Below, in pieces: positions 1 through 64,000 of a stretch of 64,000 nucleotides of DNA; within the stretch, counting starts at the first letter, position 1, and each line of letters starts with the position of its first letter. Made by a program: the position numbers and the translations under genes. The notes beneath the pieces are model-generated. The model saw only the letters and a list, made by a program, of their open reading frames with translations, was not told the origin of the DNA and did not search any database. The stretch comes from Companilactobacillus farciminis KCTC 3681 = DSM 20184 (GTDB lineage Bacteria; Bacillota; Bacilli; Lactobacillales; Lactobacillaceae), in contig NZ_CP017702.1 of NCBI RefSeq assembly GCF_002706745.1, forward strand, positions 1,674,001 to 1,738,000, read 5' to 3'.

Positions 1-719
1 GTACCCGCTTCAATACGATCTTGCATAATTGAATGTTCACATCCATGTAAGGCAGATACTCCCTTGATTCTTACGGTATTAGTACCGGCTCCTGTAACGT
101 CTGCACCCATCTTGCTCAAAATATTAGCAAGATCAACAATCTCGGGTTCTCTGGCGGCATTGTCGATAACCGTTTCACCATCGGCTAAAGTAGCTGCCAT
201 CATAATGTTTTGTGTTGCACCAACACTTGGAAAGTCTAGATAAATGTTAGCTCCATGTAAACCATCAGTTTTTGCGTCAATAAAACCGCCTCTTTGGCTG
301 AATTGTGCACCCATAGCTTCTAGTCCCTTGAGATGCAAATCTATCGGTCTAGAACCAATTGCACAGCCACCAGGCATTGCGACATGAGCTTCCTTGTTAC
401 GAGCTAGGAGAGGTCCTAAGACAACAATCGAAGCACGCATCTTGTCCACTAAGTCTTCTGGTGCAGTCGTAGCAGTTCCATTAGATGTATCGACAGTCAA
501 AATCTCATCTGCTTCATCGTAAGAAACTTCAGCATTTAGAGCTTTTAAAACTTTAGACATCGTTATTACATCCGATAACGGAGGGATATTAGTCAAGAAG
601 GTTTTACCTTTTGATGCTAAAATAGTCGCCGCTAAAATTGGTAAAGCGGCATTTTTTGCACCTTCAATTCTGACAGTTCCTTTTAATTGCGTAGGTCCAT
701 TAACGATTATTTGTTGCAC
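1..719 (-). CDS. murA: UDP-N-acetylglucosamine 1-carboxyvinyltransferase MurA, 3'-truncated by window edge
   Basis: Transfers enolpyruvate from PEP to UDP-GlcNAc, the first committed step of peptidoglycan synthesis, in the cytoplasm. Reading the minus strand from a GTG at 719 preceded by AGGAGAATATT gives about 239 residues without a stop, beginning [14 protein letters not shown]. The typical N-terminal [10 protein letters not shown] segment and the loop [11 protein letters not shown] are visible; its Cys (about residue 119) is the PEP-binding catalytic Cys that fosfomycin targets. The C-terminal half lies outside the window. Low-GC Gram-positives usually have two MurA paralogues. The position behind the ATPase operon and a DUF1146 gene is the usual place of one of them, but I cannot tell which paralogue this is. 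Confidence 0.93.
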
Positions 720-747
720 AATATTCTCCTCCAAAACCTGGGATCAT

Positions 748-978
748 TTAAAAAAGTAAGGTTATATTTCGAGCTAAACTAAAAATGCTCATGAAAAACG
801 AACTAACTGTATAACCTAGAGCGATTGCAATAAACGCTACAAGTAATTGTAACATTTTAGGGTTGGTTTTGTTATAAATCTTTTTCCAATCAACCACTTG
901 CAAAACGTTGAAGCTGATCCAAATAAATATAACATGACTTATAAGCGTTATTATGGCATTTATTCCGATATTTGTCAT
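748..978 (-). CDS. Small DUF1146/YwzB-like membrane protein
   Basis: A 76-residue protein with two hydrophobic helices (about residues 5-27 and 43-70) separated by a short basic loop containing VDWKKIYNK. Its size, two-helix layout and position between atpC and murA match the DUF1146 family (YwzB in Bacillus). The function of that family is not known. The start is supported by GTGAGG eight bases upstream. It ends 28 bases before murA, so the two are probably co-transcribed, and the ATPase terminator lies upstream of it. Confidence 0.8.
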   Translation of the reverse strand: MTNIGINAIITLISHVIFIWISFNVLQVVDWKKIYNKTNPKMLQLLVAFIAIALGYTVSSFFMSIFSLARNITLLF

Positions 979-1051
979 TTTATAAACCTCACTTTTCTAG
1001 ATAGTAACATTTTTGCCTAAATTATTCCGTTAGTTATCAAATACTTTAAAA

Positions 1052-1090
1052 TTATTTAAAAGAAAAAGGATTAGGTTTCCCTAATCCTTT
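1052..1090 (-). terminator. Terminator of the ATPase operon
   Basis: On the minus strand directly behind atpC there is an 11-bp perfect stem (AAAGGATTAGG / CCTAATCCTTT) with a GAAA loop, followed by TTTTTCTTTT. It closes the atp operon. Confidence 0.9.
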
Positions 1091-1093
1091 AAG

Positions 1094-1522
1094 TTAATTT
1101 CTATGCGAACTTACGTTAATTCTATTAATAGCCTTACGCAAGGATACTTGAGCACGAGCCAATTCATCAACGTTGTGTTTCTCTTCCGCAACTTTGATAG
1201 TATCTTCGGCTTTTTGCTTAGCATATTCTGCACGTCTTAAATCAATGTCTCTAGCTCTTTCAGCACTGTTGGCGACGATTGATACTAGATCATTGCTAAA
1301 CTCCAAGAACCCGCCGTTTACAGCAATTGAATCTTCATGATGAGGCTTATCCACACGACGGACACGAACTTCATCAATAACCAAAGGGGCGATGATTGGA
1401 GCATGATGAGCCATGACACCAATTTCACCATCAATGGTACTTATAACAACGAGTTTTGCATGATGATCATAAACAACACCATCGGGAGTAACAATATTGA
1501 CCGTCATAATGTTTTCAGCCAT
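1094..1522 (-). CDS. atpC: F1Fo ATP synthase subunit epsilon
   Basis: This is the rotor-stalk subunit of F1, which couples gamma to the c-ring and inhibits ATP hydrolysis. It is 142 residues long. An N-terminal beta-sandwich (about 1-88, with GEIGVMAHHAPIIAPL and VNGGFLEFSNDLVSIVA) is followed by a C-terminal helical hairpin (about 90-140) rich in Ala, Arg and Glu. It is the last gene of the operon, 17 bases after atpD, with AGGAGG before the ATG. Confidence 0.97.
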   Translation of the reverse strand: MAENIMTVNIVTPDGVVYDHHAKLVVISTIDGEIGVMAHHAPIIAPLVIDEVRVRRVDKPHHEDSIAVNGGFLEFSNDLVSIVANSAERARDIDLRRAEYAKQKAEDTIKVAEEKHNVDELARAQVSLRKAINRINVSSHRN

Positions 1523-1539
1523 ATTATCTCCTCCTATCG

Positions 1540-3006
<1,467 letters not shown>

Positions 3007-3011
3007 CTAAA

Positions 3012-3929
3012 CTATTCAAGTGCAGCAGCACCACCGATAATTTCGGTGATCTCTGTTGTGATTTGAGCCTGACGAGCACGGTTATAATGTAGTGACAAAC
3101 TTGAAATAAGATCATCAGCATTATCACTGGCACTCTTCATAGCTGTTACAGAAGCGGCATGCTCTGCTGTTTTTGCATCCATCATTGCTCCTAAAACTAA
3201 ACACTCAATATATTGAGGCACAATTGCAGATAGAACTGCTTTAGGGTTTGGTTCTGTGATGTATTCAGTCGCAACTTGTTGTTCTTCTGGTGTAACGTCA
3301 TCAGGATCAGCCAAAGGCAAAAGTTTTTGATTAGTAAATTCAGAAACTAATGAGTTCACGTGATGATTATGACAAATATCAATTTCATCGAACAATTCTG
3401 CTTGATACATTTGTAGAATCGTCTTCATGATTGGAGTGATATCTTTAACTGTTGGAATATCAGGTAAACCACGATATTCATACGATACGTCATATCCACG
3501 TGCTTTGAAGAATTCTGTTCCAGTAGCACCTAAGGAAATGATAGTAAACTTGCTTTGATCACCATGATATTTTGTTTCAAACAACTCCATCATAGCTTTC
3601 AAAATATTACTATTGTATCCACCAACAAGACCACGGTCACTAGTAATAACAACGTAGGCGGTCTTTTTGACTTCACGAACTTTTAAAAGACTGTTTAGAC
3701 TCAATGGATCATCGGAATCATCAGCGACTGACAATTCTTTGAAAACATCAGCTGCTTTCAAATGTCTAACAATATCTTCAACCTTTTTTTCATACAATTG
3801 ATAAGCAATAGATTTCTTTTCAATACGAGAGAGTTTAGCACCAGATACCATTTGCATGGCCTTTGTGATTTGACCGGTTTTCTTAGTAGAAGAAATTCTT
3901 CTTTTAATATCCATAAGGGACTCAGCCAT
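3012..3929 (-). CDS. atpG: F1Fo ATP synthase subunit gamma
   Basis: Central rotor shaft of F1, 305 residues. The N-terminal helix has the family pattern (MDIKRRISSTKKTGQITKAM), the middle has VITSDRGLVGGYNSN, and the C-terminal helix ends ASVTAMKSASDNADDLI...YNRARQAQITTEITEIIGGAAAL. It is somewhat longer than the roughly 285-residue bacterial norm because of a linker around 65-80 (VADDSDDPLSLNSLL) and an acidic stretch near 208-214. AGGAGG precedes the ATG. Eighteen to twenty bases separate it from its neighbours in the operon. Confidence 0.97.
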   Translation of the reverse strand: MAESLMDIKRRISSTKKTGQITKAMQMVSGAKLSRIEKKSIAYQLYEKKVEDIVRHLKAADVFKELSVADDSDDPLSLNSLLKVREVKKTAYVVITSDRGLVGGYNSNILKAMMELFETKYHGDQSKFTIISLGATGTEFFKARGYDVSYEYRGLPDIPTVKDITPIMKTILQMYQAELFDEIDICHNHHVNSLVSEFTNQKLLPLADPDDVTPEEQQVATEYITEPNPKAVLSAIVPQYIECLVLGAMMDAKTAEHAASVTAMKSASDNADDLISSLSLHYNRARQAQITTEITEIIGGAAALE

Positions 3930-3946
3930 AATTTAAACCTCCTGTA

Positions 3947-5506
<1,560 letters not shown>

Positions 5507-6055
5507 TTAATTATTAACCAATAGCGTCTTCTTGATGTCATTAAATCTCTTAACAACACTACCATCGATAACTTGATCTCCAACACGGATTATAACGCCA
5601 CCGATGATAGTAGGATCAACTATTTTCGTTAAATTTACTTTATTTACTGAAAATCTCTCTTTAATTACGGATTCAAGATGACTGATTTGTGCTTCATCCA
5701 AATCGACCGCTGTTTTAACTGTTGCTTCAACAATACCGTTTACTGCATCATATTTTTCAATAAATGCATCAGCAATATCTGTCACACAGTCCATACGGCC
5801 GTTGTCAAAAACTAATCCTAAGAAATCTTGCATCAATTCACCAAATTGGCTCTTCAATGTATCCAAAATTTTGATTTTTTCAGTGCGAGAAATAGAACGT
5901 CCCGCAAGAGCAAAGCTCAAGCTAGGATTTTCTTCATAGACCTTTTTTAAAGACTTCAAGTCTTCAAGTATTTCTTCTATGGAATTTTGTTCTTCAGCTA
6001 CTTCAAAAAGTGCCTTACTGTATCGCTTTCCCACTTGATATTTACTTAGTTTCAT
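5507..6055 (-). CDS. atpH: F1Fo ATP synthase subunit delta
   Basis: Peripheral-stalk subunit joining b to the top of F1, 182 residues. The N-terminal helical bundle begins KYQVGKRYSKALFEVAEEQ. The C-terminal family signature is seen as TIIGGVIIRVGDQVIDGSVVKRF. Its first 14 bases overlap the end of atpF, which indicates translational coupling; the ribosome site GGAG lies inside the atpF coding sequence. Confidence 0.96.
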   Translation of the reverse strand: MKLSKYQVGKRYSKALFEVAEEQNSIEEILEDLKSLKKVYEENPSLSFALAGRSISRTEKIKILDTLKSQFGELMQDFLGLVFDNGRMDCVTDIADAFIEKYDAVNGIVEATVKTAVDLDEAQISHLESVIKERFSVNKVNLTKIVDPTIIGGVIIRVGDQVIDGSVVKRFNDIKKTLLVNN

Positions 6056-6560
6056 TTACCGTCAACTCCTTAATATAAGAGTCGATTAGTGACTTTTGAT
6101 CGTCTGCATTAAGCTCTTTAGAAATAACTTTTGAAGCAATTTCCAAAGACAAGTTTGCAATGTCATTTTGAGCATCTGACAACGCATCTTGTTTAGCTTT
6201 TGCTGCATCAGATTTAGCTCTTTGTCTTAATTCTTCAGCTTCGCTATGAGCATCGGATACGATAGACTTCTTTTGAGTCTCACCGCTTTCCTTTGCTTTA
6301 TTAACAATTTCAACTGCTTCTGCACGTGAGTTTTTAAGAGCTCCTTCACGTTCTTCAGCCAACTTTTTAGCACGTGTGCGTTCCTGATCCGCATAATCAA
6401 GATCGCCAGTGATCTTTTCAGATCTGGCATCCATCATCTTTGTAACAGGACCCCAAGCAAAATGTTTTACTAAGAGTGCCAAAATGATGAAAGAAATAAG
6501 AATGAAAAGCATGTCACCCAAAGCTACTTGACCAGCTCCGAGAACTAATAAACCTGCCAA
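6042..6560 (-). CDS. atpF: F1Fo ATP synthase subunit b
   Basis: Membrane anchor and stator stalk of the ATPase, 172 residues. One transmembrane helix (about 12-34, LGDMLFILISFIILALLVKHF) is followed by a long charged helix rich in Ala, Lys and Glu, with no Pro, that dimerises in the family. It starts with TTG, preceded by GGAAGGAG. It overlaps atpH by 14 bases. Confidence 0.96.
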   Translation of the reverse strand: MAGLLVLGAGQVALGDMLFILISFIILALLVKHFAWGPVTKMMDARSEKITGDLDYADQERTRAKKLAEEREGALKNSRAEAVEIVNKAKESGETQKKSIVSDAHSEAEELRQRAKSDAAKAKQDALSDAQNDIANLSLEIASKVISKELNADDQKSLIDSYIKELTVNETK

Positions 6561-6643
6561 TATTCTTCACTCCTTCCTTTCTAAAATACATAGCATTAAA
6601 AGGCGATTATCTTTAGACATCGCCAAGTTTAAAATCGTATGTA

Positions 6644-7590
<947 letters not shown>

Positions 7591-7640
7591 TAATAACCCT
7601 CCTTTCTTCGCTTATTGAAAACAATTGATACCACAAAATA

Positions 7641-7669
7641 ATAACACTAAATTTTATATATTCAAACAA
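7641..7669 (-). promoter_or_regulatory. Likely atp operon promoter
   Basis: On the minus strand a TTGTTT box (7664-7669) and a TGTTAT box (7641-7646) are 17 bases apart in the AT-rich gap between upp and atpB. This is the only sigma-A-like pair in the gap. Some readthrough from upp is possible because I see no terminator here. Confidence 0.5.
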
Positions 7670-7677
7670 TGAAATTC

Positions 7678-8307
7678 TTATTTTGTCCCAAATAATCTGT
7701 CTCCGGCATCGCCTAAACCTGGGAAAATATAACCACTGTCTGTAATCTTCTCATCTAGTGAAGCAGCATAGATATCAACGTCTGGATGTTCGTCTTGAAC
7801 TGCCTTAACACCTTCTGGGGCAGCAACTAGGACTACTAAACGCATGTGCTTAGCACCACGTTTCTTCAAAGCGTCGATGGCCATATTTGCAGAACCACCA
7901 GTAGCAAGCATTGGATCAACGATGAACAATTCACGTTGGTCGATATCGCTAGGTAGCTTTACAAAATATTCATGTGGTTTCAATGTTTTTTCATCACGGT
8001 ACATACCAATGTGACCAACCTTGGCAGCTGGGATCAATTCTAGTACTCCGTCAACCATTCCTAAACCAGCACGCAAAATAGGAATAACTGCTAATTTCTT
8101 ACCGGCAAGCACCTTTTGTGTAGATTTGCCCATTGGTGTTTCAACTTCAACATCCTTTAGTGGCAAGTCACGAGTAATTTCATAAACCATTAATTCACCA
8201 ATTTCATTGGCAACTTCACGGAATACCTTTGTACCTGTGTGCTTGTTACGGATAATTGTAAGTTTGTGTTGGATCAATGGGTGGTTCAATACTGTAAATT
8301 TAGACAT
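7678..8307 (-). CDS. upp: Uracil phosphoribosyltransferase
   Basis: Salvages uracil to UMP using PRPP. It is 209 residues, the standard length. The PRPP-binding signature is [18 protein letters not shown], and the uracil-binding end contains [18 protein letters not shown]. The start follows AAGGAGAT. It is the last gene of the tdk-prfA-prmC-tsaC-upp cluster, 11 bases after tsaC. The usual neighbour glyA is not in this cluster here; it lies at 31.6 kb. Confidence 0.97.
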
Positions 8308-8318
8308 TTTAAATCTCC

Positions 8319-9329
8319 TTAGTTTTTGTAATGTGCATTGCCTGCTGATTTATTCAAACGGTTGCTGTATGCAGCGCCGTGACCTTCATCAGAAAATCCT
8401 TGAGCCAAGATGTAATCCATATGGTCAACATCCAACTGACGCAATCCTGCAAATAATTCTTTGGAAGCGCTATAAACGTCATCACCCAAAGAATAAGTAG
8501 TGATGTTTTTAGGTACTTCTTTCAGAATTGCATCGGTGGCCAAAACTCCTAATGAAGCATCTTTTTGACTGTATTCAGCAATCGCTTTTGGAAAATCGTT
8601 GACGTCATCAACAATAATGACTTGAGCGCTTGGTGCATAGTGCTTGTACTTCATCCCTGGTGCCTTTGGAACTTCTGTTGCAGTTACTTTATGGTGATCC
8701 GAATTGACATTGTCGATGACTTTTAATAAATCATCAGAGTCAATCATTCCTGGACGTAAAATCGTAGGTATATCAACAGATAAGTCGATCACGGTCGATT
8801 CCACTCCCAGTTTAGTAGGACCATCATCCAAAATAGCTGCAATCTTACCATGTAAATCGTGGTAAACATGTTTTGCTAAAGTTGGACTAGGCTTGCCACT
8901 TGTATTGGCGGATGGGCCAACAATTGGTTTGCCAAAAGTCTTAATAAGATTCAAAGTTGCCAAGTTGTTAGGCATTCTAAAAGCAGCAGTCGTCAGTCCC
9001 CCTGTAACTGCCTTAGAAAGTTTTCCAGGTTGTATTGGCATAATGATTGTCAACGGACCTGGCCAAAAAGCCTTCATTAGCTTTTGGGCCAAAGGTTTGT
9101 AGCTGTTGTCGGCATATTCCCAGACCATTTCAGGACTAGCAACGTGGACGATCAAAGGATTGTCGCTTGGACGTCCTTTAGCAGCATAGACATCTTTGAC
9201 TACATCAGGTCTTGTCGCGTCAGCACCTAGGCCATAGACAGTTTCAGTTGGAAAGGCAACTAATTGTCCTTTAGCTAGGAAATCTGCAGCTTCTTGAATC
9301 TGTGTATTCTCTAGTATCTCAGTTTCCAA
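8319..9329 (-). CDS. tsaC: L-threonylcarbamoyladenylate synthase (Sua5/YwlC type)
   Basis: Makes threonylcarbamoyl-AMP from Thr, bicarbonate and ATP, the first step of the t6A modification of ANN-decoding tRNAs. It is 336 residues, the long Sua5 form. The YrdC domain covers about 1-205 ([46 protein letters not shown]). A C-terminal Sua5 domain covers about 225-336 ([11 protein letters not shown], then [14 protein letters not shown]). TTG start with AAAGGAG. It lies two bases after prmC. Confidence 0.95.
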
Positions 9330-9331
9330 TA

Positions 9332-10180
9332 CTACATCTCCTTTTTAGCTTTTAGATATCGGTAATTCCCACTTATATCTTTATGAAATTCTACAACATA
9401 ATTAGGTAAATTATCACGAAAAATCGCTTTTATTGCGTTTTTTTGTCGAAAACCGAATTCCATGTACAAAATACCATCATCAGAAAGATAATTATCGATC
9501 TGTTGCGTAATATTCTCATAGAATTCTAACCCATTATCCTTTCCATATAAAGCCAAATCCGGTTCAAATTTAATAACGCTTTGATCCATATCTTTTTTCT
9601 CGTCTTCAGCAATGTATGGAGGATTAGACACGACAACGTCAAATTTTTGCGGATCAATCTTTTTGAACAGGTCGCTCTGCTTGAAAAAAACGTTGTTCGT
9701 CTGGTAGTTATCGGCATTCAATTGTGCCACTTGTAGAGCTTCTTTTGAAATATCAGTCGCCAAAATATCGTCCTCAGGAAATTCAATTCCTAAAGTTATC
9801 GCAATAATCCCAGAACCTGTTCCAATATCACAAATCGATAAGTTCTTCTTTGGGTGGTCATCGATAATTTGTTGGACCATTTCTTCGGTATCATTTCTTG
9901 GAATCAATACATTCTCATTAACAGAAAAATTACGATTCATAAAATATGCGTATCCCAGAATGTATTGCACAGGTTCATCCATCCCTAGTCGCAATAAACC
10001 GTCACGAAATTTATGCATAATGTCATTTGGCACTTCTTCATTTCGGTGCAGCTGCAATTGGGTATAGTTAAAGCCACTTAATTCTTCCATTAAGTATTGT
10101 GCATCTTCTGGAAACTTATTTTGGCTCTTTAACATAGAAAAAGCCCTTTTCAGGGCGTTAGAATAGCTTAGCTTCTCCAC
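9332..10180 (-). CDS. prmC: Peptide chain release factor N5-glutamine methyltransferase
   Basis: Methylates the Gln of the GGQ motif in release factors, raising termination efficiency; its substrate PrfA is encoded just upstream. The SAM-binding loop is [15 protein letters not shown] and the glutamine-binding signature is [14 protein letters not shown] chose the GTG at 10180 (about 282 residues), with GGAG ten bases before it, because family homology begins at the [10 protein letters not shown] segment. An in-frame start at 10213 would add 11 residues. Either way the gene overlaps the end of prfA (23 bases with the chosen start), which implies translational coupling. Confidence 0.93.
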
Positions 10181-11255
10181 TTTGAATTTGCTCCAACTTT
10201 TGAGCTTGGTCATGAACGATCAAGGCATCAATTATTTCTTCTAGTTCACCATTCATAATACGGTCAAGTTTATTCAAAGATAGACCGATTCGGTGATCGG
10301 TAACACGGTTTTGTGGATAATTGTAGGTTCTAATACGTTCAGAACGGTCACCAGTACCAACAGCAGATTTACGTTGTTCATCGTATTCACTTTGATTTTG
10401 TGATTCATAGTAATCATAAACACGAGACTTCAAAATTTGCATTGCTTTTTGACGGTTTTGTTGTTGTGAACGTTGATCTTGCATAGCAACAACGATACCT
10501 GTTGGCAAGTGAGTCATACGGACGGCAGATGAAGTTTTATTGATATGCTGACCACCGGCACCAGATGAACGATAAACATCGGTTCTAATGTCTTTTGGAT
10601 CAATATCAATATCTACTTCGTCGTATTCAGGCATAACCGCTACAGTAGCAGTTGATGTGTGAACACGGCCTTGTGATTCAGTTGAAGGAATACGTTGTAC
10701 ACGGTGAGCACCATTTTCAAACTTAAGCTTTGAGTAAACTTTCGTTCCGGTGATCATTACGGCAACATCCTTGTAGCCACCGACTTCAGTGTCAGTTTCA
10801 TCAATGATGTCAAAGTTCCAGCCTTGTTTTTCAGCGTATTTACTGTACATAGTCAATAAATCAGCTGCAAACAAACTAGCTTCGTCACCACCAGCGGCAC
10901 CACGAATTTCCATGATAATATTCTTATCATCATTAGGATCTTTAGGAAGCATCAACAAAGTAATTTGATGTTCAACTTCATCAATTTCTTTCTTGGAACT
11001 TTCTAATTCATCTTTTGCCATTGCTTCCATTTCTGGATCATCAGTTTCACGAAGAATCTCGTCACTGTCACTGATACTTTGTTTCAATTCTTTGTAGTGC
11101 TTGAAAGCAGCGACAACTTCACGCATGTCAGCTTCTTCTTTTGAGTAAGCCATATAACGCTTTGTATCGTTGATAACTTCAGGATCACTCATTAATTCTT
11201 GAAGTTCTTGATATCTTTCAAGCAATGTTTCTAGTTGTTCAAATATTTTATCCAA
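10158..11255 (-). CDS. prfA: Peptide chain release factor 1
   Basis: Recognises UAA and UAG stop codons and triggers peptide release. It is 365 residues with a TTG start preceded by AAAGGA. The catalytic motif is in [16 protein letters not shown], and the stop-codon reading tripeptide is Pro-Ser-Thr in [17 protein letters not shown], which fits RF1 rather than RF2. The N-terminal helical domain covers about 1-100. It lies 20 bases after tdk and overlaps prmC. Confidence 0.97.
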
Positions 11256-11275
11256 CTCAACTATCCTTTCTTATA

Positions 11276-11857
11276 TTAGTTTTCATCAAGCATTGGAGGA
11301 TGGTTATAGTGACGACGGCAAACTGGATAGTACATTTCATTACCACCAATTGAAATCTGTTCGCCATCATAAACTGGTTTACCATTAGCCATACGCATAT
11401 TCATTGTAGCTTTTTTTGTACAGAACCAGCAAATTGTCTTCATTTCTTCCAACTTATCTGCATACAAAAGAAGATATTTCGTTCCTTCGAATAATTCGTT
11501 CTTAAAATCATTCTTTAAACCAAATGTCATAACTGGAATCCCTAAGTCATCGACGACTTGAGTTGCTTGTAAGACTTGGTCCTTAGTCATAAACTCACAT
11601 TCATCGATCAATACACAAGCTGCGTTAGGATTTTTTTCTTTAACAATTTCAAAAACGTTTGAATCGTCTTTTAAAGCAATTGCATCACGATTTAATCCCA
11701 TGCGACTTACGATTTTTCCATGTCCTGAGCGAGTGTCCAAAATACTAGTCATTAAGATAACTGATTTACCTTGTTCTTCGTAGTTATGGGCTACCTTCAA
11801 AATCTCAATCGATTTTCCACTATTCATAGCACCATATTTAAAAAATAATTGAGCCAA
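11276..11857 (-). CDS. tdk: Thymidine kinase
   Basis: Phosphorylates thymidine to dTMP in nucleoside salvage. I use the TTG at 11857, seven bases after GGAGG, which gives 193 residues starting [16 protein letters not shown]; a further upstream in-frame start has no ribosome site. The P-loop is GAMNSGKS, followed by [12 protein letters not shown] four-ligand zinc site is visible at the C-terminal end (CWFC and CRRH). It heads the tdk-prfA-prmC-tsaC-upp cluster and is divergent from murT. Confidence 0.96.
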
Positions 11858-12010
11858 ATTTACGCCTCCAAAAATATGTCCTTCAAGATTATAACGAAAA
11901 AAATGGCTCTTGAACACAGCAAAGATTTCCCATTTTCAATCAAAAACGGATAAAATATAGTTCAGGTATGATAATATATTTTTAATTAATTCAATTTGGG
12001 GTTTTTATTA

Positions 12011-13354
12011 ATGACATTTAAATCAAGTATAGCAACAATTACAGGTAAAACATCATATTTTATTTTGAGCAAATTTTTTAACGGTGGTTCTTCATATCCC
12101 GGAAAAATTGCTTATAAAATTGATCCAGATATTTTGAAAAGTCTTGGTAAGGACTACGATTTGATTGTCGTCACAGGTACAAACGGGAAAACTTTGACAA
12201 CTTCTTTGATCAATAAGATGTTGATTCAAAAATATAACGACGTCTTGACTAATCCAACTGGCTCCAACATGATCCAAGGAATCGTTACTAGTTTCGTTAC
12301 TCACCACAAAACTAGCAAGAAACCTTTGGCAGTTTTGGAAGTCGACGAAGCTAACGTCCCTATCATTTGTAAATATATCAAACCAAAATATTTCGTTTTA
12401 ACTAACATTTTCCGTGACCAAATGGACCGTTACGGCGAAATTTACACTACTTATCAAAAAATCGTCGATGGTATCAAAATGGCACCAGATGCTACAGTTA
12501 TCGCTAATGGTGACGCCTCTATCTTCTCTTCTAAAGACTTACCTAACAAGTTCATCTACTACGGTTTCAGCGACAAGGGGCATGAAAATGAAGACTTCAA
12601 AGCACCAACTAATACTGATGGTGTCTTGTGTCCTAAATGTAACCACATCATTCATTACCACATGATTTCTTACGCTAACCTTGGTAGTTACTTCTGTCCT
12701 AACTGTGGTTTCAAGCGTCACGAATTGAAATATCAAGTTACTGGCATCTCAACTTTGCTCCCTAACAAGACAGAATTTGAAATTGATGGCAATAAATTCA
12801 CGATGAATATCGGTGGAAAGTACAACGTCTACAACGCCTTGGCTGCCTACGCAGTAGCTTCAGAAATGGGTATCAGCGTTGAACAAATGCAAAAAGCCTT
12901 TGCTTACGATGAAAAAGTCTTTGGACGTCAAGAAACTATTAACGTTGATGGCAAAGACGTCAATATCATCTTAGTTAAAAATCCTGTTGGTCTAAACCAA
13001 GTTATCGAGACTGTTCTCAGTGACAAAGATCCTTATACGTTGGCCTTCTTATTGAATGCTAACTACGCTGACGGTATCGATACTAGTTGGATCTGGGACG
13101 CTAACTTCGAAGACTTTGACTACGATAAGTTGCCATTAGTTATTACTGGTGGCAAGCGTGTCAAAGATGTTACTTATCGTTTCAAGATTGCCGGTTTGGA
13201 TATGAAAAAAAATAAAGAAACCGTTGAAATTGAAGACTTCGTTAAAGAAATACCAAACATCCCAACGGACAAAATTTACGTCCTAGCAACTTATACAGCT
13301 ATGCTCAGTTTACGTAAGAATTTAATGGAAAAAGGATACATCAAGCAAAAATAA
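12011..13354 (+). CDS. murT: Lipid II isoglutaminyl synthase subunit MurT
   Basis: Mur-ligase-like subunit that activates the D-Glu alpha-carboxylate of lipid II so that GatD can amidate it. The ATG at 12011 is preceded by GGGG, giving 447 residues. Visible elements are the ATP loop VVTGTNGKTLTTSLI, LEVDEANVP, a zinc-ribbon insert with CPKC and CPNC, and the C-terminal DUF1727 part with KNPVGLNQ and DGIDTSWIWD. GatD, the glutaminase partner, normally follows immediately, but here the gene ends in a terminator and faces a serine hydrolase. The gatD gene must therefore lie elsewhere or be missing. Confidence 0.93.
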   Translation: MTFKSSIATITGKTSYFILSKFFNGGSSYPGKIAYKIDPDILKSLGKDYDLIVVTGTNGKTLTTSLINKMLIQKYNDVLTNPTGSNMIQGIVTSFVTHHKTSKKPLAVLEVDEANVPIICKYIKPKYFVLTNIFRDQMDRYGEIYTTYQKIVDGIKMAPDATVIANGDASIFSSKDLPNKFIYYGFSDKGHENEDFKAPTNTDGVLCPKCNHIIHYHMISYANLGSYFCPNCGFKRHELKYQVTGISTLLPNKTEFEIDGNKFTMNIGGKYNVYNALAAYAVASEMGISVEQMQKAFAYDEKVFGRQETINVDGKDVNIILVKNPVGLNQVIETVLSDKDPYTLAFLLNANYADGIDTSWIWDANFEDFDYDKLPLVITGGKRVKDVTYRFKIAGLDMKKNKETVEIEDFVKEIPNIPTDKIYVLATYTAMLSLRKNLMEKGYIKQK

Positions 13355-13379
13355 AAGCAGCCAAACGGCTGCTTTTTTT
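13353..13379 (+). terminator. Terminator after murT
   Basis: A perfect AAAAGCAGCC / GGCTGCTTTT stem with an AAAC loop followed by a T run, starting at the murT stop codon. It probably also serves the convergent serine hydrolase gene. Confidence 0.92.
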
Positions 13380-14346
13380 ATTTACTCTCTTTTAAAAACG
13401 AATCCAAAATCGTTTCGCGACGTTCTAAGAAAATCTGATTGTGCTCAATTGGATGAACTCGATTTGTCAAAACGACCATTGCATTTTGATGTTGATAATC
13501 TAAAGCAATGAAATGTCCCGTATAACCAGTGTGGAACAAGACATGCCCAAATCCATCAGGCTTAACATCCCATCCCAACGAACGTCCTGGATTTAACTCC
13601 GTAAAATTGTGATACAAGAATTTCTTATCTGGCAATAGCATATCCTGTGCAAATTTCAATACATCATCCAAACTGGCAAACATTCCAGCAGAACCGCAAC
13701 GTTTACCTAGTTGACGAGCTTTAGGGTCGTTAGGTACGCCACAAAGCATCTGATTGTTGACTTCGTATGTTGGAACGCAGTTCTCTGGGTCAGGTTCAAA
13801 TGTAGCATCTTTTAATCCTTCTGGTTCAACAATGTATTTCATAATCGCATTTTGAACTGGCATTTGATAAATTTGCTCAATCACTAAGCCTAAAAAAATC
13901 AAGCCGGTATCAGTGTAAACGACCTTTTTATTGAAAGTGTCAGTCACCGGCAATTTAATCAAAGCTTTAATCAACTGGTCGCTATCTAAAGAATCACGAT
14001 CAGGAATATAGCCATGAATTCCCGAAGTATGCGTCAACAAGTGAAATAGTTCAACTCGCTCGTCCGAAAAATCTGGTAAATATTTTTTAATTGGATCATG
14101 CAAACTAATCTTTTTTTCATTTATTAATTTAATAATCAACGGAATTGTTCCCATGATCTTCGTTAAAGAGGCTAAATCGTGCAATTCTGTGCCTCTAAGG
14201 GGTTTTCTTTGCGGGCACCATTCCTTATCACCATAAATATATTTATTCGTCTGAGAGGAGTTTATGAAGCCAAAACTAACTCCTGGAACGACTTGTTTAT
14301 TAACTAAATCAATAATTTGTGCTTTGGTTTCTTCAAAATTTGCCAT
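13378..14346 (-). CDS. Cytoplasmic serine hydrolase of the beta-lactamase class C fold
   Basis: This is a 322-residue protein without signal peptide. The SxxK catalytic pair is Ser60-Lys63 in HDLASLTKIMG, the tyrosine motif is YTDTGLIFLG, and the third motif appears as FHTGYTGHF. These place it in the Beta-lactamase (PF00144) family, which contains esterases, D-aminopeptidases and PBP4-like enzymes; the substrate cannot be read from sequence. Its ATG is followed directly by FEETKAQIIDLV and preceded by AGGAGAGG. It is convergent with murT. Confidence 0.88.
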   Translation of the reverse strand: MANFEETKAQIIDLVNKQVVPGVSFGFINSSQTNKYIYGDKEWCPQRKPLRGTELHDLASLTKIMGTIPLIIKLINEKKISLHDPIKKYLPDFSDERVELFHLLTHTSGIHGYIPDRDSLDSDQLIKALIKLPVTDTFNKKVVYTDTGLIFLGLVIEQIYQMPVQNAIMKYIVEPEGLKDATFEPDPENCVPTYEVNNQMLCGVPNDPKARQLGKRCGSAGMFASLDDVLKFAQDMLLPDKKFLYHNFTELNPGRSLGWDVKPDGFGHVLFHTGYTGHFIALDYQHQNAMVVLTNRVHPIEHNQIFLERRETILDSFLKESK

Positions 14347-14363
14347 AGTTGCCTCTCCTCTGA

Positions 14364-14400
14364 AAATAAAAAAAGAACGTGCTATAAAAACACGTCCTAA
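14364..14400 (-). terminator. Terminator of the ABC exporter operon
   Basis: The minus strand shows a GGACGTG / CACGTTC stem followed by TTTTTTTATT, just beyond the stop of the second exporter gene. Confidence 0.85.
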
Positions 14401-14417
14401 TTATAAAGCTTATACTT

Positions 14418-16298
14418 TTACATTGCGACATTTCCGGCAAATTGTGAATTGTAAAGATCTGCATAAAAACCGTTTTTAGCCATAAGTTCTTCATGATTAC
14501 CAGTTTCAACGATCGAACCATGATTCATCACGATAATCTTATCAGCATCTTGAATAGTTGAAAGTCGGTGAGCAACAACAAAACTCGTCCGATTCTTCAA
14601 CAAACGTTCCATCGCATGTTGAATGTGCAATTCAGTTCTCGTATCAACTGAACTAGTAGCTTCATCCAAAATCAAAATCTCGGGGTCGGCAACAAAGGCA
14701 CGGGCAATAGTAATCAATTGTCTTTGACCTTGAGAAATATTCGAAGCCTCTTCATTCAAAACAGTGTCATAACCTTGTGGCAATTGACGAACAAAGTTAT
14801 CCACATGGGCAGCTTTAGCAGCTTCAATAATTTCTTCTTTCGTAGCATCTTCACGACTGTACTTCAAGTTGTCATAAATACTACCAGTAAAGAGCCAAGT
14901 ATCTTGAAGAACCATTGCGTAATGACTTCTAACTTGTTCACGAGTCATGTTGCGGATATCTTTACCATCCAACTTGATCGAACCGCCACTAACATCGTAG
15001 AAACGCTCTAGCAAGTTGATAATAGTAGTCTTACCAGCACCAGTAGGTCCAACGATAGCAACCATCTCACCTGGTTTAACCTCAAGATTGTAGTCTTTCA
15101 AAAGAATTGGACTACCTTCATAACCAAATTTGACGTGGTCCAAAGTAACTTTATCGTCAGTTTCAACATCAGGCACATCGACCAACGTATCTTCCATTTC
15201 TGGTTCGTCCAAAATTTCAAAGACACGTTCAGCTGAAGCAATCGTAGCTTGAATCGTATTAGTCAAGTTGGCCAGTTGGGCAATTGGTTGTGAAAATTGG
15301 TTCATATATTGCAAGAAGGCTTGAATATCACCAAGGGCAATCCCACCATTAGCAACTTGAATACCACCATACATAGCAACGAAAACATAACCTAAGTTAT
15401 TCAAAAAGTTCATCATTGGCATAACGATACCAGAGATCAATTGAGCTTTCCATGAGGCTTTGTACAATTTAGTATTTTCTTTTTCAAATTCATCGATCGA
15501 TTCTTGTTCGTGATTAAAACTCTTAACAACAACGTGTCCAGAATAATTCTCTTCAACTTGGTTGTTCAAAAGTCCCAATGAATTCTGTTGACGTTTAAAG
15601 AATTTTTGTGATTGTGGAGCAATGATTCCAACCACGATCAAACTCAATGGAACTGTTGCTAAAGCAATCAAAGTCAACTTCCAACTAATTGTTAACATCA
15701 TCCAGATAATACCAACAAAGGTAACCGAACTAGTTACTAATTGAGTCAAACTTTGTTGCAATGTACCCGCAATATTATCCATATCGTTGATGGCACGAGA
15801 CATGATATCACCATTAGAATGGGAATCGTAGTAGTTGATTGGTAATCTTCTCATCTTACCTTTCAAATCACGTCTTAATTTGTAAACAGTTCGTTGAGAA
15901 ATTCTTGTCATAACGAATTGTTGAATAAAGTTAAACAACGCTGAAGCCAGATACATTATAATAACAATGAAAATAATGTGTTCGATCTTGTCAAAATTAA
16001 TTGGCAACCCATTGATCTTAAAACCAGCTTTTTGTTGTGCTACACCAGTCATTAAACCTTTGTAAATTTCGGTAGTAGCTTCACCCAAAATCTTTGGGGT
16101 CTTGATTTGGAAAACAGCTGAAGCAATGGCCAAAGCCAAAACAACGATAATTCCGACCACATAAGTTGACATGTATTTTGCCAAACGACCGGTAGTCTTC
16201 CAGAAGTTCTTAGGCTTAACAACTACATTAGGCCCACGACCAGGACCGGGACCATGATGAACTGCGGGTGATTGTGATTCATTTTTCTTTTCAGCCAT
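14418..16298 (-). CDS. ABC exporter half-transporter with the consensus catalytic Glu (LmrD/BmrD-like)
   Basis: This is a 626-residue fusion of a six-helix membrane domain (about 30-345) and a nucleotide-binding domain (about 375-620). Walker A is GPTGAGKTT and Walker B LILDEATSSVD has the catalytic Glu. The switch His is in FVVAHRLSTI. The signature is altered to ISQGQRQ. Together with the preceding gene it should form a heterodimeric exporter like LmrCD or BmrCD. The consensus ATP site would be built from this Walker B and the partner's intact SGGQ. A hydrophilic, Gly/Pro-rich N-terminus (HHGPGPGRGP) precedes helix 1. The start lies 11 bases after the partner gene. Drug or lipid export is inferred. 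Confidence 0.92.
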   Translation of the reverse strand: MAEKKNESQSPAVHHGPGPGRGPNVVVKPKNFWKTTGRLAKYMSTYVVGIIVVLALAIASAVFQIKTPKILGEATTEIYKGLMTGVAQQKAGFKINGLPINFDKIEHIIFIVIIMYLASALFNFIQQFVMTRISQRTVYKLRRDLKGKMRRLPINYYDSHSNGDIMSRAINDMDNIAGTLQQSLTQLVTSSVTFVGIIWMMLTISWKLTLIALATVPLSLIVVGIIAPQSQKFFKRQQNSLGLLNNQVEENYSGHVVVKSFNHEQESIDEFEKENTKLYKASWKAQLISGIVMPMMNFLNNLGYVFVAMYGGIQVANGGIALGDIQAFLQYMNQFSQPIAQLANLTNTIQATIASAERVFEILDEPEMEDTLVDVPDVETDDKVTLDHVKFGYEGSPILLKDYNLEVKPGEMVAIVGPTGAGKTTIINLLERFYDVSGGSIKLDGKDIRNMTREQVRSHYAMVLQDTWLFTGSIYDNLKYSREDATKEEIIEAAKAAHVDNFVRQLPQGYDTVLNEEASNISQGQRQLITIARAFVADPEILILDEATSSVDTRTELHIQHAMERLLKNRTSFVVAHRLSTIQDADKIIVMNHGSIVETGNHEELMAKNGFYADLYNSQFAGNVAM

Positions 16299-16309
16299 TA
16301 CTTACCCTC

Positions 16310-18019
16310 CTATAATTGAGATTTAATGATTTCTTGATAAGTCTCATTATTCTCTTTTAATTCTTGGTGAGTACCTAATCCGACCATATCACCGTTATCT
16401 AAGACAACGATTTGGTCAGCATCAGCAACTGTTGAAATACGTTGACCGACGATAACGACAACCGCTTGACTGATTTTGGCATCATTCTTCAAAGCTGTTC
16501 TTAAATTAAGATCAGTCTTGAAATCAAGAGCTGAGAAGGAATCATCAAAGACATAAATTGAAGCATCTTTAACTAAAGCACGAGCAATTGCTAGACGTTG
16601 TTTTTGACCACCAGAGAAATTATCTCCACCTTGTTCAACTTCACCATCTAATTGTCCGTCTAATTCCTTAACGAAGTCAGCAGCTTGGGCAATCTCTAAT
16701 GCGTGCCAAATTTCATCATCAGTCGCATTTTCTTTACCATAAGCCATGTTTTCACGAATAGTTCCTTTGAAAAGGATAGCCTTTTGTGGAACCATTGAAA
16801 CTTTGCTATTGATATCTTCAGTACTCAAAGCTTTGACATCAGTTCCGTTGATACTTACCACACCAGTTTCAGCATCGTAAAATCTAGGAATCAAATTGAT
16901 CAAAGTACTCTTACCAGAACCAGTACCACCGATGATAGCTAAAGTTTGACCCTTAGTAACTTTGAAATTCAAAGTATTCAAGGCTAGCCTTTCAGCACCA
17001 TGGTATCTGAAGTTAACATCATTAAAGCTCAATGATGGTTCATCCTTTAACTTAGCGGGTTTGGCAACGACGTCGATCTTACTCTTAGTTTCAAAGACTT
17101 CTTGAATACGAGCAGCCGAAGCTGAAGCACGTGGTACGAAGACGAATACCATTGAAAGAATCATAAAACTCATTAAAATTTGCATAGCATAAGTCATGAA
17201 AGCAATCATATTACCAATTTCCATTGATTGATTAGCAATATAATGTGCCCCTAGCCAAGTGATACCAACATTAGTTCCACTCATAACCAATGTAACGACT
17301 GGGAACATAACGGCAACGATACTAAATACTTTGACAGCATTGTTAGTATAATCTTCGTTTGCTTCCTTAAAACGGTCTTGTTCGAATTGATCTTGTCTAA
17401 AAGCACGAATAACACGTACCCCAGTCAATCCTTCACGAAAAACCAAATTCAAACGATCAGTTTTCTTTTGCATAGCCTTAAACAATGGCACAGCAAAGAA
17501 CATGACTAATCCCACGATAACAATCAAAACTGGAATTGAAATCAAGAAGATCTTTGTCATTTCAGCATTTTTTTGATAAGCCATGAAACTAGCACCGATT
17601 AACATGATTGGCGCCATGATCATCATTCTCAACATCATGATCATTACATTTTGAATTTGAATAACATCATTAGTCGTTCTAGTCGTCAGTGAAGACGTTT
17701 CAAACTTGTCGAATTCATCGTGTGTAAAATATAATATTTTCTTAAATAAATCAGATCTTAATTTCCGACCCAAACCTTGTGAGGCTTGAGAAGCCATCAA
17801 AACATTTCCGAAGGCAGCAATGGCTGTTATCAAAGAAACGACAACCATTTCAATACCGGTACGTATGATATAATCTGTATCACCAGTAATTACACCCTTG
17901 TTAACAATGTCTGATGTAAGATTAGGAATATATAACGTTGCAATGACTTGGAAAATCATAAAAATGACCGCACCAAGCACTTGCCAGTTATTAATCCGAC
18001 CTCTAGCAATCTTAAACAT
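16310..18019 (-). CDS. ABC exporter half-transporter with the degenerate ATP site (LmrC/BmrC-like)
   Basis: This is a 569-residue half-transporter with six membrane helices (about 15-310) and a C-terminal ATPase. Walker A GGTGSGKST and signature FSGGQKQR are intact. Walker B reads IYVFDDSFSALD, with Asp where the catalytic Glu belongs, and the switch His is replaced by Gln in VIVGQRISTV. These substitutions are the hallmark of the degenerate-site subunit in heterodimeric exporters. It is the first gene of a two-gene operon with the 626-residue partner. The ribosome site is AAAGGGAG. Confidence 0.92.
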   Translation of the reverse strand: MFKIARGRINNWQVLGAVIFMIFQVIATLYIPNLTSDIVNKGVITGDTDYIIRTGIEMVVVSLITAIAAFGNVLMASQASQGLGRKLRSDLFKKILYFTHDEFDKFETSSLTTRTTNDVIQIQNVMIMMLRMMIMAPIMLIGASFMAYQKNAEMTKIFLISIPVLIVIVGLVMFFAVPLFKAMQKKTDRLNLVFREGLTGVRVIRAFRQDQFEQDRFKEANEDYTNNAVKVFSIVAVMFPVVTLVMSGTNVGITWLGAHYIANQSMEIGNMIAFMTYAMQILMSFMILSMVFVFVPRASASAARIQEVFETKSKIDVVAKPAKLKDEPSLSFNDVNFRYHGAERLALNTLNFKVTKGQTLAIIGGTGSGKSTLINLIPRFYDAETGVVSINGTDVKALSTEDINSKVSMVPQKAILFKGTIRENMAYGKENATDDEIWHALEIAQAADFVKELDGQLDGEVEQGGDNFSGGQKQRLAIARALVKDASIYVFDDSFSALDFKTDLNLRTALKNDAKISQAVVVIVGQRISTVADADQIVVLDNGDMVGLGTHQELKENNETYQEIIKSQL

Positions 18020-18116
18020 TTATTCACTCCCTTTAAAATTGACTAATAGCATTATAGTATTAAAGCACTAATCATCAAAAAATTCTAATAATTATTCTGA
18101 TAAAGGCGGTATTTTA

Positions 18117-18815
18117 ATGAACAATACAAAAAATACTTATCATCCTATAAAAGTCATACTTCATATTATAGCCTTTTTAGCTCTGTTTTTAATGGAACAA
18201 TTACCGTTAAGTGTTCTGACTTTGACAAAAAAAGACCTTGGTACTAAATACTCATCCTACATTAAAATGGCTCCCTTAGTAACCTTGGTTTTGTTGATAA
18301 TTGCCGCAACTATCATCATCTGGACCTTCAAAAAAGCTCAAAAATTCCCAACTCTAAGCTTTACCAAAAGTACTTGGTTCATCATCATACTCGCGACTAT
18401 CTTAACCTTTTTAATTAATATTGTAACGTTGCCATTCATGAGAAGTAGTAACGAAAACGTTGAAGCACTACAATTAGTTGCTAATAATAGCATGATTATT
18501 TTAATAATATTTACTATTTTCGTAGCACCGATATTAGAAGAAATTCTTTTTCGCGGAATTTTCATGAATTGGTTTTTCGTCGATCATCCCTTAATTTCGG
18601 TCATCGTCAGTGGTGTAATTTTTGGATACGTCCACGCTCCCTTTAGTAGCAATACTGATTGGTTCTATGCGCTGTCAAAAATCCTTTTGGGAATCGTTTT
18701 AGCTGGCGTATATTATCGAACTAAAAACATTAAAGCTAATATAACTGTTCACTTCCTAAATAATTTTCTAGCAATTTTGGCAGGAGCAGTAGCTTCAGGG
18801 GTTATTTTTCTATGA
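18117..18815 (+). CDS. CPBP-family intramembrane metalloprotease
   Basis: A 232-residue membrane protein with about six hydrophobic helices. The Abi/CAAX-like (PF02517) motifs are all present: EEILFRG (Glu141-Glu142-Arg146), FGYVHAPF (His173) and HFLNNF (His212, Asn216). In lactic acid bacteria such proteins are often linked to bacteriocin self-immunity or signal processing, but no bacteriocin gene is visible nearby. AAAGGCGG precedes the ATG. It overlaps the next gene by four bases (ATGA). Confidence 0.88.
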   Translation: MNNTKNTYHPIKVILHIIAFLALFLMEQLPLSVLTLTKKDLGTKYSSYIKMAPLVTLVLLIIAATIIIWTFKKAQKFPTLSFTKSTWFIIILATILTFLINIVTLPFMRSSNENVEALQLVANNSMIILIIFTIFVAPILEEILFRGIFMNWFFVDHPLISVIVSGVIFGYVHAPFSSNTDWFYALSKILLGIVLAGVYYRTKNIKANITVHFLNNFLAILAGAVASGVIFL

Positions 18816-19039
18816 GAAACAACAAGAAAAAATTTAACGAGATTTATCAAGACTTATTACGAAAAGTTGTTATGTTTGGTGTTTTATCAATGCTATTATT
18901 AGCCAGTGCACGTGTAACTGATTGGATCATCATGGAATACGCAGGATTTGTCAGTGCTATTTATACGATAATTTTGATTGGAATGATGGTTTATGTCCTA
19001 GTTATTAAAACAAAGGATGAGAATAATCATAAAAAATAA
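18812..19039 (+). CDS. Small two-helix membrane protein of unknown function
   Basis: A 75-residue protein with a basic N-terminus (MRNNKKKFN) and two hydrophobic segments (about 20-38 and 42-65). Its ATG overlaps the stop of the CPBP protease, so it is translated with it and may be its accessory subunit. I do not recognise a family. Confidence 0.6.
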   Translation: MRNNKKKFNEIYQDLLRKVVMFGVLSMLLLASARVTDWIIMEYAGFVSAIYTIILIGMMVYVLVIKTKDENNHKK

Positions 19040-19048
19040 TAATTCGTA

Positions 19049-19078
19049 TTGACAGATTTACCTATTTACGGGTAAAAT
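19049..19078 (+). promoter_or_regulatory. Promoter of tRNA-Glu
   Basis: A consensus TTGACA (19049-19054) and TAAAAT (19073-19078) separated by 18 bases lie just before the tRNA. Confidence 0.75.
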
Positions 19079-19095
19079 TATGAATGTTGTTTAAT

Positions 19096-19168
19096 TGCCC
19101 GTTGGTCAAATGGTTTAAGACGCCACCCTCTCAAGGTGGAGTTATGGGTTCGATTCCCATACGGGTGA
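19096..19168 (+). tRNA. tRNA-Glu, anticodon CTC
   Basis: This is a 73-base cloverleaf. The acceptor is TGCCCGT / ACGGGTG, the D-stem GTC / GAC, the anticodon stem CCACC / GGTGG with loop CTCTCAA (anticodon CTC, reading GAG), and the T-stem ATGGG / CCCAT with loop TTCGATT. The CCA end is not encoded. The first two acceptor pairs are U-G and G-U wobbles, weaker than the usual G-C start of tRNA-Glu. It stands alone with its own promoter and terminator. Confidence 0.9.
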
Positions 19169-19183
19169 TTGTGAAATTTCGTC

Positions 19184-19230
19184 AGCTGTTATATTAGGTT
19201 AAAATCCTGATATGACAGCTTTTTTATTTT
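19184..19230 (+). terminator. Terminator after tRNA-Glu
   Basis: An 11-bp stem AGCTGTTATAT / ATATGACAGCT (one G-T pair) is followed by TTTTTATTTT. Confidence 0.85.
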
Positions 19231-19357
19231 TAAATTTATTTATCAATCGATAATTTTCACATATTGGCTTAGTCAAAAGCTTAGTCAATTTTTATTTGCT
19301 TTCACACCTACTCCTAGTGAATAATTATATTAACAAACATTAAGGAGGCTACAAACT

Positions 19358-19738
19358 ATGAGTTTACTAGACGGACTACTCGGTAACGCAACTAATGTCG
19401 ATCAAGACGCTATCAAAAAAGAATTAAAGGATGTTTTAATCCCAAATGAAGAGGTGGACTTAGCTTTTAGACTAGTTCGCGACTTAGTAGTCTTCACTAG
19501 TCATCGATTAATCGTTGTCGACAAACAAGGTGTCACAGGCAAAAAGGTTGATTACAAAACTTTTCCTTATAAAAGTATCTCCCGCTTTTCAGTTGAAACC
19601 ACTGGTCACTTCGATTTAGACGCTGAATTAAAAATTTGGATCTCTGGAGCAGTTGAACCAGCCCAAGTACTTCAGTTCCGAAAAGACAACAGTATCACTA
19701 CAATTCAAAAAGCTTTGGCGACCGCAATTTTACTTTAA
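19358..19738 (+). CDS. PH-domain protein (bPH family)
   Basis: A 126-residue soluble protein that consists almost wholly of a bacterial pleckstrin-homology-like domain. Typical segments are LVVFTSHRLIVVDKQGVTGKKVDY, YKSISRFSVETTG and LKIWISG. No membrane segment is present. The family (PF08000) is common in Firmicutes and its cellular role is unclear. A strong AAGGAGG lies before the ATG. It is monocistronic. Confidence 0.85.
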   Translation: MSLLDGLLGNATNVDQDAIKKELKDVLIPNEEVDLAFRLVRDLVVFTSHRLIVVDKQGVTGKKVDYKTFPYKSISRFSVETTGHFDLDAELKIWISGAVEPAQVLQFRKDNSITTIQKALATAILL

Positions 19739-19791
19739 AGTGTTATGATACAAAAACAGGTAAAATTATTTTCAAAAAATGAGGGAACAAA

Positions 19792-20529
19792 ATGAATCAA
19801 ACTATTGAAAACTTGATAAAACACGTATCAATTCGGGATTTTAAAGATGAAACTATTAGTGAAAACACCAAAGAAGAATTAGTTAAAGCTGCTCAAAGTG
19901 GATCAACTTCTGAATTCGTCCAGGCTTTTTCAATCATCGAAATCACTGATCCTGATTTGCGTAATCAATTATCAGATATCACTATCAGTTCACCACACGT
20001 CAAAAAGGCTGACACTTTTTACATATTTGTAGCCGATCTTAATCGCCAAGCTACTATGCTCAAACAACACGACCAAAGTTTAGATAGCATTAAAAATATG
20101 GAATCGCTACTCGTTGCCACAGTTGACACCACTATTGCCGCCCAAAATATGGCTGTAGCTGCTGAATCAATGGGCTTAGGAATTTGTTATATCGGAAGCA
20201 TTCGTAACAACATCAAACAAGTTGCTAAATTGTTGAATCTTCCTAAGTACACTTTCCCACTCTTTGGAATGACCATCGGTGTTCCTAAAGTACTCAACCA
20301 AACTAAGCCAAGGCTTCCAAAAATAAATCAAGTTTCCAAAAATACTTACGATAATAACCTTTTCAATAATTTATCTTCCTATGATAATGAAGTAAAAGAT
20401 TATTATTCCAACCGAAAAACCAATCCTCAAGATACAACTTGGACTGAAAAGAACTTAACTATTTTCAACCACATTCATCGTCCTGACGTTGCCGACTTTT
20501 TATTGGAACAAGGTTTCTCACTTCATTAG
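19792..20529 (+). CDS. Nitroreductase-family NAD(P)H-dependent FMN oxidoreductase (NfrA/NfsA-like)
   Basis: A 245-residue enzyme of the group that reduces flavins, quinones or nitro compounds with NAD(P)H. Family marks are the N-terminal IRDFKDETIS (cf. RxF..xP), VATVDTTIAAQNMAVAAESMGLGICYIGSIRNN and LFGMTIGVP. The length and the C-terminal part beginning at about 190 fit the NfsA/NfrA type rather than the shorter NfnB type. The start follows GAGGGAAC. The physiological substrate is unknown. Confidence 0.87.
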   Translation: MNQTIENLIKHVSIRDFKDETISENTKEELVKAAQSGSTSEFVQAFSIIEITDPDLRNQLSDITISSPHVKKADTFYIFVADLNRQATMLKQHDQSLDSIKNMESLLVATVDTTIAAQNMAVAAESMGLGICYIGSIRNNIKQVAKLLNLPKYTFPLFGMTIGVPKVLNQTKPRLPKINQVSKNTYDNNLFNNLSSYDNEVKDYYSNRKTNPQDTTWTEKNLTIFNHIHRPDVADFLLEQGFSLH

Positions 20530-20718
20530 ATTTCAAAAAGCTATTTCCTTTAATAAGGTTCTTTCTTAAGTTAATTACAAAGCTGTCTCCACCGACTAGA
20601 TAACGTTTCTTATCGTTTATTTCATATAATTCAAAGTCAAAAAAAGCCTCTATTTGGAGAATACACTCCCAATAGAGGTTTTTGATTTGTTCGGTATAAA
20701 AAATAAAACCACTATCAA
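20530..20718. other. Intergenic stretch before structured RNA copy A
   Basis: No gene is seen in this AT-rich stretch. It begins with AAAAAGCTATTTC (20535-20547), the exact inverse of GAAATAGCTTTTT at 20907-20919 beyond RNA copy A, and it contains the terminator at 20641-20688. TATAAAAAATAAAAC (20695-20709) precedes copy A; a similar TATAAAAATATGAAAC precedes copy B at the same distance. Confidence 0.5.
20641..20688 (+). terminator. Bidirectional terminator downstream of the nitroreductase gene
   Basis: A stem of CCTCTATT-GGAG pairing with CTCC-AATAGAGG around the loop AATACA, flanked by AAAAAAAG and TTTTTG, so it can act on either strand. Confidence 0.8.
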
Positions 20719-20880
20719 GTCCGAAATAGCGAAGAAAATTGGCTCAAATGTGAAATTTCTCTTGGCAATTTATTGCCTAGTGAAAGGTCGAGCTTGAAGA
20801 CTTTGCCCGGTTTTGGTTTTAGCAAAGGCTCCAAGTCGTGCCCACATTGTTCCAGCCAAATTTTCTTCGCTATGGAGGAC
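20719..20880 (+). ncRNA. Structured repeat RNA, copy A (unnamed family)
   Basis: This 162-base element folds into four helices. P1 is ATAGCGAAGAAAATTGGCT (20726-20744) with 20854-20873. P2 is AATGTG (20747-20752) with CACATT (20843-20848). P3 is the hairpin GGCAAT-TT-ATTGCC (20764-20777). P4 is CTTG / CAAG plus CTTTGC / GCAAAG (20793-20835). Copy B (60740-60901, minus strand) matches it at 156 of 162 positions; one of the six differences is part of a compensatory G-C to A-U change in P1 (20731 with 20868). Copy C (61042-61197) keeps all helices with different sequence. The 61-codon reading frame on the opposite strand (20715-20900) has no homologous codon pattern and is explained by the repeat. 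The direction is assigned by analogy with C and by the T run at 20915-20921. The function is unknown. Confidence 0.72.
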
Positions 20881-21025
20881 GTAATACTTCCACTCATCAA
20901 GGTTAAGAAATAGCTTTTTTTAAATTATTTACAAAAAAATTACACAACTTTACATTAATTGAACAGAAAATATACACTCTTTCTATATTATCTAATCATA
21001 GAAATAAATAGTGGGTGTTTATTAT

Positions 21026-21850
21026 ATGAATAATTTAGGTGATATCTTGCGAGAAACGCGACAACAGCAACAATTATCTCAAAGCGAAATTTCCGAAGAT
21101 ATTTGTTCACAATCAACTCTCTCAGAAATTGAACACAACAAATATATTCCCAATACACAACTACTGATTAATCTTTGTGAGCGATTAGCAGTAGGTTTCG
21201 ATGATCTCTGCTTAGTAGGAAGCTTTCAAATTTGTCGCGAAAAGTATTTCAATCAAAAAGCTGCCAGTTTTTATCACAGTCGAAATTACCGACAACTGCA
21301 GGCTTTTTTGAATCGTCCAACTGTTTTAGAAACGGTGCAAAATGACCAGCAGACACAAGCTTATTACTTTTATTTGGCATTGTGTTCATTACATCTTGAT
21401 CGAGGTTTTGACAAAGCTAAAGAATACCTCAAGTTATCCTTGGCTTGTTCAACTAATGGTCGTAAGCAAACGACTCTAACTAGATTGGGCAATATTACTC
21501 TGGCTTATGTTTATGCTCAACAAGGGCTCAAAACTTCCACCTTTGCTCAAATCGAATTGGCCTTTCGACATCTTGAGAAATCAACTTACGATGAAAATTT
21601 AAATCTTCTCTTTTACATCGCTGCACTATCTTACTTTCACATTTCCAAATTTGACTTAGCCATTCAAACTTTAGAAAAAGGGATTAAATTTGCCCTTTCC
21701 AATAATTCCCATTCTATGATGATCAACAGTCTCTATTTAATGGCTAACATTGCCGAAATGGTCAAAGAAGAGAATGTCGGCTTGACCATTAAAAGCTATA
21801 GCCTCTTTAATTCCTTCATTCATCAACCACTCTACGAAGAAGCCAATTGA
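21026..21850 (+). CDS. HTH-TPR transcriptional regulator (Rgg/PlcR-like architecture)
   Basis: This is a 274-residue protein. An XRE-type helix-turn-helix covers about 5-60 (LGDILRETRQQQQLSQSEISEDICSQSTLSEIE in outline), followed by helical repeats (about 100-270) of the kind that bind peptide pheromones in the Rgg/PlcR/PrgX group. I start at the ATG at 21026; an in-frame GTG at 21011 has no ribosome site. I found no short pheromone gene beside it. An A+T-rich promoter with TATATT around 20985 lies upstream. Target genes are not evident; the following Nudix gene is 60 bases downstream on the same strand. Confidence 0.83.
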   Translation: MNNLGDILRETRQQQQLSQSEISEDICSQSTLSEIEHNKYIPNTQLLINLCERLAVGFDDLCLVGSFQICREKYFNQKAASFYHSRNYRQLQAFLNRPTVLETVQNDQQTQAYYFYLALCSLHLDRGFDKAKEYLKLSLACSTNGRKQTTLTRLGNITLAYVYAQQGLKTSTFAQIELAFRHLEKSTYDENLNLLFYIAALSYFHISKFDLAIQTLEKGIKFALSNNSHSMMINSLYLMANIAEMVKEENVGLTIKSYSLFNSFIHQPLYEEAN

Positions 21851-21911
21851 TGAAATCGATTTCAAAAGATTAGTCTTCTAATGATATAATCCAATTAAAG
21901 GCGGTAAAAAA

Positions 21912-22538
21912 ATGGATGATATTGAATTACTAATCGAAAAACTACAAGCAATTGCACAAACTGGTAAACATTACAGTAAAGATGTCTTCGACCGTGAACG
22001 ATATGATCAATTAGAAGACGTCTCAAAACAATTAATCACTAAGCTAGTCAAGAACTCTTCTCAAAAGCAATTAGATATTTTCTTCGATGCTGATACTGGC
22101 TACGTTACACCGAAAGTCGATGTCCGAGCTGCAACTTTTAAAGACGACAAGATACTACTCGTTCGTGAAAAAAGCAGTGGCGAATGGTCAATTCCTGGTG
22201 GTTGGGGCGATATTGGTTATTCGGCTACCGATATTGCTGTCAAAGAAACTTTTGAAGAAGCTGGCATTACCGTCAAGCCAAAACGGATGATTGCTATCAA
22301 GGATATGCAAAAAAATCACTATCCTAAGAAGAACCTCAACTATGTGTACAAACTATTCTTTGAATGCATCCCTACTGAAGACGATATTCACAGTGGCGTA
22401 GAAACTTCTGACGTTAAATATTTCACCTTGGAAGAAGCTTTAAAACTTAATTTATCCTTAGCTAGAAATATGCCGGATGACTTCAAACGGGCTTTTGCAT
22501 GTCACAAGGCTGATAATTGGGAAACTTATTTTGACTAA
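21912..22538 (+). CDS. Nudix hydrolase with N-terminal YjhB-type domain
   Basis: A 208-residue protein. The first 60 residues form the small helical domain found before Nudix domains of the ADP-ribose pyrophosphatase-like group (PF12535). The Nudix box is PGGWGDIGYSATDIAVKETFEEAGI; the metal-binding EExG is intact, and the GGWxDxG form with Lys in place of the usual Arg is typical of this subgroup. It probably hydrolyses a nucleoside diphosphate linked to X, such as ADP-ribose. AAAGGCGG precedes the ATG. Confidence 0.88.
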   Translation: MDDIELLIEKLQAIAQTGKHYSKDVFDRERYDQLEDVSKQLITKLVKNSSQKQLDIFFDADTGYVTPKVDVRAATFKDDKILLVREKSSGEWSIPGGWGDIGYSATDIAVKETFEEAGITVKPKRMIAIKDMQKNHYPKKNLNYVYKLFFECIPTEDDIHSGVETSDVKYFTLEEALKLNLSLARNMPDDFKRAFACHKADNWETYFD

Positions 22539-22583
22539 AAAATGTCCAACTGGATTTTGAAAATTTCAGTTGGACATTTTTTA
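22537..22583 (+). terminator. Bidirectional terminator between the Nudix and UvrA-like genes
   Basis: A 14-bp stem AAAATGTCCAACTG / CAGTTGGACATTTT with T runs in both directions lies between convergent genes. Confidence 0.93.
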
Positions 22584-24845
22584 TTTAACTAATTTTTTTA
22601 AAGCCACTCCAGTTCGCGATTCCAAATGCTGCATACTGTCTTTTGGCGTACCTTCAAAACAAACTTTACCACCATATTTACCAGCATCAGGTCCCATATC
22701 TATTAACCAATCAGCTTGAGAAATAAGCGATAAATTATGCTCAATCACAATCAAAGTGTTGCCGTTATCAACAAGCTTTTCAAATAAATCAATCAAACGT
22801 TTCGTGTCATTCAAATGTAAACCCGTCGTTGGTTCATCTAAGAAATATACGCTGCCTTCGTGGTCTAGTTCGAGCGCCAATTTGACACGTTGCACTTCCC
22901 CACCAGACAGAGTAGTCATTGATTGACTCAGGTTCAAGTATCCCAGACCGACCTTTTCAAGTAAATCGACTTTTTTCAAAATATTAGGAACATCTTTGAA
23001 GAAATCTAAAGTGTCATCAATCGACATGTTCATCACTTCAGAGATATCTTTGTCGTGATACTTGTATTGCAAAGCTTCTTGACTGTATCTTTTACCACCG
23101 CACAATTCACAAGTTTGAACGACCGGATCCATAAAAGCCATTTCTGTTATTGTCACACCTTTACCTTTACAACGTGGACAAGCACCTTTGCCATTATAAC
23201 TAAATAATTGCGTCGAGACTTTATTTGCATTGGCAAAAAGTTTTCGCAAGGGATTCAAAATATTCAAATACGTCGCAGGAGTTGAGCGAATATTTACTCC
23301 GACAGAATCTTGACTAAGGTCAACGTAATCCATCCCTGACATCTGTTGTTTAAATGCATTAACTAAGGTACTTTTCCCAGACCCAGCCGGTCCAGACACA
23401 ACTGTCAAAACACCCTTAGGAATCCTAGCACTGACCTTATTCAAATTATGAGAGGTAATATTTTGGACACTGATCCAATCACTAACTTTTCTAGGTTGCC
23501 GAAATTTTATCGGAGTTCGTAGCATCTTTCCAGTAATTGTATTAGATTTCAACAGTTCAGAATACGTTCCGGTAAAAGTTACTTCTCCGCCAGCTTTACC
23601 AGCCTTAGGTCCAATTTCTACCACATAGTCAGCCGCCGAAATAATTGCCGGATTGTGGTCGACTAGAACGATCGTATTTCCTTGATTCTTTAATTTTTCC
23701 AATGATTTAGTGATCAATTGAATATCGTGTGGATGCAACCCGACACTTGGTTCATCTAAGACATAAACTAAATCTGACAAAGAACTAGTCAAATATTTAG
23801 CAATTTTGATTCGTTGTGCTTCTCCGCCGGATAAAGTATCAGTTCCACGATTCAAGGAAAGATAGCCCAGTCCAATATTTACTAACGATTGAACTTTACT
23901 ACGCAATTCACGGACCATCGTCTTAGCTTTGAAGTCAGTAATACTATCCAAGAACTTTAACACGTTGACTAAATCCATCTCACCAACTTCAGCAATGTTT
24001 TTGCCTTCTATCTTGGCTGTCAGTGCTTTACTATTCAAACGTGTTCCGTGACATACTGGACAAGTTTTTCTCGTAACGATTTTTTCCAGTGCTGCTTGAT
24101 GATGACGACCTGAAGCACTGTGGATCACTGAACGAAGCATCCGTGGAACTAATCCTTCGTATTGAGCCGTTCGAGCCCAAGTTTTTGGAGGATTCTTCAA
24201 CTTTTGCTTTGGCGCATGCATAAACATTTCATATTCATCTTTAGAATAATCTTTGATTTTTTTATCAAGGTCAAAGAGACCACTGTTGCCATACTCTTTC
24301 CAACGCCACGTCCCCGGCTGAAAGCCAACAAAAGTCACTGCTCCTTCATTCAAAGATTTGTTAGGGTCAATCAATTGGCTCTCATCCACCTCATCGACAA
24401 AGCCTAAGCCCTGACAATTAGGACACATTCCTTGTGGCAGATTAAACGAAAACCATTCATAATAACCTACCCAAGGCTGTCCGATTCGTGAAAACATCAG
24501 TCGTAAAACCGAATAAATTCCCGTATAAGTTGCCAAAGTTGAGCGAGAATTCCGTCCAATTGGTTTTTGCTCAACCACGATTGCTACTGGCAAATGCTCG
24601 ATACTATCAAACTGTGGTTGACCATATTTAGGTAAATACTGTTGCGTAAAACTCGGAAAAGTCTCATTCAATTCCCGTCGAGAAACTGCTGCTAAAGTAT
24701 CAAAAACTAAAGAGGATTTACCCGAACCTGACAATCCAGCAAAAACAGTCATCTTATGTTTAGGAATATCCAAATCAACGTTTTTTAGATTATTTTCTCT
24801 AGCGCCATGAATACTGATGGCACCATCTTGGAATATATCAGTCAT
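22581..24845 (-). CDS. UvrA-like ATPase, short form (UvrA2 type)
   Basis: This 754-residue tandem ABC ATPase is related to the nucleotide-excision-repair damage sensor UvrA but is about 190 residues shorter. It has two P-loops (GLSGSGKSS at 37-45 and GPAGSGKST near 480) and two signatures (LSGGEAQRIK and LSGGEVQRVK). The Cys pairs are CPNC, CPVC, CPRC and CELC. A housekeeping UvrA would have the UvrB-binding and insertion domains between the first Walker A and signature; these look reduced here. Such short paralogues are linked in the literature to drug or DNA-damage tolerance. The gene stands alone. Confidence 0.85.
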   Translation of the reverse strand: MTDIFQDGAISIHGARENNLKNVDLDIPKHKMTVFAGLSGSGKSSLVFDTLAAVSRRELNETFPSFTQQYLPKYGQPQFDSIEHLPVAIVVEQKPIGRNSRSTLATYTGIYSVLRLMFSRIGQPWVGYYEWFSFNLPQGMCPNCQGLGFVDEVDESQLIDPNKSLNEGAVTFVGFQPGTWRWKEYGNSGLFDLDKKIKDYSKDEYEMFMHAPKQKLKNPPKTWARTAQYEGLVPRMLRSVIHSASGRHHQAALEKIVTRKTCPVCHGTRLNSKALTAKIEGKNIAEVGEMDLVNVLKFLDSITDFKAKTMVRELRSKVQSLVNIGLGYLSLNRGTDTLSGGEAQRIKIAKYLTSSLSDLVYVLDEPSVGLHPHDIQLITKSLEKLKNQGNTIVLVDHNPAIISAADYVVEIGPKAGKAGGEVTFTGTYSELLKSNTITGKMLRTPIKFRQPRKVSDWISVQNITSHNLNKVSARIPKGVLTVVSGPAGSGKSTLVNAFKQQMSGMDYVDLSQDSVGVNIRSTPATYLNILNPLRKLFANANKVSTQLFSYNGKGACPRCKGKGVTITEMAFMDPVVQTCELCGGKRYSQEALQYKYHDKDISEVMNMSIDDTLDFFKDVPNILKKVDLLEKVGLGYLNLSQSMTTLSGGEVQRVKLALELDHEGSVYFLDEPTTGLHLNDTKRLIDLFEKLVDNGNTLIVIEHNLSLISQADWLIDMGPDAGKYGGKVCFEGTPKDSMQHLESRTGVALKKLVK

Positions 24846-24926
24846 ATAAAACTCCTATTCTGAAATATCATTACATTATTAATCTTACTCCAGATTAAAA
24901 TACGGGGATATTTTTAACCCTTAGCA

Positions 24927-24966
24927 CAAAAAAACTCATCAACGTTAATTACGCTAATGAGTTTAT
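24927..24966 (-). terminator. Terminator after the oleate hydratase gene
   Basis: An AAACTCAT-AGCG / ACGTTGATGAGTTT stem followed on the minus strand by TTTTTTTGTG. Confidence 0.85.
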
Positions 24967-24972
24967 CTCTAT

Positions 24973-26745
24973 CTAAAGCAAATGTGCATCTTTCATTAAT
25001 TCTTCAATATAAGTTCCATGGATTTTCTCCATGACTTTCTTCTCTACCATGCGCTCCTTAAATGGCAACTTAATATCTTCTAACTTCTTCTTGCCATCCA
25101 AGTAGTAAATAGCTCTCAACAATACTCTGACATCGTATGCTGAACCAAAGACCTCTGGAACACCACGATCAACATCTAGCAAAGTATAGACAGCTTCCAT
25201 AGCAGTTCTAACTGAATATTCAGTTGTAAAGACTGTATCACGTTCAGTTTCGGCAAAGTTTCCAATGAAGGCTAAATTCTTTGAACCCTTTGGTACTACT
25301 AAAGGACGGTCGCCCACTTTTCTAGGCATGAAGTAAGAAGTGATATATGGCATGTGAGCAGGAATCGTATTGGCATGGTTCTTAGCAATATCTTCAATCT
25401 TATCAGTTGGGACGCCAATGTGATACAACCATTCTTCACATAGCTCATCACCGCTACATTCTGTGATCTTCTTGTGAACAAAGTTACCAGGTTTGTCAGA
25501 GAACAATCCATAAACCCAAACAACTAATTCATTATCTTTTTGTCTCTTAAAGTGTTTTTGACGACTGATTGAATAACCATACAACCAATTTGAATCCTTA
25601 ATAGTTACTGGTCCACTAGTAACAATTGACCCACTGTGAGGATCTTTTTTACTAATTTTTTCAATATATGGAACCACTTGATCATCCGTCAAAGTAATTG
25701 TTCCAGAAATTACCCAATTAGCTTCAGGAATATTCTTGCAAAAGACATCTGGATTACCAAAGGCAGGGTCTTGTTTAGCCAAATTCTCCCAAAGTGACCA
25801 GCTACTGCCTAGTTCATGTTCGACTGGAGCTGGATGAGTTTTATCACCATATGTAGTACTCTCAGTGATCGAACCATTAGTGACAAAGACTAAGTCGTTT
25901 TCAGTTAATTTGATAGAACTGTCTTTGCCATCAGTCGTCATCTCAATTTCTGTGGCAACCTTACCATCACCAGAAGTATCGACTTGAATGTTTTCAACGT
26001 GAGTATTGTAAGTAAATTGCACACCTTTGTCTTCCAAAAATTTAACCATTGGTTGAATGAGTGATTCATATTGATTGTACTTAGTGAATCTCAATGATGA
26101 CAAATTAGACAATGAATCGATGTGATGGCAAAAACGCATCAAATAACGTCTCATTTCCATTGCACTAGCCCATGGTTCAAAAGCAAACATTGTTGACCAG
26201 TAGAGCCAGAAATTAGAATTCAAGAAATCTTCTGAAAATACTTCGTTGATCTTCTTGCCATCCAAATCTTTCTCCGGTGTCATCACCAAATCGAGCAATT
26301 CTTGAACTGCCTTAGGAGTCAAAGTTAAATCTCCTTCAGTTGGTAATTCTTTGCCTTGCTCCTGAATAACACGACCATGAGAGAAACTAGGATCTTTTTT
26401 ATTCAACCAATAAAATTCATCCAAAACAGAAGCATCTGGATTTTCCAAAGATGGAATCGATCTAAACAAATCCCAAAGAGTTTCAAAATGTGGTTCCATT
26501 TCTCTTCCACCACGAATAATGTAACCCTTTTGTTCATTCCAAATACCATCCATACTACCACCAGGTAGTCCTAATTCTTCTAAAATATGAATTTTATCTG
26601 GTTTCATTTGACCATCACGAATCAAAAAAGTTACGGCAGCTAAACCAGCTAATCCTGAACCTACAATATAAGCTGATTTTTCATCAACTCCAGCTGGCTT
26701 CATTGGTCTTGCAAATGCTTCATAATTTCCATTACTTCTATACAT
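24973..26745 (-). CDS. ohyA: Oleate hydratase (myosin-cross-reactive antigen family)
   Basis: FAD-dependent hydration of the cis-9 double bond of oleate and related free fatty acids to 10-hydroxy acids, a detoxification of unsaturated fatty acids at the membrane. The ATG at 26745 follows GAGGCGG, giving 590 residues; the in-frame codons upstream lack a ribosome site. The dinucleotide fold begins [18 protein letters not shown]. Other family segments are [49 protein letters not shown] and [25 protein letters not shown]. The length is normal. The gene is monocistronic. Confidence 0.96.
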
Positions 26746-26857
26746 AAGAACCGCCTCTTGTTGTATCATTTTATTTTGTAACTGTTTACAACCAGAATAT
26801 AGTTCCAATTATCATTTTTTGCAATAGTAAACTTATGTATTTTGAGACAGAATATAA

Positions 26858-26900
26858 AAAGAGTGTCATTTGCGATAAAAACAAATAACACTCTCATTTT
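26858..26900 (-). terminator. Terminator after the aldo/keto reductase gene
   Basis: A GAGTGTTATTTG / CAAATGACACTC stem on the minus strand, followed by TTTTTAT. Confidence 0.87.
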
Positions 26901-27725
26901 TTAAAACTCTTCATATACCGCTGGATCTTGATTCTTCGTTCGACCGTTAGGCTTAGTCAAACCGTTGATTTGACGCATATCTTCTTCCGAAATTTCAAAA
27001 TCAAAAATATCCATATTTTCACGTTGACGAACTGGTGAAGCTGATTTGGGAATAGGAATTGTATTTAATTGCAATTCCCATCTCAGTATCATTTGACCAA
27101 CAGTTTTTTTATATTTTTTGCTTAATTTAATCAATAATTCATCTTGCAATACAGAACTAGCACGTCCAAGTGGACTCCAGTCCATCGTTACGATACCGTT
27201 ATCTGCATCAAATTGACGCATTGGTTCTTGGTTGAAGTATGGATGCAACTCAATTTGATTAACGCTTGGCATAATGCCTGTTTCATCTTTTAGTTTGTTC
27301 AAATGTTCTGGTAAAAAGTTGCAGACACCAATCGACTTTACGAGTCCAAATTTTTGGGCATCAATCAAAGCTTGCCAAGCTTCAACATACATACCACGCT
27401 TAGGATTAGGCCAGTGCAATAAATACAAGTCAAAATAATCTAGGTGTGCTCGATACAACGATTCTTGTAGCGCCGTTATGGCATCATCGTAAGCGTAATA
27501 TCGACCGGGTAATTTAGAAGTAACTGTCAATTGATCACGATTAATGCCACTTTCAGCAATAGCTCTACCAACGGTGCCCTCATTTTCATAATTATAGGCT
27601 GTATCCAGCATCGTATAACCATTGTTAATGGCCGAAACAATACTTTGAACACCACTACGTCCATTTAACTTGTAAGTTCCAAAACCAAAACTAGGAATCT
27701 TTTGTCCATCATTTAATTTATACAT
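26901..27725 (-). CDS. Aldo/keto reductase
   Basis: A 274-residue NADPH-dependent carbonyl reductase. The catalytic tetrad is visible as Asp and Tyr in MLDTAYNYENEGTVGRA, Lys in TVTSKLPG and His in YLLHWPNP. The cofactor end reads IPIPKSASPVRQRENMDIFDFEIS. The start ATG at 27725 lies nine bases after GGAGG, and an in-frame TTG further up overlaps that site. It resembles 2,5-diketo-gluconate reductase and YvgN-type enzymes; the substrate is unknown. Confidence 0.92.
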   Translation of the reverse strand: MYKLNDGQKIPSFGFGTYKLNGRSGVQSIVSAINNGYTMLDTAYNYENEGTVGRAIAESGINRDQLTVTSKLPGRYYAYDDAITALQESLYRAHLDYFDLYLLHWPNPKRGMYVEAWQALIDAQKFGLVKSIGVCNFLPEHLNKLKDETGIMPSVNQIELHPYFNQEPMRQFDADNGIVTMDWSPLGRASSVLQDELLIKLSKKYKKTVGQMILRWELQLNTIPIPKSASPVRQRENMDIFDFEISEEDMRQINGLTKPNGRTKNQDPAVYEEF

Positions 27726-27781
27726 GAATATAATCCTCCTCAATACTTATAAACTACAACAAATTGAGAAATTGGACAAAA

Positions 27782-27818
27782 GAAAAAGTCCTACATCAAT
27801 CCGTGATGTAGGACTTTA
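27782..27818 (-). terminator. Terminator behind the secreted serine hydrolase gene
   Basis: A 13-bp stem of AAAGTCCTACATC paired with GATGTAGGACTTT, followed by TTC on the minus strand. A second short hairpin, GCAGGTAG-C-CTACCTGT, lies at about 27870-27886 between the gene and this terminator. Confidence 0.85.
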
Positions 27819-27929
27819 GACCACCTTACAGAAAACTTTGGAATGTGCAAAGCAGTCATTTTAATTCACAGGTAGGCTACCTGCATAAATAATCATACAA
27901 GCATTTACGAGAAATAGCTACCATTATTT

Positions 27930-29006
27930 TTATTTTTCGTTGACCATTTGATAAATTGTCTTAGCGGCTGGCTTAATATCAGCTGCCAATCTGGAATAAT
28001 TTTCCAAAACAATAACGGCGTTCTTTCCATTATGAGAAATATGCATCACGGTTTGAAAGCCATAACCCCAACCATTAGCAAAGTTATCATTTGGACGATG
28101 ATACAAACCGCCTCCATAAGTACTGCCACTACCAGGCTTAAATAGCTCTTTACGAGATTTTTTGCTCAAGTAAGAACCGGTCATAATATATTTTTCTACT
28201 TTATATAAATCATTGGCACTCATATAAATTTGGCCAGTACCTAACTCATCAAATTCGAACCATTTTCTCGTATAAAAAGCGTTCTTGTAATCGAGTCGTG
28301 ATGACAATGGATCGATATTGTTATATCCAGTAGCTTTGAGAATATTAGGATCATTGTCGTATGCAAAAATCGTATTATCCAAATCAAGTTTCTTAATAAA
28401 AGTATCGGTAAACAACTGACGATATGATTCACCAGTCAACTTTTCCAAGATACCACTCAACAAATTGAAGTTAATCGCTTGATAATCCCACTTACCATGC
28501 AAAAAATTAGAGAATTTGATGTTAGTAATATCTTCATGAATAATATCTTCATCGGAAAGAATCCGACTAGGCCCAATATCACCCTTTAAAATCAAGCCCG
28601 AAGTCATGTCGAGCATTTGTCTAATGGTGATTTTTTTACTGCCGGGAATCTGTGGATAAAATTTAGACAATTTATCACTTAACTTCAGCTTGCCATCTTG
28701 AACTTGCTTCATGATCATCGCTGCTGTCATTGACTTCTGTACGGAATCAATCTCATAAGTTGTATTCTTATCATTGTCGATGCCATTAGCATAATTGGCA
28801 AAACCGCGGCTAGTTTGATAAATCGGCTTACCATTTTTAACGACCAACAATGTTCCAGAATATCCTTTCTGATCTAATAAGCTGTCGATTTTTTGATTAA
28901 ATTCACTGTCAGCCGATGAATCAGTTGAATCTGCCAAAACAGTCTCAGGAGCTAATCCTGAAAAGATTGCTAAAAGCATGAAAAGAACTAAAATATTTTT
29001 TTTCAT
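27930..29006 (-). CDS. Secreted serine hydrolase of the class C beta-lactamase/PBP fold
   Basis: A 358-residue exported protein. The ATG at 29006 follows AGGTG and starts a signal peptide (KKNILVLFMLLAIFSGLAPETVLA, cleavage likely before DST). The SxxK motif is SVQKSMTAAM, the tyrosine motif lies in YQAINFNLLSGILEKLTGESYRQLF, and the third region is HISHNGKNAVIVLENY. No LPXTG or membrane anchor is seen. It may edit peptidoglycan or hydrolyse an ester; the substrate is unknown. Confidence 0.87.
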   Translation of the reverse strand: MKKNILVLFMLLAIFSGLAPETVLADSTDSSADSEFNQKIDSLLDQKGYSGTLLVVKNGKPIYQTSRGFANYANGIDNDKNTTYEIDSVQKSMTAAMIMKQVQDGKLKLSDKLSKFYPQIPGSKKITIRQMLDMTSGLILKGDIGPSRILSDEDIIHEDITNIKFSNFLHGKWDYQAINFNLLSGILEKLTGESYRQLFTDTFIKKLDLDNTIFAYDNDPNILKATGYNNIDPLSSRLDYKNAFYTRKWFEFDELGTGQIYMSANDLYKVEKYIMTGSYLSKKSRKELFKPGSGSTYGGGLYHRPNDNFANGWGYGFQTVMHISHNGKNAVIVLENYSRLAADIKPAAKTIYQMVNEK

Positions 29007-29167
29007 AACACACACCTGTGAAACCTGTCTAGAAACCTTCCTCAATTCACAATTATAAATTATTTTCCCAAAAAGGAATACTAATAAACTCATTAATATT
29101 GCTTGTTAAAGACTAGAAAATATCCGATATGGTAAAATGGATTCAATAAGAAAAGAAGGAGATTTAA

Positions 29168-29716
29168 ATGAAAACTATAATAATTATCGTTGTTATTATC
29201 TTATTGATTGCTATTTATGCTGGCATGTACAATAGCCTCGTTAAATATCGTAATCGTGCTCGTGAATTCAGTTCTCAAATCGACGTTCAATTGAAACGTC
29301 GGACTGATTTGATTCCTAACTTAGTTGAAACTGTCAAAGGTTACGCTAAGCACGAAAAAGAAACTCTCGCAAACGTTATCCAATTAAGAAATAACGTTAA
29401 CGCAGCTGACTCGTTACAAGACAAAGTCGAAGCTGACAGTGCCTTGAGTGGTGCTTTGAGACAAGTCTTTGCCTTGGCCGAAAACTATCCTGATTTAAAA
29501 GCCAATCAAGAATTCTCTCAATTAATGGAAGAATTATCCAACACTGAAAATAAAGTTTCATATGCACGTCAAGCTTACAACAGTCAAGTCCAGGCTTACG
29601 ATACCGCAATTCAAACTTTTCCACGTAACATCATTGCAGGAATTCATGGATTTAAGGAAATGAACTTCCTCCAAATTCCTGACGCTGATAAAGTTGCTCC
29701 TAAAGTTAAATTTTAG
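29168..29716 (+). CDS. lemA: LemA family protein
   Basis: A 182-residue protein with one N-terminal transmembrane helix (about 3-24) followed by a helical domain. Family segments are YNSLVKYRNRAREFSSQIDVQLKRRTDLIPNLVETVKGY and AYNSQVQAYDTAIQTFPRNIIAG. AGAAGGAG precedes the ATG. It forms an operon with htpX, 12 bases downstream, the usual arrangement in lactic acid bacteria. A role in envelope stress with HtpX is inferred from that linkage. Confidence 0.95.
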   Translation: MKTIIIIVVIILLIAIYAGMYNSLVKYRNRAREFSSQIDVQLKRRTDLIPNLVETVKGYAKHEKETLANVIQLRNNVNAADSLQDKVEADSALSGALRQVFALAENYPDLKANQEFSQLMEELSNTENKVSYARQAYNSQVQAYDTAIQTFPRNIIAGIHGFKEMNFLQIPDADKVAPKVKF

Positions 29717-29728
29717 TCGAGGGCTACA

Positions 29729-30637
29729 ATGATTTACGAACAGATTGATCGTAACAAACGTAAAACCTACTTGATATTTTTTATCTTCTTTTTGATATTA
29801 GCTGCTTTAGGCAGTTTTATCGGTGCCTATTTCTTCGACAATATTTACTCAGGTATCGTTGTAGCGGTAATTATTGCAGTCGTTTATACATTGATAACCT
29901 ACTTTCAGTCAACTAGTATCGTAATGCAAATGAACGGTGCTAAAAAACTCAACTCGGCTAAAGAAGCACCAGATCTATGGCACATCGTTGAAGACTTAAC
30001 AATGGTCGCTGACATCCCAATGCCAGAAATTTACATCATTGACGACCCTAGTCCTAACGCTTTTGCAACCGGGCGTGACCCAGAGCATTCAGCAGTTGCC
30101 GTAACTAGTGGTTTATATAAGATGATGAATCGTGAGGAACTAGAGGGCGTTTTGGCACATGAAATTTCTCACGTTAGAAACTACGATATTCGTGTTTCAA
30201 CTATTTCAGTCGCCTTGTCGTCAGCCATCATTTTGATTTGTTCTATTATCGGTAATGCTTATCGTTGGTGGATTCCGATGAGTGATGATGACCGTGACAA
30301 CAATAATTCTGGTGCTATTCGTGCAGTTCTTTGGTTAGTTGGTTTAATCTTTGCAATTATAGGACCAATGATTGCTACTCTAGTTCAGATGGCAATTTCA
30401 AGAAACCGTGAGTATTTGGCCGATGTTTCTGGTGCTGAGCTGACTAGAAATCCACAAGGACTGATCAATGCTCTCGAAAAGCTCGAACAGAGTACTAAAC
30501 CAATGAAACGAGTCGATGATGCTTCAGCGGCTCTTTATATTGATGATCCTAATAAGAAGAAACATTTTGCAGGATTATTCGATACTCATCCACCATTAGA
30601 CAAACGGATCGAAGCTTTAAAGAAGACCTTTCAGTAA
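29729..30637 (+). CDS. htpX: Membrane zinc metalloprotease HtpX
   Basis: M48-family integral-membrane protease that degrades misfolded membrane proteins. It is 302 residues. Two N-terminal helices (about 14-37 and 42-62) precede the catalytic domain with HEISH (His144, Glu145, His148), two further hydrophobic segments (about 157-176 and 195-220) and the third zinc ligand in SRNREYLADVSGAELT. DTHPPLDKRI marks the C-terminal end. It is the second gene of the lemA-htpX operon. Confidence 0.96.
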   Translation: MIYEQIDRNKRKTYLIFFIFFLILAALGSFIGAYFFDNIYSGIVVAVIIAVVYTLITYFQSTSIVMQMNGAKKLNSAKEAPDLWHIVEDLTMVADIPMPEIYIIDDPSPNAFATGRDPEHSAVAVTSGLYKMMNREELEGVLAHEISHVRNYDIRVSTISVALSSAIILICSIIGNAYRWWIPMSDDDRDNNNSGAIRAVLWLVGLIFAIIGPMIATLVQMAISRNREYLADVSGAELTRNPQGLINALEKLEQSTKPMKRVDDASAALYIDDPNKKKHFAGLFDTHPPLDKRIEALKKTFQ

Positions 30638-30670
30638 GAAGTTGATTGATTTCAACTTCTTTTTTATTTT
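30635..30670 (+). terminator. Terminator after htpX
   Basis: An AAGAAGTTGA / TCAACTTCTT stem followed by TTTTATTTTT, starting at the htpX stop codon. Confidence 0.88.
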
Positions 30671-30791
30671 TAATCCGTTATTTCCGAATTAAATTTGTTG
30701 TTAATGCAAATATTGTTCAATATTTCAGAAAATCTATGATAGAATCATATTTGGAGATTGAAGAAATCTTCGTAGTGAGGGGAATTTTTTT

Positions 30792-31595
30792 ATGTATATG
30801 TTATTACTCATTGTCATAGGTTTAATCGTACTGTTTACCGCTTTTATGATCAAACCTAAAAAACGAGTCCAAAAGAAGTTAGTATCCTTAGGAATAATCT
30901 TAGTTATTGCTGGGGGTTCAGGAGTTTATCAGTCCTATCAAGGGAATTTAAGTACTGGCGATAATCCTAAACGGGTTGAAAAAACCACTACTGCTGATTC
31001 TGACTTGGCTAACTTGAATTATCAAGGTACTCAAGAAGTGGAAGTTAATAACAATACACCTACTTTCACAAAATCCGAACTAACTGTTTCGAATGGTCCT
31101 TGGCAACAATTTGCCGACTTAGACAATTTAAACCGAGCCATCCAAGCAGATGCTTTATTAAGTAAAAGTCTGATGCCTACTGCCAAACGTGAAGCACTCT
31201 ATGTTAACCCTACTGGTTGGCATAATAAGCGTATTAAAGGCGGTTGGCTATATAATCGTTCACACTTAATCGGTTATCAATTGACTGGACAAAATAATAA
31301 TCCTAAGAATCTGATGACCGGTACCCGCTCTTTGAACTCGCCTGAAATGCTCAAACATGAAAACGATATTGCTTACTATCTCAAGCAAAATCCTAATAAC
31401 TTTATTAGATATCGTGTCAAACCGATATATCGTGGCGATGAATTAGTTGCTCGTGGCGTCCAAATGATGGCTGAGTCCTTGTCTAGCAACGGACAAGCCG
31501 ATCATGGAGTTTCTTTCAACGTTTATATCTTTAATGTTGAAAAGGGTGTGAAGATTAATTATAGTGATGGTACCAGCGTAGTTAATAATAATTAA
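30792..31595 (+). CDS. Membrane-anchored DNA/RNA non-specific endonuclease (EndA-like)
   Basis: This is a 267-residue protein. Two short hydrophobic helices (about 2-20 and 31-46) are followed by a spacer and a NUC-type nuclease domain (about 95-260). The catalytic His is in WLYNRSHLIGYQLTG (His158), followed by NNPKNLMTGTRSLN, which supplies the metal-binding Asn. It resembles EndA of streptococci, which degrades one strand during DNA uptake, and secreted nucleases of lactobacilli. The ATG follows GTGAGGGGAA. No competence gene is adjacent, so a nutritional or competence role cannot be decided. Confidence 0.88.
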   Translation: MYMLLLIVIGLIVLFTAFMIKPKKRVQKKLVSLGIILVIAGGSGVYQSYQGNLSTGDNPKRVEKTTTADSDLANLNYQGTQEVEVNNNTPTFTKSELTVSNGPWQQFADLDNLNRAIQADALLSKSLMPTAKREALYVNPTGWHNKRIKGGWLYNRSHLIGYQLTGQNNNPKNLMTGTRSLNSPEMLKHENDIAYYLKQNPNNFIRYRVKPIYRGDELVARGVQMMAESLSSNGQADHGVSFNVYIFNVEKGVKINYSDGTSVVNNN

Positions 31596-31614
31596 TGATT
31601 AGGAGATGGTCGTA

Positions 31615-32844
31615 GTGCAATATAGTACAGGTGATAAAGAAGTATTCGATCTAATTAATAAGGAAGAACAACGACAAAATAGAAATATTGAGTTGATTGC
31701 TTCTGAAAATATCGTTTCTGACAACGTTAGAAAAGCTCAAGGATCAGTTTTGACTAACAAATATGCTGAAGGTTATCCTGGGCACCGCTACTATGGTGGT
31801 TGTGAATATATCGATGGTATCGAACAAATCGCAATCGACCGTGCTAAGAAACTTTTCAATGCCGAATACGTTAATGTTCAACCACATTCAGGTTCACAAG
31901 CCAATGCTGCTGCTTATCAAGCTGTTCTAAAACCAGGAGACCGAGTTTTAGGTATGGATCTTAATGCCGGTGGTCATTTAACTCACGGTTCAAAAGTTAA
32001 CTTTTCTGGTAAAATTTATGATTTCTTCTCATATGGCGTTAATGATGAAGGTTTGATCGATTATGACGACGTTCAAAGAATCGCTGAAGAAGTCAAGCCA
32101 CACTTGATTGTTGCTGGTGCTTCTGCATACAGTCGTATCATTGACTTCAAGAAATTCAGAGCAATTGCTGATTCTGTCGGTGCATATTTGATGGTCGATA
32201 TGGCCCACATTGCTGGACTAGTTGCTGTTGGTTTACACCCTACTCCAGTTGGAGTTGCCGATATTGTTACTACTACTACTCACAAAACTTTAAGAGGACC
32301 TCGTGGTGGTATGATCCTTGCCAATGCTGAATTAGGTAAGAAACTTAACTCAGCTGTCTTCCCAGGTACACAAGGTGGACCACTAGAACACGTCATTGCT
32401 GGTAAGGCCGTTGCTTTTGGCGAAGACCTTCAACCAGAATTCAAGACTTACATGGAACAAGTTGTTAAAAATGCTGCGGCAATGGCTAAAGTCATCGATG
32501 CTGCAGATAACCTTTCTGTCCTAACTGGTGGCACGGATAATCACTTGCTAAATGTTGTTCTAACAGAATGTGACTTGAATGGTATGGAAGTACAAAACTT
32601 ACTAGATTCTATTCACATCACAACTAATAAGGAAGCTATTCCAAACGACCCATTGCCTCCAAAATATACTTCCGGTTTACGTCTAGGCTCTCCTGCTGTT
32701 ACTTCAAGAGGTTTTGACGAAAAAGACTGTGACGAAGTAGCTCACATCATCGTTGACGCTATCAAATATCACGACAATCCTGAAAAATTACAAGAATTAG
32801 ATGCACGTACTAAAGCATTGACTGACAAGCATCCTATCAAATAA
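31615..32844 (+). CDS. glyA: Serine hydroxymethyltransferase
   Basis: PLP enzyme interconverting serine and glycine with tetrahydrofolate, the main source of one-carbon units. The start is the GTG at 31615, nine bases after AGGAG; the ATG at 31606 sits against the ribosome site and is rejected. This gives 409 residues, starting [12 protein letters not shown]. The Schiff-base Lys lies in [17 protein letters not shown], and the N-terminal family segments [12 protein letters not shown] and [15 protein letters not shown] are intact. It lies 19 bases after the nuclease gene and may be co-transcribed with it. Confidence 0.97.
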
Positions 32845-32855
32845 TAATCACTCAA

Positions 32856-32881
32856 GCAGAGCTTAGGCTCTGTTTTTTTTG
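32856..32881 (+). terminator. Terminator after glyA
   Basis: A CAGAGC / GCTCTG stem with a TTAG loop followed by eight T. Confidence 0.9.
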
Positions 32882-32928
32882 TTGACTTTTTTCTCAAAGG
32901 TCATTATTATAAGTTTAAACATTTAAAC
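32882..32928 (+). promoter_or_regulatory. arsR-like gene promoter with operator
   Basis: TTGACT (32882-32887) and TATTAT (32905-32910) are 17 bases apart. Two bases downstream of the -10 box lies GTTTAAACATTTAAAC (32913-32928). The exact reverse complement of this 16-mer stands before the next gene at 33284-33299, so I read it as the operator of the encoded ArsR protein, placed over the transcription start for autorepression. Confidence 0.78.
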
Positions 32929-32949
32929 GTATTGCAAAGGAGGAATATC

Positions 32950-33258
32950 ATGGCCGAAGAAACTATGAATCTTTTTAAAAAAGGTATGCCGATTTTTTCA
33001 ATTTTTCAAGATGAGAATCGTCAAAAAATTATTTTACTATTATGTAAAGACAAAGAATTAACTGTCAATCAAATTACCGATCAACTGAATTTATCACGTC
33101 CAGCTGTCTCACACCATCTCAAATTGATGCTAGATGCTAAAGTTATCGCAGTAAACAAAGTTGGTAAAGAACGATTTTACCGTGTTTCACTAGATGAAAC
33201 TGTACAATTATTGAAAGATTTGACCGTTTCCCTCGAAAAAAGTATTTCATCTAAATAA
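32950..33258 (+). CDS. ArsR-family transcriptional repressor
   Basis: A 102-residue winged-helix regulator starting at the ATG at 32950, eight bases after GGAGG. The recognition region is TVNQITDQLNLSRPAVSHHLKLMLDAKVIAV, followed by the wing GKERFYRVS. The ELCVCDL metal site of classical ArsR/SmtB proteins is absent. One Cys (Cys32) remains, so metal sensing is unlikely and thiol chemistry is possible. It lies upstream of a flavin oxidoreductase and a DJ-1-like gene that share its operator. Confidence 0.9.
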   Translation: MAEETMNLFKKGMPIFSIFQDENRQKIILLLCKDKELTVNQITDQLNLSRPAVSHHLKLMLDAKVIAVNKVGKERFYRVSLDETVQLLKDLTVSLEKSISSK

Positions 33259-33283
33259 GATGGAATTTATTTTTACTCATTAT

Positions 33284-33299
33284 GTTTAAATGTTTAAAC
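33284..33299 (+). promoter_or_regulatory. Second operator of the ArsR regulator
   Basis: GTTTAAATGTTTAAAC is the exact reverse complement of the 16-mer in front of the arsR-like gene. It lies 19 bases before the flavin oxidoreductase start codon. The core promoter here is not clear. Confidence 0.75.
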
Positions 33300-33318
33300 G
33301 TATAATCAGGAGAATACT

Positions 33319-34533
33319 ATGACTACTATTTTTGAACCTCTAACTTTAAAAACTAATACTACAATTAAAAACCGCTTCGTTAAGGCTGCTCTGAGTGAAA
33401 CTTTAGGCAATAAAAACTACCAACCAACAGAACAACTCATTTCACTTTATCAAGCATGGGCTAATGGTGGGACTGGCCTACTCATTACAGGAAACGTGAT
33501 GGTTGATCCAAACGCTCGCGGTGAATTTGGAAATATCGTCATCGACCGCAATCAAAATTTTGAGCTGCTAAAAAAATGGGCTCAAGCTGGAACTACCAAT
33601 GATACTAAAATCTTTATGCAATTAAATCATCCTGGTAAACAATCTCCCAAGACTATCACAAAACAACCCGTCGCCCCCAGTGCTGTTCCTATGACTGGTT
33701 CAAATAGTTTTGCTTTCAATTCACCTCGCGCTTTAACTCACACAGAAATACAGCAAATCATCGCTAAATTTGTCGATGCCGCAGTCATTGCTCAAAAAAC
33801 TGGCTTTTCAGGAGTAGAAATTCACGCCGCTCACGGTTATTTACTCAATCAGTTCCTCTCACCACATGACAATCAAAGAACTGACGAATACGGTGGTTCT
33901 TTAGAAAATCGCATGCGCATTGTGACAGAAATCTATCAGGGCATTCGTGAAAAAGTAGGTAATGACTTCCCGATTGCTTTAAAAATTAATTCTTCAGATT
34001 TTCGTCCTGATGGTTTTTCTGAAGAGGACTCACTCAAAGTAATTCAAAAAATGGATCAAATGGGTATCGACTTGATAGAAATATCTGGTGGTAACTACGA
34101 GAATCCGAAAATGCAGGGAATTGGCAAAGGTGCTTTCTTCATCGATTATGCCAAAAAGGTCAAACAAACTATCAAGACTCCTATCATTGTTACTGGTGGT
34201 TTTAACACTGCTAATGGTATGGAATCGGCTATTAAAAATGATGAGACTGATTTTGTCGGACTCGCTCGTCCATTAGTTATGGTTCCAGACTTGCCCAAAC
34301 AACTCAAATGGGGTAATTTTACTTCTGTAAAGTTAAATCATCTAACTACTGGTTCAAAAAAATTGGATAAAAAAGTTGGTTCTTTGATTGGATTGAGCTT
34401 TTATCAACAACAAATGTTGCGAATTGCTGAAGACAAAAAAGTTCAACCTACCACAAATGCTTGGGGAGCCTTATTATTTTCTCTTAAGCACCAAGGAATA
34501 TCTGCTTTAATGCCACAACGGAGTAAGGAGTAA
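33319..34533 (+). CDS. NADH-dependent flavin oxidoreductase (old yellow enzyme family)
   Basis: A 404-residue FMN protein reducing activated double bonds or related electrophiles. Family features are the N-terminal phosphate and substrate segments (IKNRFVKAALSE), the catalytic region GFSGVEIHAAHGYLLNQFLSPHDNQRTDEYGGS, and the FMN-phosphate end PIIVTGGFNTANG...DFVGLARPLVMVPDLPKQL. AGGAG precedes the ATG. It is followed after three bases by the DJ-1-like gene. Control by the ArsR-type regulator is inferred from the matching operators. Confidence 0.93.
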   Translation: MTTIFEPLTLKTNTTIKNRFVKAALSETLGNKNYQPTEQLISLYQAWANGGTGLLITGNVMVDPNARGEFGNIVIDRNQNFELLKKWAQAGTTNDTKIFMQLNHPGKQSPKTITKQPVAPSAVPMTGSNSFAFNSPRALTHTEIQQIIAKFVDAAVIAQKTGFSGVEIHAAHGYLLNQFLSPHDNQRTDEYGGSLENRMRIVTEIYQGIREKVGNDFPIALKINSSDFRPDGFSEEDSLKVIQKMDQMGIDLIEISGGNYENPKMQGIGKGAFFIDYAKKVKQTIKTPIIVTGGFNTANGMESAIKNDETDFVGLARPLVMVPDLPKQLKWGNFTSVKLNHLTTGSKKLDKKVGSLIGLSFYQQQMLRIAEDKKVQPTTNAWGALLFSLKHQGISALMPQRSKE

Positions 34534-34536
34534 TTT

Positions 34537-35214
34537 ATGAAAAAAATCTTAGTCGTTTTAACAAATACAATTAAATATTTAGGCACGCAACAAGCTACTG
34601 GACTTTGGCTAGGCGAAGCTACCGAATTTGTCGACGAAGTTACCAAAGTAGGTTTTTCAGTTGATTACGTCAGTCCCAAAGGTGGTTTCGTTCCCTTAGA
34701 TCCTCGTAGTTTCAAATACACTGACAAATCCACCATGGACATTTATAGCAGTCCTGATTTTCAACAGCGAGCTTTAACCAATTCATTAAAACCTGAAGAA
34801 ATCAATCCCAAAGATTATCTAGCTATTTATTACACTGGCGGTCACGGTGTGATGTGGGACTTCCCTACCAATCAAAAATTACAACAAATCACTAATGACA
34901 TTTATCAACAAGGCGGCTTCGTAACTTCAGTCTGTCATGGCATCGCTGGATTACTAAACGTCAAAGATGATTCCGGTAATTATTTGATTACTGGCAAAAA
35001 GATCACCGGTTTTACGACTACCGAAGAAATTCTTGCTGGTAAAAGAAAAGTCGTTCCTTTTTTGAATGAGGATGTTGCTAAATTACACGGCGCTGATTTT
35101 CAAAAGAAACGAGCTTATAAAGAATTTGCCATTCAAGATGGACAATTGATCACTGGTCAAAATCCATTTTCAGCACGTGCGGTGGCTAAGTTGTTAATCA
35201 AAAATAAGAATTGA
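34537..35214 (+). CDS. DJ-1/PfpI superfamily protein (class I Hsp31-like)
   Basis: A 225-residue protein. The nucleophile elbow is FVTSVCHGIAGLL (Cys133-His134), with YYTGGHGVMWDFP upstream and the conserved acid Glu29 in LGEATEFVDEV. This is the arrangement of Hsp31/YhbO-type glyoxalase III or deglycase-like proteins. AAGGAG precedes the ATG, three bases after the oxidoreductase. Shared control suggests a response to reactive carbonyls, which is inference. Confidence 0.9.
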   Translation: MKKILVVLTNTIKYLGTQQATGLWLGEATEFVDEVTKVGFSVDYVSPKGGFVPLDPRSFKYTDKSTMDIYSSPDFQQRALTNSLKPEEINPKDYLAIYYTGGHGVMWDFPTNQKLQQITNDIYQQGGFVTSVCHGIAGLLNVKDDSGNYLITGKKITGFTTTEEILAGKRKVVPFLNEDVAKLHGADFQKKRAYKEFAIQDGQLITGQNPFSARAVAKLLIKNKN

Positions 35215-35226
35215 GTGTATACAAAA

Positions 35227-35275
35227 AAGATTCCCTACTGATTTAGAAAAATCAAAAGGGAATCTTTTTTTCATA
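35227..35275 (+). terminator. Bidirectional terminator between the DJ-1 gene and the SLAP operon
   Basis: AAAAAAGATTCCCT pairs with AGGGAATCTTTTTT, giving T runs on both strands between convergent genes. Confidence 0.9.
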
Positions 35276-35286
35276 ATTATTGAATA

Positions 35287-36120
35287 TTAAAATGCAGCAT
35301 ATTGTGTATCACTTATGCTGATCCATTCATCAGTTGCAACACGATACATTATTTGACCATTAATTGTAGCCATACGATCAGTGTACCAGCCAGTATGAGC
35401 AGCTAAAGCACGATTAGTTACCTTCTTACCAGTTGATGTATAAAGACTAGATACTTTATTTGTATCTATTTGACCTTCTCTTGGTGTTACTTCAATACCG
35501 TCTGTCTTTTTAACCCATTCATTAGTGGCAACACGATAATAAGTTGTACCATTAATATCCATCTGTCTATCGATTTGCCAAGCTGATGCTTTTGGCAAAG
35601 TTATCGCAGTGACATTTCCATTATCATCATAAGTTTGTGCATCAATTGATGGTGAGAATACCAATGACAAACTTGTTCCTGGTGTATTAGATGGTGTCGT
35701 TGCATTATTTGTTAAATCATAAAACGGAAAGGTAAATAAAATGACCTCACTTGCATCTTCTGACAAATAAAGTTCATACATACCAGAACCATGGTCAGTA
35801 CTTGGTGTATAGTTGGGGATTTCAGGATAATCAAAATAACGACTTTCCCCAGGTGTCAATGTAACATTACTAACATTAATACTCGAGGCCTTACCATCCA
35901 ATACAGCTGGAACTGAACCAGTAAAGTTATATGTTCCATCCTCATTCGAAGTTATATCTCCTGTTACTTTTGCAGCATTTACTTGATTCAACACGTCACC
36001 ACTAACTGTAGTTGCCTCTGCCGTTACCTCAGTACTAGCATTAATCACTGGTGCAGCAATTGGTGCAACAGCTAACAAAGCGGCTGCTGTAATTCCCATA
36101 TATTTAGCAAATTTTTTCAT
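35287..36120 (-). CDS. Secreted SLAP-domain protein, third gene of the triad
   Basis: This 277-residue exported protein has a signal peptide (MKKFAKYMGITAAALLAVAPIAAPVINA). A unique domain (about 35-175) contains LTPGESRYFDYPEIPNYTPS. Two C-terminal SLAP-like repeats follow, each near 55 residues: TYDDNGNVTAITLP...NGTTYYRVATNEWVK and LYTSTGKKVTNRAL...NGQIMYRVATDEWIS. SLAP repeats (PF03217) bind the cell wall non-covalently in lactobacilli. The ATG at 36120 follows GAAGGA. It begins 31 bases after its neighbour and ends at a terminator. The function of the unique domain is unknown. Confidence 0.88.
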   Translation of the reverse strand: MKKFAKYMGITAAALLAVAPIAAPVINASTEVTAEATTVSGDVLNQVNAAKVTGDITSNEDGTYNFTGSVPAVLDGKASSINVSNVTLTPGESRYFDYPEIPNYTPSTDHGSGMYELYLSEDASEVILFTFPFYDLTNNATTPSNTPGTSLSLVFSPSIDAQTYDDNGNVTAITLPKASAWQIDRQMDINGTTYYRVATNEWVKKTDGIEVTPREGQIDTNKVSSLYTSTGKKVTNRALAAHTGWYTDRMATINGQIMYRVATDEWISISDTQYAAF

Positions 36121-36151
36121 AATAAATCCTTCCCTCATTAACATTTTTTAA

Positions 36152-37138
36152 TTATTTAATATCGTCTGCCATAACCCATTCGTCTGTTGCAACACGATAC
36201 ATTGTTTGACCATTAATTGTAGCCATTCGATCTGAATACCAAGGGGTATTTTTGGCTAAAGCTCTATTAGTTACTTTTTTACCCTGTGAAGTATAAAGTG
36301 AAGCTTGCTTATTAGTATTTACAGTAGTCTCATTTAGAGTTACAGCTAATCCATCATCTTTTTTTACCCATTCATTATTAGCTACACGATAAAAAATAGT
36401 TCCATTAATATTCATTTGTCTATCTACATTCCAAACAGAAGTTTTTGGCAAAGTGATTGTTGTGGCTTTTCCATTATCGTCATAAACAGTTGAATTTACT
36501 GAGGATTCAAATAATTCTGAGATTCCAGTTCCTGGAGCCTTGACATTTGAAGTTTCTGATTTAGCAGGATTTATAACAACATCTTTTGTTCCTAATACGG
36601 GTTCATTGATAAAACTATCCCATGAATATGCCTCTGCTGGTTGAGTATGTCTTAAACTCAAATGAAATGTCACAGATTTACCTTCCGATAATAATTCATT
36701 AGCTTGATCTTTGATTAAATTACCAGAAACACTATTATCGGTAGCCGTTGCGGTAATAATCACCCCATATTGATAATTATTAAAGAAAGTGTCATCTCCG
36801 TTACTATTATCATTAAAATGTTTAAAGAAACTGTCCCCTGAATTTACTATCATTGATTCCTCAGGAGTTAAATCACTGGCATACATGAAAAATAATCCAT
36901 CCGATCCGAATACATAATACGTTCCTATTTCCTCATTTGTTATTAATGAACTATTTTTTGTTAAGTTAATCGTACTTTTGATTTCGCCTAACCATTTATT
37001 AACATCTGATTGATTAACATCATTTGTATCAGCCTGGACAACGGTTTCCGTAGTTGAATTAATAACTGGTGCGGCAATCGGTGCTGTTGCTAAAAGCATT
37101 GCAGAAGTAATACCTAAGTATTTAATTTTTTTATTCAT
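36152..37138 (-). CDS. Secreted SLAP-domain protein, second gene of the triad
   Basis: This 328-residue exported protein starts at the ATG at 37138, which follows GGGGGAAATT. A signal peptide (MNKKIKYLGITSAMLLATAPIAAPVIN) is followed by a unique domain (about 38-215) with LTPEESMIVNSGDSFFKHF. Two SLAP-like repeats (about 215-328) contain NGTIFYRVANNEWVK and NGQTMYRVATDEWVM. Its unique domain shares little with those of its neighbours apart from the LTPEES/LTPGES segment. The preceding gene ends 34 bases upstream. Confidence 0.88.
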   Translation of the reverse strand: MNKKIKYLGITSAMLLATAPIAAPVINSTTETVVQADTNDVNQSDVNKWLGEIKSTINLTKNSSLITNEEIGTYYVFGSDGLFFMYASDLTPEESMIVNSGDSFFKHFNDNSNGDDTFFNNYQYGVIITATATDNSVSGNLIKDQANELLSEGKSVTFHLSLRHTQPAEAYSWDSFINEPVLGTKDVVINPAKSETSNVKAPGTGISELFESSVNSTVYDDNGKATTITLPKTSVWNVDRQMNINGTIFYRVANNEWVKKDDGLAVTLNETTVNTNKQASLYTSQGKKVTNRALAKNTPWYSDRMATINGQTMYRVATDEWVMADDIK

Positions 37139-37172
37139 AATAATAAATTTCCCCCAAAATAAATTTTTATTG

Positions 37173-37949
37173 TTAATAAGGATGTACCCATTCATTAGTA
37201 GCAACTCTATAATATGTAACACCATTAATTGTTGCGTATCTATCCGAATACCATTTAGTGTATGCTCCTAAAGCACGATTCGTGATTTTTTTACCTTTAA
37301 TAGTATACAAATCCGTCAATTTAACAGTATCAACAATATTGTCTCTTATATGAATTTCTAGTCCATCACTACCTTTAAGCCATTCATTACCACCAACATG
37401 GTAATATGTAATACCATTAATAGTCATTTCTTTATCAACGCTCCAAGATGAAGCTCCCGGTAAAGTTGTGGACGTTGCCATCCCATTGTTATCGTAAACT
37501 GCTGAATCATCAAAAAGTTCAAAAGTTAAAGCAACTGAACTTGCCGGAGCCTGAATAGAAGTAACACTACTTGCATCATTTTTCGTATAATAAAGATTTG
37601 TTAATAGCGAATATCCTGTCGGCGTTCTTAGAAATGAAACCTTATTGTAGTTGGGAACATAACCATCCAATACAGGCGCATCAACGGTAGAAATTTCCCC
37701 AATCTTATCCGCATAAACCAAACTTTTTGTTCCAACTTTAACTTCATTATTCCCGGCCTTAGCATAAAAATATAAATAAGCCGGACCATTATTAGCTACG
37801 TCAATATTAAAATCACCATAACTCTTCACATTATTATCTGCGGCTTCAACGGTCATTTCAGACTCAGTATTAATGGTTGGCATCGCTATTGGTCCAACGG
37901 CTAATAAAGTTAAAACCGTAATCCCCATGTATTTAGCGAATTTTTTCAT
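37173..37949 (-). CDS. Secreted SLAP-domain protein, first gene of the triad
   Basis: This is a 258-residue exported protein with signal peptide MKKFAKYMGITVLTLLAVGPIAMPTIN. Its unique domain (about 35-145) contains LDGYVPNYNKVSFLRTPTGYS. Two SLAP-like repeats follow, with NGITYYHVGGNEWLK and NGVTYYRVATNEWVH. I choose the ATG at 37949 (GGGAGG eleven bases upstream) because the signal peptide then matches the neighbours. An ATG at 37988 in the same frame, five bases after GGAGGT, would add 13 residues, and the 7-bp inverted repeat GTAACAT / ATGTTAC lies between the two sites. It heads the operon. Confidence 0.87.
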   Translation of the reverse strand: MKKFAKYMGITVLTLLAVGPIAMPTINTESEMTVEAADNNVKSYGDFNIDVANNGPAYLYFYAKAGNNEVKVGTKSLVYADKIGEISTVDAPVLDGYVPNYNKVSFLRTPTGYSLLTNLYYTKNDASSVTSIQAPASSVALTFELFDDSAVYDNNGMATSTTLPGASSWSVDKEMTINGITYYHVGGNEWLKGSDGLEIHIRDNIVDTVKLTDLYTIKGKKITNRALGAYTKWYSDRYATINGVTYYRVATNEWVHPY

Positions 37950-38073
37950 AATAAGTTCTTCCTCCCTGTAACATTTAATTACATTCATATGTTACCTCCA
38001 AGGGGTGTCACCATATGGCATTCTGCGAGCGTTAACAAAAGTTTTTTGAAAAAAGTTTAAATAATTTTGATTT

Positions 38074-38229
38074 CCCCATAACACACTCTAAGCGGCTTAG
38101 CCACACAATGGAATACGGAAGCTAAAGCTTCCCCATAACACACTCTAAGCGGCTTAGCCGCACAATGGAATACGGAAGCTAAAGCTTCCCCATAACACAC
38201 TCTAAGCGGCTTAGCCGCAAAGAGTGTGT
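38074..38229. repeat. 57-bp tandem repeat, two full and one partial copy
   Basis: Units begin at 38074, 38131 and 38188. Units 1 and 2 differ at one base, and unit 3 follows the pattern for 31 bases. Each unit holds two hairpins: GCGGC-TTA-GCCGC (weakened to GCCAC in unit 1) and GGAAGC-TAAA-GCTTCC. The array ends in AGAGTGTGT, complementary to the ACACACTCT inside each unit. It lies between the permease terminator and the SLAP operon. There are no spacers, so it is not a CRISPR array. Confidence 0.85.
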
Positions 38230-38268
38230 AAAAAAAATAGACCTTATCAAAATTGATAAGATCTATTA
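38230..38268 (-). terminator. Terminator of the peptidase-permease operon
   Basis: On the minus strand AGATCTTATC-AATTTT-GATAAGGTCT is followed by ATTTTTTTT, directly behind the permease stop. Confidence 0.88.
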
Positions 38269-38272
38269 ATAA

Positions 38273-39799
38273 CTAATCTTCTGTATCCATAGAAAGGTTA
38301 GCTTTTTTAACTTTATGTTCATAACGATAATAAAGTGTAAATCCAGTTAATCCGAAGACTACTGGGCCAAGAACGGTCCAAAGAGCATCAGTATAAGCAC
38401 CTTCCATTAATGGTTGTAGCAATGTAAAGATAATTGCAAATGCCAATACTAAGAAGACGATTATCGAAACTGTCCACATAGCTTTCTTATTCTTATAGAA
38501 CAAGTATGGCTTTTCGATGTCTTTGTTCATGTTAAAGAATGGATATGCTCCTACTAAGAACAAGTATGGAACAGTCGTTGAAACGTTAGCCATCAATGTC
38601 AAAACATTGTATAGAGCTTTGGCGTTTTTGCCACCCATATCGACAATTAAGATCAATACGATAACAACGATTGCTTGCATCCACATTGCATAAGCAGGCA
38701 TACCATGTTTGTTTAATTTAGTAACTTTTTCAGGCCAAAAGTCTTTTGGTGTACCCAAAACGAATGATTTCAATGGTGAATAAATCAACACGAAGAAGGA
38801 ACCCATGTAAAGGATAAACATATCAAAACCAGTGAAACGTGCGAGCCATTCACCTAAAGTAATAGCTGCTGCACTGCCCATTCCGGTATGAATTCCAAAT
38901 TGATAACCAAGGTTACTCATCATAACATAGGTAATATTTCCTAAGTTAACGTCCCCTTTGGCAATAACTGAATTCCAGTTGGCACTCATAGCCCAAAAGA
39001 GAATTGTTAGTGAATAAAGTACTGTGATAACAATAGCCGAAATCAAAACACCACGTGGAAAATCACGCTTAGGATTCTTCATACTATCAGTAACACCACC
39101 GACAGATTCCATACCACCGTAAGCAAAGATTGCATAAACGATGAAGGAAACCATCCCTAGTGGTGAAGCGAAAGCTGGATTTGCCGAATGGATAAAGGTA
39201 TCTAAGCCTTGAATTGGTTCAGCTGTGTGAAAGCCTGACATGAATAGAACTGCCAAACTTAACACGAAGAAGATAACTTGCAAGAGAATCATCATAATAC
39301 CACCAAAGTTTGAAACCTTAGTGATTTTTTCAATACCTTGTGAAGCTGTGAATGTAACAAAGATAATCCACAAAACAGCTAAAACACCAATAACTTGTGT
39401 AGCACTTAAACCAAACATTCCCCAAGTTTGGGTTGTATCGTGTCCAGCAAAGGTCGTAGACAATGGAATCCAAACTTTTGAAGAAGTGGAGACTAGCCAA
39501 ACTTCCCATGAAGCTAGCCACATGAAGGTACCGATAAAGGCCCATTTAGGTCCAACGGCCCCATCGATCCAAGAATAAATTCCACCTTTTGCTTCATTAA
39601 AAGCGGAACCATACTCTGCCATCATAAATCCTACTGGAAGGAAGAAGAAGACAGCGGCAAAAACATACCAAACGATACTTGCTAATCCCATCTGCTCATA
39701 CGCAACAGTTGTATTAGCGAATCCAAAAATAGCCGTGAAAATCATCATTATCAAACTAAATAACGTGATTGTTTTCTTCGGCGAATTACCATCATTCAT
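38273..39799 (-). CDS. APC-family amino acid permease (YjeM-like)
   Basis: A 508-residue membrane protein with about twelve hydrophobic helices. The helix-1 region TLFSLIMMIFTAIFGFANTTVAYEQMG and the helix-6 segment VYAIFAYGGMESVGGVTDSMKNPKRDFPRG fit the glutamate/GABA-antiporter-related YjeM group of the APC superfamily. The exact substrate cannot be read. GAGGGG precedes the ATG. It is the last gene of an operon with a C69 dipeptidase, 38 bases downstream of it, which suggests uptake or exchange of amino acids tied to peptide breakdown. Confidence 0.88.
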   Translation of the reverse strand: MNDGNSPKKTITLFSLIMMIFTAIFGFANTTVAYEQMGLASIVWYVFAAVFFFLPVGFMMAEYGSAFNEAKGGIYSWIDGAVGPKWAFIGTFMWLASWEVWLVSTSSKVWIPLSTTFAGHDTTQTWGMFGLSATQVIGVLAVLWIIFVTFTASQGIEKITKVSNFGGIMMILLQVIFFVLSLAVLFMSGFHTAEPIQGLDTFIHSANPAFASPLGMVSFIVYAIFAYGGMESVGGVTDSMKNPKRDFPRGVLISAIVITVLYSLTILFWAMSANWNSVIAKGDVNLGNITYVMMSNLGYQFGIHTGMGSAAAITLGEWLARFTGFDMFILYMGSFFVLIYSPLKSFVLGTPKDFWPEKVTKLNKHGMPAYAMWMQAIVVIVLILIVDMGGKNAKALYNVLTLMANVSTTVPYLFLVGAYPFFNMNKDIEKPYLFYKNKKAMWTVSIIVFLVLAFAIIFTLLQPLMEGAYTDALWTVLGPVVFGLTGFTLYYRYEHKVKKANLSMDTED

Positions 39800-39837
39800 T
39801 TTTAAAACCCCTCATTTAATTTTCAATGTACAAATTT

Positions 39838-41268
39838 TTATAAATTCATATCTGTCTTGAAGTTTAGAGGTGAAAAATCAGTCGAGTCCGTAATTAATTG
39901 AGCAATCAGCTCTTTGTAGCCATCAAGTGAAATTTTTGCCATTTCAAATGAAGCTTCTGTTAAATAATTAGGTAATTTATCATCATCTTTGCTCAAGGCC
40001 TCTTTATCAAAATCGTTTAACTTCTTGCGAAGCGTGATATTGATGTCCTTTTGCTTGGCTTGGAAGTCTTTTCCAAGTTCTTTGTAATGACCATCTAATA
40101 AAACTCCGGCCAATTTATAAGTCCAATAAGCTGACTTGCTATCATATGGTAATTTCCCGAGTTTGTATTCTTCAGGTGTATCAGTGCTTCCCATATAGAA
40201 TGGTACATAAACGCTTTGAGAAGCTACACCCATTGCTAACCATTGAACGCAAGCAATCTCAGGAGCCATATTAGGTCTGATTTGTAAGACGTGTGACTCT
40301 TGAGTTTTAGCTAAACTAATTGGACGATATTTCTTATTATCATTAGACTTGTTCAAAGGATCGAATGGAGTCTTTTGATAATGCGATGCCAAATAATCTT
40401 GAGCATCATCAACACTTAACAAACGGTTTGCTTTTTTGACAAAAGCTAAATCTTCACTTTCTGGGCTTTCATTAGTTTTTCCCGAAAACTGTTGTTGGCC
40501 CCACCAGACACGAGGTGTGCTGTATATTTCATCAGATAAATCATGTGTTCCAAAAATTTCTCTAAAATTAAAACCGTTGGGTTTAGTATTCAAATGATTA
40601 TTTTCGACGAATTCTTTAATATCTTTACGATATAAGAAATTATCTGGATCATCGAAATCGATTTCTTGAATAGCTAGTTGATTGGCGACAACTGCGTAAC
40701 TATCGTCGGGGATACGTTGCGCAACCCAATAATGCCCTGATCCACTTTCAAAGTACCAAACTTCATCTTTATCTGAGAAAAGTACCCCGTTAGTTTCACA
40801 AGTTCCATAATCTTCAATAATCTTTCCTAGTCGTAAAACACCTTCCCGAGCGGTTTTGACATAGGGTAGAACTACTGTGATCATGGCCTCTTCACCAATA
40901 CCATTTTTATCAAGAGGATCAACGCCTAAAACACGTTGGTTGGAATAAGCACTTTCTGTGGCACTCATCCCTACTCCGTATTCGTTAAATCCATCCTCTT
41001 CAAATAATCCTTCTTTAAAGGTCCATTCAGGAGTGGCAGAATATTTATAGCGAATTTTAGGTAGGTCCATTTGAAAGTCATTAGCCTTGGAGACAAACTT
41101 TTGATCATCAGTAAATTCTTTATGTTCATGAATAACGAAATGTTTAGGCCATGAAGCCATTGCATCTTCGTTACGTCCGATGATAGTTGAACCATCAACG
41201 GTTGCTTTTTTACCAATTAAAATACTGGTACAAGCAGATAAAGAACTCTTATTATAAACTAAAGCCAT
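39838..41268 (-). CDS. C69-family dipeptidase (PepD type)
   Basis: A 476-residue Ntn-hydrolase. The catalytic Cys13 lies in SACTSILIGKKATVDGSTIIGRNED, which in this family becomes the N-terminal nucleophile after removal of a short propeptide. Other family segments are GVGMSATESAYSN, GIGEEAMITVVLPY, WYFESGSGHYWVAQRIPDDSYAVVANQLAI and the C-terminal AYWTYKLAG. AGGTG precedes the ATG. It lies in an operon between a YbjQ-like gene (9 bases upstream) and the YjeM-like permease. No signal peptide is present, so it acts in the cytoplasm. Confidence 0.93.
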   Translation of the reverse strand: MALVYNKSSLSACTSILIGKKATVDGSTIIGRNEDAMASWPKHFVIHEHKEFTDDQKFVSKANDFQMDLPKIRYKYSATPEWTFKEGLFEEDGFNEYGVGMSATESAYSNQRVLGVDPLDKNGIGEEAMITVVLPYVKTAREGVLRLGKIIEDYGTCETNGVLFSDKDEVWYFESGSGHYWVAQRIPDDSYAVVANQLAIQEIDFDDPDNFLYRKDIKEFVENNHLNTKPNGFNFREIFGTHDLSDEIYSTPRVWWGQQQFSGKTNESPESEDLAFVKKANRLLSVDDAQDYLASHYQKTPFDPLNKSNDNKKYRPISLAKTQESHVLQIRPNMAPEIACVQWLAMGVASQSVYVPFYMGSTDTPEEYKLGKLPYDSKSAYWTYKLAGVLLDGHYKELGKDFQAKQKDINITLRKKLNDFDKEALSKDDDKLPNYLTEASFEMAKISLDGYKELIAQLITDSTDFSPLNFKTDMNL

Positions 41269-41277
41269 CTAATCACC

Positions 41278-41604
41278 TTACTTAAATTTTACTGCGGTAC
41301 CATAAGCTGCAACAGTTTCCATGTCAGCACTGATCGAATCAGAATCAAAACGCATCATAACGACAGCATCGGCACCCATATCTAAAGCATTTTGACGCAA
41401 ACGGTCAATCGCAATATCACGTGCTTCCGTTAATAACTCGGTATAAGCTTTGATCTCACCACCGACGATGTTTTTGAATCCGGCTCCGATATTTTTTACG
41501 ACGTTTTTTGATTGAGTAGTAAGTCCGAAAACTTCACCGATAATCTCGTAGTCGCGACTTGGAATATGCTCAGTCGTAGTCACTAATATCTCGCTCTTCT
41601 CCAT
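41278..41604 (-). CDS. YbjQ-like (UPF0145/DUF74) protein
   Basis: A 108-residue soluble protein. It has the family features [21 protein letters not shown] at the start, then [32 protein letters not shown] and YGTAVKF at the end. The fold is a small alpha/beta domain that forms pentamers in known structures; the cellular function is unknown. It is the first gene of the operon with the dipeptidase and permease. Confidence 0.92.
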
Positions 41605-41749
41605 TGATTCACCTCACAAAAATAATTATTTCACTCCATAAATAATGTAACACATAAATTGCGTCAAATGATTATATCTCAACAAATATTACCGACAAAA
41701 TGCAATTTTTGTTGGATAAAAATATCATGAATATAAAAAATTTAAGCGT

Positions 41750-41786
41750 AAAAAAAGAACCTTGTAAATTATCTCACAAAGTTCTC
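41750..41786 (-). terminator. Terminator after the CsbD-like gene
   Basis: The stem AGAACTTTGT / ACAAGGTTCT on the minus strand, with one G-T pair, is followed by TTTTTTT. Confidence 0.87.
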
Positions 41787-41800
41787 TTCCTATTATTAAT

Positions 41801-41980
41801 TTAATTTTTTTTATTAATCTTTTCGGCAACCTTGTCGACTGTTTCATCAACTCGTTCTTTAGCTTTGCCGATGGCTTCTTGAGCCTTGCCTTTTAATTCT
41901 TGCTTATCATTGCCAGAAGCTTTGCCAACTGCTTGATTCGTTTTACCTTTAATCATATCTTCTTTACTTTCAATACTCAT
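41801..41980 (-). CDS. CsbD-family stress protein
   Basis: A 59-residue hydrophilic helical protein, read directly from the minus strand: MSIESKEDMIKGKTNQAVGK, then the repeated-looking KGKAQEAIGKAKERVDETVDK and a lysine-rich end. The KGK..QAxGKA pattern defines the CsbD-like family (PF05532), induced by general stress in many bacteria; its molecular function is unknown. GAGAGGAG precedes the ATG by eight bases. It has its own terminator. Confidence 0.9.
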   Translation of the reverse strand: MSIESKEDMIKGKTNQAVGKASGNDKQELKGKAQEAIGKAKERVDETVDKVAEKINKKN

Positions 41981-42048
41981 ACATAAAACTCCTCTCTGAT
42001 TTATCTATAATCAAAGAATAGCAAGTTTCTGGTAGATTGAGCAATATT

Positions 42049-42285
42049 TTAGTTCTTCAAAATATCCTTAAAGAAATCAACTGTAATATCAAAGATTGGT
42101 TTCATGATTGCCAAAATCATTAGGAATAGATCGACAAACAATAATTTGATCATCCAGGCAACCGACATACTAGTTGTAAAGTGGAAATATAGGGCAAAAA
42201 GTCCTAAGAATATAGCCACGAAAGCAAAAATATAAATTACAACCAGTCCTATTAAGTTTTCTGTTTCAGTTTCTTCATGTTTCAT
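42049..42285 (-). CDS. Small two-helix membrane protein, cre-controlled
   Basis: A 78-residue protein with hydrophilic ends, an acidic N-terminus (MKHEETETEN) and two long hydrophobic segments (about 11-37 and 42-66). No family is recognised. The ATG follows GAGGGGG. A perfect CcpA box overlaps its -10 element, so repression by a good carbon source is predicted. It may be co-transcribed with the CsbD-like gene, which starts 68 bases downstream. Confidence 0.7.
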   Translation of the reverse strand: MKHEETETENLIGLVVIYIFAFVAIFLGLFALYFHFTTSMSVAWMIKLLFVDLFLMILAIMKPIFDITVDFFKDILKN

Positions 42286-42333
42286 GGTAGTTTCCCCCTC
42301 ATCTGGATTGACAAACTGTTATTTATCAATCTT

Positions 42334-42352
42334 TGTTAACGCTTACATTATA
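42334..42352 (-). promoter_or_regulatory. CcpA box (cre) overlapping a -10 box
   Basis: On the minus strand TGTAAGCGTTAACA (42334-42347) matches the cre consensus TGWAARCGYTWNCA at every position. The TATAAT at 42347-42352 abuts it, with TTAACG 18 bases further upstream as the likely -35 box. Confidence 0.78.
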
Positions 42353-42501
42353 ACATTCTCAAGGTTTCTACGTTAATTTTTTTAAAATAAAATTGCTTTT
42401 TATTTGCTTATTGTCGACTGAGCGCATAGTATAAGTGTAGAAAAAATTGATGAGATTAAAATTAAATATATAACGCATTGTTCATTTCGGGGGTCAATCA
42501 A

Positions 42502-43341
42502 ATGAAATTATCAAGAATTATTACTCTTTCGGCCGTATTTTTTGCTATGTCCAGCTCTTTTGCTGTTTCACAAAAAAATGCTGATGCAGCTACTGTCGCA
42601 ACTACTAACGGCAACGGAATTGCCAAATTGTATACTAAAAATGGTAAAGTAATTTCCAATCGTGCTTTAGCACCCAACACTAAATGGGCTGTTGGAAACG
42701 TTATTACAATTAATGGAGAAAAATTATATCAAGTTGCTTCTAATGAATATTTAAAAGCTAGTGCTTCTAGCCTTTCTGGAGACGCTCCGGTAGCAGTTGC
42801 AACAAAATCAGATGCTACTACTGAATCACAAAGCGATACTGCATATACTCCAAATATTGCTAACATCAACAGTTACTTTGCAAAATACGTCAACGCTTTG
42901 CACCAAGCTAACGGTACTGGTTCTGTTAACGTTTCTAACGACATTGTTTCTTATGCTGCCCAAAGAGCTGATCAACAAAACGGTAACAATTTGGCTCACA
43001 ACACAGCTACTAAGAACATGTCCGAAAATCTTTCTGGTGCTGGATATGACTACATAATAAAAAATGCCGGAGCTAAGTCCGACAAAGATGTTGCTTATTT
43101 CTTATTAAAACAATGGTATGACGAAGATAATTGCGTCGACCCATTGGGTACAGCCGGTCACTTTGGTCACCGTGCTGCTTTGATTTATGCTGGTCCTAAC
43201 GTTGGTCTTGGAATCAACGCCAAAAACTCTGCCTTCGAAGCTGATTGGAATGTTGACAACATCTCCGCTCAAAAGCAACTTTACAATTATACTGGTACAA
43301 ATCCTAATACTAAGTTTATTTCTAAAGATGCTGTTCAATAA
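42502..43341 (+). CDS. Secreted SLAP repeat protein with CAP/SCP domain
   Basis: A 279-residue exported protein; the ATG at 42502 follows GGGGG. A signal peptide (to about 30, ending KNADAA) is followed by one SLAP-like repeat (LYTKNGKVISNRALAPNTKW...NGEKLYQVASNEYLK). A Ser/Ala/Thr linker comes next, then a CAP domain (about 115-279) with YVNALHQANG, YAAQRADQQNGNNLAHNTA, SENLSG and AGHFGHRAALI. CAP domains of this group in lactobacilli are surface proteins of unknown substrate. The gene stands alone with its own terminator. Confidence 0.88.
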   Translation: MKLSRIITLSAVFFAMSSSFAVSQKNADAATVATTNGNGIAKLYTKNGKVISNRALAPNTKWAVGNVITINGEKLYQVASNEYLKASASSLSGDAPVAVATKSDATTESQSDTAYTPNIANINSYFAKYVNALHQANGTGSVNVSNDIVSYAAQRADQQNGNNLAHNTATKNMSENLSGAGYDYIIKNAGAKSDKDVAYFLLKQWYDEDNCVDPLGTAGHFGHRAALIYAGPNVGLGINAKNSAFEADWNVDNISAQKQLYNYTGTNPNTKFISKDAVQ

Positions 43342-43349
43342 ACTCAATT

Positions 43350-43396
43350 CTAATAAACTCGCTGTAGATAACTTCTACTCCGAGTTTATTTTTTTT
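43350..43396 (+). terminator. Terminator after the CAP-SLAP gene
   Basis: AATAAACTCG pairs with CGAGTTTATT around a 19-base loop, followed by TTTTTT. Confidence 0.82.
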
Positions 43397-43838
43397 GGAT
43401 TCTTTTTGAGATCATCACTTGATCTAATTCTAATAAAATTGATGAGGTTAAATTAGTATCTGTAATCAAATGAATTTTTCAGTCGTATTTTTATTTACAA
43501 GTAGAATTATACATTCCATTATTTTGTAAGTGCATCCAAGTTTGAAAAAAATTATTTTCAAAAAGTGGGTAATTTATTATCAAGTCACATCTAGTGGTTT
43601 TTTTGAATTCTGGAATCGTTCCTTTATATATAAACCATTTTTAAATTTGTATCTAAAGATACTGATATAACAACATCCATTGACATTTTATCCATGTATA
43701 CCTTTCAGATTAGAAAATATTTTTTTATACATTATGACCATTTTTATATCCAAAACGTACCTATAATACGAGTTGTAAAGCAAATAACAAGACAAACATT
43801 TTATAGATATATACATACAGAACTGCGAGGGATATATT
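43397..43838. other. Long AT-rich intergenic stretch before the large SLAP adhesin
   Basis: No convincing gene is seen in these 442 bases. TATAAT at 43762-43767 is a likely -10 box for the downstream gene, without a clear -35 box; it would give a leader of about 65 bases. A short inverted repeat, AGATCA / TGATCT, lies at about 43409-43426. Confidence 0.5.
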
Positions 43839-46103
43839 ATGACAAAAGAAAACTTAAATAAATTTAACAAAAAATTTATCGTTACTGCCCTTGGTGTAGC
43901 AGCTTTAGGTTTCCAACTAATGCAAACTAATAATGTTAAAGCTGACACTGCCGCAGATTCTAAAACTGGCGATGCCGCTTCTGAAGATACTGTTGAAACC
44001 AATGATAGCTCTGTAGCTGATGATTCTAGTATTCAAAAAGATTCTAGTTCTATCACTAATACTGATGAAACTGATAATGCAGATTCAGATAGTAAAACAA
44101 ATAATAATAATGAACAACAACAAGTTAACGATACTGACATTATTGCAAAAGATTCAAATACTCAAAGCCAAGATGCTAATAACGTTAATGAAAATAATGA
44201 CCAAATTCAAACTGCTTCCCTTTCAACTACTGAAAATGTAGACAAAGGTTCTACTGATGATCAAGGAACAAATTCCGATGAACAAGCGGATTCTCAGCAA
44301 AATACGACAGAAAATGATGATTCAATAACCACTGATACGCAAACTAATACTGATCCAGCTATTATTGATGGAACTCCGGCTAACAGCCAACCTGCAGTTA
44401 CTAACGGTGACCCAATCCAAAGCACTATTGCTGTTTCAGCGACAAATTCTACTGGAACGATGACTTCCGTATCTACTGCTACCGATGGTGCATCTGCCTT
44501 GATTAATTCTGATTCAACTTCAGCAAACATCATTGTAACTATCACTAATACTTCAGATGAAAAACAAGGAGACTACGGAGAAACTGTCAGACTTCCAAAG
44601 AACGTTCAAGAAGTTGAGGGTTCAGCACATAGAACTTCTAATGTCGTATTATCTGATGATTTTGATAATACTGCATTTATTACTGGTCTTCCTGAAGGGG
44701 CAGAAGTTGTTTACTCCACTTCAACACAAAATAACTGGCAAACTGCCGAGGAATTGACTGCAGATCCTAATTTCAAATGGTCCAATGTCAATGCGATTGA
44801 AATTAATTCAAATATTTTTCATTTTAATGGGACAACGGCTTATCTAGAACCCGGAAAATCCATCGTTATGACAATTCCTATTACAGCAAAGACAACCGAT
44901 CAAACAAAAATTACAGGGGTCTCTGCAGTAACAACAGAATATAACAGAGTGAATGGTGATTATCGTAGAAAATCTAGTGTATACAGTTTTAGATACGCAT
45001 CAGTTGCTGGCAAAGCTTCATCTATTTTAGATGGTCAGTATAAAGCTGTCCTTACAAATGGTGATGATGTACCTACAGAAATTCAAAACATTATTCCTAA
45101 TTACAAAGACGGAGACGTAACAATTGATGATTTCTTCGGATTTGACACCGTTAATATCGATAATAATTTATTAGCAAATGGCGGATTTGTCTACTTGAAC
45201 TTAAACAATCTAGGAATTACTAAAGAACTGAATGGTTTAGGATATTCTTATCTACTTCAAGATGGTACTGGATTTCAACAATCTGCATATACTTATCAAA
45301 TTGGTGTTAATCCGGTTCAACTTATCTTAAGACAAGTTATCAATGCCCAAAATGGTACTACTAAAGTCGGTCAAGACTGGACTGCAGCAGACAACCTAAC
45401 TTCAGTTCAAGATAACAACGACAATGTCCTAACAGGAAACGATGCAATAAGTGCCGTATCGACAACAATCAACGACCAAGATGGTGTTTTACAAGATGGT
45501 AAAGTCGTTAAAGCTGGTACCTTTGAAGTTACTTATACGTACAACTTAAAAGATGGCACAGCTATTACTAAGACAGTCACAGTTACCGCCGATCCAGCAA
45601 CAAACAATTCTAGTTCATCAAGTTCAAGCTCATCTTCTAGCTCCAATACTTCATCAACTACAGACCCAACAGATCCCGTAGTATCTCCAGATTCACCTGA
45701 CAATATCAATGATCAAGACCGTCTAGTTTCTACTCACCCTGCAGATGGTGTAGTTTCACTTTATAAGCTAGACACAACTAAAATTACTAACCGTAGTTTG
45801 AACACAGCTTCAGATTGGTACAGTGATAAGGACATGACTTTTGCCGGTGAAACTTATTATCGTGTTGCTACTAACGAATGGGTCAAAGCCTCAAATGTTT
45901 ATGTTTACCAAAATAAGAACCAAGTTATTCAAACAAACAATAACCAACAACTAGTCGATTCCAAAGGTAACACCGTAACAAATCGTTCATTGCTTGCTAA
46001 CACGGCTTGGTACACAGACCGTATCGCAACTATCAATGGCAAGAGTTATTACCGTGTTGCTACTAATGAATTTGTTCCAGTTGATGCAGTTACAGTTATG
46101 TAA
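43839..46103 (+). CDS. Large secreted SLAP-anchored adhesin-like protein
   Basis: This is a 754-residue exported protein. A signal peptide (about 1-35, ending NNVKAD) is followed by a low-complexity Asp/Ser/Asn/Thr/Gln-rich region (about 36-215). A beta-rich domain (about 215-390, SANIIVTITNTSDEKQGDYGETV) follows. Next come further domains, including an Ig-like module near 505-585 (WTAADNLTSVQDN...AGTFEVTYTYNLKDG). A Ser run (about 590-605) comes before two C-terminal SLAP-like repeats with ETYYRVATNEWVK and KSYYRVATNEFVP. The SLAP repeats should hold it on the wall. Adhesion or matrix function is inferred from architecture. GAGGGATA precedes the ATG. Confidence 0.87.
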   Translation: MTKENLNKFNKKFIVTALGVAALGFQLMQTNNVKADTAADSKTGDAASEDTVETNDSSVADDSSIQKDSSSITNTDETDNADSDSKTNNNNEQQQVNDTDIIAKDSNTQSQDANNVNENNDQIQTASLSTTENVDKGSTDDQGTNSDEQADSQQNTTENDDSITTDTQTNTDPAIIDGTPANSQPAVTNGDPIQSTIAVSATNSTGTMTSVSTATDGASALINSDSTSANIIVTITNTSDEKQGDYGETVRLPKNVQEVEGSAHRTSNVVLSDDFDNTAFITGLPEGAEVVYSTSTQNNWQTAEELTADPNFKWSNVNAIEINSNIFHFNGTTAYLEPGKSIVMTIPITAKTTDQTKITGVSAVTTEYNRVNGDYRRKSSVYSFRYASVAGKASSILDGQYKAVLTNGDDVPTEIQNIIPNYKDGDVTIDDFFGFDTVNIDNNLLANGGFVYLNLNNLGITKELNGLGYSYLLQDGTGFQQSAYTYQIGVNPVQLILRQVINAQNGTTKVGQDWTAADNLTSVQDNNDNVLTGNDAISAVSTTINDQDGVLQDGKVVKAGTFEVTYTYNLKDGTAITKTVTVTADPATNNSSSSSSSSSSSSNTSSTTDPTDPVVSPDSPDNINDQDRLVSTHPADGVVSLYKLDTTKITNRSLNTASDWYSDKDMTFAGETYYRVATNEWVKASNVYVYQNKNQVIQTNNNQQLVDSKGNTVTNRSLLANTAWYTDRIATINGKSYYRVATNEFVPVDAVTVM

Positions 46104-46106
46104 TTA

Positions 46107-46160
46107 AGCATACAAAAAGAGCATTCACTCTCTAAAGTGGATGCCCTTTTTGTATGTTTT
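46107..46160 (+). terminator. Terminator after the SLAP adhesin
   Basis: A long stem of CATACAAAAAG-GCATTCACT pairing with AGTGGATGC-CTTTTTGTATG around CTCTAA, followed by TTTTATT. Confidence 0.9.
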
Positions 46161-46174
46161 ATTAGACGTATAAA

Positions 46175-46202
46175 TTAAAAAAGTGCCCTTTTACGGACAC
46201 CT
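46175..46202 (-). terminator. Terminator after tRNA-Gln
   Basis: The minus strand shows GTGTCC-GTAAAA-GGGCAC followed by TTTTTTAATTT, about 55 bases beyond the tRNA. Confidence 0.75.
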
Positions 46203-46256
46203 TCTAGATTAATATCAGTCAAAAGATTGATATAACAGGCTTTCATTTATTTTTTA

Positions 46257-46328
46257 TTGGGCATATTGGGTTCGAACCAATAAATTGCGGATTCAGAGTC
46301 CGCTGCCTTACCATTTGGCGAATGCCCA
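46257..46328 (-). tRNA. tRNA-Gln, anticodon CTG
   Basis: This is a 72-base cloverleaf on the minus strand. The acceptor is TGGGCAT / ATGCCCA, the D-stem GCC / GGC, the anticodon stem GCGGA / TCCGC with loop CTCTGAA (anticodon CTG), and the T-stem ATTGG / CCAAT with TTCGAAC. The weak U1-A72 first pair is the normal tRNA-Gln identity feature. CCA is not encoded. It reads CAG, supplementing the usual TTG-anticodon tRNA. Confidence 0.93.
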
Positions 46329-46460
46329 TTAACAATAAAACTAACAGTAAAATGTTATAAAAAAAACGTCCTAATGTCAATAGTAATCCTGATATAATCA
46401 CTTTTCAAGCCGAAAAAAAGGCCACTCAACTATACACTAGTCAAAATGGTCTCACTAATA

Positions 46461-46784
46461 CTATTTATTTTCAGCTACTTTACTAACCTTAGCTTTAAAG
46501 GCTGGCTTTTTGATTTCAGCTTGTTCCATATCATTCTCTAAGATGTTAATGGCACGATCTAATGATTCAAATGATTCATTATTCAACAATTCTATAATGG
46601 GACTCAATCGCTCAAATTCGTTAGAGAAAAGTCCTTTATTCATTTGTTCATTATTAATACGTTTTAATTTTAAATTAAAGTCCATCAATGCATTAATGCG
46701 AATCTTTGAATTATCCAATTCACACAAAAGATCGTCAATCTTATCCATATCGTAAGTTCTAGTTAGTTTATCTGTATTATTCAT
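46461..46784 (-). CDS. Hypothetical helical protein
   Basis: A 107-residue soluble, charged, largely helical protein. Heptad-like stretches (about 14-50 and 60-95) suggest coiled coil. The end is Lys-rich (AEIKKPAFKAKVSKVAENK). No family is recognised. TAAGGAG before the ATG supports expression. Confidence 0.55.
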   Translation of the reverse strand: MNNTDKLTRTYDMDKIDDLLCELDNSKIRINALMDFNLKLKRINNEQMNKGLFSNEFERLSPIIELLNNESFESLDRAINILENDMEQAEIKKPAFKAKVSKVAENK

Positions 46785-47084
46785 AACAATACACTCCTTA
46801 GTTTATTTCTTGTATCTGTCTATACAAAACCTCTCTGACAACTATCATTCTAACTGCTTTTCCAAAGAAAGATAGTATATTATCCAGAATGTACATATTA
46901 TTTTTAGATAAAATGATACCGATTTTTTTGTACAATTAATTTGATTTTGATACAAATATTCTTATAATATATCAATTCAATATATTATTTTATATTCGAA
47001 ATATTTTCAGAAAGTATAAAGATGTGTTACACTAATCTAGTTTTGCGAGAAACTTTCACAAATAGAGGAGATATCAATTTTTAC
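46785..47084. other. AT-rich intergenic stretch with divergent promoters
   Basis: No gene is seen. TTGATT (46941-46946) and TATAAT (46963-46968), 16 bases apart, form a likely promoter for the membrane protein gene downstream. Confidence 0.5.
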
Positions 47085-47990
47085 ATGTACTTATCAACTA
47101 TCGAAAAAAGAAATTATTTAATTGGCTTTCTTTTTATTATTTTCATGGTTTCAATTGCGACATTCTTAAATGATTTAGAAATTATTCTGCCAGAAATTGG
47201 TGCTTTAACTGCTGGGACTTGGATCTATCAAAACGATGGCTGGATCCACCAACCTACAAAAATCTTTTTGGCACCTTCAGGAACTGCTATTATTGGATTC
47301 TTAGTCAATCAATTATCAATCGGTTACGCACAAAAAGTCTTAATTGGACTATTACTGATGTTAATTTTGTTGAAAATATTACGTTCTAATTTAGCCCCTT
47401 CATTTGCGACTGGTCTGTTACCTATTATTATTAACGCCACTCACTGGTCCTTTATTGTTGCTATCTTATTGTTCACGTTGGCTTTAATGTGCGGCGTTTT
47501 CTTACAAGGTAGCTACAAAGAAACTACTCCCGACAAAGCTATTCAAAAACATCACATGATAATTTTTACAATTATGGCAATTATTTGGGTCGGAGCAGTT
47601 TGGTTCTTTGGATTCGCACAAATGGCCGCTATTCCACCAGTCATGGTCGTCTTTTTTGAAGTGTTACAAAAACCAGATTACAAATGGCGTATGGCCGCTA
47701 AACATTTCATCGCTTTAGTCGGAGCTGCCAGCATTGGCGTTTTCGTTCATACTTTCATTGCTTCATGGATTGTTTCAGCGTTGATTGCCATGCCATTAGT
47801 TTTCATACTATTACAATTACTAAGAATCAAGTTACCAGCAGCATTTGCCTTTCCACTCCTAGCGTTAGTTTTACCTAAATCAATGTTCCATATGTTACCA
47901 ATCACTGCAATTTTAGCATCAACTTTCTTCTTAGGCTCGATTGTAGTCTTGAAAAAGATAAAGCCAATTTTACAGACGAAAACTGAATAG
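47085..47990 (+). CDS. Polytopic membrane protein of unknown function
   Basis: About 301 residues, with roughly eight to ten hydrophobic helices and short loops. The N-terminal segment has LNDLEIILPEIGALTAGTWIYQ and a conserved-looking APSGTAIIGFLVNQLS. The general look (short helical hairpins with Pro/Gly, PPVMVVFFEVLQKP) is reminiscent of HPP or FUSC-like membrane families, but I cannot assign one. The best start is the ATG at 47085; GAGGAG lies unusually far upstream (14 bases), and an in-frame ATG at 47022 would add 21 hydrophilic residues. Confidence 0.65.
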   Translation: MYLSTIEKRNYLIGFLFIIFMVSIATFLNDLEIILPEIGALTAGTWIYQNDGWIHQPTKIFLAPSGTAIIGFLVNQLSIGYAQKVLIGLLLMLILLKILRSNLAPSFATGLLPIIINATHWSFIVAILLFTLALMCGVFLQGSYKETTPDKAIQKHHMIIFTIMAIIWVGAVWFFGFAQMAAIPPVMVVFFEVLQKPDYKWRMAAKHFIALVGAASIGVFVHTFIASWIVSALIAMPLVFILLQLLRIKLPAAFAFPLLALVLPKSMFHMLPITAILASTFFLGSIVVLKKIKPILQTKTE

Positions 47991-47992
47991 CC

Positions 47993-48033
47993 AAAAAATG
48001 CATCCCTGAGTATGTTCAGAGATGCATTTTTTA
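47993..48033 (+). terminator. Bidirectional terminator
   Basis: AAAAATGCATC-CTGA pairs with TCAG-GATGCATTTTT with T runs on both strands, between convergent genes. Confidence 0.9.
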
Positions 48034-48339
48034 TGCAGTTTCTAATAAATCAATCAAACAATTAGTAATGTATTGCGAATCTTTTTTCACATCGTTCAAT
48101 GGTAATTTATCCACTAAATCTTTAGTTGGATTAAAGAAAACGATTTCTTCATTTAAAGCCTTACCTACTGGAAGCTCCATATCTAAGCCAGTTTTCTTAA
48201 CCCGGCGATACTCAATATTTCGGACGCGTAAAACAGTCTCTTTCAAAATATAATCTTGAACATTTTCAAAACTAGTCGTATCACCATAATTTTGATAAAT
48301 CTTCTTCAATTTTTGTAATACAACAATATTATTATTCAT
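48031..48339 (-). CDS. Hypothetical protein
   Basis: A 102-residue soluble protein starting MNNNIVVLQKLKKIYQNYGD and ending QYITNCLIDLLETA, mixed helix and strand by eye. No family is recognised. GGGAGAGATG precedes the ATG. It is monocistronic, convergent with the membrane protein gene. Confidence 0.55.
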   Translation of the reverse strand: MNNNIVVLQKLKKIYQNYGDTTSFENVQDYILKETVLRVRNIEYRRVKKTGLDMELPVGKALNEEIVFFNPTKDLVDKLPLNDVKKDSQYITNCLIDLLETA

Positions 48340-48457
48340 AGCTTCATCTCTCCCGTTTCGTATATTACATTTTTAATTTTATACTATTGGGAGATTTATT
48401 CTGTGCCGTAACTGAATAAAAAAGTTTCAACTATTTAAAAAATTCCTTATTCAAAGT

Positions 48458-48940
48458 TTACTTATCAATTAAACCTATCTCTTTGGAATCAAAGCCATGA
48501 TCAATTAAGCCATTAAATTCTTCTTTTAATTCCGGTCTCGTTTCAGTAGTACCAGGAATGTAGTTAGCATCTTCGGTTCCAGCTGCTAAAGCATGTTTGT
48601 AATACCATTTTTTCCAACGTAAGAAATCTAATGTGTGTTGCAATGCGGCCATCTGGTCTTCCAAATCTGCTTCCTGTTCAGCCAAAAAGTCATAGCGTTC
48701 TTCAAGTGTCTTATCACCTGCCAAGCACAATTCAATAAACTTAGCTATGTGCTTAACTGGCAATCCAGCTTCCTTCATACAGCTGATTGTTTCTAAATAA
48801 TTGAAATCTGCGTCTTTAAAAACACGACGACCACTTTCATCTCGATCAACAAAAGGCAATAGTCCCTCTTTATCGTAATAACGTAATGTATAAGTACTGA
48901 TATTTAATTTTTCGGCAACTTGCCCAATGGAATATAACAT
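48458..48940 (-). CDS. MerR-family transcriptional regulator
   Basis: A 160-residue regulator starting at the ATG at 48940 (GAGG upstream). The helix-turn-helix is YSIGQVAEKLNISTYTLRYYDKEGLLPF, followed by the wing and a dimerisation coiled coil (about 75-115). The C-terminal part (WKKWYYKHALAAGTED) fits the aldehyde-responsive AdhR/YfmP-like subgroup with one sensor Cys (in ISCMKEAGLPVKHI) and another in LCLAG. It is divergent from an aldo/keto reductase gene whose promoter has MerR geometry. Confidence 0.9.
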   Translation of the reverse strand: MLYSIGQVAEKLNISTYTLRYYDKEGLLPFVDRDESGRRVFKDADFNYLETISCMKEAGLPVKHIAKFIELCLAGDKTLEERYDFLAEQEADLEDQMAALQHTLDFLRWKKWYYKHALAAGTEDANYIPGTTETRPELKEEFNGLIDHGFDSKEIGLIDK

Positions 48941-49031
48941 AATTATTCTCACTTTCCTCTTAACAGCTGTTCTAACTTTATACGTATTAATGTTCAAATA
49001 CAAATAAAATTAATTTTCTTATGTATTTCTC

Positions 49032-49062
49032 TTGACTTAGACCTAACTCTAACTTCTATATT
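49032..49062 (+). promoter_or_regulatory. MerR-type promoter of the aldo/keto reductase gene
   Basis: TTGACT (49032-49037) and TATATT (49057-49062) are 19 bases apart, the stretched spacing that MerR proteins correct. The spacer holds the dyad TTAGA-CCTAAC-TCTAA (49037-49052). Confidence 0.82.
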
Positions 49063-49104
49063 AGTAATCGTTGAAGCAAGACAAAATATTAAGGAGTATA
49101 TAAA

Positions 49105-50058
49105 ATGAAAACAATAAAACTTGGCAATAGCCAAATGAACGTATCCGCAACTGCTTTAGGAATCATGCGTATGGTACGTTTAGACCCTAAAGAAGCTACT
49201 AACGTGCTTGAAAATGTTCACGACAAAGGCATTAATTTCATTGATTCAGCCGACATTTATGGCAACGGCGATTCAGAAAGAATTTTTGGAAAAGCCTTCA
49301 AACAATCTAGTTTAAAACGTGATGACTTCTTCATTCAATCCAAAGGCGGCATTGTTCTCGACCCTAAGAAGAGTTCTGGAGAATTAGTTTTTGGTCAAAG
49401 ATACGACTTTTCTAAACAACATTTGATCGAAACTGTCGATAAAATTTTACAAAGAATGCAAATTGATTATTTAGACTCATTTTTACTACACCGTCCTGAC
49501 CCATTGATGGAACTTTCTGAAGTTGCCGATGCTTTTGATGAATTACAAGCTTCTGGTAAAGTGAGACATTTCGGAGTTTCCAACTTCAATCCAATGCAAG
49601 TAGAAATGTTGCAGTCAGAACTTAACCAAAAACTAATGATCAATCAATTACAGTTCGGTGTTATGCACACTGGCCCAATTCAATTTGGTTTGCACACTAA
49701 CATGCAAGACGACGCAAGTATCAATCGTGATGGCGAAATCATCGAATATTCCCGTCTTCACAATATGACGATTCAAGCTTGGTCACCTTATCAATACGGT
49801 TTATTCGCAGGAACTTTCATTGATAATCCTAAGTTCCCTGAACTCAATAACAAATTACAAGAATTAGCAGACAAATACGGAGTTACCAAAAATGCCATTG
49901 CTACAGCTTGGATTCTACGCCATCCTGCTAAAATGCAAGTTATCCTTGGTTCAATGAATCCCAAACATTTAGACGAGAGTATTGCTGGTACTGATATCAC
50001 CTTAACTAATCAAGAATGGTATGACGTATACTTCGCTGCTGGAAATGATTTACCTTAA
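49105..50058 (+). CDS. Aldo/keto reductase (YdhF-like)
   Basis: A 317-residue NADPH-dependent reductase. The tetrad is visible as Asp and Tyr in FIDSADIYGNGDSE, Lys in IQSKGGI and His in SFLLHRPDPL. Cofactor and C-terminal family segments are QLQFGVMHTGPIQ, TAWILRHPAKMQVILGSMNPKHLDES and TNQEWYDVYFAAGNDLP. AAGGAG precedes the ATG. It is divergent from, and by promoter geometry controlled by, the adjacent MerR regulator, so it probably removes the aldehyde that regulator senses. Confidence 0.92.
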   Translation: MKTIKLGNSQMNVSATALGIMRMVRLDPKEATNVLENVHDKGINFIDSADIYGNGDSERIFGKAFKQSSLKRDDFFIQSKGGIVLDPKKSSGELVFGQRYDFSKQHLIETVDKILQRMQIDYLDSFLLHRPDPLMELSEVADAFDELQASGKVRHFGVSNFNPMQVEMLQSELNQKLMINQLQFGVMHTGPIQFGLHTNMQDDASINRDGEIIEYSRLHNMTIQAWSPYQYGLFAGTFIDNPKFPELNNKLQELADKYGVTKNAIATAWILRHPAKMQVILGSMNPKHLDESIAGTDITLTNQEWYDVYFAAGNDLP

Positions 50059-50063
50059 TATAC

Positions 50064-50099
50064 GAAAAAACACTCACATTTTTTTGCGAGTGTTTTTTT
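50064..50099 (+). terminator. Bidirectional terminator between the aldo/keto reductase and dus genes
   Basis: AAAAAACACTC pairs with GAGTGTTTTTT with T runs on both strands. Confidence 0.9.
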
Positions 50100-51093
50100 A
50101 TTCACCAGGATCGATTCGATCAATAATCGCCCTAGCATCATCAGTTGTTTTAGTTTGCATCAAGTCATTTCGAATAGCCGAAGCACCCTTCATACCACGA
50201 ACGTAAATCTTGAAGAAACGTTGCAATGGTGCAAAGTGACCCGGAATTCCTTTGGCAACAAATTGATCATACAAATCAAGTTGATAGCGCAACAAATTCA
50301 ATAATTCATGTTCAGAGTGATGTTGAGGAGTTTTTTCAAAGGCATAAGGATTCATAAAGATTCCCCGTCCTATCATAATCCCATCAACACCTGGGTGAGC
50401 ATTAGCCAAATCAATCCCAGCTTGATAATCGGCAATGTCACCATTGATTTGTAACAAGGTATCCGGAGCATAAGTGTCACGCATTTGAACTAGATCATCA
50501 ATCAATTCATAATGAGCTGGCACTTTACTCATTTCTTCTCGAGTACGCATGTGAACTGTCAAAACTGGAACTTGTTGTTTCAATAAGAATGGTATCCAAG
50601 TTTCATATTCATGCACATCGCTGTAGCCAATTCGAGTTTTTACAGTCACAGGTAAATCACTTTGACGAGCACCTTCAATGACCTCTTTAGCAGTATCGAA
50701 ATGACGAATCAAGTCACTACCACTGTGATTTTTGATAACGGCAATGTCTGGACAGCCCATATTGATGTCGATTGCTTCGTAGCCTTGCTTTTCTACTTCT
50801 TTAGCAGCTTTGGCAAAGTCAATCTCTGAGTTACCCCACAATTGTACGATTGGCTTAGGATTTTCAGCTGGATCGATATACAAACGACCCTTAGTAGTTT
50901 CTTTAGCTAACGGATGAGTGATACTCAAAGCGTTAGTAAATTCAGTATAAAAATTATCTGGAACTGTGGCTTTCATCACGACTCGACGAAAAACTGAGCC
51001 AGTTACAGCTTCCATTGGTGCCAAACTAAAGAAAGGACGATTCTCTTCTTTAGCTTTTTTGGCGATGCGATTCCAGTATGCTGACTGGGTCAC
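50098..51093 (-). CDS. tRNA-dihydrouridine synthase, paralogue 1
   Basis: FMN enzyme that reduces uridines of tRNA to dihydrouridine. The start is the GTG at 51093, preceded by GGAAGTGAG and in register with the GTG start of the second paralogue. This gives 331 residues, beginning MTQSAYWNRIAKKAKEENRPFF. Key segments are LAPMEAVTGSVFRRVV, DINMGCPDIAVIKNHSGSDLI with the catalytic Cys, TVKTRIGYS, INGDIADYQAG and GIMIGRGIFMNPYAF. The C-terminal helical domain binds tRNA. Confidence 0.94.
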   Translation of the reverse strand: MTQSAYWNRIAKKAKEENRPFFSLAPMEAVTGSVFRRVVMKATVPDNFYTEFTNALSITHPLAKETTKGRLYIDPAENPKPIVQLWGNSEIDFAKAAKEVEKQGYEAIDINMGCPDIAVIKNHSGSDLIRHFDTAKEVIEGARQSDLPVTVKTRIGYSDVHEYETWIPFLLKQQVPVLTVHMRTREEMSKVPAHYELIDDLVQMRDTYAPDTLLQINGDIADYQAGIDLANAHPGVDGIMIGRGIFMNPYAFEKTPQHHSEHELLNLLRYQLDLYDQFVAKGIPGHFAPLQRFFKIYVRGMKGASAIRNDLMQTKTTDDARAIIDRIDPGE

Positions 51094-51238
51094 ATTCTCA
51101 CTTCCTATCACAATAAATTACAATACTATCAACTATACCGAGTTTGGTCAGTTTATTGCAAGCTTTAAGTTTTAATTTGCAATTATATAATTATTTCTAT
51201 ATCATACTAAGCAGACTTTAGGAAATTAGGTGAAAACC

Positions 51239-51304
51239 ATGGAATTATCAAACATCATGGCTTGTATGCCTGCAAATGATGAAGGACGTTTTTCAGCAAA
51301 ATAA
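51239..51304 (+). CDS. Possible 21-residue leader peptide before the MFS gene
   Basis: The reading frame MELSNIMACMPANDEGRFSAK starts at an ATG five bases after AGGTGA and stops 16 bases before the MFS start codon. The stop lies just ahead of the TTTAGGAG of the next gene. It could be a leader peptide coupling translation to the exporter, a genuine small protein or chance. Confidence 0.35.
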   Translation: MELSNIMACMPANDEGRFSAK

Positions 51305-51320
51305 AATTTAGGAGTCTAAA

Positions 51321-52493
51321 ATGAAAAACGTCCGCAATACCGTACCATCTATTTTATTAATTATCGTTCTGGTAGGTTTTCCACAGATCAGTGAATCAAT
51401 TTTCACACCTGTCCTGCCACAACTTAGTACCAATATGAATGTATCAGCCTCTACAGCTCAACTCACCATGAGTATCTATTTTATTGCTTTTGCCCTAGGA
51501 GTATTTTTCTGGGGACAATTATCAGACAAAATTGGTCGTCGAAAAGCTATGAATTTAGGCATCATTGTCTATCTAATCGGAAATGTCGGCTTGTATTTCA
51601 GTCCCACGTTCAAACTTTTATTAGTTTCACGATTTATCCAAGCATTAGGTAGCAGTGTCGGCTCAGTCGTCACCCAAACTATTATGCGTGAAAGTTTTGA
51701 TGGCATTAAAGGTACCCAAGTGTTTTCCAAAGTTGGTGCTGCAATGGCTTTATCACCAGCTTTTGGTCCTCTGATTGGTGGTGCCATTGAAACCTACTTA
51801 GGTTATAAAAATGTCTTCAGTGGCTTGATCATGATGGCCATTTTAGTTTTGCTATACAGCTATACTCGCTTACCTGAAACAAGAGATACCAATAAAATCA
51901 AACGAATTTCACTATTAAAAGTTACTATTAAGTTACTTCAAGATCCAATTGTTTGGGGATATGGTATTTTGATTGGTGGCATCAATGGAATACTCTTTGG
52001 CTACTATTCAGAAGCACCCTTTATCTTTATAGAACATTTCGGCTTTTCATCAGTCAAGTATGGTTCTCTAGGTCTAACAATAGCTCTAGCTAGTTTAATC
52101 GGTGCTTTTATCGTTAATATTTCTGTCAAATATATCAAATCTGAAACAATTGCCCTATTAGGATTAACCTTCAGTGTGATATCTGCATTACTACTGTTAA
52201 TAAGTCTACAATTCGACCAAGTACACTTAATGATTGTCGGCTTTTTCTTAATTTTTTTAGGTTTAAACACGACTTTGCCAATTACTTTGAATTTGGCCTT
52301 AAAAGGCTACGAAGATATTATTGGTAGTGCCAGCGGGATTTTTAGTCTCGGCTATTATTTAATTGTCAGCTTATTGACCTATCTTGTTAGCTTTATTCAC
52401 AACGGAACAATTTATGCTTTACCAAGCTTCATATTAGTAACCAGCTTGATTATGCTAATAATTTACTTGCCAATCGGTTTAAAAAAGAAATAA
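51321..52493 (+). CDS. MFS multidrug transporter (Bcr/CflA type)
   Basis: A 390-residue protein with twelve hydrophobic helices. The motif-A loop is GQLSDKIGRRKAMNLG between helices 2 and 3, and the helix-5 antiporter motif region is KVGAAMALSPAFGPLIGGAI. The beginning FPQISESIFTPVLPQLSTNMNVSASTAQLTMSIYF fits the DHA1 Bcr/CflA drug exporter group. TTAGGAG precedes the ATG. The natural substrate is unknown. Confidence 0.9.
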   Translation: MKNVRNTVPSILLIIVLVGFPQISESIFTPVLPQLSTNMNVSASTAQLTMSIYFIAFALGVFFWGQLSDKIGRRKAMNLGIIVYLIGNVGLYFSPTFKLLLVSRFIQALGSSVGSVVTQTIMRESFDGIKGTQVFSKVGAAMALSPAFGPLIGGAIETYLGYKNVFSGLIMMAILVLLYSYTRLPETRDTNKIKRISLLKVTIKLLQDPIVWGYGILIGGINGILFGYYSEAPFIFIEHFGFSSVKYGSLGLTIALASLIGAFIVNISVKYIKSETIALLGLTFSVISALLLLISLQFDQVHLMIVGFFLIFLGLNTTLPITLNLALKGYEDIIGSASGIFSLGYYLIVSLLTYLVSFIHNGTIYALPSFILVTSLIMLIIYLPIGLKKK

Positions 52494-52588
52494 TCTTACA
52501 AGCATCGCAATTTGCGGTAGTTTTTTTTAATTTGCATTGTAAGCGTATTAATGAAATACTAAAAACATAATCTTTAAGGGGGCTAATT

Positions 52589-53197
52589 ATGGTCGAACTA
52601 TACATCGTAAGACATGGTGAAACTGACACTAACTATACTGGTAAAATCAACGGTTCCGCAACTGACTTGAGTTTAAATGGAACTGGTAAAAAACAAGTTG
52701 AACATTTAAAAGAACATCTCAATATCAACGACTTTGACGAAATCTTTGCCAGTCCATTAAAGCGTGCTCAAGAAACTGCCGCTATTTTGAATCAAGATAC
52801 TTTAGAAATTCAAACTGACAAACGCTTAAGAGAAATCAATTATGGATCATGGGACGGTCTTTTGGCTGACGACGTTCACGAAAAATATCCTAATTGCTTC
52901 GACGAAAATGGCTATTTAACTAAAAATTATTCAGATTATTCACAAAACGCTGAAACTTATCAATCAGTGTTGGATCGTTTACAATCATTTATTGACGACA
53001 TGAGCAATAAAGGCGATAAAAAGATTCTAGTTGTCTGCCATGGTTTCGTGACTCGTTCTTTTGTACAACTAGTTACTGAAACACCAGACATTGAAGATAT
53101 TTTGGAGCCAATCAATGCTTCAGTAACGCAAATTAAAATCTCTAACAAAACTGGTCGTACTTATTTAGGTTATTACGGACGACTAGAAAACATTTAG
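52589..53197 (+). CDS. Histidine phosphatase family protein (PGAM-like)
   Basis: A 202-residue phosphatase. The phosphoacceptor motif is YIVRHGETDTNY (His9). The second Arg and acid are in FASPLKRAQETAAIL and LREINYGSWDG, and the second His is in LVVCHGFVTRSF. The size and motifs fit cofactor-independent broad phosphatases of the GpmB/PhoE type rather than glycolytic phosphoglycerate mutase. AAGGGGGC precedes the ATG. Confidence 0.93.
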   Translation: MVELYIVRHGETDTNYTGKINGSATDLSLNGTGKKQVEHLKEHLNINDFDEIFASPLKRAQETAAILNQDTLEIQTDKRLREINYGSWDGLLADDVHEKYPNCFDENGYLTKNYSDYSQNAETYQSVLDRLQSFIDDMSNKGDKKILVVCHGFVTRSFVQLVTETPDIEDILEPINASVTQIKISNKTGRTYLGYYGRLENI

Positions 53198-53214
53198 ATT
53201 TAAAAATGAGGACA

Positions 53215-53252
53215 CAAAAAGAGCACTAGGTGACCACACCTAGTGCTTTTTT
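53215..53252 (+). terminator. Terminator after the histidine phosphatase gene
   Basis: An 11-bp stem AGCACTAGGTG / CACCTAGTGCT with loop ACCA, followed by TTTTT. Confidence 0.92.
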
Positions 53253-53426
53253 GGATACGGAATAACCGAGAATAGTCATCCCTTGTTTGATGTATCAACT
53301 ACATTATAACAATAAATAACAATTATTACAGTATTTTTTGAAACTAAACATTAGCCTAACACTTTAAAAACAAGTAATATATAATGATGTAGTTAATTTT
53401 TTCAAATAGTAAGGAAGTAATTAAAC

Positions 53427-54416
53427 GTGACAAAATCAACTTTCTGGCCGGATATTGCCGCCAAAGCTAAATCAGAAAACCGCCCCTTTTTCACAATGGC
53501 ACCTATGGAAGCCGTCAGCAATACGGTTTTTCGACAAGTAATCGCTAAAGCTTATGCTCCAGATACTTTTTTCAGTGAATTCGTCTACGCTAAAGGTATC
53601 ACTGATCCAACAACTAAATTTCCAGTTGACGGACGTTTATATGTTGATAAAACTGAATCAAAGAAACTCGTTGTTCAATTGTGGGGTAACGTCGCAGAGG
53701 ACTTTGAATCTGCTGGTCAGGCTATCCAATCACAAGGCTTTCCCGCAATCGATATCAACACTGGTTGTCCCGATAAAACTGTTATCAAAAATCACGGTGG
53801 CAGCGACTTAATCAGACATCACGACGACTTAATAAAAATCGTTGAAGCTGCTAAAAAAACTAATCTCGCTGTCAGCATCAAAACTCGTCTTGGATACAGT
53901 AAGGCGGAAGAATTCAAAGAATGGATTCCTTTTTTGCTAGAACAACACGTTGATCTATTGACGATTCACTTACGTAGCAAGATGGAAATGAGTAAAGTTC
54001 CTGCTCATTTTGAAGTTATCGACGACATTATCAAAATGCGTGACGAAATTGCTCCAGAAACCCTCATCCAAATTAATGGAGATGTCGAAGATTTCCAAGC
54101 AGGATTAAAATTAGCTCAAGAACATCCCGGACTAGATGGAATCATGATTGGCCGTGGTGTCTTCCACAATCCTTTTGCCTTTGAACCAGTACCTAAAGAG
54201 CATTCATTAGATGAATTGTTGGGACTTTTGAGAATGCAGTTGGACCTATTCGACAAGTTTGCCACTCACTACGACGTTCCCCGTTTTCCAGCCTTGAAAC
54301 GTTTCTTCAAAATCTACGCTCGCCCAGAATTAGGCGCTACCGATTTGAGGAATGAAATGTTACAAGCTAACTCAACTGATGAAGTACGAGAAATTCTAAA
54401 TAAGTTTCAAAAGTAA
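53427..54416 (+). CDS. tRNA-dihydrouridine synthase, paralogue 2
   Basis: 329 residues, GTG start after AAGGAAG. It is closely related to the product of the gene at 50.1-51.1 kb over its whole length: MAPMEAVSNTVFRQVI, DINTGCPDKTVIKNHGGSDLI with the catalytic Cys, SIKTRLGYS, INGDVEDFQAG and GIMIGRGVFHNPFAF. The two copies lie 2.3 kb apart in opposite orientation. They probably modify different tRNA positions, but which positions cannot be read from sequence. Confidence 0.94.
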   Translation: MTKSTFWPDIAAKAKSENRPFFTMAPMEAVSNTVFRQVIAKAYAPDTFFSEFVYAKGITDPTTKFPVDGRLYVDKTESKKLVVQLWGNVAEDFESAGQAIQSQGFPAIDINTGCPDKTVIKNHGGSDLIRHHDDLIKIVEAAKKTNLAVSIKTRLGYSKAEEFKEWIPFLLEQHVDLLTIHLRSKMEMSKVPAHFEVIDDIIKMRDEIAPETLIQINGDVEDFQAGLKLAQEHPGLDGIMIGRGVFHNPFAFEPVPKEHSLDELLGLLRMQLDLFDKFATHYDVPRFPALKRFFKIYARPELGATDLRNEMLQANSTDEVREILNKFQK

Positions 54417-54459
54417 AAAAAAGATTGTATTTTGAATTTTTCAGAATACAATCTTTTTT
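54416..54459 (+). terminator. Bidirectional terminator between the dus and rpmA genes
   Basis: AAAAAGATTGTATT-TGA pairs with TCA-AATACAATCTTTTT with T runs on both strands. Confidence 0.9.
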
Positions 54460-54476
54460 ACGATAATTTTTTAAGC

Positions 54477-54749
54477 TTAATATACGGAGACCTGTTTCTT
54501 ATTTCTCCCTAATCTTTCAAATTTTACAGTACCAGCTTTTAAGGCAAACAATGTATCATCACTTCCACGACCAACATTAGTCCCAGGATGAATCTTAGTA
54601 CCTCGTTGCCTATAAATAATAGAACCTGCTTTTATTCTTTGACCATCTGCTCTTTTGGCCCCGAGTCTACGACCAGCTGAATTGCGACCGTTTGATGTGG
54701 ATCCACCACCTTTATGGTGAGCAAAGAATTGTAAATTCATTTTTAACAT
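54477..54749 (-). CDS. rpmA: Ribosomal protein L27, outside its usual operon
   Basis: 90-residue large-subunit protein whose N-terminus reaches the peptidyl-transferase centre. The Firmicutes leader MLKMNLQFF before [13 protein letters not shown] is the Prp-protease cleavage region, and the rest ([43 protein letters not shown]) is canonical. In Firmicutes rpmA sits in rplU-prp-rpmA. Here neither rplU nor prp is present; it follows an SDR gene by 16 bases and ends in a terminator. It is either an extra copy or a relocated one. Confidence 0.95.
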
Positions 54750-54765
54750 AATATTTCTCCTCTTT

Positions 54766-55515
54766 TTAGTAATCTCTTTGATTAGTAGAACGTAAAATTA
54801 TTTCATTGATTCCAACATTATCAGGAGTACTGATTGCATACACCACAGCGTTGGCTACATCTTCAGCTTTCAAACCAGCATCTGTTTCATTTTTTAAGAC
54901 GTCTGCTTTCATTTTTTCATCACTAATGGTAGAAGCTAAACTCGTTTGGGAATGACCGGGTGAAATCAAAGTTGATTTGATACCATTTCCCACTTCTTCT
55001 ACACGTAAGCCTTCCATAATAGCTCGCATGGCAAATTTAGTAGCTGAATAAACAGCAGAGCCTGCACCTACGAAATGACCAGCTACTGAATCGGTGACAA
55101 TAATTTGACCATTATGTTGATTCTCCATGATTGGCAAAACATGTTTAATTCCATATAGAGCACCTTTCAGATTAACGTCAATCATCCTCTCCCATTCATC
55201 CGATTTACCATCTCGAAGTAATGAAACAGGCATTAATCCAGCATTGTTAAACAACACATCCACTTTATGAAAATTACTAATTGTGAAATTTACTAAGTCT
55301 TTAATATCTTTTTCCTGAGTAACGTCAGTGACCTTATATACAGCTTTAATGTCGTATTTTTCAATTAAATCTTTTGTGATTTTTTTTAATTTAGCTTCGT
55401 TTCTTGCAGCCAAAACTAGTTGTGCACCATTTTCAGCTAATTTAACAGCAGTAGCTTTTCCGATACCACTTGAAGCACCAGTAATGATGATAGTTTTACC
55501 CTGAATATTTTTCAT
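54766..55515 (-). CDS. Short-chain dehydrogenase/reductase
   Basis: A 249-residue NAD(P)-dependent oxidoreductase. The cofactor loop is [13 protein letters not shown] (about 12-24), then LFNNAGLMP, the catalytic Ser in VTDSVAGH, and Tyr and Lys in [13 protein letters not shown]. Substrate unknown. It is divergent from an HxlR-type regulator 149 bases away and is followed by rpmA on the same strand, so the L27 gene is probably on its transcript. The ribosome site before the ATG is weak. Confidence 0.93.
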
Positions 55516-55613
55516 AATTGATTATCTGAGACCTATAACCTTTCTATTGATATACTTGTTAAGATAAAAACAATATTTATATCATAAATCATTATTCAAA
55601 TTATTCTAGAACG

Positions 55614-55646
55614 CACTTTAAAGTGGGTTATTAACTTGCAGGTAAG
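55614..55646. promoter_or_regulatory. Candidate operator for the HxlR regulator
   Basis: A perfect 12-bp palindrome, CACTTTAAAGTG (55614-55625), and a second dyad, ACTT-GCAGGT-AAGT (55633-55646), lie between the divergent SDR and HxlR genes, just before the regulator's start. Confidence 0.5.
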
Positions 55647-55664
55647 TATCATGGAGGGAAAAAT

Positions 55665-56045
55665 ATGGCAAAAGCAAAAAATGAGTTTACTAATGGTGCT
55701 TCATTAACATTGAAAATACTTGGTACTAAATGGAAACCACTGATAATTTGTCATTTAATCGACGGTCCTCTAAGAACGCTAGAATTGCAAAGACGTGTAA
55801 AAGGTATATCCGCAAAGGTATTAGTTGAACAGCTAAAACAATTAGAAGCAGACGAAATTATTGATCGAAGAGTATTCAACGAAGTTCCACCACATGTTGA
55901 ATATAGTTTGACAACTACTGGTCATTCTTTAGCAAAGGTTTTAGGATCAATGTCTTATTGGGGAGAACAGCAAGCTCAACAGTTAAACAACAACGGACAA
56001 AATATTAAATTGGAGTATTTGGATCACGAAAAATGGACGAAATAA
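55665..56045 (+). CDS. HxlR-family transcriptional regulator
   Basis: A 126-residue winged-helix protein. Family segments are LKILGTKWKPLIICHLIDGPLRTLELQRRVKGISAKVLVEQLKQLEADEII and the wing PPHVEYSLTTTGHSLAKVL. A single Cys29 is present; relatives such as YodB and HypR sense quinones or disulfide stress by Cys, though at other positions. ATGGAGGG precedes the ATG. It probably controls the divergent SDR-rpmA unit. Confidence 0.92.
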   Translation: MAKAKNEFTNGASLTLKILGTKWKPLIICHLIDGPLRTLELQRRVKGISAKVLVEQLKQLEADEIIDRRVFNEVPPHVEYSLTTTGHSLAKVLGSMSYWGEQQAQQLNNNGQNIKLEYLDHEKWTK

Positions 56046-56074
56046 AAAAGCAGCCGCTTAGCTGCTTTTTTTAC
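56044..56074 (+). terminator. Bidirectional terminator
   Basis: AAAAAGCAGC-CGCTTA-GCTGCTTTTTTT lies between the HxlR gene and the convergent transporter operon. Confidence 0.9.
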
Positions 56075-57597
56075 TTCAATAAATCATGTTCAACTAGATA
56101 ATCGTGAGCAACGACACTAGCCTTTTTATTCTTCACTGAAACTTGATAATTCATCTTTTGCATATCTTCAGCTGAAATTTTACCAGCCAATTTATTCAAA
56201 CTCTTCACTACCTTAGGATTCTTCTTAGCAAAGTCGCTATTCATCAAAGGCGCACCTTGATATGGTGGGAAGAAATGCTTATCATCTTTCAAAACGACTA
56301 AATCATACTGTTGCACTTGCGGATCAGTCGTATATCCATCGACCAAATTAACACGTTTATGAGCAATCGCCTTATAGCGCAAGCTTGGTTCCATTCGGTT
56401 GATTGAAGCAAAGTTCAGATTGTACTTCTTCTTTAAGCCTAAATAACCATCTGGTTGATTGGAGAAGTCAGGATCGAAGGCTGCTTTAACTTTGTCGTTG
56501 ACTCGCTCTAGGTCACTTAATTTAGTAACGTTGTATTTCTTTGAGAATTCTTTAGTAACAGCTAAATCGTAACCATTTTCATATTCCATCGGTTTCAAGA
56601 AAGCCATGTTTTCTTCTTTAGATAACTTATTTTTAGCAATTTTATAAGTCGTCTTGGGATTTTTCGGCGTTGGTTTATCGTAATTGACTAGAGCTTCCAA
56701 AACTGTTCCGGTAAATTCTGGGTAAACGTCAATTTGATTTTTCTTCAAGGCTTTGAACAAGAATGTCGTACCACCAAAGTTAGGCTTTAAAGTAACGTTG
56801 GCATTTGGTTGGTCTTGTTTAATCAAATCTTTATACATATTCATCAAAATTTCTGGTTCACTACCGAGTTTTCCAGCAATCGTAATATTGACAGGTTGTG
56901 GTTTCACAGCTTGATAAACCCGGGTACCACCAATTCCTAACAGGAACAATAAAACAACGATTCCACCGCCATAAATACGTTTTTTCGTTGAACCCATGTA
57001 CTTCAATAGTCCACTGAAAATAAAGGCTAGTAAGGCTGATAAAACACCACCGATAATTAGGTAGTAATTATTGTTTTGTTGAATACCGAGCATGATGTAA
57101 TCACCCAAGCCACCAGCACCAATGAAGGCAGCTAAAGTGGCGGTTCCAATGATCATAACTAGAGCAATTCTAATTCCAGAAATTATCATCGGTAAAGCTA
57201 ATGGAAATTCCAAACGCTGCAGTCGTTTCCACTTTGATAAACCAAAGGCCACTGCCGCTTCTTCCAAGTTTGGATCAATATTAGTCAAACCAGAATAAGT
57301 GTTTTGATACAACGGCATAATGGCATACATTGTCAAAGCTACTACCGCTGGTACTGTACCAATACCTACGATTGGAATCAACAAACCTAGCAAAGCCAAA
57401 CTAGGAATCGTTTGAATAATCCCAGCAATTTGTAAACCAATCTCACCGAATCGTCGATGATTTCGTAATAATATTGCAATCGGTATGGCAATCAGCATCG
57501 CAATCAATAAAGAAATAAATGAGATTTCAATGTGTTGATACAAGGATTTCAAAATTTCCCCGCGTTGTTCAACAATTGTTTGCATCAACATTTGCAT
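56071..57597 (-). CDS. Osmoprotectant ABC transporter permease/substrate-binding fusion (OpuFB-like)
   Basis: A 508-residue fusion. The N-terminal permease domain (about 1-205, five or six helices) contains the EAA-like loop EEAAVAFGLSKWKRLQRLEFPLALPMIISGIRIALVMIIGT. A transmembrane segment (about 210-228) leads to an extracellular glycine-betaine-type binding domain (about 235-508, starting VNITIAGKLGSEPEILMNMY). This layout is that of OpuF and BusAB. It overlaps the ATPase gene by one base. It should import a quaternary amine or related osmolyte; the exact ligand is not read from sequence. Confidence 0.92.
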   Translation of the reverse strand: MQMLMQTIVEQRGEILKSLYQHIEISFISLLIAMLIAIPIAILLRNHRRFGEIGLQIAGIIQTIPSLALLGLLIPIVGIGTVPAVVALTMYAIMPLYQNTYSGLTNIDPNLEEAAVAFGLSKWKRLQRLEFPLALPMIISGIRIALVMIIGTATLAAFIGAGGLGDYIMLGIQQNNNYYLIIGGVLSALLAFIFSGLLKYMGSTKKRIYGGGIVVLLFLLGIGGTRVYQAVKPQPVNITIAGKLGSEPEILMNMYKDLIKQDQPNANVTLKPNFGGTTFLFKALKKNQIDVYPEFTGTVLEALVNYDKPTPKNPKTTYKIAKNKLSKEENMAFLKPMEYENGYDLAVTKEFSKKYNVTKLSDLERVNDKVKAAFDPDFSNQPDGYLGLKKKYNLNFASINRMEPSLRYKAIAHKRVNLVDGYTTDPQVQQYDLVVLKDDKHFFPPYQGAPLMNSDFAKKNPKVVKSLNKLAGKISAEDMQKMNYQVSVKNKKASVVAHDYLVEHDLLK

Positions 57598-58529
57598 TAG
57601 CGACTACCCCCTTCTTGTCCCAAATAGGCAATCAATTCTTGAGCGGTCATCGAATAACCTTTGTTTTGATATTGAAAATCAAATTGATTTACTTCGCGAA
57701 GTTTATTCATCAACTGCTTAAATTCAGTCACAACTGGCAGCTTTTCATCAAAAGAAATTTCTCTCAATAATCCTGACTCAATCAAAAAGTCCATATTCCA
57801 CCAGTGAGGAGTCTTTGAATCAAAGAATTGACGGACAAAGTCAGTCGCTGGATGTTGCATGATATCATGTGGCGTACCGATTTGTTGGATCACGCCTTTG
57901 TTCAAAACAGCGATCCTTTGACCCATTCGTAGAGCTTCTTGCATATCGTGAGTAACAAAGACAATCGTCGTTTTAAATTGTTGATGTAATTTTAAAACTA
58001 AATCTTGTGACTTCTTACGCAAAACTGGATCCAAAGCACTGAACGATTCATCCATCAAAATCAAGCTCGGTTCAGTTGCCAAAGCCCGAATAATGGCGAC
58101 ACGTTGTTGTTGTCCACCAGATAATTCTGAAGGCATTCGTTTAGCATATTTTTTGGGATCAAGTTCAACTGATTCCAATAATTCAGCTGCTCGTTGATGT
58201 CTTTTAGCTTTAGATACACCTTTTTGTTCCAATTGAATGGCAATATTATCTTCAACGTTCAAATTTGGAAATAGACTACTATCTTGTAAGACGTAACCCA
58301 TATCCAGACGCAATTTCTGAACGTCATAATCTTTTATTTTACGATTGGCAAAATAAACATCCCCATCAGTCGGCACAGTCAATTGGTTAAGCATTCTCAA
58401 TAAAGTAGTTTTTCCACTACCACTAGGACCAACGAGAACAAATAATTCACCGTCGTTGATTGTTAAATTGATATCATGCAAAATCGTATTTTGACCGTAC
58501 TTCATCCCGACATTCTTATAAGTTATCAA
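57597..58529 (-). CDS. Osmoprotectant ABC transporter ATP-binding protein (OpuFA-like)
   Basis: A 310-residue ATPase. Walker A is GPSGSGKTT, the Q-loop GYVLQDSSLFPNLNVEDNI, the signature LSGGQQQRVAI, Walker B LILMDESFSALDP and the switch His FVTHDMQEALRMG. The C-terminal 70 residues do not contain recognisable CBS domains, unlike OpuA/BusAA. TTG start preceded by GGGG. The last base of the stop overlaps the permease start, so the two are translationally coupled. Confidence 0.92.
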   Translation of the reverse strand: MITYKNVGMKYGQNTILHDINLTINDGELFVLVGPSGSGKTTLLRMLNQLTVPTDGDVYFANRKIKDYDVQKLRLDMGYVLQDSSLFPNLNVEDNIAIQLEQKGVSKAKRHQRAAELLESVELDPKKYAKRMPSELSGGQQQRVAIIRALATEPSLILMDESFSALDPVLRKKSQDLVLKLHQQFKTTIVFVTHDMQEALRMGQRIAVLNKGVIQQIGTPHDIMQHPATDFVRQFFDSKTPHWWNMDFLIESGLLREISFDEKLPVVTEFKQLMNKLREVNQFDFQYQNKGYSMTAQELIAYLGQEGGSR

Positions 58530-58684
58530 TTTATTTCCCCTCTCTAAAACTAACTTACTTTAATAATAATTATCTTCTGACTTTTAGACAAAAAATTAGC
58601 ACGATTATATTTTGATACTTGTTTGTCATCACCTATTTACCAATAATTCGTCATATAATATAGTTATCTTAATGGGGGAACAAC

Positions 58685-59098
58685 ATGGACAACATTGATC
58701 AAAAAATACTCAAAGAATTAAATCGCAATTGTCGCATCACTAAAACTGAATTAGCCAAAATCGTTAATATGACTCCTCCGGCCGTAAATACTCGTATCGA
58801 GCAGTTAGAAGCTGAAGGCATCATTGAACGATACACTATCGAAGTTAATTTGGACAAAATGGGCTATACACATCAAGTTTTTATTGAAACGCAAATGGAA
58901 TATTATAGTCACGAAAAGTACTTACAATTCATCCATTCTCAAAGAAATTCCATTCGTCATCATTACAAAATATCTGGTGAAATGAACTACATGATTCATG
59001 GCGCTTTTCATTCCAATGATGAATTAAATACATTCTTAGAAAAATTAAACAAATATGCCAATTACAAAGTTTTAGATGTTATTTCCGAATTAATTTAG
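58685..59098 (+). CDS. Lrp/AsnC-family transcriptional regulator
   Basis: A 137-residue protein. The helix-turn-helix is ILKELNRNCRITKTELAKIVNMTPPAVNTRIEQLEAEGIIERY, followed by an RAM-like ligand domain (about 65-137). It is divergent from the osmoprotectant transporter, with 155 bases between the starts. Control of that operon is possible but no shared site is evident. GGGGGAAC precedes the ATG. Confidence 0.91.
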   Translation: MDNIDQKILKELNRNCRITKTELAKIVNMTPPAVNTRIEQLEAEGIIERYTIEVNLDKMGYTHQVFIETQMEYYSHEKYLQFIHSQRNSIRHHYKISGEMNYMIHGAFHSNDELNTFLEKLNKYANYKVLDVISELI

Positions 59099-59141
59099 GC
59101 AACTGAATAAGTTTAATTGAAATTCATTTAAAGCTACAGAT

Positions 59142-59182
59142 ATAAAATAAAGTATTTCCATTAAATATTTTATTTTTTAAAG
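59142..59182. repeat. 41-bp direct repeat, left copy
   Basis: ATAAAATAAAGT, ten variable bases and AATATTTTATTTTTTAAAG. It matches 60643-60683 at 35 of 41 positions. The two ends can pair with each other, so it may also act as an AT-rich terminator for the Lrp gene. Confidence 0.7.
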
Positions 59183-59187
59183 CAAAT

Positions 59188-59239
59188 CAAAAAGACTTCA
59201 TAACCGTTAGACTAATTAACGATTATGAGGTCTCTTTTT
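59188..59239 (-). terminator. Bidirectional terminator beside the alcohol dehydrogenase gene
   Basis: AGAC-TCATAA-CGTTA pairs with TAACG-TTATGA-GTCT, with AAAAAG and CTTTTTA on the flanks. Confidence 0.85.
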
Positions 59240-60191
59240 ATGGTAAAACCACAACTTTACCAGGTTTAATTTGATTTTCTAAAAATTCGTGTGCTTCAGG
59301 AAGTTGCTTCAATGAGAAGACTTTAACCGGATGAACATCGACGTCTTTATCAGAAATCAATTTCAATAAATCATTCAACTGACCTTCGTCAATTACATAG
59401 CTGGCAAAGGATGTCATATAGCGATCATTTGGAATGGCCGTGACGGGATCAAAATGGTCAATATCCCAGACTCCACCCATATCGCCAGTAATGCTAGCAA
59501 TACCAAATGGTTTCAAATTATTCATGGAATCTATAGCCGTTGCTGCACCAACCAAATCAAAAATCCGTTCGACCGGTTGATCCATTTGCAATTTCTGATG
59601 ATCATCCAAGACAAAGCCATCGTAATCTAGCTGGAGGATTTCTTCTTTAGCAGTTGCTTTTCTAGATGTACCCCAAACTTTAATATTAGGATTGATTGCC
59701 TTAGCTAATTTCAAACCAGCAATTCCAACGCCACTAGTTCCTCCACGAATCAATAATGAATCAGCTTTGTCGATTTGAAGTTGTAATAATGCTCGATAAG
59801 CAGTATGAAAAGTTTCCGGAATAGCTGCCAAATCTTCCCAAGGAATATCCGTTGTAACTGGATGAATTATTTCATTTGGCAATAGTGCATATTCAGCATA
59901 ACTACCGTCAAAATCACGTCCCATTTCACCGTTCATGGCAATGACTTTTTGTCCTACTGGTAAACGCTGAGCATCAGTAGTTTTTTCGATAATTCCGACA
60001 CATTCGATACCTAAGATTCGTGGGAACTTGACTGAAGGAGACTTACCTTGTCGAGTAAAAATTTCAGAGTGAACGATTCCAAATCCTTTAATTTTTACCA
60101 ATGACCAACCAGTTTTTATTTCTGGCGTCGGAACTTCTTTATATTCCAATACCTCAGGACCACCAGCTTTAGAAACGACGACTGCTTTCAT
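59238..60191 (-). CDS. Zinc-independent alcohol dehydrogenase/quinone oxidoreductase family protein
   Basis: A 317-residue medium-chain reductase. The GroES-like domain covers about 1-125 (KAGGPEVLEYKEVPTPEIKTGWSLVKI), then the cofactor domain with LIRGGTSGVGIAGLKLAKAI. The Cys/His zinc ligands of classical alcohol dehydrogenases are absent at the catalytic loop (IVHSEIFTRQGKSP), which points to an NADPH quinone/enone reductase. It lies 20 bases after the VOC gene in one operon. The pair is flanked by 41-bp direct repeats. Confidence 0.9.
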   Translation of the reverse strand: MKAVVVSKAGGPEVLEYKEVPTPEIKTGWSLVKIKGFGIVHSEIFTRQGKSPSVKFPRILGIECVGIIEKTTDAQRLPVGQKVIAMNGEMGRDFDGSYAEYALLPNEIIHPVTTDIPWEDLAAIPETFHTAYRALLQLQIDKADSLLIRGGTSGVGIAGLKLAKAINPNIKVWGTSRKATAKEEILQLDYDGFVLDDHQKLQMDQPVERIFDLVGAATAIDSMNNLKPFGIASITGDMGGVWDIDHFDPVTAIPNDRYMTSFASYVIDEGQLNDLLKLISDKDVDVHPVKVFSLKQLPEAHEFLENQIKPGKVVVLP

Positions 60192-60211
60192 AAATTATTA
60201 CCACCCTTTCT

Positions 60212-60577
60212 CTATTGACCTGCTGAAAATACGCCAAATTGATGACCAGTACTGTCATTTAATCTGGCAAAAGTTAAACCTGTCTTATCAGTAACAGGAC
60301 CCCAAATAACGGTTGCCCCATTATCCTTGGCTGCCTTAATTACCTTATCAACATCACTTACTAACGTATAGAATGTTGAATATTCAGCAATTTTACCAGC
60401 TGTACCCAAAATACCACCAGTTGGATATTCATTGCCTGGTTCAATGATATTATAATATTCATTTTCCATATCTGTATATTCCTGGAACTTCCAACCAAAC
60501 ATTTTGCTATAAAAATCCATTGTTTCTTGAGGATGATCTGTTCCAATTTCAAACCAATTTACGTTATTGTTGTTCAT
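60212..60577 (-). CDS. VOC-superfamily protein (glyoxalase/bleomycin-resistance fold)
   Basis: A 121-residue single-module protein. It begins VNWFEIGTDHPQETMDFYSKMFGWKFQEY and contains GGILGTAGKIAEYSTFYTLVSDVDKVIKAAKDNGATVIWGPVTD and a GHQFGVFSAGQ end. The pattern is that of the CGI-121/27 kDa-like VOC subgroup, whose substrates are mostly unknown. GAAGGAAT precedes the ATG. It is the first gene of the operon with the dehydrogenase. Confidence 0.9.
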   Translation of the reverse strand: MNNNNVNWFEIGTDHPQETMDFYSKMFGWKFQEYTDMENEYYNIIEPGNEYPTGGILGTAGKIAEYSTFYTLVSDVDKVIKAAKDNGATVIWGPVTDKTGLTFARLNDSTGHQFGVFSAGQ

Positions 60578-60642
60578 ATTAAAATTCCTTCTTTCTTAAC
60601 TGTCTAAAACAGTTTAAGACAAAAGTTTTAATAACCGAATAC

Positions 60643-60683
60643 ATAAAATAAAGTGTTCTAGTAAAATATTTTATTTTTTAAAG
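60643..60683. repeat. 41-bp direct repeat, right copy
   Basis: Matches 59142-59182 at 35 of 41 positions, in the same orientation, on the other side of the dehydrogenase/VOC pair. Confidence 0.7.
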
Positions 60684-60739
60684 TAAAAAAAAACAGAAAA
60701 ATTAGGTTCCTTCTTAACTTCGGTTAGTTGTAATATTCC

Positions 60740-60901
60740 GTCCTCCATAGCAAAGAAAATTTGGCTGGAACAATGTGGGCACGACTTGGAGCCTTTGCTA
60801 AGCCCAGAACCGGGCAAAGTCTTCAAGCTCGACCTTTCACTAGGCAATAAATTGCCAAGAGAAATTTCACATTTGAGCCAATTTTCTTTGCTATTCCGGA
60901 C
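60740..60901 (-). ncRNA. Structured repeat RNA, copy B (unnamed family)
   Basis: The minus strand carries a 162-base element matching copy A (20719-20880) at 156 positions. The helices are the same. In P1 the pair equivalent to 20731:20868 is A-U instead of G-C, a compensatory change. Three of the six differences fall in the loop after CCCGGTT. Beyond the 3' end the minus strand has TTTTTCTGTTTTTTTTT (about 60683-60700), a possible termination tract. TATAAAAATATGAAAC lies about 20 bases before the 5' end, like a similar sequence in front of copy A. Confidence 0.72.
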
Positions 60902-60941
60902 TAGAGAGTTGTTTCATATTTTTATACAGCCAAACAAATAA

Positions 60942-61004
60942 GCATCTATTCAGATAATGGTAGCCATTAATTGACTATATTTGAATAGATGCCATTTTTA
61001 ATTT
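60942..61004 (+). other. Long hairpin between RNA copies B and C
   Basis: GCATCTATTCA (60942-60952) pairs with TGAATAGATGC (60982-60992), enclosing a second hairpin, TAATGG-TAG-CCATTA (60955-60969); ATTTTTAATTTT follows. It looks like a terminator but no plus-strand gene leads into it. Confidence 0.55.
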
Positions 61005-61041
61005 TGAGTTATTTGAAATAAATAATAAAAGACGTTTTCCA

Positions 61042-61197
61042 GTCGGGAGTGGTAGCTTTGTGGATGCTCAGTACTGAAATTTTGCTTAGCGATTTATCGC
61101 TTAGCAAAAGGTCAATCTTGGAGATGATTCCCGGTTCTGGAATTAGCTTCAAGTTGCGCCCAGTACGTTCCAGCGTCCACAAAGCTTCACTTACGAC
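61042..61197 (+). ncRNA. Structured repeat RNA, copy C, diverged (unnamed family)
   Basis: This 156-base element has the same architecture as copies A and B but different helix sequences. P1 is GCTTTGTGGATGCT (61055-61068) with AGCGTCCACAAAGC (61172-61185). P2 is GTACTG (61071-61076) with CAGTAC (61161-61166). P3 is AGCGAT-TT-ATCGCT (61088-61101). P4 is CTTG-AG-TGATT with AATTA-CT-CAAG (61117-61153). Single-stranded segments TGAAATTT, AAAGGTC, CCCGGTTCTGG and GTTCCAG are kept at the same places as in A and B. Outer pairs GTCG / CGAC and AGTG / CACT extend P1. The terminator at 61225 follows. Confidence 0.72.
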
Positions 61198-61224
61198 GAC
61201 ATCCAGCGGTAACCTATCTTAAAA

Positions 61225-61262
61225 AAAAACTCAGAAAAATTAATTTCTGAGTTCTTTTCTTC
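61225..61262 (-). terminator. Bidirectional terminator between RNA copy C and asnS
   Basis: AACTCAGAAA pairs with TTTCTGAGTT. The minus strand continues in a long T run (for asnS) and the plus strand in CTTTTCTTC (possibly for RNA copy C). Confidence 0.85.
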
Positions 61263-61270
61263 ATTATCTA

Positions 61271-62662
61271 TTAAAATTCAGCGTTACCAGGTGTTCTTGG
61301 GTAAGCAATGACATCTCTGATATTTTCCATACCTGTGATGTACATAACTAATCTTTCAAAACCGATACCGAAACCTGAGTGAACTGTACCACCGTACTTA
61401 CGTAATTCTAAGTACCACTTGTAGTCTTCTTCGTTCATATCAAGTTCAGCCATTCTAGCTTCTAGTTTGTCCAAACGTTCCTCACGTTGTGAACCACCAA
61501 TCAATTCACCGATTTCGGGAACTAACAAGTCAGCTGCGGCAACGGTCTTACCGTCGTCATTAGCACGCATGTAGAAAGCCTTGAAATCCTTAGGATAGTC
61601 AGTGATGAAGACAGGTTTCTTGTAAACTTGTTCTGATAGATAACGTTCGTGTTCAGAATCAAGATCTAGTCCCCAGTAAGGTTTAACTTCAAATTCAACG
61701 TCAGTAGCTTTTTCTAGGATGTCGATAGCATCTGTATAAGTTACGTGAGCAAATTCTTCGCCAGCTGTAGCTTTTAAGCGATCAATCAAAGTATTATCAA
61801 CGTTTTCGTTCAAGAATTCTAGTTCTTCTTTAGCATGATCCATTACGTAATTGATAACGTACTTCAATAATGCTTCTGAACAATCCATTTCATCCTTCAA
61901 ATCAGCAAAAGCAAGTTCCGGTTCGATCATCCAGAATTCTGAAGCGTGACGTCCAGTATGTGAGTTTTCGGCTCTGAATGTAGGACCGAATGTGTAAACA
62001 TTTCTAAATGCCAAAGCGAATGGTTCAACTTCTAGTTGTCCAGAAACAGTTAAGTTAGTTTCCTTCTTGAAGAAGTCTTGGCTGTAATCAACTTTGCCAT
62101 CGTCAGTCTTAGGAACGTTGTTCATATCTAAAGTTGTAACTTCAAACATTTCACCGGCACCTTCAGCATCAGAACTAGTGATGATTGGTGTGTGAACGTA
62201 AACGAAGTCATTGTGTTGTAAGTATTCGTGGATAGCAAAAGCAGCTAGTGAACGAATTCTAAAGACTGAGTAGAAAGTATTAGTTCTTGGACGCAAGTGA
62301 GCTACTGTTCTCATAAATTCGTATGAGTGAGCTTTCTTTTGCAATGGATAATCAGCATCTGAAGAGCCTTCTTCAACTACTTCTGTAGCATGGATTTCAA
62401 AAGGTTGTTGAGCTTTAGGTGTCAAAGCTAATTCACCAACAACTTTGATAGTTGTACTGATTGGGTACTTAACTACTTCAGCGTAGTTTTCCATGTCGCT
62501 AGTCATAACAACTTGCACATTTTTGAAGAATGAACCATCGTTTAATTCGATAAATCCAACTCTCTTTGAACCTCTGATTGTACGAATCCAACCAGAAACA
62601 GTGATCTTGTCACCGTCAGCAAATTCTTTTTTGTATAAATCTTTAACCAAAACGTTTTGCAT
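61271..62662 (-). CDS. asnS: Asparaginyl-tRNA synthetase
   Basis: Class IIb synthetase that charges tRNA-Asn, 463 residues. An N-terminal OB-fold anticodon domain (about 1-110, [25 protein letters not shown]) is followed by the catalytic domain. Motif 2 lies at [31 protein letters not shown] and motif 3 at [34 protein letters not shown]. The Asn-type tail without extensions separates it from AspS. AAAGGAG precedes the ATG. The gene is monocistronic behind a T-box. Confidence 0.97.
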
Positions 62663-62699
62663 TATTTTCTCCTTTTAAAATCCAGAATACTATAAACTA

Positions 62700-62945
62700 A
62701 AAAAAAATCCTCCATCCCTAATAAAAGGGACGAAAGATCTTTTCCGCGGTACCACCCAAGTTTTTTGTAAAAAACACCTCAAAGTACATAAATATACTCT
62801 CCAATTGTAACGCATTGGGTCACGTCCGTACCTACTCTACATGTGTATTTCAGCCAGAAATAACGAAGATGTTTTTCCTATATACCGACACGTTAAGTTC
62901 TCACTTGCCTTAACTCCCTGTGGATAAAGTATACAGTACTCCTTC
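62700..62945 (-). promoter_or_regulatory. T-box riboswitch of asnS
   Basis: On the minus strand the T-box sequence GGGTGGTACCGCGG (62743-62757 region) is followed by the terminator stem TCGTCCCT-TTTATT-AGGGATGG with GGATTTTTTT. A structured stem I region extends upstream to about 62945, within which GAGAACTTAAC holds an AAC triplet that could be the specifier. Uncharged tRNA-Asn should bind and favour the antiterminator, raising asnS expression. A promoter-like TTTACA / TACATT pair with 18-base spacing lies further upstream (about 62975-63010). Confidence 0.92.
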
Positions 62946-63038
62946 TTCTAATATTATTCATATTGATTTTCTTAAATGTAGCATATTTTCATACCAAATG
63001 TAAAGTACAATAGAGAAGTATTTATAAGGGAGGATTTT

Positions 63039-63758
63039 ATGAAGAAAAAAGTCTGGAAATGGCTATTAGGAATTTTGATCTTCCTATTAGTAGCAATTTC
63101 AATAATGGTCGTTGTGGTTAAAAACAAAGAATATCAGCCAAGTCAAACAGCTATCTCCACTTCACAAGAAGCTTCGATCGTAGATAATGTTATTCGTTTC
63201 GAAGGTGACAATAACAAACCTAAAGTGATTTTTTATCCAGGAGCCTTAGTTGAACCAGCAAGTTACAGTATTTGGGCTCAAAAGGTGGCACAAGCTGGCT
63301 ATTCAGTTTATATCGTCCACTTCCCACTTGATTTGGCTGTTTTGAATAGTAACGCCGCTAATAAAATTTCTAAGAGCAACGGCTACGTTATCGGTGGTCA
63401 CTCACTTGGTGGAACGATGGCTGCCAAGTATGCCAAAAATAATCCTAATAATCTCAAGGGGCTGTTCTTTTTAGCAAGTTATCCTGAAAACAAAAATGAT
63501 TTACATGAAATAAATGTACCAGTTCTCTCACTAACTGCTACTAAAGACGGAGTTTTGAACCATACCAATTATCAGAAAACTAAAAAACTACTACCAAACA
63601 ATACAATTTATGAACAAATAAAAGGTGGCAATCATGCGGGCTTTGGTAGCTACGGCAAGCAAAGTGGCGATAATACCGCATCTATCAGTAATGCAAAACA
63701 GCAAAATATTATAAGCACACTTTTAATAAATTGGTTAAATGATTCAATTAGTGAATAA
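63039..63758 (+). CDS. Membrane-anchored alpha/beta hydrolase
   Basis: A 239-residue protein with one N-terminal transmembrane helix (about 6-28) and an extracellular hydrolase domain. The nucleophile elbow is YVIGGHSLGGTMAAKYA (Ser122). The acid is probably in LSLTATKDGVLN and the His in KGGNHAGFGSYG. PGALVEPASYSIWAQKVAQAGYSVYIVHFPLDLAVL matches the Abhydrolase_5 group common in lactobacilli. AAGGGAGG precedes the ATG. It is divergent from asnS. The substrate is unknown. Confidence 0.88.
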   Translation: MKKKVWKWLLGILIFLLVAISIMVVVVKNKEYQPSQTAISTSQEASIVDNVIRFEGDNNKPKVIFYPGALVEPASYSIWAQKVAQAGYSVYIVHFPLDLAVLNSNAANKISKSNGYVIGGHSLGGTMAAKYAKNNPNNLKGLFFLASYPENKNDLHEINVPVLSLTATKDGVLNHTNYQKTKKLLPNNTIYEQIKGGNHAGFGSYGKQSGDNTASISNAKQQNIISTLLINWLNDSISE

Positions 63759-63841
63759 TATAAAACGTTTTCATAATTTTCCACAAAAGCGCATACATTT
63801 TTGTTATACTAACATTAATCGTTACAATTTTTGGGGGAATT

Positions 63842-64000
63842 ATGACAGTCTTATTTAATGAAAAAATAAATTTAACTGAGGATGCAACTAGATTTATCAA
63901 TGAATATATCGACTATGTCAAAGAACTCAATCATAAAGATCTCTTTGAAGGATTAAAAGACAAACAAATTCTCAAGAACAAATTCATCTTCAAGATGTAC
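63842..64000 (+). CDS. Unidentified protein, N-terminal part only
   Basis: An open frame of 53 residues runs off the window: MTVLFNEKINLTEDATRFI, then NEYIDYVKELNHKDLFEGLKD. GGGGGAATT precedes the ATG, and TATACT near 63807 is a likely -10 box. A CcpA-box-like ATAAAACGTTTTCA (63760-63773, two mismatches) lies upstream. The product is not recognisable from this fragment. Confidence 0.6.
   Translation, partial: MTVLFNEKINLTEDATRFINEYIDYVKELNHKDLFEGLKDKQILKNKFIFKMY

What the first reader, a model, noticed from the sequence alone, without database searches (positions are those of the whole stretch)
60740..61197. A repeated structured RNA with covarying helices and no family name I can give
Copies B (minus) and C (plus) here and copy A (20719-20880, plus) share one architecture. 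An outer stem P1 of 14 to 19 pairs encloses P2, a small hairpin P3 with a TT loop, and an interrupted helix P4. Between A and C nearly every paired base differs, yet pairing is kept. P2 is AATGTG:CACATT in A and GTACTG:CAGTAC in C. P3 is GGCAAT:ATTGCC in A and AGCGAT:ATCGCT in C. P4 is CTTTGC:GCAAAG in A and TGATT:AATTA in C. P1 is wholly different. The unpaired AAAGGTC, CCCGGTTYTGG, GTTCCAG and TGAAATTT are unchanged. Conserved loops with freely drifting stems are what selection on a folded RNA produces; a DNA palindrome or transposon end would not do so. Three copies in 64 kb and no linked protein gene suggest a trans-acting or selfish RNA.
Basis: partly seen in the sequence, partly recalled or inferred. 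Interest (0 to 1): 0.88.

Follow-up and report, generated by a model that had tools for sequence, protein, structure and literature searches.

The report
Jumping DNA with a conserved fold
Copies A, B and C are the folded body of short jumping DNA units that end like a known class of transposon; the same intricate fold, kept while its sequence drifts, recurs in many lactic acid bacteria, and what it does is not yet known but can be tested.

Summary
The window genome (taken to be a Companilactobacillus) has 97 model hits, 92 longer than 150 bp; 34 of 36 genomes of the genus and 95 of 301 sampled from the family have hits, and in order and phylum samples every genome with a hit is in that family. 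Covariation is overwhelming (54 of 56 pairs change on both sides; score 0.730 against 0.184 shuffled, about 0.1 slid). No Rfam family reaches its threshold. G-T pairs exceed A-C mismatches, so one defined strand probably folds. The copies here lie in units with terminal inverted repeats (17 of 23 genome-wide repeat sites flank an element) and 7-11 bp direct repeats in 4 of the 5 best-preserved units. The same ends flank intact ~609-aa ISL3-family transposases in two same-genus genomes, both in hairpin loops. Best reading: a non-autonomous ISL3-type transposon with a head-to-head pair of folded elements as its body. Against it: no such transposase in this genome, 10 of 11 ISL3-less genomes carry the fold, and elements elsewhere seldom have the repeat. 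RNA or single-stranded DNA, and the role of the fold, remain unshown.

The parts
60705..61231 (.). B/C mobile unit (527 bp): inverted repeat - element B (minus) - spacer with hairpin - element C (plus) - inverted repeat
60694..60704 (+). left copy of an 11-bp direct repeat CAGAAAAATTA (probable target duplication)
61232..61242 (+). right copy of CAGAAAAATTA, lying in the terminator-like hairpin 61228-61253 beside asnS
60705..60726 (+). left terminal inverted repeat GGTTCCTTCTTAACTTCGGTTA
61210..61231 (-). right terminal inverted repeat (3 mismatches to the pattern)
60736..60902 (-). element B, model R1 full length, 165.7 bits
60942..60992 (.). spacer hairpin, arms GCATCTATTCA and TGAATAGATGC, T-rich tail; the terminator scan does not call it (its loop is longer than the scan allows)
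61041..61201 (+). element C, model R1 full length, 159.1 bits
61067..61173 (+). conserved three-way-junction core of C (model R3, 102.5 bits)
20557..20906 (.). mobile unit holding copy A (right boundary approximate); the orthologous site in G026 is a terminator-type hairpin without it
20557..20578 (+). left inverted repeat of the A unit (GGTTCTTTCTTAAGTTAATTAC)
20577..20598 (-). remnant of a C-type partner, its 5' end only (read by eye)
20647..20678 (.). spacer hairpin of the A unit (CCTCTATT/AATAGAGG); not called by the terminator scan
20718..20884 (+). element A, model R1 full length, 166.3 bits

Best explanation
The window holds two copies of a non-autonomous (MITE-like) DNA transposon whose body is one or two copies, head to head, of a conserved folded element: outer stem P1, an asymmetric loop with GTTCC, then a three-way junction of P2, P3 and P4. 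Shown: family, fold, pairing, terminal repeats, insertion polymorphism, direct repeats at the best-preserved units. Inferred: an ISL3-family transposase of the ~609-aa clade acts in trans on GGTTCTTTCTTAA..GGTTA ends and inserts the unit, often into terminator hairpins; the spacer hairpin may restore termination (a guess). The fold is kept because it works as a folded single strand, more likely RNA than DNA, in the element's own propagation, for example by binding or recruiting the transposase; that last step is also a guess.
For: 97 hits in the genome, 92 longer than 150 bp. 24 of 24 neighbouring pairs (within 1.5 kb) are divergent. Spread: 34 of 36 genomes of the genus, 95 of 301 genomes and 14 of 40 genera in the family sample, 25 of 395 in the order sample, all of that family, 1 of 398 in the phylum sample, the own genome. 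Covariation. Empty sites: of 9 distinct places whose junctions I printed from the G026 comparison, 6 are empty there; 3 of these 6 fall in the loop of a strong terminator-type hairpin (copy A, L009, L035) and 3 do not. 17 of 23 sites of the repeat lie 5-11 bp outside the 3' end of an element; the reversed control pattern had 2 sites. Of 5 distinct units with both repeats at 15 or more of 19 fixed bases, 4 have exact direct repeats of 7-11 bp. The same repeat ends intact ISL3 genes in G012 (1996 bp, 8-bp duplication GTTTTGCC) and G023 (1971 bp, 7-bp CATCTGA); joined flanks put G012, G023 and a broken copy in G030 in hairpin loops, as for the window and L032, but not for L039, so 5 of 6. In G006 an end of such an element abuts the P3-loop half of a folded element. 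G-T over A-C: 72 to 13 (A2), 36 to 10 (A3), 25 to 12 (A4, the unfitted one, P 0.024).
Against: No ~609-aa clade member was found in the window genome: 6 ISL3 hits, 418-480 aa. ISL3 genes do not track the fold: 11 of 36 genomes of the genus have no ISL3 hit and 10 of those 11 carry the fold, while G002 has an ISL3 gene and no fold. The repeat reaches 14 of 19 fixed bases beside only 2 of 24 elements tested in the genus (best copy per genome, own copies not tested, 5 of 29 loci left out) and 1 of 21 in other genera (1 of 22 loci left out), control 0.2%: the wider family may move otherwise. G-T pairs are only 2.5-3.0% of cells, which I judge low for an RNA (yardstick recalled). Promoter-like sites are at chance and the spacer hairpins are not called as terminators. 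In G026 the gene orientation around 45 sites (25 tandem, 13 convergent, 7 divergent) is close to that of 429 gaps (232, 96, 101) (69 of 77 hits used, 3 sites at edges dropped, genes are script-called frames). The autonomous copies do not carry the fold inside their ends.
Confidence: 0.65

Rival explanations
1. The fold acts as single-stranded or cruciform DNA: a hairpin substrate or landing pad for a transposase that prefers hairpin loops, never as RNA.
For: Target sites of the helper clade and of several units are hairpins (3 of 6, 5 of 6); one insertion end abuts the P3-loop half of an element; G-T pairs are scarce; promoter scans at chance.
Against: A double-strand cruciform treats G-T and A-C alike, yet G-T exceeds A-C in three alignments, weakly in the unfitted one; the conserved unpaired bases are more elaborate than a landing pad needs (inference).
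Confidence: 0.28
2. The stems are kept by templated (quasi-palindrome) correction during replication; the fold itself has no function.
For: Among 30 young copies both arms often change together without intermediates, for example A-T in 24 and C-G in 6 with none between.
Against: GTTCCA and other unpaired bases are invariant in 24 cores from several genera, although arm correction does not protect loops.
Confidence: 0.12
3. The element is host-domesticated: a 3'-end RNA module that terminates or insulates transcripts.
For: Units sit in terminator-type loops in 3 of 6 empty sites, and the two window units carry their own spacer hairpin.
Against: Sites are polymorphic; the B/C unit is inverted in G026 and only C is left in G005; gene orientation near background; hairpins not called by the terminator scan.
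Confidence: 0.1

Closest known systems
MITEs (miniature inverted-repeat transposable elements), here with ISL3-type ends
   Same: Short, no frame of 80 aa or more inside, terminal inverted repeats, direct repeats of 7-11 bp at the best-preserved units, ends shared with autonomous ISL3 elements of two same-genus genomes
   Different: The body is a covarying multi-helix fold with invariant loops, often in head-to-head pairs; the fold (not the repeat) occurs in 14 of 40 genera of the family sampled
REPIN / RAYT elements (PMC3116915 and others, search listing only; PMC3733652, listing and passages)
   Same: Structured units in inverted orientation, high copy number, intergenic
   Different: Far larger fold (about 160 nt against REPs of 20-40 bp); ISL3-type ends with direct repeats. 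HUH transposases and a GTAG or CGTC tag were not searched for
Orphan structured RNA classes of Rfam
   Same: Covariation-defined fold with conserved loops
   Different: No Rfam 15 family matches at threshold, and the copies here lie in a DNA transposon

Membership tests
MITE | short, without transposase gene | tested here: met
   B/C unit 527 bp, A unit about 350 bp, no frame of 80 aa or more inside
MITE | terminal inverted repeats | tested here: met
   17 of 23 repeat sites flank elements; met for this subgroup, rare beside elements elsewhere, 2 of 24 and 1 of 21
MITE | target-site duplication and empty sites | tested here: met
   6 empty sites in G026; 4 of 5 best-preserved units with 7-11 bp exact repeats
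ISL3-mobilised | ends shared with an autonomous ISL3 element | tested here: met
   G012 and G023
ISL3-mobilised | 8-bp duplication (recalled for ISL3) | tested here: inconclusive
   8 in G012, 7 in G023, L032, L035 and L039 by exact match, 11 in the window
ISL3-mobilised | helper of the same clade in the same genome | tested here: not met
   6 ISL3 hits, 418-480 aa
ISL3-mobilised | helper family occurs where the fold occurs | tested here: not met
   10 of 11 genomes of the genus without an ISL3 hit carry the fold
Known Rfam RNA family | score at or above a gathering threshold | tested here: not met
   only T-box leaders and tRNAs outside the elements; (E up to 5): eight matches, all far below their cut-offs
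REPIN/RAYT | HUH (RAYT) transposase associated, GTAG or CGTC tag | not tested
   no such search was run
Transcribed non-coding RNA | a transcript | not testable with these tools
   no expression data held; promoter-like sites at chance

The most novel reading that the evidence does not exclude
A family-wide class of transposon-borne structured RNAs: two divergently oriented RNAs form the body of a transposon without a transposase gene, act in RNA form on a transposase or on its targeting to terminator hairpins, and have persisted across Lactobacillaceae by changing vehicles while keeping the RNA core.
Probability: 0.3. Interest if true: 0.88.

Novelty: new variant of a known kind. Interest (0 to 1): 0.72.

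Why it matters
A fold this strongly conserved inside a short transposon without genes is unusual, since such units are generally thought to need only their ends (recalled). It gives a testable case of a structured RNA or single-strand fold serving a parasite of a transposon, and it points to an ISL3 clade that lands in hairpin loops, which can be assayed directly. It also bears on annotation: many Companilactobacillus genomes hold tens of copies of something that has no Rfam family.

Tried and rejected
Rfam: nothing at gathering thresholds on the elements; at E up to 5 on 60700-61260, eight matches far below their cut-offs, such as MIR5272 at 22.6 against 64.5 bits. Plasmid and phage collections with the B/C stretch: no match, with the tool's warning that near records may be left out. 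Viral contigs: one pattern hit, not confirmed by the core model. The ISL3 elements of the own genome as helper: their ends (GGCTCTTTGTCAAATCG.., or GGCTCTAAGTC..) only resemble the repeat. Genes beside ten fetched regions, eight of them from genomes with 1-3 hits: by eye no shared neighbour, except that G153 and G251 are the same locus; no family search of those genes was made. Preference for gene 3' ends: not clear. ISL3 gene as an integral middle of the pair: suggested by G009 but given up, because in G012 the pair lies outside the element's ends. Spacer hairpins as terminators: not called by the scan. Literature: ten searches listed no paper that I recognised as describing this element; passages of PMC3733652, PMC2267715 and PMC9208149 were read, the rest only as listings.

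Full report
What was checked. The three copies are in the sequence and fold as described. A model of 22 own-genome copies finds 97 places in the 2.55-Mb genome, 92 of them longer than 150 bp, three in the window. Same-genus handles match named Companilactobacillus contigs by length (G005 C. formosensis, G007 C. futsaii, G022 C. musae), so the window is taken to be a Companilactobacillus; that is inference.

The fold. Covariation is far above shuffled and slid controls on three alignments. A1 and A4 are plain MAFFT alignments, but their structures were derived from them; A2 was fitted to the model. On A1 one of five measures, further pair types, did not exceed shuffles (218 of 500). The outer stem P1 varies almost freely between lineages; the core keeps GTTCCA, AATT and AAG, fully or nearly so. 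G-T exceeds A-C 72 to 13, 36 to 10 and 25 to 12, weakest on the unfitted A4, which points to one defined strand. Among 30 young copies the arms often change together, so part of the double change may come from templated correction.

Spread. 34 of 36 genomes of the genus have it, 95 of 301 in the family sample with 14 of 40 genera. In the order sample 25 of 395 match, all of the same family; in the phylum sample only the own genome of 398. The large samples used stricter filters, and the number of candidates scored per genome was limited (80, 9), so copy counts are lower bounds.

Architecture. Own-genome hits within 1.5 kb of each other form 24 pairs, all divergent, with gaps from an overlap of 89 to 219 bp. 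Pairs in other genera are mostly divergent too, with direct tandem copies in G112 and G165. The B/C and A spacers hold a hairpin, and most of 15 other own-genome spacers aligned show a similar one by eye; the 61-63 bp spacers have little room for it.

Mobility. In 800 kb of G026, 48 locus-to-region alignments came back, many repeating a place. I printed 11 junctions at 9 distinct places: 6 are empty in G026, 2 differ by loss of the core only (L033, L007) and 1 has the fuller copy in G026 (L004). Of the 6 empty sites 3 fall in a strong terminator-type loop, including that of copy A, and 3 do not. At the B/C site G026 has the unit inverted and G005 only C. The repeat has 23 sites in the genome at up to 3 mismatches, against 2 for the reversed control; 17 of 23 lie 5-11 bp outside an element's 3' end. 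Of 5 distinct units with both repeats well kept, 4 have exact direct repeats of 7-11 bp; the fifth, L010, has 4 by that cut and GAAGAAAA by eye.

Helper. An ISL3 search of the genus led to a ~609-aa transposase clade with the same ends in G012 and G023; these two and a broken copy in G030 sit in hairpin loops. Against a tight link: the own genome has ISL3 genes of other kinds only, 10 of 11 ISL3-less genomes of the genus carry the fold, and the repeat is seldom found beside elements elsewhere, 2 of 24 and 1 of 21.

What stays open. Nothing here shows transcription, and nothing shows what the fold does. I hold an RNA role somewhat more likely than a DNA role because of the strand asymmetry and the elaborate invariant loops.

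Noticed in passing
L133, L134, L135, L142, L145, left of asnS: A different palindromic repeat (..GGGAGCTGACCG.. or ..GGCCAATTTCTTCCGC..) sits at the asnS 3' end in several same-genus genomes; seen by eye.
   Followed up: no
L435:3772-4454: Tandem array of three cores at 168-bp spacing plus one divergent core in G112.
   Followed up: partly
L236 and L125: A 1754-bp stretch 97.3% identical between two genera carries a short form of the element that lacks most of P4.
   Followed up: partly
L105:491-1500: Degenerate transposase resembling the ~609-aa clade between elements in G009.
   Followed up: partly
L123:1679-2051: The spacer of a divergent pair contains a short open frame of about 50 aa (read by eye).
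   Followed up: no
own genome 198356, 1990598, 2135822, 2392710: Hits of 59-71 bp that span the model ends, apparently remnants that keep P1 without the core.
   Followed up: no
L474, around 2620-4760: The G023 transposon appears nested inside a second pair of the same terminal repeats (by eye).
   Followed up: no
window 62723-62961 (-): T-box leader upstream of asnS, ordinary.
   Followed up: no
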